DNA from: a virus
Virus record (IMG/VR): IMGVR_UViG_3300031931_000002
Span: 1 to 24,290 of that record
Direction: 5' to 3' (one strand)
DNA length: 24,290 bases
Part shown: in pieces, positions 1-24,290 of the stretch
How positions within the stretch are numbered: the first letter of the stretch is position 1
Layout of the letters: every line of letters begins with the position of its first letter
Notes under the pieces: model-generated
Told to the model about the DNA's origin: nothing
The model's input: the letters and a program-made list of their open reading frames with translations, nothing else
Databases searched by the model: none
Position numbers and translations under genes: made by a program

Positions 1-9
1 TCTTGGTAG

Positions 10-53
10 TGACTTCGACTGGGCTCGAACCAGCGACCCCCACCCTGTCAAGG
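10..53 (-). tRNA. 3' part of tRNA-Val(GAC); attachment-site core
   Basis: On the minus strand this reads as a tRNA from the anticodon arm to the discriminator base. The anticodon loop TTGACAG has GAC at positions 34-36. It is followed by 3' anticodon stem GGTGG, variable loop GGGTC, T stem GCTGG/CCAGT around loop TTCGAGC, 3' acceptor strand CGAAGTC and discriminator A. CCA is not directly encoded. The layout resembles Bacillus tRNA-Val(GAC). The 5' half is missing: upstream of the anticodon loop only ACC could belong to the 5' anticodon stem, and AT-rich phage-like DNA follows. A truncated tRNA beyond the endolysin is the usual sign of a prophage end distal to the integrase, with the crossover near the anticodon loop. 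Only nine bases lie outside it, so attP versus attL/attR cannot be told. Confidence 0.75.
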
Positions 54-125
54 TTAAAAGTGGTTGTTTTTATTGGTTTTTATTGACTTAATACCCCGAT
101 AAATCAACGTTTTAATTTATTTGCG

Positions 126-180
126 GTCTAACATAAACAATCTTGTATAGCGAAAGTCTAGCATAAAGTCTAGCGTAAAG
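126..180. repeat. Three 13-bp direct repeats, likely integrase arm-type sites
   Basis: The consensus GTCTARCRTAAAS occurs at 126-138, 156-168 and 168-180, all in the same orientation; the last two share one base. They lie 70-130 bp from the tRNA fragment, in the only non-coding DNA between it and the endolysin terminator. Tyrosine-recombinase phages carry short direct repeats near the att core that bind the integrase N-terminal arm-binding domain. The position and repeat type fit that role. The functional assignment is inference. Confidence 0.5.
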
Positions 181-197
181 AAATAGGAATAAATAAA

Positions 198-226
198 AAA
201 GCCCCTCACGCTAAGTGAAGGGCTTT
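198..226 (-). terminator. Strong rho-independent terminator after the endolysin
   Basis: On the minus strand a 12-bp stem (AAAGCCCTTCAC paired with GTGAGGGGCTTT, one G-T wobble) encloses the 5-base loop TTAGC. The T-rich tract TTTATTTATT follows. It lies just beyond the endolysin stop codon at 231-233 and closes the late operon before the attachment region. Confidence 0.85.
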
Positions 227-230
227 AACT

Positions 231-1133
231 CTATACTCTCTTATTAACTTCAGCGCGTACTTTAGCGTACTCTGACGAACTAATTCCGAGCGATTTACGA
301 CGATTTTCATGGCCTACTCCGTGCTTGCCCTCGATTACCTCTTGAGCCATTTGAGACACTGTCTTTTTCGGCTTAGGTTTTGTTAACAACATATTAACTC
401 TCGATTGCACTTGATCAGCATTGTAACCAGCCTTATTTAAACGATTAAATCGATCGCTACCATTACCCCATTTACCATCGATAACTTCTTTTGCAACCTT
501 GTCTAATGTTTTTACTGCGGGTTTACTAGCAACAACTTTCGTTTTTAGTTTTTGACCTGGCTTGATTAAGTTAGGTGTCTTGATGTTGTTTAACGTGATT
601 AAATCGTCTACAGTCGTGTTTAATTCTTTTGCAATAGAATAGAGTGTGTCGCCTGTTTTAACGGTGTAGTCACCCGTAACTTGCATATTTTTTAAAGGTT
701 GTTTTACTTCTGACATTCTAAAATTCTTACCAGGGCATGCTGTCGCTTGTAATTCATTGTGACCAACAACCTCGAGTTTTTTTCCTGCCCAGTTATTAAC
801 GTAGTCAATAATCTGCTGACCTGCTAAAACTTGCGCATCTGGCATTTTATCTTTGGTAAAATCACCTTGGAAACCAATACCTACAGTCGTGCTATTGTGA
901 TTTAATACGTGCGCACCTTGATTAAAACCCCTACCTATAAACACATTACCTTGCTTGTCAATCCAGAAGTTATAGCCGATACCAGACCAACCACGTGTGT
1001 TTTTGTGGAAGTTGTGGACATCTTCTAATCTCCATGTACTGTGCGCCATGTGATGCACAACAATCTTACTCACTCTACTTTTATTTAATGGCACTAAGCT
1101 ACCAAATGATAATTTACGATCGATAATATTCAT
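231..1133 (-). CDS. Endolysin: N-acetylmuramoyl-L-alanine amidase with LysM and two CW_7 repeats
   Basis: This peptidoglycan hydrolase should cut the amide bond between MurNAc and L-Ala at the end of the lytic cycle. Residues 20-140 form an Amidase_2/PGRP-like domain, with likely zinc ligands His27, His125 (in GHNELQ) and Cys133 (in ACPG). Residues about 155-198 are a LysM domain ([13 protein letters not shown]...). Residues 209-250 and 258-300 are two CW_7 (Cpl-7-type) cell-wall-binding repeats, seen from the [11 protein letters not shown] and [11 protein letters not shown] cores. The protein has no signal peptide, so export needs the holin encoded 2 bp upstream. The start is ATG with GGAG about 10 nt upstream, inside the holin's last codons. 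LysM joined to two CW_7 repeats is a modular architecture; the second CW_7 copy is shorter and more diverged. Confidence 0.93.
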
Positions 1134-1135
1134 TT

Positions 1136-1579
1136 TTACTCGTCTCCTTTATTAAATGAATCGTCAAATAATGCAATTGCCTTCTTCAATGCTGGTGGTA
1201 CATAAACATCTAACTTCCCTAAATTTTCCGTAATACTAATAAACTCGTTAACTAAGTAAAATAAGATTGTCGCTGTTGCTACTGATAAATTAAACTCACC
1301 AATCGCAAAAGCATTACCTAGTTGCTCAGCAATCACGTGATCAACAAGACCAGCGATAGCCACAAGACCAAAAATAAGGACCTTACGAGCAATCCCGTAA
1401 AGTCCAACTCTGCTATTTAATTTACCTTTGTAACCTGCCGCCATCAACCCTGTTACATAGTCAAAAAATACAAATGCAATTAATGTAACTAACAAGGCTG
1501 ACCACCCTCCAAATAAGTAACTAAAACCAATTGATATAACTCCTGTCACTGCTTTACCGCTGTTTATAATCATTTCCAT
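1136..1579 (-). CDS. Holin, phage_holin_4 (phi29/TcdE-like) family
   Basis: This 147-residue membrane protein should open the cytoplasmic membrane so that the endolysin can reach the wall. Hydrophobic segments lie at about residues 10-24, 27-44 and 67-84, with a further one near 95-113. Family hallmarks are visible: a D-Y-x-T-G motif after the second segment, then KLNSRVG...G.ARK, and E-F-I-S-I-T-E-N followed by VPPAL near the C terminus. The C-terminal tail is charged (DDSFNKGDE), as expected for a cytoplasmic regulatory tail. The start is ATG with AAAGGAG 7-8 nt upstream. It lies directly before the endolysin, forming a lysis cassette. Confidence 0.9.
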
Positions 1580-1612
1580 CGTCTCGCTCCTTTAGTTTTT
1601 TTACATAATAAA

Positions 1613-1634
1613 AAGCACCTCGAATGAGATGCTT
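1613..1634 (-). terminator. Intercistronic hairpin before the holin
   Basis: A 9-bp stem (AAGCATCTC with GAGGTGCTT, one wobble) with loop ATTC is followed by a short T-rich stretch on the minus strand. It lies between the 64-residue protein and the holin. Its weak T tract suggests partial termination or mRNA 3'-end stabilisation, which could set holin dosage. It has a T-rich flank on both sides. Confidence 0.55.
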
Positions 1635-1639
1635 ATTTT

Positions 1640-1834
1640 TTATTCTTCAGTAATAATCTTTTTAATGTTCTTAATATCAATTCTGCTGTAAACGTTATCT
1701 CCAATCGCCATAGCCTGCATGTCAAAACTATTAAGTTTTTCAGCTATTAGATCAGCGTCGTATGTTTCTACTTCGACAATGTCGGTGTCGCCAGAATGAG
1801 TTGATACTTGCAGTTTTATTAATTCGTTTTCCAT
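1640..1834 (-). CDS. Small conserved phage protein, function unknown
   Basis: This 64-residue acidic protein has no membrane segment. The pattern of alternating hydrophobic residues and the ending KNIKKIITEE look like a small alpha/beta fold. The start ATG overlaps the TAA stop of the Tal gene (TAATG) and is preceded by AGGAGG at a good distance, so it is translationally coupled. It lies between tail tip and holin, where many siphoviruses of Bacilli carry one or more tiny genes of unknown role. I do not recognise the family. Confidence 0.75.
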   Translation of the reverse strand: MENELIKLQVSTHSGDTDIVEVETYDADLIAEKLNSFDMQAMAIGDNVYSRIDIKNIKKIITEE

Positions 1835-3723
1835 TAATAATTACCTCCTAACTGAGATTGAATAAATACTCTCAAAATTAAATCAGCTTCGATTCTGGCC
1901 AAGCCATTCGGCAATATTTCCACTTCGTGCCTTCCTCTTGTCACTCTACCATTTGCGCTTTTCGATAGGTAATCAACTAAGTTAATGCGATTACCACTAG
2001 TGCTTGAGTGTGGAACGATGTTACCATCCACTTTAATTTGCACATTATTAGGCAATGTGTTTAGTTCGACAATCTCATGTGCTACATTGTGCGTGTGATC
2101 TGGTAGCTCAATATCATGTGTGTGGTTAGGTGTTGTAAAATCGTGTGTATGGCTCGGAACATTGAAATCGTGTGTGTGGTTAGGTACGTCAAAATCGTGC
2201 GTATGCGCGGGTAAGTCTGTTGTATGATGATGTTGAAAATCAGCAAGATCAATCGTTACACCGTGTTTATGTGGTGAGTCAAAATAAGGAATATCATCGC
2301 CTGTTGTATAAGGGATTAACGTCGTTTCCCAACCGTTAGCTAACCCACTACTTTGCACACTACCACCACCACTTGACGTTGACTTGCTTGTGCCACCACC
2401 GCTAGAAGTCGACTTGCTTGTTCCGCCACCGCTTGACGTTGATGTGCTTGTTCCGCCGCCGCTTGATGTCGATTTGACAGTTGCCCCACCACCCTCAGTA
2501 GCACGTGAGTAAGTCCTGAAATTCTTTGTTCTGAAGGTCAACTCAACTGTGTTGATGTTGACAACATCGTCATCAATATAAAACGGGATTAGCGCAGGTA
2601 TATCATTATCACAATTGTCTTGATAACTAAAGTTCATAATGTTCGTAGCGCCTTGAGAGTACAACTCATTGATTTGTTGTCTACGCTCTAAGTCAGCTTG
2701 AGTTGTTGCTAAATCTTCAACAACATTGCCGATCTCTAAAATGACGTTTCCTGGATCGCCTTTAATGTCTGGCTTACTCACTGACATAATGCGCATATCA
2801 ATTGTTGGATAATCATCTAATTGTAATCGCACAACTTTTCCGAGTTTAAATTTATCAATAGATAAGCCCGTAATTTTTGAAACGTCCGCAGCCGAAACTT
2901 TCCATGTTACGATTGGCTTTTTGAACTTATCAAGTAACGCTTGAGCGCTAGATTTTAATGATTCGACGTCCGTAAAGCGTTGGTCTACCCAAACATATTC
3001 TTTAACCTCTTCGCCTGGTTTTATATCTTCTAAATAGGGCACACCATCGTTGATGGATTCAATCGTTAATTGATTGACCCCTTCCCCGGCGCCAAGCGGA
3101 TAGATACGGTTATATACACTCATCGGATTTTCTTCTATCTCCAATCCAATAAGGTTATAACTTTCTTTTATGCGGCATACAGGCTCGTCATCTGGTCTGA
3201 CTAAGTTAAGTGTCCAGGGATAAGATTGTGTATCAAAGCCCCATAAATATGACTCGTTGAACGGCCTCGGAACACTGAATATAGCTGATAATAGATTTTC
3301 GTTTTCCCAGTTGTAATGAAAATAGCGAGTAAACTCTACACCCCCCTTTTTCCAGTGCGGATGATTTTGTCTTGATAATAGATAATCAATATTTTCGGTT
3401 GTCGTAAATCCAGCGCGCTGATGATACTTAAACAATGACTTGTCTAATAGTGTGGCCAAGACGTGTTCACACTTGAATTGAACTTCTTTTGTTGAATTGT
3501 TTTTGATTGTTAACTTCGGTATGATACGGAACAATCCAATATATTCTTTGTCATCAGTTATTTCAACGTATTTAAGTAGCTCAACTTTTCTAACTTTAGG
3601 ATCGTTTAACGGCAAAGAAAAAGAAGCTTGCCAAATTGCGTTGACTTGCTTCTCGTATCCAACGTTATATGCGTTTTCTAGAATTGCTGTTGTTTCGCGG
3701 TTTAAATTTAATGTGCGTATCAA
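1834..3723 (-). CDS. Tail-associated (Tal) tip protein, prophage endopeptidase-tail type, with HxH needle
   Basis: This is the central tail-tip protein that closes the tail tube below Dit. Residues 1 to about 350 match the layout of Prophage_tail/Tal proteins (gp27-like): an N-terminal beta-rich region, a middle region with SYNLIGLEIEENPMSVYNRIYPLG, and a carboxyl part near VILEIGNV. Residues 408-455 are a flexible linker of four STSSGGGTSK-like repeats. Residues 482-552 are rich in histidine, with seven HxH motifs, five of them HTH in a 9-residue period. HxH motifs in trimeric tail fibres (T4 gp37, phi92 gp138) coordinate iron. I see no obvious wall-hydrolase domain, so the peptidase label is only the family name. 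The start is TTG, chosen because GAGGTG lies 6-7 nt upstream and the N-terminal motif MIRTLNLN follows. Confidence 0.88.
   Translation of the reverse strand: MIRTLNLNRETTAILENAYNVGYEKQVNAIWQASFSLPLNDPKVRKVELLKYVEITDDKEYIGLFRIIPKLTIKNNSTKEVQFKCEHVLATLLDKSLFKYHQRAGFTTTENIDYLLSRQNHPHWKKGGVEFTRYFHYNWENENLLSAIFSVPRPFNESYLWGFDTQSYPWTLNLVRPDDEPVCRIKESYNLIGLEIEENPMSVYNRIYPLGAGEGVNQLTIESINDGVPYLEDIKPGEEVKEYVWVDQRFTDVESLKSSAQALLDKFKKPIVTWKVSAADVSKITGLSIDKFKLGKVVRLQLDDYPTIDMRIMSVSKPDIKGDPGNVILEIGNVVEDLATTQADLERRQQINELYSQGATNIMNFSYQDNCDNDIPALIPFYIDDDVVNINTVELTFRTKNFRTYSRATEGGGATVKSTSSGGGTSTSTSSGGGTSKSTSSGGGTSKSTSSGGGSVQSSGLANGWETTLIPYTTGDDIPYFDSPHKHGVTIDLADFQHHHTTDLPAHTHDFDVPNHTHDFNVPSHTHDFTTPNHTHDIELPDHTHNVAHEIVELNTLPNNVQIKVDGNIVPHSSTSGNRINLVDYLSKSANGRVTRGRHEVEILPNGLARIEADLILRVFIQSQLGGNY
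2089..2271 (-). repeat. 27-bp coding repeat specifying HxH metal-binding needle
   Basis: His-Thr-His codons recur every 27 bp at 2089, 2116, 2143, 2170 and 2197. HHH (2224-2232) and HKH (2263-2271) lie further upstream in the gene. The repeat unit reads HTHDF-x-x-P-x. DNA copies differ at several third positions, so they are diverged rather than newly duplicated. In a trimer each HxH would supply six imidazoles for one metal ion. Confidence 0.8.
2361..2480 (-). repeat. 30-bp coding repeat, Ser/Thr/Gly linker
   Basis: Four units spaced 30 bp apart, marked by GGG codon runs near 2363, 2393, 2422 and 2452, encode STSSGGGTSK-type decapeptides. They separate the Tal body from the His-rich needle. 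Near-identical tandem units in a linker can change number by slippage or recombination. Confidence 0.8.
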
Positions 3724-3749
3724 TTTATCACCTCAGTTTTAAATAAATT

Positions 3750-3776
3750 AAATGCGCCCCTAAAAGGAACGCATTT
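3750..3776 (-). terminator. Terminator closing the Wzy unit
   Basis: On the minus strand an 11-bp stem (AAATGCGTTCC with GGGGCGCATTT, two G-T wobbles) with loop TTTTA is followed by AATTTATTT. It lies after the stop of the small Tyr-rich gene and before the Tal ribosome binding site. It therefore separates the Wzy pair from the tail genes. Confidence 0.6.
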
Positions 3777-3789
3777 CCGATAACTTAAT

Positions 3790-4008
3790 TTATATTTGCT
3801 GAACCCTAACAAGCTTGTCTATCCCTTCTATCTTTAATAGATATCTACCGCCATCCCTAAAAATTTGAACCTTTGGTCTATATTTATATCTATACCTATA
3901 ATAATACTCAACTTGTTTCCACTTTTGACCGTTATCCAATTCGAATACTGTTTCTCCATCAAAACCGTTAGACTCATCAACTAATTTTGATTCTTTATAC
4001 AATTCCAT
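3790..4008 (-). CDS. Small Tyr-rich protein in the Wzy unit, function unknown
   Basis: This 72-residue soluble protein contains LDNGQKWKQVEYYYRYRYKYRP and then a short beta-like end (YLLKIEGIDKLVRV). I recognise the pattern 'ELDNGQ.W.Q..YYYRYRY.YRP.V.I...G.YLLKIEG' as that of a widespread uncharacterised bacterial domain, but no function can be given. I start it at the ATG at 4008, because AAGGAGG sits 8 nt upstream. The in-frame TTG at 4041 has no ribosome binding site. It follows the Wzy gene after 92 bp and is closed by a hairpin at 3750-3776, so the two probably form one inserted unit. Confidence 0.7.
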   Translation of the reverse strand: MELYKESKLVDESNGFDGETVFELDNGQKWKQVEYYYRYRYKYRPKVQIFRDGGRYLLKIEGIDKLVRVQQI

Positions 4009-4100
4009 ATTTAACGCCTCCTTATCTACTTTATTCGACAAGGAAGAGTTAAATTCCTGCTTTATTCCATTTTTAGTTACCGCGCAGTTTGGTTCAACTA

Positions 4101-5561
4101 CTAGTTATACCTTTCAATATTTTGCATATTATTTACTGAGTTAATTCTGGAAGGGTTCATTTTCCTAGCTAAAGCAGTATATAAAGCCACCATTATTAAT
4201 GGGATTACTGTATAGTAGCCGAAATTACGCCAAAATGTTATTGTCTCACTTCTAACAAACCAAAGTAAGTTTGGAGCAATTGATAGCCACATAAATAGCT
4301 TCAAGTAGTTTTCGTCTCTGCTTGCTTTTATAATACTGAAGTACATTTTACCAAATATAAAACCAAACATAGGTATTATAAGAAGCCCCCAGTAACCGAA
4401 ATTGTAATATGCTTCAATAATGAAAGAAGAGCCTATTCCACTATTCTGAAAAAGAAACGACTTAAATACTTGGTCGACTCCTCCTTGAGCAGCAGGATGA
4501 ACGTCCCAAAACAGATTAGGTATTAATGTAAGCAAACTATTAATGTAAGTTGCTCCTCCATTAAAAGGAATTGCACTAGGTGAAAATACCATCACTGTAG
4601 TACACGCTATTAAAGTAAAACCCATTTCTCCCAATAAATTAACCGCGAGATTGTTATTAGACATAACAGTTAAAATCTGTTCGAATCCTATGTTAGATAG
4701 AGCCATATTCCTTGTACTAGAGATTAAACTTAGTAAAACTATTCCTGATAGACCAATCCATACAAATTTTAGTAACTGTCTTTTAGTGAATGGTTTAATA
4801 GAGAAATGATAAAGCAAGACAATTGAAATCAGAAATAATACATTTGATCCTCTTTGGCCTGATATAACCATTAATAATGAATAAACAATTGAAAACCCAA
4901 TCCAAAAAGTTCTCCGTTTCGGATTGGCTATATTTCCTAAAATTAGTAACAATAATGAGCTATCAAAAAAACCCGCTACTAACCTTGGGATACCGCCATC
5001 AACCCCAGCACCTTGAACAAAATCACTTTCAAAGATATTCGCATACCCGACAGTAAAAGTTGTAATTAAACTATTTATGAGGAAGTTAATTGCGGGTATA
5101 GCTGATATTAAAAATAGCAACTTCCCAATTGCAACCATCGCCTTCTTATTTACTTTTACCGGATTTCTCACTTGTACTCCTTCTATCGTAAAAGATGCAC
5201 CTACATGGAATAATGCCATAGCCCTCAATAAAAACTTTAGTGTAGTATTAACTTGAGTAATGGTAAACGGAGAGGTGTTAATTGACATTACATTGGTAAC
5301 CTCAATGTTAAAGAGGTATAAAATTGGTTGCCCTAAATAGAAAAAGAATGATAAGGCCAGGAAGATTAAATAAATGTTCATAATATTTTTTGTTGCCTTA
5401 AACCAACTCACAAACATCCAAATATACTGAAAGATTCCGAAAATCGCCACTTGTTTTATATTTTGTTCGTCAGATAACCAATACAGCATAAAAAATATCC
5501 CAGCCATTATTAAATTGGTAAGGACAAACACAGCTTTCTTTTGACTTATTTTAATGCTCAC
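4101..5561 (-). CDS. Wzy-like O-antigen/oligosaccharide repeat-unit polymerase (prophage moron)
   Basis: This 486-residue polytopic membrane protein should join lipid-linked oligosaccharide repeat units into a surface polysaccharide on the outer face of the membrane. About 11-12 hydrophobic segments span the protein (for example 10-28, 38-53, 60-84, 142-166, 192-210, 218-250, 264-281, 383-410, 448-465). Sequence marks of the Wzy/oligosaccharide-repeat polymerase class are the short motif SGQRGSN after a membrane segment and E-A-Y-Y-N-F-G-Y-W-G late in the protein. Long extracellular-type loops lie between them. The start is GTG at 5561, with an AAGG...AGGTG ribosome binding site upstream. It is not a virion gene: it interrupts the tail module between the receptor-binding protein and Tal, and has its own promoter-like region and terminator. 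It may change the host surface glycan. The exact glycan and linkage cannot be read from sequence. A ligase-type relative is a less likely alternative. Confidence 0.85.
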   Translation of the reverse strand: MSIKISQKKAVFVLTNLIMAGIFFMLYWLSDEQNIKQVAIFGIFQYIWMFVSWFKATKNIMNIYLIFLALSFFFYLGQPILYLFNIEVTNVMSINTSPFTITQVNTTLKFLLRAMALFHVGASFTIEGVQVRNPVKVNKKAMVAIGKLLFLISAIPAINFLINSLITTFTVGYANIFESDFVQGAGVDGGIPRLVAGFFDSSLLLLILGNIANPKRRTFWIGFSIVYSLLMVISGQRGSNVLFLISIVLLYHFSIKPFTKRQLLKFVWIGLSGIVLLSLISSTRNMALSNIGFEQILTVMSNNNLAVNLLGEMGFTLIACTTVMVFSPSAIPFNGGATYINSLLTLIPNLFWDVHPAAQGGVDQVFKSFLFQNSGIGSSFIIEAYYNFGYWGLLIIPMFGFIFGKMYFSIIKASRDENYLKLFMWLSIAPNLLWFVRSETITFWRNFGYYTVIPLIMVALYTALARKMNPSRINSVNNMQNIERYN

Positions 5562-5593
5562 TAATATTCAACACCTTATCCTTTTTAGAAGTA

Positions 5594-5644
5594 ATCTTAA
5601 CACACTAAAGGATAAAGTGTAATATTTTTTAGTAACTTTGTTAA
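5594..5644 (-). promoter_or_regulatory. Promoter region for the Wzy unit
   Basis: Two overlapping sigma-A-like candidates lie in the 88-bp gap upstream of the Wzy gene on the minus strand. One is TTACAC (5617-5622), 17 bp, TAAGAT (5594-5599). The other is TTAACA (5639-5644), 17 bp, TACACT (5616-5621). An imperfect inverted repeat with ACACT/AGTGT arms (5602-5620) lies in the spacer of the first and could be an operator. Each hexamer has four or five consensus matches, so the promoter is plausible but unproven. Confidence 0.5.
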
Positions 5645-5649
5645 GTTAA

Positions 5650-7680
5650 TTAGCTATAAAGCCATTTTGCAGGTTTATACTTAGCGATTCTGGTAGTACC
5701 GAACGTTAAATACATAAACCCGTTCCTATCAAAGCCTGTGAGTTGTCGGGTTTCTTGATTGCTTGCTAACTTAGTTAAGTTTAAAGACCCCACATTATAG
5801 AAAGTATTTCCGCCATCACCCGAGCCCACAATATGTGCTTGTTTATGATTTTGGAAGGTCGGGATAACGATATATAACTCTTTACCTTTTTGTACATAAG
5901 TGAATCCAAATTTCCCACTTGCGCCACTTAAGTGTGGGTATGCCGCATACTCAAACTTCCAAGAAAAGGTTTCCCCACCAACAGATGTGTATTTTTTATC
6001 TTTAATCAATGACAAAATTCCACCCGGTAGTCCGTTGTCGTGCGACATGACGATTTTGTTCGGTGTCGCAATCATCAATGTCGGTTGCGGGTGGTGCGAT
6101 GGGTAAAGTGCCGTGTATGAAGACAACGGGACAATCTTCCACGTTGCCCCAAGGTCGTCCGAATAGGCCAACTTCGAGTTGTCGCCGTCTCCGTTAGACA
6201 AGTAGATGCGGGCGTCGTATGGGTCGTACACTTGCGTGTGAATGTGGTTATTGAAGTTTGTCCCGACCGGAGGTTCGAGCGTCCGAATCAATTCCCATGT
6301 CGCGCCGCCGTCAAGACTCATGAACAGGCGCGGTTCTTGTCCTGCCGTGTGACTGCTGATGTTGGACGGATATTCTGACGCCATCAACACGGTGTTGTAC
6401 TTACCGCCGTGATGCGCCGTGAAGTTGAATTCGGTCACGCGCCCACGGTCAAGTGTCAACACTTTCGTGAACCCAGACGTGAAGGACGACGAGAACCAAA
6501 TGGCGCTCGTGTTCGGACTTCCTTGAATCGTCTCGACAGCGACATAGCCCGCGAACGTTTTCTCAATCCACGTCAACGCGCCGGTGAAGCTAGGGTTTGT
6601 CGAGAAGTCATAACCGAATTCTAAGTCAGTTATTGACTTTGTTGCAAAACCATTGCTGATTCTGACTAATTTATTACCTGCTCCACCTACGCCATAAATA
6701 ACGCCATCGTCAAAGCCGACGCTTTTTGGTCCAATAGTTTGACCGTATGCCGTGTCCATTTCTATGACATCCACCATTTCCAAATCGCCCTCAGGGAATG
6801 CTACGGGTAAAACGGGTTCAGGCTTCACTTTATTGCCGACTAGTTCGACCGGTTGTGTGATAACAGGTTCTTTCGTGATTGGTTGCGTTGCATATGGCTC
6901 TAGCAAGAAATCAGCCGTAACTGAACCAGATGAAATCGCATTAATACCTAACCTTACCGCTGTGAATCCTTGGCAACTAAAGGCGTATGCGCCGGGCGTA
7001 GTAATAAATCCGGTAACCACTTCTCCAGTGCTGATTTTAATGACTGGAATGTCTGTGAAAGCCGAAGTGCCAATTCTTCCTTGCATCTTCATAAACGCAG
7101 TAAAAGTTCCTACGATCATAACCGTACCCGACCCCATGTTTGTTGTATCGATTGAAACACCTTCACCCGGGGTTGTTGTGTTGGTGTGTGCTCTCGCTGT
7201 TTTACTCCCAGTTACTTCAATAGGAAGTTTTTCATTCGCAATCGTAGTTGTCAAAGAAGAAAAGCCGAACGGTTTTACACTTGCTTCCGCAGTTATGCTA
7301 CCCGAAGTGTACTGGGCAATTGCCAATCGAATTTCATTCATCCCTTGACAATCAAATTGATATAAGCCACTCGCGGTAACTGTTGCTGCTGTTTTATTGG
7401 TGGAGGCGTTCAAAACTGATAAATCCGACCATGTGTGAGTCGCTTCCATTCGCCCTTGCAAAATCATTGTCGCAGCGAATGTTCCTGTTACCCGCAACGT
7501 ACCCGATGCCATACCCGAAACATCGAGAATGTTGCCGCCGCCTGTAGCAACAGCCCCGGCGTGAAGTGATGCAAAAATCCCCTTCAAACTTACGCCGAGA
7601 TTGCCATTATTATCCGTTTTAACCGCTTTAGCAAGACCGTTTGCGTCACGACCTGCAATTCTCATCATTTTATCAGCCAT
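5650..7680 (-). CDS. Receptor-binding/tail-spike protein with tandem beta domains and BNR (Asp-box) propeller
   Basis: This 676-residue protein lies between the baseplate genes and Tal, the usual place for the host-recognition protein. Residues 1-35 look like a virion anchor (DANGLAKAVKTDNNGNLGV). Two diverged copies of a beta-sandwich follow at about 41-143 and 172-263. Each has the shape GSGT...GTF-x-A-x-M-x-x-QGR...YxFxCQG...RL...SGS. Residues about 300-676 contain Asp-box motifs: S-L-D-G-G-A-T-W near 457, S-D-D-L-G-A-T-W near 507, and a weaker G-D-G-G-N-T-F near 622. This suggests a sialidase-like beta-propeller that binds or cuts a surface glycan. I do not see a clear sialidase arginine triad, so catalysis is not claimed. 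The stretch 6050-6600 is much richer in G+C than the rest, suggesting a swapped domain. Confidence 0.75.
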   Translation of the reverse strand: MADKMMRIAGRDANGLAKAVKTDNNGNLGVSLKGIFASLHAGAVATGGGNILDVSGMASGTLRVTGTFAATMILQGRMEATHTWSDLSVLNASTNKTAATVTASGLYQFDCQGMNEIRLAIAQYTSGSITAEASVKPFGFSSLTTTIANEKLPIEVTGSKTARAHTNTTTPGEGVSIDTTNMGSGTVMIVGTFTAFMKMQGRIGTSAFTDIPVIKISTGEVVTGFITTPGAYAFSCQGFTAVRLGINAISSGSVTADFLLEPYATQPITKEPVITQPVELVGNKVKPEPVLPVAFPEGDLEMVDVIEMDTAYGQTIGPKSVGFDDGVIYGVGGAGNKLVRISNGFATKSITDLEFGYDFSTNPSFTGALTWIEKTFAGYVAVETIQGSPNTSAIWFSSSFTSGFTKVLTLDRGRVTEFNFTAHHGGKYNTVLMASEYPSNISSHTAGQEPRLFMSLDGGATWELIRTLEPPVGTNFNNHIHTQVYDPYDARIYLSNGDGDNSKLAYSDDLGATWKIVPLSSYTALYPSHHPQPTLMIATPNKIVMSHDNGLPGGILSLIKDKKYTSVGGETFSWKFEYAAYPHLSGASGKFGFTYVQKGKELYIVIPTFQNHKQAHIVGSGDGGNTFYNVGSLNLTKLASNQETRQLTGFDRNGFMYLTFGTTRIAKYKPAKWLYS

Positions 7681-8175
7681 TTAAACCACCCAACTTTCGT
7701 TTTCTAATGTCATGTAAGCGCCAATCGTTTGTCTTACTGCTTCGCCTGCCGTGGTATACGTGATACCGTCATAACCTACTCGTATATCCAAGAGTTCAGC
7801 ATTGTTGGTTACGTCACCAGCGTTAGCAGTTAAGTTGTTTATTCGTGCCTTCTCAACTTCTAAGGCTGTTTGATTCGCCTTTTGTGCCAACTGTGCGGTA
7901 GTCTGTGTCTCTTTTGCATCTAATCTTTCCTTTAAAGTCTGATAAGTTTGACCTTCTGCATCGACCCGCGCTTGTGCTGCTTCAACTGATGAATCTCCGT
8001 TGATCACTACTTGATTAAGTTGTTCTTGAGTACTTGTTGATTGTGATAAAGATTGATTAGCTTTACCTAAAGCTTCATCCGACTTGTTTTCTGCTCGTTC
8101 ACTTGCTTTTATACCCTCATTTAACTTTACTCTACCCTGATTGAGACTATCATCTCTATTAATTAATTCAGTCAT
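7681..8175 (-). CDS. Baseplate/tail-fibre linker protein, coiled coil
   Basis: This 164-residue protein is strongly helical over residues 10-120 (repeated Ala/Glu/Lys/Gln heptad-like pattern). It contains the phage baseplate signature NGDSSVEAAQARVDAEG-x-x-Y-x-T-L-x-x-R-L-D and ends in DIRVGYDGITYTTAGEAVRQ. Such modules are common in upper-baseplate (BppU-like) or fibre-anchor proteins of siphoviruses of Bacilli. Its TAA stop abuts the ATG of the receptor-binding protein with no gap, so the two are co-translated and probably assemble together. The start is ATG with GGGGTG about 5-6 nt upstream. The role is inferred from signature and context. Confidence 0.7.
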   Translation of the reverse strand: MTELINRDDSLNQGRVKLNEGIKASERAENKSDEALGKANQSLSQSTSTQEQLNQVVINGDSSVEAAQARVDAEGQTYQTLKERLDAKETQTTAQLAQKANQTALEVEKARINNLTANAGDVTNNAELLDIRVGYDGITYTTAGEAVRQTIGAYMTLENESWVV

Positions 8176-8186
8176 TACATCACCCC

Positions 8187-8987
8187 TTAAATAAACTTAT
8201 CTCGGAATTTAATTCTTAGATCAATGTCAATATTGGTGCCGGAGACTACAACATCATTATCGCCTGGCATTAAATAAAAATTATTGATTTCTAACATTGT
8301 TTCATTTCCGTTTCTAATGACTAAAAACTTTTCAAAATCAACAGACCATGATTCATTGTTAAAGTTAGGCAAAGAAAAAGAGTGCCCGTTTGCACTCAAT
8401 GTTAGGCTATTTGCCGTTCCGTCAATCTCGATAATTGGTTGTACCGCTAACCCTTCTACGCTGATATTTAATGTTTGTGGACCAGTTATATTTACCGATC
8501 CTCCTGTTGATTCGTGGCCAAGTAAATAATGATATTCAAAGGTAATCGTTTCACTTCCCCAGGTGACTTCGTCAGCATAAACATTTGAGTATTTAAACGG
8601 ATCGCTAGCAGTTAAATATAAACCAAATCTCCTTAAAAAACTCACAGCATTATTCGGCGCAATATAGCCAGATAACTCAACTGTATAGCATTTATCTGGT
8701 TCATAATCGAAAGTTAATTTGAACGGTCTGGGTTTGCCGAATTCATCAAATAATAGAGCGATTAACTTATTTTGTTTTTGTTGAAGATTTATCGGATCGC
8801 CATCAGCCACTCTCAAAGGAATTTGAAAATCTCGCTGTCCGATTTCAGAACCGAAGTTCCAGGCGCCTGGCATTCCGGGTATTTCTAATGTTTTTCTGAT
8901 TATCTTAGGCGTGGCTTCGTGATCGTGATTTAGATAAGCATTAAAACCAAAGTCCTCAAGCCTATATTTGTCATCAATTGTTATCAT
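8187..8987 (-). CDS. Distal tail protein (Dit), Sipho_tail family
   Basis: Dit forms the hexameric ring joining the tail tube to the baseplate. The N-terminal part (1-130) shows the Sipho_tail pattern: DFGFNAYLNHDH, PG-x-x-G-A-W-N-F-G, R-D-F-Q-I-P-L, and the late GLYLTASDPFKY. Residues 135-266 are a beta-rich C-terminal domain with no clear carbohydrate-binding insertion, so this is a short, 'classical'-size Dit (266 residues). The ATG overlaps the TGA of the tape measure gene (ATGA) and has GGGGTG upstream, giving translational coupling. Confidence 0.88.
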   Translation of the reverse strand: MITIDDKYRLEDFGFNAYLNHDHEATPKIIRKTLEIPGMPGAWNFGSEIGQRDFQIPLRVADGDPINLQQKQNKLIALLFDEFGKPRPFKLTFDYEPDKCYTVELSGYIAPNNAVSFLRRFGLYLTASDPFKYSNVYADEVTWGSETITFEYHYLLGHESTGGSVNITGPQTLNISVEGLAVQPIIEIDGTANSLTLSANGHSFSLPNFNNESWSVDFEKFLVIRNGNETMLEINNFYLMPGDNDVVVSGTNIDIDLRIKFRDKFI

Positions 8988-11900
8988 GGCATTATCACCC
9001 CATACTTCCTTCCGCCTGTTTTGATATAATCATTAAGTTCTTTCGCGATTTTCGAGATATCATTATCGTTTCGCACATTAAAAACAGCACCTTTAAACAT
9101 CTCGGCCATATTAGCTGTATTGTAATTGTTTTCTGAGGTAGTCCTGTTCGACACTTTGGTTATACTTGTGCCAGATTGAGCCATACCACGAACATCTAAA
9201 GCTAATTCCGGTGTACCAAAGTTTGCAATCCCACTTGTAAGCTTATCAAGCTCACTAAAAATCGTTTTAGCGTTATCTTTGATACCGACAGCAATTCCTG
9301 CAGGTATTTCGATACCGACATCATCCCGCATTAGTCTCGATGGAGAATGAATCCTTAAAGCGCTTTTCATCGTGCTAGCTACTTGATTGGCGATACTCCT
9401 TGCAGTTCTCATCACTCTGTTTCTCCCTGCGTTAAGACCCGCATTTAAACCATTCATCGCATTAATTCCGATTGACTTAAAATCAGCTTGCGTTTTATCG
9501 TAAGGTTTCAGTAAGTCCTCAGCCATTTTTTTAGCTGATTTTACGACTTTGGGAATACCATTACTAATACCTAACGTAAGTCCTTCCGCGCTGTTTTCAC
9601 CTATGTCTTTAAATACTCCGGATGGACTGTTGATGTCTAGCGCTTCTTTGCTTGCGTTAGCTGTATCGTCTGCCATATCTTTAGATGCCTTTTCCGCATC
9701 AACTGAACCTGTTTCAATACCTTTAGCGAGTCCACTTGCGACGTCTTGACCAACACCAGTAAAATCAGCAGCTTCAACTTGTTCTCTCAAAGATTGTTCT
9801 GTATCTGCAACCAAACTTTCTACCGCTGTTATGTCAACACCCAAAGATTTGCTTAACGCGTCCGTAGCGACTTGACCGCCTTCAGCAAAAACAGTGCTTA
9901 ACTTTTCTAGTTCTTCGTCAGAAGCGTTTACCAAAGCTTTAACTTCTCCTGCGGTTTCTGGACCTGCTTCACGTAAAGTGTCAAGTAGTCCTTGATCTAC
10001 ACCACGTTCAGCTAATGTCGCGATATTGTCAGCCCATTCACCAATAATTCTTTGATTTTCTTCTAAGTTAGTTCGCATTTCTTCAGCCGTTATTGTTATT
10101 TCATCGGACAGTGTATCAAACATGTCCGATGCAGCGTCTTTATACTCCTGCCACTTTACTTTCATATTCTCAATTGTCTCTTGTTGAGCTTCCGACAAAT
10201 CTTCAAACGATAATATCTGACTAGCTACACCGCTCTCGGTCATCTCTGTAACAGCTTCCATTGATGCCGTCATTTGTTCCTCAGTAACTTGATATTGTTC
10301 AGCTAACTGTACATTTGTATCTTTCAATACCTTTTCTTGCGCGTCTAATTCTTCGATGGCTTTCTTATGTTCTTTTGATTTGACGGAACCTTCGTCAAGT
10401 TTTTCGTTCCACTCCTGTCGTAACTCATTCGTTTCAGCTAGTTGTTGTTCAACATCATGTTGTTCTTTTAGTATTTCCGTCAATCTCTTTTGTGCTTCTT
10501 GAGCTGTCTCTTGCTCTTTCATCAACTCTAATCTTGCTTGCATCTGCTCAGATGACATATTAAGTGCGTCTGCTTCTTCGTTATATGATAGATTCAATCC
10601 GTCTACAGACCCATTTAATTCTTCGATGTACGAACGTAACAGCGCTTTTTCTGACGCTGACTTGTTCTCTTTTCTCGATAATTCATCAATTTTACGTCCT
10701 AATTCTTCATTAGCGCGTGATGTAGACTTAATATCACGTTGATTTTGCGCATAAGCGTCAGACGTACTATCAACAGATTCCTTTAATGCATCTGTTGATT
10801 CACCTAGCGTTTCTGTCTCTTCGTTTAATCTTTCTGCTTCTGCGCTTGTTCGTTTGAACCACTTGACGATTGCGATCGTTGCAGTGACCAACAAACCTAC
10901 ACCTGCAATAACCCATCCGATAGGACCTAACAAGAACTGAATCGCAGCACCTAAAGCATAAGACGCAGTTGTCATTATCGCTGATGCGGCCGCTGATAAA
11001 GAAAGGGCGCCTGTCATAACGCCAACAGCTAAAGTACTGAGTTTAACTGCGCCTGTTTGTGCTATTTGCGCAGTTGTTAATGTTTTAGTCGTAATTGTTA
11101 ACATCTTACTTGCCAAATCCGCAGTGACTAAAATAGCGCTATGCGCCGCAATGGCTAAACGCGCTTTTTCGATCACTTGATAAGTTGCATAAGCCGCCAT
11201 TAAACCAATAATTAGAGGAGTAAGCGCGCTTACAACTGGCATTAAGTCTTTGATTACGCTTGCGAACCCTTTGACAAATGGTGTAGCAGACTCAATAGCT
11301 TTTCCTATAGCTTCAAACGCCGCGTTAACGACATCTTTCAATCCGTCAATATTTTCGGCAATGTTTTTACCAGTCACTTCTTTTGACATATCATCAAACT
11401 TTTTAATGATATTAGTGACGTTTCTAGCAACTGCTGTCCCTAAATTTTTCATTGACGTTGCTAAACCTAAGCTATTTACTTTAGCTAATTCCGCCATGGC
11501 TCCTGTTCCGGTACCAACTTCGATGAGTTTTTCATTAAATTGGTCCATCGTTATGAACCCTTCTTTTAAAGCGTTGTATAAGTCGTTTTTAGCACTTCGT
11601 CCAGTATATCCAAATGATTCAGCAATCTTCACAAGCCCTACATCCATAGTTTCCTGTAAAGTTTTCCATTCCTCCATCTCAAACTTCCCTTTTTGGAGAA
11701 CTTGAATGTATTGTTCTGTTCCGCGTTGCGCATCTTCTGCACTTGATCCGGAACCTAACATCGCATTATTTAAAGCGATGGCTGATTCGGTCGCCTTGTC
11801 CATGTCATTAAAAGAGGTGTACATACGTTGTGCTGTTGATGCGATATCATCTAGTTTTGTTGGCAACCCGTCAATGCCATCAGATAGATCGTTCATGGCT

Positions 11901-12235
11901 TTATCTGCGTCCTCTGCTGATACACCTAGCGCTTGTAATACTTTTGGAAACTGATTCAACGTATCAAAACGCGATATAGCCGAATCTAAGCTTTTTCTTA
12001 ACGTGTTAAAAGCTACCGATGCTATTTTTACCAGACCTAAAGAAATTGCAAAGTCTTTGACGTTACTACTTGCTTTACTTGATTCTTTACCAACACCCTT
12101 AGCGCCTTTTTCAGCTTCTTTCGTACCATCTCCCGCTCCGTGTCCAGCGCTTTCTAAATTACGTAAGCTTTTTGATGCAACTTCGACTTGTTTTCCATCA
12201 ACTTCAATCGCAATTTTAATCGAACCATCTGACAA
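8984..12235 (-). CDS. Tail tape measure protein
   Basis: This 1083-residue protein sets tail length and travels with DNA into the host. Residues about 60-330 carry the tape-measure domain: repeated Ala-rich helices with LNNAMLGSGSSAEDAQRGTEQYIQVLQKGKFEMEEW. Residues about 320-470 are hydrophobic with several membrane-like segments, ending in PIGWVIAGVGLLVTATIAIVKWFKR. A long charged coiled coil spans 470-800, and Ser/Gly-rich helical repeats (LDINSPSGVFKDIG, LRIHSPSRLMRDDVG) follow. At about 1.5 angstrom per residue this predicts a tail near 160 nm. The start is TTG at 12235, immediately after the Gp15 stop, with GGAGGTGG 8 nt upstream and the continuing sequence SDGSIKIAIEVDG. No canonical ATG fits as well. 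Confidence 0.93.
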   Translation of the reverse strand: MSDGSIKIAIEVDGKQVEVASKSLRNLESAGHGAGDGTKEAEKGAKGVGKESSKASSNVKDFAISLGLVKIASVAFNTLRKSLDSAISRFDTLNQFPKVLQALGVSAEDADKAMNDLSDGIDGLPTKLDDIASTAQRMYTSFNDMDKATESAIALNNAMLGSGSSAEDAQRGTEQYIQVLQKGKFEMEEWKTLQETMDVGLVKIAESFGYTGRSAKNDLYNALKEGFITMDQFNEKLIEVGTGTGAMAELAKVNSLGLATSMKNLGTAVARNVTNIIKKFDDMSKEVTGKNIAENIDGLKDVVNAAFEAIGKAIESATPFVKGFASVIKDLMPVVSALTPLIIGLMAAYATYQVIEKARLAIAAHSAILVTADLASKMLTITTKTLTTAQIAQTGAVKLSTLAVGVMTGALSLSAAASAIMTTASYALGAAIQFLLGPIGWVIAGVGLLVTATIAIVKWFKRTSAEAERLNEETETLGESTDALKESVDSTSDAYAQNQRDIKSTSRANEELGRKIDELSRKENKSASEKALLRSYIEELNGSVDGLNLSYNEEADALNMSSEQMQARLELMKEQETAQEAQKRLTEILKEQHDVEQQLAETNELRQEWNEKLDEGSVKSKEHKKAIEELDAQEKVLKDTNVQLAEQYQVTEEQMTASMEAVTEMTESGVASQILSFEDLSEAQQETIENMKVKWQEYKDAASDMFDTLSDEITITAEEMRTNLEENQRIIGEWADNIATLAERGVDQGLLDTLREAGPETAGEVKALVNASDEELEKLSTVFAEGGQVATDALSKSLGVDITAVESLVADTEQSLREQVEAADFTGVGQDVASGLAKGIETGSVDAEKASKDMADDTANASKEALDINSPSGVFKDIGENSAEGLTLGISNGIPKVVKSAKKMAEDLLKPYDKTQADFKSIGINAMNGLNAGLNAGRNRVMRTARSIANQVASTMKSALRIHSPSRLMRDDVGIEIPAGIAVGIKDNAKTIFSELDKLTSGIANFGTPELALDVRGMAQSGTSITKVSNRTTSENNYNTANMAEMFKGAVFNVRNDNDISKIAKELNDYIKTGGRKYGVIMP

Positions 12236-12796
12236 TTATTCCACCTCCTCTAACGCGTAAAATCGTTGCAACTTTTCCATTTCTTTTTTATACTCTGCCG
12301 GCTCGCCTTTTTGTGGTTTCCACGCTCTAATACCAATCACGCGTTGCATAATCGTATCGCTAGGTAAACCATGTAAGAGTGATTTAAACGTATGCCAGTG
12401 CATTTTCCCTTGTTCTTCGAATAAATCGATGTTGTAGGCTTGTTTAAACGATGCATAGATGTATCCTGCATCTTGAGACAGGTCAGAGTAGTTTTGCTGT
12501 TCTTCATCATCTTCTTGCCTAGGCATTGGATTTCCGTTTAAATCAACTTCGATCACTTGTTTGCCTTTGAACTCGATAAAGTTCTCGTAGACATAATTCC
12601 AAAGCTCGATAGCAAACAATCCTTTAATATCTTCGTTAATCAACAGAGATAGGCATATTTCGGCTTTTTCGTAGTCTCTGAGCGCTTTATCTTCTGTCAC
12701 GTCAAATACATCAAGCACGTTATCAAACGCAAGGTCTATCTCGTATTCTTTATCCATATAAATGAAAGAAGTGACTAGTGCATCATTCAAACGCAT
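12236..12796 (-). CDS. Bacteriophage Gp15 family protein (tail assembly)
   Basis: This 186-residue protein matches the Gp15 family found before the tape measure gene in A118-like phages. Visible are the opening MRLNDALVTSFIYMDKEYEIDLAFDNVLDVFDV and the later QDAGYIYASFKQAYNIDLFEEQGKMHWHTFKSLLHGLPSDT and the closing stretch IMQRVIGIRAWKP. By position it corresponds to the second tail assembly chaperone (gpT-like) that helps load tube protein onto the tape measure. The start is ATG with AGGTGATT just upstream. I found no frameshift link to the preceding gene, because an in-frame TAG stands directly before this ATG. Confidence 0.85.
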   Translation of the reverse strand: MRLNDALVTSFIYMDKEYEIDLAFDNVLDVFDVTEDKALRDYEKAEICLSLLINEDIKGLFAIELWNYVYENFIEFKGKQVIEVDLNGNPMPRQEDDEEQQNYSDLSQDAGYIYASFKQAYNIDLFEEQGKMHWHTFKSLLHGLPSDTIMQRVIGIRAWKPQKGEPAEYKKEMEKLQRFYALEEVE

Positions 12797-12804
12797 CTAA
12801 TCAC

Positions 12805-13263
12805 CTACTTTTTGCTTGCTTTTTTACTTAAGTATTCTTTTTTGGTGTTTTCGACTTCTTTTGTTCTTTCGAATTCCATTTCTTCAATACGTTTCGCTAT
12901 TGCTACGCCGACAGGATCAAGCGCCTTTTCTAAAGCGATGATGTCGGGGTATTTCTTGTAAACTTTTTTGAATGTGCCATCACCAAAAATAATGTCGTAT
13001 TGCGCTGCGACAAACTCATTATTTAAGTTTAGTGCGTCGTCAATATCTTTCTCGTTCACCTCGCGGAAATTATCTTGCGTTATTTCAGCAGGAAAGTGAA
13101 TATGTTTTGCTTTCTCTTTCGCTTCTTCTAGTTTTTTTTCTGCTATTTTTTCAACGTTGATGAAATTACGTAAGTTTTCTAATGAGCTATCGAACCATAA
13201 TTCGATTGTGCCGATTTTGACAGGGAATCCCGTCCGCTGTATGTCAATTTTGATTTCCGTCAT
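12805..13263 (-). CDS. Tail assembly chaperone-position protein
   Basis: This 152-residue charged protein lies between the tail tube gene and Gp15. The N-terminal part (1-35) is beta-like (KIDIQRTGFPVKIGTIELWFD), the middle has a helix rich in Lys/Glu, and the C-terminal 40 residues are highly charged helix. The position corresponds to the first tail chaperone (gpG-like) of siphoviruses, and the short helical design agrees. It is preceded by the tail-tube terminator hairpin, which would lower its expression relative to the tube protein. The start is ATG with GGAGTG 7 nt upstream. Assignment rests mainly on position. Confidence 0.7.
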   Translation of the reverse strand: MTEIKIDIQRTGFPVKIGTIELWFDSSLENLRNFINVEKIAEKKLEEAKEKAKHIHFPAEITQDNFREVNEKDIDDALNLNNEFVAAQYDIIFGDGTFKKVYKKYPDIIALEKALDPVGVAIAKRIEEMEFERTKEVENTKKEYLSKKASKK

Positions 13264-13290
13264 TGTCTCACTCCTCTAAATAAAATAAAA

Positions 13291-13312
13291 AAGAGAGGTA
13301 TAAACCCCTCTT
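13291..13312 (-). terminator. Terminator/attenuator after the tail tube gene
   Basis: An 8-bp stem (AAGAGGGG with CCTCTCTT, one wobble) and loop TTTATA are followed by TTTTATTTTATTT on the minus strand, directly beyond the tail tube stop. Partial termination here would let the tube protein be made in excess over the chaperones and tape measure. Confidence 0.75.
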
Positions 13313-13771
13313 TTAAACTGCCGGAACAGTTAAATCTGTTTCTTCTGGTTTTGAATCATAACGAATCGTACATGAGAACTCTTCATAGGCACTCGCTTCA
13401 CCGGCTCCTGCAATGATACCTAGAACAGTTGCTCGACCGGTCCACTGCTTATTGCCATCTGAACGCGTTACACGGTGCCAAATCTTACGTTTGTCTCCAA
13501 CCTCATTTTGTAGTCCCTCAATCAATGCTTGTGCCGGGTCTTCTGGATCGAATTGACCTTCCGGCGTGTATGCTCTAGCAACTGATGTTACTGTTTCTTC
13601 CGGTGTTCCATCGCCGTCATAGAATGCTTCTGTTTCTGTTTCTTCGTTTGGTTCTACACCAATATTTGATATGCGGTGCGCGAGTGTTAACCATCCCTCC
13701 GCTGTCGGCTCAGCTCCTGCTACATACGGTTGAATCTCATGGATACGCAATGCGTTTTTATTTCTAGCCAT
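13313..13771 (-). CDS. Major tail tube protein
   Basis: This 152-residue protein is the main structural subunit of the tail tube, polymerising as stacked hexamers. The features fit: size, beta-rich content, the opening MARNKNALRIHEIQPYVAG, the middle stretch GVEPNEETETEAFYDGDGTPEETVTSV typical of phage tail-tube proteins of this group, and a conserved GRATVLGIIAGAG followed by YEEFSCTIRYD near the end. It stands between the connector genes and the chaperone. A terminator follows it directly, as expected for a highly expressed subunit. The start is ATG with AGGAGATG upstream at a slightly long spacing of about 11 nt. Confidence 0.87.
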   Translation of the reverse strand: MARNKNALRIHEIQPYVAGAEPTAEGWLTLAHRISNIGVEPNEETETEAFYDGDGTPEETVTSVARAYTPEGQFDPEDPAQALIEGLQNEVGDKRKIWHRVTRSDGNKQWTGRATVLGIIAGAGEASAYEEFSCTIRYDSKPEETDLTVPAV

Positions 13772-13774
13772 AAA

Positions 13775-14173
13775 TTATTCATCTCCTCTTAAAATAGTTA
13801 TATTAGCTTGTACGTCTAATAAAAATGTGAAAAAGCCTTGATCATCAGCGTTATTGATGAAAGGCTTATTTGTGATTATTAATTGATCAAATTCAAAACT
13901 ATCATCTTGACTTTCTAGCGTTTTTAAATCATCTAGAACATTTTGAACAAGCCATAAAGTTGAGTGTATCTTGCTCTGCGATTTTGATTTCATTGCAAAC
14001 TCAAAGTTTAAACGTTGGTCTTTGGTGCCGTCCATGTACTCAGTGACTGTCATTGAGCCTGGCAACGGATAAGCAACAAACGATTCATCAACGCCTAGAT
14101 AGCCCATTCTACAATCAACTGGCAATCCGGGTATGTCGTTCACTCGTTCTGTTAGTCTTTCGATAAAATCCAT
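13775..14173 (-). CDS. Tail terminator / minor capsid protein 3 family
   Basis: This 132-residue protein is in the position of the tail terminator and has the feel of the Minor_capsid_3 family of A118-like phages: an N-terminal helix DFIERLTERVNDIPG, then beta strands, then TKDQRLNFEFAMKSKSQ and QANITILRGDE at the end. It should cap the tail tube at the head-proximal end. I start it at the ATG at 14173, which overlaps the preceding TAA as TAATG and has AGGAG 10 nt upstream. The in-frame TTG two codons earlier is too close to that Shine-Dalgarno. Confidence 0.78.
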   Translation of the reverse strand: MDFIERLTERVNDIPGLPVDCRMGYLGVDESFVAYPLPGSMTVTEYMDGTKDQRLNFEFAMKSKSQSKIHSTLWLVQNVLDDLKTLESQDDSFEFDQLIITNKPFINNADDQGFFTFLLDVQANITILRGDE

Positions 14174-14499
14174 TACCAACCGGCTCCTTTCTTAAATGCA
14201 TTAACCCAGTCACTCATAAACATTCGCTTAGCTTTAACATCCCATCTTGGGCCTGTTCCTGGCGTTGTGTAGTTATACATCGGCATATAAAACATTCTCG
14301 CGGCATAAGGCATATTATAATTTATGTTAGAACCGTCAAGATCAATAGATGTCGCGGTTCTTAATGTGCCTTCGTCCTTAGGGACAAATTGATTCATATC
14401 TGCTAACGCTTGGTTGGCCACCGCATAACGTCCTCGATTAACACTCTGACTATTGAGCTTTTTATATGCGCCGCTTAAATCAATATCTATCTTGACCAT
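14173..14499 (-). CDS. Minor capsid protein 2 family (head-tail joining)
   Basis: This 108-residue protein corresponds to the gp10-like/Minor_capsid_2 slot in the connector block. Visible marks are the helix GRYAVANQALADMNQFVPKDEGTLRTATSID and the aromatic-rich stretch MPYAARMFYMPMYNYTTPGTGPRWD, the latter typical of this family. It should help join the completed tail to the connector. The start is ATG with AGGTGG upstream. It overlaps both neighbours by single bases (TAATG junctions), so the block is tightly coupled. Confidence 0.82.
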   Translation of the reverse strand: MVKIDIDLSGAYKKLNSQSVNRGRYAVANQALADMNQFVPKDEGTLRTATSIDLDGSNINYNMPYAARMFYMPMYNYTTPGTGPRWDVKAKRMFMSDWVNAFKKGAGW

Positions 14500-14840
14500 T
14501 AGACCACCTCTATTTCATACGAATAGACAGCCTTCTTATATGCTTCGTAGATAGGTATAACTTTCGTGACGATATGCTCTTTGTCATCAAACTTAATCAT
14601 AGATTGTGGTTTAAATACTGGCAACGGACTTGTAATGCCTTCATAGCAAAAGATAACAGCGTTATATAACAACACTTTACCGGAACTTGACGACGAGTAT
14701 TCAGCTCCGCGATCAATGCGACAATGTTCGATAAGGATTGGCTCTGCAAACTGTGGTTCAGACCAACTGTTCAAACCTTGATAATCACTGTACTCAAATG
14801 TATCAATACAAAATTCTTCTGGTGGCTTTGGCATTACCAT
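14499..14840 (-). CDS. Minor capsid protein 1 family (head closure/stopper)
   Basis: This 113-residue beta-rich protein lies in the head-closure slot (SPP1 gp16 position). The opening PPEEFCIDTFEYSDYQG and the later SMIKFDDKEHIVTKVIPIYEAYKKAVYSYEIEVV fit the Minor_capsid_1 family of A118-like phages. It should plug or extend the connector after packaging and receive the tail. The start is ATG at 14840 with GAGGTG 5 nt upstream. It overlaps the preceding gene by 7 bp. Confidence 0.82.
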   Translation of the reverse strand: MVMPKPPEEFCIDTFEYSDYQGLNSWSEPQFAEPILIEHCRIDRGAEYSSSSSGKVLLYNAVIFCYEGITSPLPVFKPQSMIKFDDKEHIVTKVIPIYEAYKKAVYSYEIEVV

Positions 14841-15232
14841 AGCGACACCTCGGCATACAAAAGCCCGGTTCCCTCAAGATAGATATAAACATCCTCAGCA
14901 ACAAGAGACTTACTCTCATTCTCTCCACTTGCGTTAAATCGACTGGTATTAGATACACTCGTTCGACCTGCTTGAAATGTTTGTGGGCTGTTGTTGATAC
15001 CTTCGAATGATGTAGCGCCCACTTCGTCAAAAAACTCTATTTGAGCGCATAACGCCTGTTTAAATTGGTTTACTCGCCATTCGTTGTCTTGTTCAATGTC
15101 GTTTTTTACATAAAAGTAGCTAGTGATATTGCTTAAAATAGCACTAGCTTTTGTGATTAAACGATCAAAAGTCGGCTCGTCTATCTCCGATTTTGACAGT
15201 TCTTTGAATTCGGTAAACGTGAGATAAGACAT
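14834..15232 (-). CDS. Head-tail adaptor protein (SPP1 gp15/HK97 gp6-like position)
   Basis: This 132-residue, mainly helical protein lies first in the connector block after the capsid. The opening YLTFTEFKELSKSEIDEPTFDRLITKASAILSNIT is a helical-bundle start of the kind seen in gp6-like adaptors. The tail part reads SVSNTSRFNASGENESKSLVAEDVYIYLEGTGLLY. It should form the ring under the portal. The start is ATG with TAGGAGG 7 nt upstream, placed after a terminator hairpin, so this gene begins the connector translation block. The fold assignment is from pattern and position. Confidence 0.78.
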   Translation of the reverse strand: MSYLTFTEFKELSKSEIDEPTFDRLITKASAILSNITSYFYVKNDIEQDNEWRVNQFKQALCAQIEFFDEVGATSFEGINNSPQTFQAGRTSVSNTSRFNASGENESKSLVAEDVYIYLEGTGLLYAEVSLW

Positions 15233-15250
15233 GTTATCCCTCCTAAAAAA

Positions 15251-15274
15251 GAGGAGGGCTTATTCGCCTTCCTC
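15251..15274 (-). terminator. Terminator overlapping the end of the post-capsid gene
   Basis: A 9-bp stem (GAGGAAGGC with GCCCTCCTC, one wobble), loop GAATAA on the minus strand, is followed by TTTTTT. The stop codon of the 71-residue gene lies in its loop. It separates the abundant capsid products from the less needed connector proteins. Confidence 0.75.
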
Positions 15275-15475
15275 TTCAATTTCTTCTTGTTCCTCTTCTT
15301 CCGCTTGCTCATCTACATCCAGACGCTCAAACTCAAGCTCAATGTTGTATTTCTTTTTGACATTAGCCTTAATTTCATCAGCTCGCTTGATTGTCATTTC
15401 GAACGGTACATCTTTCTCGAAAACTTTATCCTCTTTGATACCTTTAAACGTTGTTGGACATTTGAATTTAGCCAT
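15260..15475 (-). CDS. Small acidic protein after the capsid, function unknown
   Basis: This 71-residue protein has a short N-terminal beta/helix part (KFKCPTTFKGIKEDKVFEKDVPFEMTIKRADEIKAN) and a very acidic end of about 17 residues made mostly of Glu. The core pattern 'K-G-I-K-E-D...PFEMTIKRADEI' recurs in small proteins just after capsid genes of phages of Bacilli. A head-decoration or assembly role is possible but unproven. The start is ATG with TAGGAGG upstream. It is co-transcribed with the capsid gene (15 bp away), and transcription ends mostly at the hairpin at its stop codon. Confidence 0.75.
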   Translation of the reverse strand: MAKFKCPTTFKGIKEDKVFEKDVPFEMTIKRADEIKANVKKKYNIELEFERLDVDEQAEEEEQEEIEEEGE

Positions 15476-15490
15476 TATTAATACCTCCTA

Positions 15491-16417
15491 TTATCCCGCC
15501 GGTGTCGGTGTTAGCGTTACCTTAGCAACGGCTTTTTTGTTGTCATCAAGAATGAACTCACCAGCTTTACCAGCACCTTGAAGCGCAACGCCATCAAAGT
15601 CTTCTGATTCGATTGTGCGTGCTGTGTTGATACCGGTGAACGCTTTACCTACACCTTGAATATACGTGTATGCGACTTCACCAGATTGGAACATCGCATC
15701 CGGTGTCTCGTTGATAATAAAGTCTTTAAAGCGAATCACGCTATTTGTATCAATGTTAGCGCTTGAGTTCTTAGCTGTTGTCATAAGTGGATGATCAACA
15801 ATAGCATTGTACAAGTCAGTGTTAACATTAGCTACCTTCACACCGACCGCTTGAATGTTGATGTAATATTTAGCTAAATCGTTGAATAGTTTTAACACTG
15901 CATCGTTTGAGTAATCAGCTAAAACTTTTGTTTCTCCGGCTGAAGAAGAAATAAACGCTGAATGTGATGCGTTGAATTTAGCGATTTTAGCTTGTGCTTG
16001 TAAATCTAATCGGTCAGCTACCGCCGCGTTAAAATCATTGTTTACTGTGTGACGGTCAATACCTTCATGGTAGCTCCATTCCCACGTATACGGAACTGGT
16101 GTATTTGTATAAACGATTTCCGTACGAGGACCAAAACGCGTACTATTCCCAGTACCTGTTCCGAAAGCAGTATTTGCGCCTTTGTCGTACGTTCCGACCA
16201 CGACAGGAATGTCTGATGTTTTGACGTGAAAAGCCGTTTCGTTGTGTTGCACGCCATCAAGCGCTTCGATTTGCCCACCAAAGAAATCGCGGAAAAAGGC
16301 TTGCTTTTGAAATACTGCTTGTAGTAGCTCTTTGAACTGTAATTCATAGTTACGTGCTGATTGATTGTTGTTTGCCGTTGAGAAAAACTGAATGTCTAAC
16401 TTTAATAAATTGCTCAT
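15491..16417 (-). CDS. Major capsid protein
   Basis: This 308-residue protein is the main shell subunit, by position (after the scaffold, before the adaptor) and by content. It has an N-terminal arm, a helix ELLQAVFQKQAFFRDFFGGQIEALDG like an HK97-fold start, a beta-rich middle (PVPYTWEWSYHEGID), a long helix DRLDLQAQAKIAKFNASHSAFI, and a C-terminal part GKAGEFILDDNKKAVAKVTLTP. I know this pattern from A118-like capsids. The N terminus LLKLDIQFFS resembles the scaffold's LLRLNLQHFS. The start is ATG, with a modest AAGGAAAA site upstream. Confidence 0.87.
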   Translation of the reverse strand: MSNLLKLDIQFFSTANNNQSARNYELQFKELLQAVFQKQAFFRDFFGGQIEALDGVQHNETAFHVKTSDIPVVVGTYDKGANTAFGTGTGNSTRFGPRTEIVYTNTPVPYTWEWSYHEGIDRHTVNNDFNAAVADRLDLQAQAKIAKFNASHSAFISSSAGETKVLADYSNDAVLKLFNDLAKYYINIQAVGVKVANVNTDLYNAIVDHPLMTTAKNSSANIDTNSVIRFKDFIINETPDAMFQSGEVAYTYIQGVGKAFTGINTARTIESEDFDGVALQGAGKAGEFILDDNKKAVAKVTLTPTPAG

Positions 16418-16432
16418 TATTTTTCCTTCTTT

Positions 16433-17086
16433 CTATTTGTATTTGGCTAGTTTAGCCGCAAAGGGATCGTTATCCCCCGTTTTACTTCCTGTAGGATTTC
16501 CACCTGCTACAATCGTCGGTTTCTTCTGTGTTTCTTCTTGTGCATTAGAGAAATGTGGATACTTCTCGACGACCTGCTTAATCGCATCGTCAATAGAGAC
16601 GTCATCACTTACTTGTCTTTCAGCTAAAGCAACAACATCTTCAACAAATTCACTGTTCACGCCTTGTTTTAATGCGCTCAACTGCGCTTTTAATGTTTGA
16701 TTTTCGCTACTAAGTGTATCTTTGTCTGTGGATAGAGTCTTTAGCTGATCTTGTTGCTTTTCAAGCTCTGTTTTTTGTTCGTCTTGCCATTGTTGGAACT
16801 TTTTAAAGCCATCTTTCGCATTTTCAAAGTCATCAATACCAAGTTCTTTAAACAGCTTTTCTTGTGCTTTCTTAGCTTCTTTAGATGCAATGTTGTTTAC
16901 GTCTTCTTGCGTAAATGTCTTTGGCGCTCCTTTTCCAGTATTTTCGTCACCGTCTCCGTCTTGACTCTCTGCAGTCGGGTCTGTTGGAGGTGTGCCGTCA
17001 TCAGAAAAGTGTTGCAAGTTCAAACGTAATAGTCCTTCAGCGTTTTTAAGCTGCTGATTAGCTTTAAATTCATCTGTGTTCATCAT
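16433..17086 (-). CDS. Scaffolding protein, phage minor structural GP20 type
   Basis: This 217-residue protein drives procapsid assembly and is then lost. It has an N-terminal motif LLRLNLQHFSDDG, an acidic Gly/Asp/Pro-rich linker (25-55), a long coiled coil (residues 60-145) and a C-terminal part with AGGNPTGSKTGDNDPFAAKLAKYK, a typical capsid-contacting tail of GP20-type scaffolds. It lies between the minor head protein and the capsid. The start is the first of two ATGs at 17086, because GGAGG stands 8 nt upstream. Confidence 0.88.
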   Translation of the reverse strand: MMNTDEFKANQQLKNAEGLLRLNLQHFSDDGTPPTDPTAESQDGDGDENTGKGAPKTFTQEDVNNIASKEAKKAQEKLFKELGIDDFENAKDGFKKFQQWQDEQKTELEKQQDQLKTLSTDKDTLSSENQTLKAQLSALKQGVNSEFVEDVVALAERQVSDDVSIDDAIKQVVEKYPHFSNAQEETQKKPTIVAGGNPTGSKTGDNDPFAAKLAKYK

Positions 17087-17156
17087 TTTTATTTCCTCCC
17101 TAATGGGTATTTTCTTTCGTTTCTTTAACGTCTTGCCGAATAAAAGACATAAAAAA

Positions 17157-17178
17157 TAGTAGCTAACGTCTGCTACTA
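17157..17178 (-). terminator. Terminator before the scaffold gene
   Basis: A perfect 7-bp stem (TAGTAGC with GCTACTA) and 8-base loop are followed by TTTTTTATG on the minus strand. It lies 70 bp beyond the minor head protein and 70 bp before the scaffold start. It is partial at best, since the capsid genes follow, unless they have a promoter I did not identify in this gap. Confidence 0.65.
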
Positions 17179-17196
17179 ACGAGATAGATTAGATCA

Positions 17197-17244
17197 CTAC
17201 TCCTTTCTTCCGTATCGGATGTATACAGTAAGAATAGTAATCAC
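17197..17244 (-). other. Possible 15-codon mini-ORF or remnant
   Basis: Right after the minor head protein's TAG stands a full AGGAGGTGA motif with no normal start at the usual distance. A GTG inside that motif opens 15 codons (VITILTVYIRYGRKE), closed by TAG, and a second AAAGGAG follows. It could be a leader peptide or the remains of a lost gene; this is weak evidence for translation. Confidence 0.25.
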
Positions 17245-17247
17245 CTC

Positions 17248-18420
17248 CTAAGAATTATTATAAGAAAAGTCTTTTAATATCGTTTCAAGTGGCGTATACA
17301 CCTTTTCACGCTTATAGTTTCTTCTCAAATACTCTCCGTTTTCAGCTAAATGGTTTCTCATTGCTTTTTGTCGCTTAGATACCATAGAGCGCCAATAATC
17401 AGCGCTTTTGCTTCCTATTTTTTCAGTTACCATCAAATTCTTTTTATACTTAACGATCTCACGCTCAATCCTACGTTGCGTGTCTTGAGCTTTGGCAACT
17501 CTTGCGTTCAATTCTTGGTCGAATTCCGGCTGATTGTTAGTGCTAACACCTGGAATGAACGGTATATGATTATGTGCACAATTTACACCACGATGACCGC
17601 CAGGAAGTCCGTAATCAGCATTCCAATAAGAATCGTAAATAGAAAGATACTCACTAAAAGAGGGTACCTCTGATGGATTTCTTAAATCAACGACGTTACC
17701 TTGAATAACCGAACATGCTTTTCTTGCGCCGGCATGGCTAGTCACAACGACAGTATGCACACCATACTCAGCCATACGCTCTTTTCTGACTGCGTCATAC
17801 GTATTGCCTAACGTTGACTTTAAAACGGTTCTGACATACCTTTCTAGGCTCCACGTATGCCCGCCTTGGTCAATTAATGTCGATTTAATACCTTCTTGCG
17901 CTAATTTAATAACAGAACGCTCAACCGACTGCTCTAATGTATATAAACCAGTGTTGAAAGATGCGACCGTTCTGTTCAACACGTCTGTATACGCTTTTTG
18001 AGCTGTTCCTACGCCGTAGTTGGTCGTGATGAGTGTTTGATTCACATAATTGTTTATCTCGCTCCACGATTGATTAAAATAGCCACGCATGACGTTGTCT
18101 AGGTTGTTTGGTGCTGGTAACTTATCATAAGGCATCGCACGATCAATATCTTCAACAAGCGCAACTCCTGTTTGCTCAAACATTTTTCTTATTTCCGGTT
18201 CAGCCACATCTATTACATCAGCAAGTAACTTAGTAACTTCGCTATTAAACAATCGTAACTCCGATAACTTTTGCGCTTGCCACTGCGCAATATCTTTGCT
18301 CCCGCCGTCTAAACGATCAATGATGATTCTAATGATGTCACCCTCAAGTGAATTGTATAATTCACTCATATTACTGGACCATAAATCGAGTTGATACGGA
18401 GTAATTTTAGGTTTGACCAA
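17248..18420 (-). CDS. Minor head protein, Phage_min_cap2 family
   Basis: This 390-residue protein is the SPP1 gp7/MuF-like minor head component bound to the portal, thought to help DNA ejection or packaging. The helical N-terminal half is followed by a conserved region (about 195-290): LERYVRTVLKSTLGNTYDAVRKERMAEYGVHTVVVTSHAGARKACS, then G-L-P-G-G-H-R-G-V-N-C-A-H-N-H-I-P-F. This Cys/His cluster is a hallmark of Phage_min_cap2. The C-terminal 70 residues are basic. The start is TTG, chosen for GGAG 8 nt upstream and lack of a better ATG. It begins 5 bp after the portal stop. Confidence 0.87.
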   Translation of the reverse strand: MVKPKITPYQLDLWSSNMSELYNSLEGDIIRIIIDRLDGGSKDIAQWQAQKLSELRLFNSEVTKLLADVIDVAEPEIRKMFEQTGVALVEDIDRAMPYDKLPAPNNLDNVMRGYFNQSWSEINNYVNQTLITTNYGVGTAQKAYTDVLNRTVASFNTGLYTLEQSVERSVIKLAQEGIKSTLIDQGGHTWSLERYVRTVLKSTLGNTYDAVRKERMAEYGVHTVVVTSHAGARKACSVIQGNVVDLRNPSEVPSFSEYLSIYDSYWNADYGLPGGHRGVNCAHNHIPFIPGVSTNNQPEFDQELNARVAKAQDTQRRIEREIVKYKKNLMVTEKIGSKSADYWRSMVSKRQKAMRNHLAENGEYLRRNYKREKVYTPLETILKDFSYNNS

Positions 18421-18425
18421 TTAAA

Positions 18426-19976
18426 TCACTCCTCTACACCAAATAATGCATTTGATGCCCTCTCACTTATTTGTGTAGGGTCTACAGCGCCGTTCTCTCT
18501 TTCAATCTCTTTTAACCACTGAGTAGCAACTTCTTCCGGTACTTTGAAGACACGTTTAATGATTTCTGCTGTTGGTATAAGACCGAATGATTTGGCTTTA
18601 CCGTAAAATGATAGCAGTGCGTCTTTATTTTGAAAAACACCATCGTCAAAATCGATGCCGATATCCTCAAATGATGGAATGTCACCATCATACAGTTTGT
18701 AAGCTGTAGCTAATTCTAACGTGGAGATGATTAGGCCTTTGATGAATTGCTCGACTTCATACACATGTTCATTGCGTGTTCTATACGTTAAATCATTCTC
18801 GCTGACAATCTCAGTCGCTGTTTTCATGCTACGACCATCGAAACTAAATGTTCCAACAGATAGCTTTAATTCCATTTCTAGCGTTCTTAACGATTGATTT
18901 ATAGCTGATATATATTGTTCTGTTCTAATATCGCTTGTTGCATCTTGTATAGCTTTCTTATCATCACCCATACGCATTGATTTAAAGACGTTAACATCCG
19001 GGTCAAATATTTGTTTAGGTGGCCTACCACTTTCGTCTGGCACTGTACTTAAAACAGCGTCATCAACAAACACCGTTCTTTGCCCCATTTTAATTTCCCA
19101 CCAAAATTGATCGTATGTGTCGTTAATCTTTTTTAGTGTTGATACAGCGTTATCCGTTATCGCTAACCCGAGCGGCGAACGAGGACTGAGATTATTAAAA
19201 CCAGACGGCTTAAGATAATTAAACTGTGGCCTTGTTAGATCAGACATGATTGACGTTTCTTCCAGCTCTTCGTATATGTCCAAGTCGTTTAAAGGTACGC
19301 GTTTACCTATCTCTTGCTCTTTGTCTGATTTATATAACTCATTCGTGATGATATAAGCGCTATTACCTTCTTCATCTTTGCCCCACTCGTGAAACTCTAG
19401 AAGTGTGTAATAGATTGGTTTTCCTTTTTCAATCTTTGTTGTTACAAACTGCATAACACCCTCGCTGATACCATTGCTATTAGAGCGCAAAGGAAAGAAT
19501 GCATCAGCAAGCGCCCATGAAAACTCTATTTCGCCTGTTTCTGTATCAACATATGGTCTGACGCCTAACCCGCCTAAAGCAAATGTTGGCTCTAAGTAAT
19601 CGGATAGATTCTTTTTAAACTTATTATGCTCAAATACATGCTTGATAAATTCATGCGCTGATTGAAACGGGTTGTTTTTATCTTCCCCGATATTAATCTC
19701 GCATTGTTCGTTAAAAACTAAGCCGGATAGCACATCAGCACTCAATTTACGCAAGTTCAGCGTCATATAATCGCGTTTCTTAACGTGACCAGCCGTGTTC
19801 ACATATTCAATTTGAGGATAGTTGTTTTCATACTGCTTTAAATTACGCTGAATACGCTGTAATTCTTTCGGTTCGATATTGATTTTAGGGTGATCGTTTA
19901 ATGTTTTTAGCGTTTGTCCTGTCAATGCATAGCCCCCTTTCTTGAAAAGTCGTTTAATCTTATCTATAACACCCAC
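18426..19976 (-). CDS. Portal protein, A118/SPP1 gp6 type
   Basis: This 516-residue protein forms the dodecameric DNA channel at one capsid vertex. Family marks are the N-terminal MGVIDKIKRLFKKG, then YMTLNLRKLSADVLSGLVFNEQCEIN, the FEHNKFKKNL-x-x-YLEPTFALGGLGVRPY stretch, and SPLGLAITDNAVSTLKKINDTYDQFWWEIKMGQRTVFVDD in the middle. Size fits the A118-type portal family. The start is GTG at 19976: GGGGGTGATG lies just upstream. An out-of-frame ATG in that motif leads nowhere. It follows the endonuclease terminator, so its promoter or read-through must come from further upstream. Confidence 0.9.
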   Translation of the reverse strand: MGVIDKIKRLFKKGGYALTGQTLKTLNDHPKINIEPKELQRIQRNLKQYENNYPQIEYVNTAGHVKKRDYMTLNLRKLSADVLSGLVFNEQCEINIGEDKNNPFQSAHEFIKHVFEHNKFKKNLSDYLEPTFALGGLGVRPYVDTETGEIEFSWALADAFFPLRSNSNGISEGVMQFVTTKIEKGKPIYYTLLEFHEWGKDEEGNSAYIITNELYKSDKEQEIGKRVPLNDLDIYEELEETSIMSDLTRPQFNYLKPSGFNNLSPRSPLGLAITDNAVSTLKKINDTYDQFWWEIKMGQRTVFVDDAVLSTVPDESGRPPKQIFDPDVNVFKSMRMGDDKKAIQDATSDIRTEQYISAINQSLRTLEMELKLSVGTFSFDGRSMKTATEIVSENDLTYRTRNEHVYEVEQFIKGLIISTLELATAYKLYDGDIPSFEDIGIDFDDGVFQNKDALLSFYGKAKSFGLIPTAEIIKRVFKVPEEVATQWLKEIERENGAVDPTQISERASNALFGVEE

Positions 19977-20003
19977 TGCATCACCCCCTTTTCGTCATAA
20001 GAA

Positions 20004-20028
20004 AAAGCCACCCTACAAGGATGACTTT
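20004..20028 (-). terminator. Terminator after the homing endonuclease
   Basis: An 11-bp stem (AAAGTCATCCT with AGGGTGGCTTT, two wobbles) and loop TGT are followed by TTTTTC on the minus strand. The stop codon of the ancestral, un-frameshifted endonuclease frame (20013-20015) lies inside the hairpin, so gene and terminator appear to have moved as one cassette. Confidence 0.75.
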
Positions 20029-20096
20029 CCCCAATACTTTATTTCAGCCTGTTTTCTTTCTTCAATAGCTTCGTTTTTATTTTCAAACAATCCTAT
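20013..20096 (-). pseudogene. Out-of-frame C-terminal end of the AP2 domain
   Basis: Reading on from the endonuclease stop in another frame gives IGLFENKNEAIEERKQAEIKYWG-K-S-S-L and a TAG stop. This is the missing last strand and helix of an AP2 domain. It joins the upstream frame if one TA unit of the TATATATA run (20094-20101) is removed. Confidence 0.75.
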
Positions 20097-20674
20097 ATAT
20101 ATTTTTTCCTATTATGAGAAATGGATACTCTATATTTTTTTCTATCTTTATCCCACTGTACGCCCCTTATCCCAGTGGTATTATCTTTTCTTAATCTTTG
20201 GTTTCTAGCTTGTGTGGTCCTGTTTTCCCAAACGCAATTTCCTTTATTATAACCCTTGTTGTTATCTTTTCTTTCGAGAGTGTGTTTTTCACTTGGTTTT
20301 TTACCCATATCAACAATGAAGTTCGCAAATGTTTTCCATCTTTCACAAACTTTTATTCCTCGTGCACCGTAATATTCATAATCAACATTATTAGTATTTT
20401 CACAACGTTGCATCATAGCCGCCCATATATGATATTCTGATGTTTTCGAACTTAAACCGTGTATTTTACTCGCTTTTGATGTTCTTTCTCTTTGTAAGCA
20501 CCCGCAACTTTGGGTATATCCACTTTTCAACTTGGAAGCAACTACTATTGTTTCATTCCCACATTCACACAAGCACCTCCAAATAGCTTGCTTGTGTTTG
20601 TTCGACCCTTCTCTTTGAATAACGGTCAGTCTTCCACACTTCTTTCCCGTTAAATCCAGAGCAACTTTTTTCAT
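20093..20674 (-). CDS. HNH-AP2 free-standing homing endonuclease, frameshifted near the end
   Basis: This is a selfish DNA endonuclease, not a packaging HNH. Residues about 8-65 are a Cys-rich domain (W-R-C-L-C-E-C-G-N ... SCGC-L). Residues 73-145 are the HNH-like core: WAAMMQRCENTNN, YYGARGIKVCERW, LERKDNNKGYNKGNCVWE. Residues 155-193 start an AP2 DNA-binding domain (TGIRGVQWDKDRKKYRVSISHNRKKYI). The stop cuts the AP2 domain about 26 residues short. I start at the ATG at 20674, as GGGAGG lies 7-8 nt upstream; the in-frame ATG at 20701 has no ribosome binding site. The gene sits between terL and portal with its own promoter, leader and terminator. Activity may be lost or altered. Confidence 0.85.
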   Translation of the reverse strand: MKKVALDLTGKKCGRLTVIQREGSNKHKQAIWRCLCECGNETIVVASKLKSGYTQSCGCLQRERTSKASKIHGLSSKTSEYHIWAAMMQRCENTNNVDYEYYGARGIKVCERWKTFANFIVDMGKKPSEKHTLERKDNNKGYNKGNCVWENRTTQARNQRLRKDNTTGIRGVQWDKDRKKYRVSISHNRKKYI

Positions 20675-20708
20675 ATTAACAACCTCCCAGATTGTTCCCA
20701 TTCAAATA

Positions 20709-20761
20709 TTACGGACAAGGAAGTGGGTGCTTCCCTTTCGCCCCGTCGGGCTAGTCCGTAA
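20709..20761 (-). ncRNA. Compact three-helix RNA element in the endonuclease leader
   Basis: Perfect 8-bp arms TTACGGAC/GTCCGTAA (20709-20716 and 20754-20761) enclose two hairpins. One is GCCC-GACG-GGGC and the other is GGAAG-CACCCA-CTTCC on the minus strand, joined by a GAAA-containing linker. The fold resembles a three-way junction. It is G+C-rich against an AT-rich surround. A predicted transcript would start at its 5' arm. It matches no riboswitch or ribozyme consensus I could recall. Confidence 0.6.
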
Positions 20762-20765
20762 CTAC

Positions 20766-20774
20766 ATTATATCA
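20766..20774 (-). promoter_or_regulatory. Extended -10 promoter for the endonuclease cassette
   Basis: The minus strand shows TGATATAAT, a perfect extended -10 element (TGnTATAAT), at the terL stop codon (its TGA is the stop). No good -35 stands 16-18 bp upstream, which extended -10 promoters can tolerate. The start point about 7 nt on would fall at the first bases of the folded element. Confidence 0.55.
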
Positions 20775-22124
20775 TATTTTCAGTCTGAAATCCCTTGTGT
20801 TATCTACGCACAGATACTGAAACATATCCGTGGTATGATCTGATTCCTTAACCACACGAGGATTATCAGAATTGAGTGTTTTCTCATCCCATTGATATTT
20901 TTTATGTTCTTCGATAAAGATATCGTTACTATCAGAGTGTTTCATGTCGATTGGATATGGATTTTTAAGATAATAAAAACGCCCCTGCGCTAATAAGTCA
21001 TGGACGTAATCAATCATATCAACTTTTTTCTTCTTGCTAACAGGTTTTAAATGCTGGCGATAATCTTTATAATACTGATTTCTAAGCGCGGCTTCTGCGC
21101 TGTCAATCGTTCTATTGATGATGCGTGCTCCTTGCCAATGCGGTTGTTTAGCTGTTCGAGTGATAAATGTATTAAGGTCTTTAGATAAGTCGCTAGGAGC
21201 TTTCTTTTCGACTCTACCCTCTGGACTATAGTAATAAGTATTTAATAAGATGACTTTACCTTTAGCTGTTAAACCAAAGAAGCCGTGTGTTGTAGCTGAT
21301 ACTGAGTGACCGCCATCTGTTGAATAATAAAGACCAATAATACGATCGTCTGTCGGTATCTCGTCTAACGGCTTGAATAAATTCATATTGTAGACGTTTG
21401 TACCAAGTCCAACCGATTCACCCAGATATAGATATCGATAATAGTCATAATCATTGCGCTTGACTCGGTTAATATCATCTAGCATCTGTTCGGTGATAAA
21501 ACCTAACGTATCATCTTTATAACTTGATTCATGCACTAAGTAGCTATCTTCACCAACAAAACCATCCGCCCACTCATTTATCCAACTATAAGGATTTCTA
21601 GGCGGGTTATAAGACCAAAAGAATTGCACGAACGGTGCTTTTTCGTGTTTCTGTCTCATAAACGTTACGTTCGTTTGATCAAACTCTTCCTTGTCGTTAA
21701 ATTCCGCGGCTTCTTCGTACCATACCGCAATAATGTGATTTATGTCGTTTGATTTAAGTTTCTCAAACTGATCTAGGCCGTAAAAATAAAATGTTGAGCC
21801 AGTCCGTTTATGCGTTATCTTAAATGGTGCAACTGTTGCTTTAAACTGCGCTGACAGTCCAAACATATTAATGGCCCACTGTATTTTATTAAAGACCGAG
21901 TCTCTAATAGTACTAGCCACTTTACGTATTACAACAACATTAGCTTTATCGCCATTTACAATATACAAAATCATCATAAACACTAGCTTTAAAGCAATAA
22001 CTGATGATTTAAACGAGTTACGACCGCCTTTTAGTATGTTGTAAGGTTTTTTTGAGAGCCACACACTTTTAAAATGAGGATTGACATTCTTTTGTACATT
22101 AAAGACAACTTTGTTTTTAATCAT
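20772..22124 (-). CDS. terL: Terminase large subunit (TerL)
   Basis: This 450-residue protein is the packaging motor: an ATPase that translocates DNA and a nuclease that cuts it. The Walker A-like motif is K-G-G-R-N-S-F-K-S-S (residues 32-41). Walker B is I-I-A-V-W-Y-E-E (131-138), ending in the catalytic Glu pair. The C-terminal nuclease shows Y-S-T-D-G-G and later T-I-D-S-A-E as likely metal-binding aspartates. The type resembles PBSX/A118 phage TerL. I start it at the ATG at 22124 (MIKNKVVFN), 8 nt after GGAG. Upstream in-frame starts lie deep in terS or too near the Shine-Dalgarno. It overlaps terS by 8 bp, a coupled pair. Confidence 0.94.
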   Translation of the reverse strand: MIKNKVVFNVQKNVNPHFKSVWLSKKPYNILKGGRNSFKSSVIALKLVFMMILYIVNGDKANVVVIRKVASTIRDSVFNKIQWAINMFGLSAQFKATVAPFKITHKRTGSTFYFYGLDQFEKLKSNDINHIIAVWYEEAAEFNDKEEFDQTNVTFMRQKHEKAPFVQFFWSYNPPRNPYSWINEWADGFVGEDSYLVHESSYKDDTLGFITEQMLDDINRVKRNDYDYYRYLYLGESVGLGTNVYNMNLFKPLDEIPTDDRIIGLYYSTDGGHSVSATTHGFFGLTAKGKVILLNTYYYSPEGRVEKKAPSDLSKDLNTFITRTAKQPHWQGARIINRTIDSAEAALRNQYYKDYRQHLKPVSKKKKVDMIDYVHDLLAQGRFYYLKNPYPIDMKHSDSNDIFIEEHKKYQWDEKTLNSDNPRVVKESDHTTDMFQYLCVDNTRDFRLKI

Positions 22125-22881
22125 CGTCATCACTCCAAGCATCAACAATGACGATATCCTCAACAACTTGTCCTTGTTCTTGCTTAATGCGCTCAGCTTC
22201 TGCCTTAGCTTTATCTATGTTTGTTTGCATGTACTCAAGTTTGAGTTTTCGCTCGTCATCTTCGTGAGTCATATCAACGAATTGCCTTATGGATGTTCTT
22301 AATTCTGATATAGCTCTACTCTGAGCATTTAAGAAACTAGCTTGCCTTTCCCACGCAAATTGAAACTCCCATTCTTTTTCTTTAGTATCGTTGAAATCAG
22401 ATGAAACCTCTTTTATTTTCTTTAACTCTTTTATCATTTCACCTTTGCTTTCAACAAACATAATCTTCTGAGACCTGACAATAGCAGCGTATTGTATTTG
22501 TATCTGATCCCAAAGTAAATCGGCAGGATCGTCTTTATTCATCATGCCCATAATGTCGAGTGTGTCTTGAGGAATGTACTTACTAAAGAAACCATGCTTA
22601 ACTGCTGCAGTGTTCCGTTTTGTGAATTGATTCTTAGGATTCGGGTTGCCACTCCTTGTTTTCCTTGCTTTAGATGTAGCTTTATTTTTTGCATCTTTAT
22701 CAGAGGTTGCAACCATCTTACTTTTGGTTGCATCCTTTTCATTAGTTGCATCCCTTGACCAAGATTCACGACTTTTACGACTTTTTAATGTACCGAGCTT
22801 AACATCATGCTTTTCAGCTAATGCCTTTAAAGTAATTTTACTGTTTTCCCATTCTTGTCTAACTGCATCCCAATTAGCCAT
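22117..22881 (-). CDS. terS: Terminase small subunit (TerS)
   Basis: This 254-residue protein recognises the packaging start on phage DNA and regulates TerL. Residues 3-45 form a helix-turn-helix domain typical of PBSX-like small terminases (WDAVRQEWENSKITLKALAEKHDVKLGTLKSRKSRESW). A basic linker (45-85) follows, then GNPNPKNQFTKRNTAAVKHGFFSKY, a conserved piece of this family. The rest is a long helical oligomerisation region ending in an acidic tail (WSDDDD). The start is ATG with GGAG about 10 nt upstream. It follows the lipoprotein terminator by 37 bp. The linker DNA carries TTGCA repeats that may be a recognition site. Confidence 0.9.
   Translation of the reverse strand: MANWDAVRQEWENSKITLKALAEKHDVKLGTLKSRKSRESWSRDATNEKDATKSKMVATSDKDAKNKATSKARKTRSGNPNPKNQFTKRNTAAVKHGFFSKYIPQDTLDIMGMMNKDDPADLLWDQIQIQYAAIVRSQKIMFVESKGEMIKELKKIKEVSSDFNDTKEKEWEFQFAWERQASFLNAQSRAISELRTSIRQFVDMTHEDDERKLKLEYMQTNIDKAKAEAERIKQEQGQVVEDIVIVDAWSDDDD
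22689..22753. repeat. TTGCATC-type repeats in the terS linker, possible pac site
   Basis: TTGCA occurs at 22689, 22707, 22728 and 22746 (spacings 18, 21 and 18 bp), mostly as GGTTGCATCC. The copy at 22705-22714 is the perfect palindrome GGTTGCAACC. They encode K-D-A-T-like residues in TerS. SPP1-type headful phages carry repeated TerS-binding boxes in or near terS, so this is a candidate; it could also be mere repeat coding. Confidence 0.35.
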
Positions 22882-22918
22882 TTACATCAACTCCGCACCT
22901 CCATATTTAAGCATGAAA

Positions 22919-22942
22919 AAAGCACCCAATTTAGGATGCTTT
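22919..22942 (-). terminator. Terminator after the lipoprotein gene
   Basis: A 9-bp stem (AAAGCATCC with GGGTGCTTT, one wobble) and loop TAAATT are followed by TTTC on the minus strand (the run is TTTTTTC from the stem end). It lies 12 bp past the lipoprotein stop, making that gene look self-contained. Confidence 0.75.
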
Positions 22943-22953
22943 AAAAACTTCTA

Positions 22954-23421
22954 TTATTCAATCATGTTTCTTATTCCAACTGGCAATTCTCCCTCAAGAT
23001 ATTCATCAGACAATTCCCTAATGATTATGCCAGATTCATAAGCGCTATCGTATGCTGATTCTGTCTCTCCTAATAATTCATAATTAATTGTATCAAGTAA
23101 ATGCTCTGATAGATCAATTAACTCACTTACAGCATTAGCGCTTGATTCATAATTATCTTGAATATCAATTACTGCTAAATTAATGTCTGTTATTGCTTCG
23201 TTCAATTGATTATTCTTTTGTTCGTTATTAGCGCTTGTCGTAAACGCCAAAGAATACTTTCCTGTTATTTGGCTAAGATACATTTTAACAGCCGTGTCTG
23301 TCATTTCTTCTTTTTTATCAGTTTCAGTTGCGGAACCGTTACTTGTCGATTCAACTTCTCCGCTATCAGAACAACCTACTAACAAAACGGCAGTTAATAA
23401 AACAAATAATAATTTTCTCAT
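22954..23421 (-). CDS. Phage-encoded surface lipoprotein, function unknown
   Basis: This 155-residue protein has a type II signal peptide: MRKLLF, a hydrophobic stretch, and lipobox L-V-G-C with the lipidated Cys at residue 17. A Ser/Thr/Glu-rich spacer (18-42) leads to a helical, acidic domain (45-150) with no recognised family. It should be anchored to the outer face of the membrane. I start it at the ATG at 23421, as GGAGGTG lies 5-7 nt upstream; the in-frame start at 23439 precedes that site. It has its own promoter and terminator between the late regulator and terS. Superinfection-exclusion lipoproteins (Ltp of phage TP-J34) are a known precedent, but no sequence match is claimed. Confidence 0.85.
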   Translation of the reverse strand: MRKLLFVLLTAVLLVGCSDSGEVESTSNGSATETDKKEEMTDTAVKMYLSQITGKYSLAFTTSANNEQKNNQLNEAITDINLAVIDIQDNYESSANAVSELIDLSEHLLDTINYELLGETESAYDSAYESGIIIRELSDEYLEGELPVGIRNMIE

Positions 23422-23521
23422 GCAAACACCTCCTACCACAATATTACATTAACGTACTATTGTTAGCAATACGTTTCGGGTAGAAGGGTTATCGTGTGAC
23501 TGCCTGGCCGTTCCTATCCCC

Positions 23522-23557
23522 AGTATAATCTTGCGAATTTCACTTTGTCAAAAGTGA
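23522..23557 (-). promoter_or_regulatory. Near-consensus promoter with operator-like palindrome
   Basis: On the minus strand TTGACA (23546-23551), 18 bp, TATACT (23522-23527) gives 11 of 12 consensus bases. A perfect inverted repeat with 7-bp arms TCACTTT/AAAGTGA and 4-bp centre (23540-23557) covers the -35 box, as a repressor or activator operator would. It drives the lipoprotein gene, after a leader of about 95 nt, and could also feed the packaging operon past the terminator at 22919. Confidence 0.75.
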
Positions 23558-23608
23558 CATATATGGCATATTTGTCATATTTGGCTGATTTGGCATTTTT
23601 GACAAATA
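23555..23608. repeat. Six tandem 9-bp iterons at the end of the late-regulator gene
   Basis: On the plus strand the units TGACATATA, TGGCATATT, TGTCATATT, TGGCTGATT, TGGCATTTT and TGACAAATA follow without gaps. Matches to TGGCATATT are 7, 9, 8, 7, 8 and 6 of 9. The array runs through the stop codon of the regulator gene (23575-23577) and ends just before the palindromic -35 region. In the coding part it gives C-Q-K, C-Q-I, S-Q-I. Confidence 0.75.
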
Positions 23609-24006
23609 TGATTAAGTAGATCATCTTTAATTTCGCCTACTTTGTAATGACTTGTACCTAAATGCGACGCTATACTCCTAAACGACATCCCGTCCATCAT
23701 ACAATCTAGCACCGTCAGTTGTCTTTCGTCATCAACATAATCTGCAAGACTTTCAACAAACTCGACATTGCTCTTAAATTTGATATAACGCTCATACTGA
23801 CGTTTTTCACGCTTGCCTAAGTTATCTATCTCAGCTTTGCTTTTAACACTCGTGTTGCTTTTAGGTAGCGTTGCTTCAATGCCGTATTGTGTTGTTTTAA
23901 CACCAGTCGGCCCATCAATCTTATTTAAGATTCTCTCTATACGAGAACATTCTTTTGATTGCCAGTTGTAATCATAGATAAGCTTTTGTAATTGATTCTT
24001 ATTCAT
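23575..24006 (-). CDS. ArpU/RinA-like late transcription regulator
   Basis: This 143-residue protein lies just before the packaging genes, the place of late-gene activators of the ArpU/RinA/LtrC type. The N-terminal 80 residues are helical and charged (NKNQLQKLIYDYNWQSKECSRIERIL...). Residues about 95-130 form a sigma-region-4-like helix-turn-helix: TVLDCMMDGMSFRSIASHLGTSHYKVGEIKDDLL. It likely turns on the promoter at 23522-23551 or further ones. The start is ATG with AGGTGG 8 nt upstream, overlapping the TGA of the small gene before it (ATGA). Its last nine residues are encoded by 9-bp iterons that continue past the stop. Confidence 0.8.
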   Translation of the reverse strand: MNKNQLQKLIYDYNWQSKECSRIERILNKIDGPTGVKTTQYGIEATLPKSNTSVKSKAEIDNLGKREKRQYERYIKFKSNVEFVESLADYVDDERQLTVLDCMMDGMSFRSIASHLGTSHYKVGEIKDDLLNHICQKCQISQI

Positions 24007-24152
24007 TCAACGACCACCTTATTGACTTTTTTAGTGTAGACATTTTCTCTCTTAATCTGTTTTCTTGATACGCTAGACTCATAGATTGTGACGACAGTTA
24101 AACGCTCGCGATCGACACTTTTTCGTGTATGCAGCGTGTAGTGTCTAATCAT
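24003..24152 (-). CDS. Small basic protein before the late regulator
   Basis: This 49-residue protein (MIRHYTLHTRKSVDRERLTVVTIYESS...KKVNKVVVE) is basic and has no membrane segment. Its ATG has GCGGAG 8 nt upstream and overlaps the preceding gene by 8 bp. Its TGA overlaps the regulator's ATG by 4 bp, so it is embedded in a coupled chain and is very likely translated. Staphylococcal phages carry a tiny gene (rinB) at this spot, but I see no sequence resemblance. Confidence 0.7.
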   Translation of the reverse strand: MIRHYTLHTRKSVDRERLTVVTIYESSVSRKQIKRENVYTKKVNKVVVE

Positions 24153-24290
24153 ATATAAACTCCGCTGAGTAAACATCAAGCAAGAAGTTCACATCATCGT
24201 CATCATCGAATATATAAGCTGCACTCTTATCTTTAGTCGTCTCAATATGAAATGGATAACTAGACACGTACTCATATTCATAACGCGGAA
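24145..24290 (-). CDS. Conserved early-region phage protein, 3' end only
   Basis: The frame is open from the window edge (PRYEYEYVSSYPFHIE...) to a TAG at 24145-24147 and ends in VNFLLDVYSAEFIYD. The acidic run (F-D-D-D-D-D-V) and 'LLD-x-x-SAEF' ending resemble small proteins found late in the early region of phages of Bacilli. Only 47 residues are visible and the start lies beyond the window. Function unknown. Confidence 0.7.
   Translation of the reverse strand, partial: PRYEYEYVSSYPFHIETTKDKSAAYIFDDDDDVNFLLDVYSAEFIYD

Follow-up and report, generated by a model that had tools for sequence, protein, structure and literature searches.

A Wzy-type polymerase gene in a putative cargo slot at the tail tip of a siphophage

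The polymerase gene and its neighbours

The window analysed here, 24,290 bases long, is an entire IMG/VR record and carries the late half of a siphophage genome on the minus strand. Its genes follow the order terminase, portal, head, tape measure, Dit, a 164-aa protein, a 676-aa protein, a 486-aa protein, a small ORF, Tal, holin and amidase, the head and packaging genes being assigned from sequence and order only. The features around the 486-aa gene are listed in Table 1. No integrase was found within the 24 kb window, and the relatives of its Tal indicate that the host likely belongs to the family Bacillaceae.

Table 1. Features between Dit and Tal in the window, in order of transcription.
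Feature	Position	Strand	Remarks
Dit (distal tail protein)	8187-8987	-	Other edge of the slot; profile search
164-aa tail protein	7681-8175	-	N-terminal start resembles receptor-binding proteins of relatives
Presumed receptor-binding tail protein, 676 aa	5650-7680	-	C-terminal part BNR/sialidase-like, sub-threshold match
Candidate own promoter, TTAACA-17-TACACT	5644-5616	-	-10 at the left arm of the hairpin; weak
Leader hairpin over the Shine-Dalgarno sequence	5571-5620	-	14-nt arms 5620-5607 and 5584-5571, 93% complementary
Wzy-type polymerase gene, 486 aa	4101-5561	-	PF14296, E 2e-25; GC 0.33
Second hairpin hiding a Shine-Dalgarno sequence, before the small ORF	4009-4054	-	z -5.2; invariant TTGTCGAAT at 4033-4041
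Small co-carried ORF	3790-4041	-	83 codons from TTG 4041; function unassigned by family search
Predicted intrinsic terminator at the end of the cargo unit, ahead of Tal, holin and amidase	3776-3750	-	Folding
Tal (tail-associated protein)	1834-3723	-	Prophage_tail, E 1e-27; survey anchor

The 486-aa ORF starts with a GTG at 5561, preceded 10 nt upstream by the Shine-Dalgarno (SD) sequence AAGGTG, and about nine transmembrane segments were predicted in its product by a hydropathy count. Both motifs named in the original prediction, SGQRGSN and EAYYNFGYWG, are present in the protein. The Wzy-class assignment made there was borne out by a match to nearly the full PF14296 model, in which residues 17-468 were aligned with positions 6-467 of the 468 in the profile at 89.9 bits (curated cut-off 26.6), and by chromosomal homologues in capsule-type loci. 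The match to TIGR04370 (oligosaccharide repeat unit polymerase) reached 33 bits, under the cut-off of 40. The predicted location between a receptor-binding gene and Tal was likewise upheld, Tal being recognised by its Prophage_tail match and the 676-aa neighbour by its sub-threshold BNR/sialidase-like part.

A transporter identity was considered and rejected, Wzy being the sole Pfam family matched by the 486-aa protein.

Searches of 397 and 399 genomes, representing the order and the class of the host of a relative, returned five chromosomal homologues of the polymerase (best identity 33%), and all five lay inside capsule/exopolysaccharide-type (Wzx/Wzy-type) loci. Judged by sequence beginnings, hydropathy and gene order, their neighbours were glycosyltransferase-like, UDP-GlcNAc 2-epimerase-like and other nucleotide-sugar genes, sugar-phosphate transferases and a flippase-like gene with 11-14 transmembrane segments. 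The phage polymerase is solitary: no glycosyltransferases, flippase or other polysaccharide genes were found in the 24 kb window, so that an active enzyme of the Wzx/Wzy pathway would have to use repeat units made by the host. No close phage relative of the polymerase was present in INPHARED or IMG/VR, and no solved structure was matched by the family profile at the sequence level. An AlphaFold2 prediction made from two sequences had a pLDDT of 38, and the alignment of the wider polymerase family was too diverse for scanning.

The 676-aa protein, the receptor-binding candidate, has a distant relative (E 2e-32) in the product of L141:2571-3746, which belongs to one of the surveyed loci described below; that locus also has a slot polymerase (Wzy_C).

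Contents of the gap between receptor-binding gene and Tal

Relatives of Tal were collected from phage records, IMG/VR and GTDB genomes, which gave 142 loci. At 90% Tal identity these fell into 99 clusters, 64 of which have a receptor-binding gene in the stretch from Dit to Tal. The survey thus contains relatives found via Tal, with ORFs called mechanically and transmembrane segments counted by hydropathy only. A survey of this kind had been proposed with the original prediction, and glycan-polymerase genes did recur beside the receptor-binding genes of Tal relatives. Several of these relatives sit in Bacillaceae chromosome contigs, and integrases were present in three of five cargo-bearing phage records. 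One of the loci, L025, belongs to the cultured strain Lederbergia galactosidilytica DSM 15595.

The nearest Tal relative among named phages was Halomonas phage YPHTV-1 (ON854455.1, L002), with a Tal 62-69% identical to that of the window, depending on method. Its slot holds a Wzy_C protein and an OatA-like acyltransferase, which are annotated as O-antigen ligase and OatA in a record that gives no description of the slot. The polymerase family thus differs from that of the window (Wzy_C versus PF14296). YPHTV-1 was recorded from a Gram-negative host; its Tal and neighbouring genes resemble those of Bacillota phages, and the host assignment may be questionable.

Wzy_C proteins (PF04932) were found above the cut-off in the slots of L025, L087, L127 and L141, and below it in L031 and L091. 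EpsG was detected in L019 and a glyco_rpt_poly member (TIGR04370) in L116. Other occupants were acyltransferases (L066, L137), GDSL esterases (L007, L023, L075, L113, L133), a GDPD phosphodiesterase (L032), a TIR protein (L025) and an integrase-like gene (L078). The candidate defence protein PDC-S47 of PADLOC (L085:6935-7705(-), E 2e-32) is encoded on the opposite strand, in the interval that separates Dit from the receptor-binding gene. Directly after Tal were a Wzy_C gene in L093 and acyltransferase genes in L014 and L033, and a second PF14296 gene (E 9e-95) lay just after Tal in L012; a search with this L012 protein returned only L012 itself. The Wzy_C cargo at L141:3771-4996(-) is read as two overlapping ORFs, of 240 and 184 aa, which may reflect a frameshift or sequencing error.

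Among the listed relatives with a Tal 56-72% identical and a receptor-binding gene in the gap, the slot was filled in every one and its contents varied. Eleven small polytopic genes were counted in 175 kb of slot versus none in 494 kb upstream of Dit, where the only polytopic ORFs were of the size of tape measure proteins. In the enterococcal phages of the group Dit abuts Tal and the slot is absent. Judged by gene content, the region separating the receptor-binding gene from Tal is a general cargo slot, of which the polymerase is one occupant, a point absent from the original prediction. The recurrence of differing surface-sugar and defence genes in this one spot suggests a swap-in slot for remodelling of the host coat and exclusion of competitors.

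Terminators, leader hairpins and a candidate promoter

The polymerase had been described as a self-contained unit, and its own terminator, its differing base composition and the opposite-strand cargo of relatives all agree with that description. The hairpin terminator proposed on its far side proved real by folding (z -3.6), none of 200 shuffled sequences being equally stable. Across the survey, from which the cargo genes for the terminator and GC comparisons were compiled by hand, an intrinsic terminator followed 16 of 22 same-strand cargo genes versus 0 of 75 Dit and 1 of 75 Tal genes; where no cargo was recognised, the last gene ahead of Tal had one in 7 of 40 loci. Of the 29 cargo genes in the terminator survey, seven were on the opposite strand. 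The GC content of the window's Tal is 0.40, and cargo genes (polymerase-type, acyltransferase and other polytopic) were below their own Tal in 16 of 16 cases, by a mean of 11 points (p 3e-5). Without a terminator, transcription of the cargo in a lysogen would be expected to reach the lysis genes, and the terminator would therefore guard Tal, holin and amidase.

The original prediction had overlooked the small ORF and both hairpins that sequester ribosome sites. In RNA read through from upstream, the hairpin in the polymerase leader was calculated at -23 kcal/mol (z -2.8) with the SD sequence fully paired, whereas RNA that starts near 5609, where transcription from the candidate promoter is predicted to begin, cannot form the hairpin (z +0.6). 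On this folding model the leader has the look of a device that silences translation of read-through RNA. The device recalls phage T4, where a helix hides the ribosome site of genes e, soc, 49 and I-TevI in read-through RNA and the late promoter of lysis genes lies within the region encoding the 5' strand of the helix (PMC3014915). The T4 device delays late proteins, whereas that of the window would silence lysogen genes in the late operon, and homology is not implied.

A rule-based test of leaders was applied to all slot genes, with every remaining same-strand gene of these loci for comparison; the duplex of the window polymerase had a p of 0.01. Complementarity between leader and ribosome site at p <=0.01 was detected in 8 of 58 slot genes versus 16 of 1134 others (Fisher 8e-6), in 8 of 37 versus 6 of 385 when only leaders of at least 30 nt were counted (3e-6), and in 6 of 55 slot genes with the window's own genes removed (p 3e-4). 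A minority of slot genes thus carry such a hairpin, and the leader hairpins of L074 and L075 were not significant in this test. The sequences of the arms vary between phages and their complementarity is kept. Rfam gave nothing above gathering scores in the region.

The promoter-like region proposed on the other side of the gene did not exceed chance as a signal, with 4 sites found versus 9.4 expected in such AT-rich DNA. Inside the hairpins of slot genes -10-like sites are frequent; these were not counted as evidence because the leaders are AT-rich, and a location of promoters at the hairpins is suggested at most.

As far as the regulatory part goes, the leader hairpins may act as operators in the DNA, or may have arisen by chance in AT-rich leaders, and be no switches of expression, given that inverted repeats can be protein-binding sites and that the p of 0.01 was passed by only those eight slot genes. 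We consider this doubtful, however: the repeats cover the SD sequence specifically, the enrichment over the same-locus genes persists among the longer leaders, and arms that differ between phages have stayed complementary.

The small ORF is likelier to encode 72 aa from the ATG at 4008, a start picked by SD strength, and no family match was obtained for it in profile searches. Its hairpin belongs to a conserved leader element laid out as an anti-SD sequence, TTGTCGAAT, about 20 nt, the SD sequence and the start, which is found mostly before the gene adjoining Tal. Besides the site in the window, the element was detected at L019:9640-9712, L025:9085-9157, L030:9158-9233, L073:9673-9745, L085:12303-12375 and L141:5140-5212. 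Within it TGTCGAAT is invariant and includes TGTCGAA, the core of the Spo0A 0A-box. A related pattern had one match across five host genomes. The element might possibly serve sporulation-linked control or form a structured RNA.

Proposed conversion of the host polysaccharide

The reading we prefer, with a probability of roughly 0.7, is lysogenic conversion of the host polysaccharide by a moron in the slot that is transcribed independently and silent in the late operon. The mechanism may be depicted as follows: in the lysogen the polymerase would be made from its own promoter, and the terminator would stop the cargo transcript from switching on Tal, holin and amidase. The phage Wzy would take lipid-linked repeat units of the host, flipped by the host Wzx, and join them with a linkage or an efficiency unlike that of the host Wzy. 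The altered capsule, exopolysaccharide or wall glycan would be the receptor of the phage and of its competitors, which the lysogen would then no longer adsorb. During virion production the hairpin would hide the ribosome site in late read-through RNA, and the enzyme would hardly be made. The chemistry, the timing of expression and the exclusion of other phages are what we infer.

A solitary polymerase might also act by interference, competing with or poisoning the host Wzy so that the polymer is shortened or abolished and not relinked. In A. baumannii the host Wzy also appears to be suppressed by the converting prophages (PMC13228068). The PF14296 profile and its conserved positions are nevertheless kept over nearly the full length, as expected of an active enzyme, and interference is in our view improbable. 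Still less probable is that the polymerase is expressed as part of the tail operon in the late phase of the lytic cycle, changing the surface of the dying cell so that released virions do not re-adsorb to cell or debris. The gene does lie on the strand of the late operon and beside the receptor-binding gene. Yet its ribosome site is predicted by folding to be hidden in read-through RNA, the unit has a terminator of its own, the same type of gene is on the opposite strand in relatives, and a new glycan would presumably need time to build up. That the gene is passenger DNA, a recently acquired fragment of a capsule locus not yet lost and without benefit to the phage, accords with its low GC and its lack of a close phage relative in INPHARED and IMG/VR but is very improbable given that the frame of 486 codons is intact, that terminator and leader are dedicated, and that all the nearest relatives with a slot have it filled, in many cases with genes of glycan, esterase or defence type.

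Conversion by a phage polymerase, the reading preferred here, is well established for Gram-negative bacteria; in D3 and epsilon15 a phage-borne O-antigen polymerase alters the linkage and blocks adsorption. Those phages differ from the present one in their Gram-negative hosts and in having dedicated inhibitors of the host polymerase, none of which was recognised in the window. In Staphylococcus aureus the prophage gene tarP encodes a glycosyltransferase that decorates teichoic acid. The resemblance is that of a prophage gene which changes a surface glycopolymer of a Gram-positive host; the differences are that its product is a glycosyltransferase rather than a polymerase and that it lies outside this slot. 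By analogy the closest worked example is that of the A. baumannii prophage polymerases wzy1Ph and wzy2Ph, which relink host repeat units into capsules whose structures have been determined (PMC13228068). There, in a temperate phage, a solitary Wzy is likewise reported near a receptor-binding gene, that of a depolymerase; the host is in contrast Gram-negative, and no fixed Dit-Tal slot, terminator or leader-hairpin arrangement was found in the part of that account consulted (PMC13228068). In the open-access literature searched, no report of conversion by a phage polymerase in Gram-positive hosts was found. The principle is known from D3, epsilon15 and Acinetobacter; the setting and the organisation appear to be new.

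A wider generalisation, which we offer tentatively and at a little under even odds, is that temperate phages of Bacillaceae and their relatives share a tail-tip cargo bay that is repeatedly restocked with varying surface-glycan polymerases, acyltransferases, esterases and defence genes. Cargo on the strand of the late operon would be silenced there by a hairpin over its ribosome site, and its only promoter would be located at the hairpin or within it. If this were true, recognition and alteration of the receptor would travel side by side. The recurrent slot shows where receptor-altering and exclusion genes may be sought across a large group of prophages, and because each cargo gene is paired with the adjoining receptor-binding gene, it makes the glycan receptors recognised by Gram-positive phages accessible to testing. 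If confirmed, the leader hairpin would explain how a gene located in the late operon can serve the lysogen and yet neither burden virion production nor risk switching on lysis.

At the other end of the window, a predicted lipoprotein of 161 aa with no family match is encoded at 22954-23439(-), flanked by the small terminase gene and a regulator-like gene. By position only, it is a possible candidate for superinfection exclusion.
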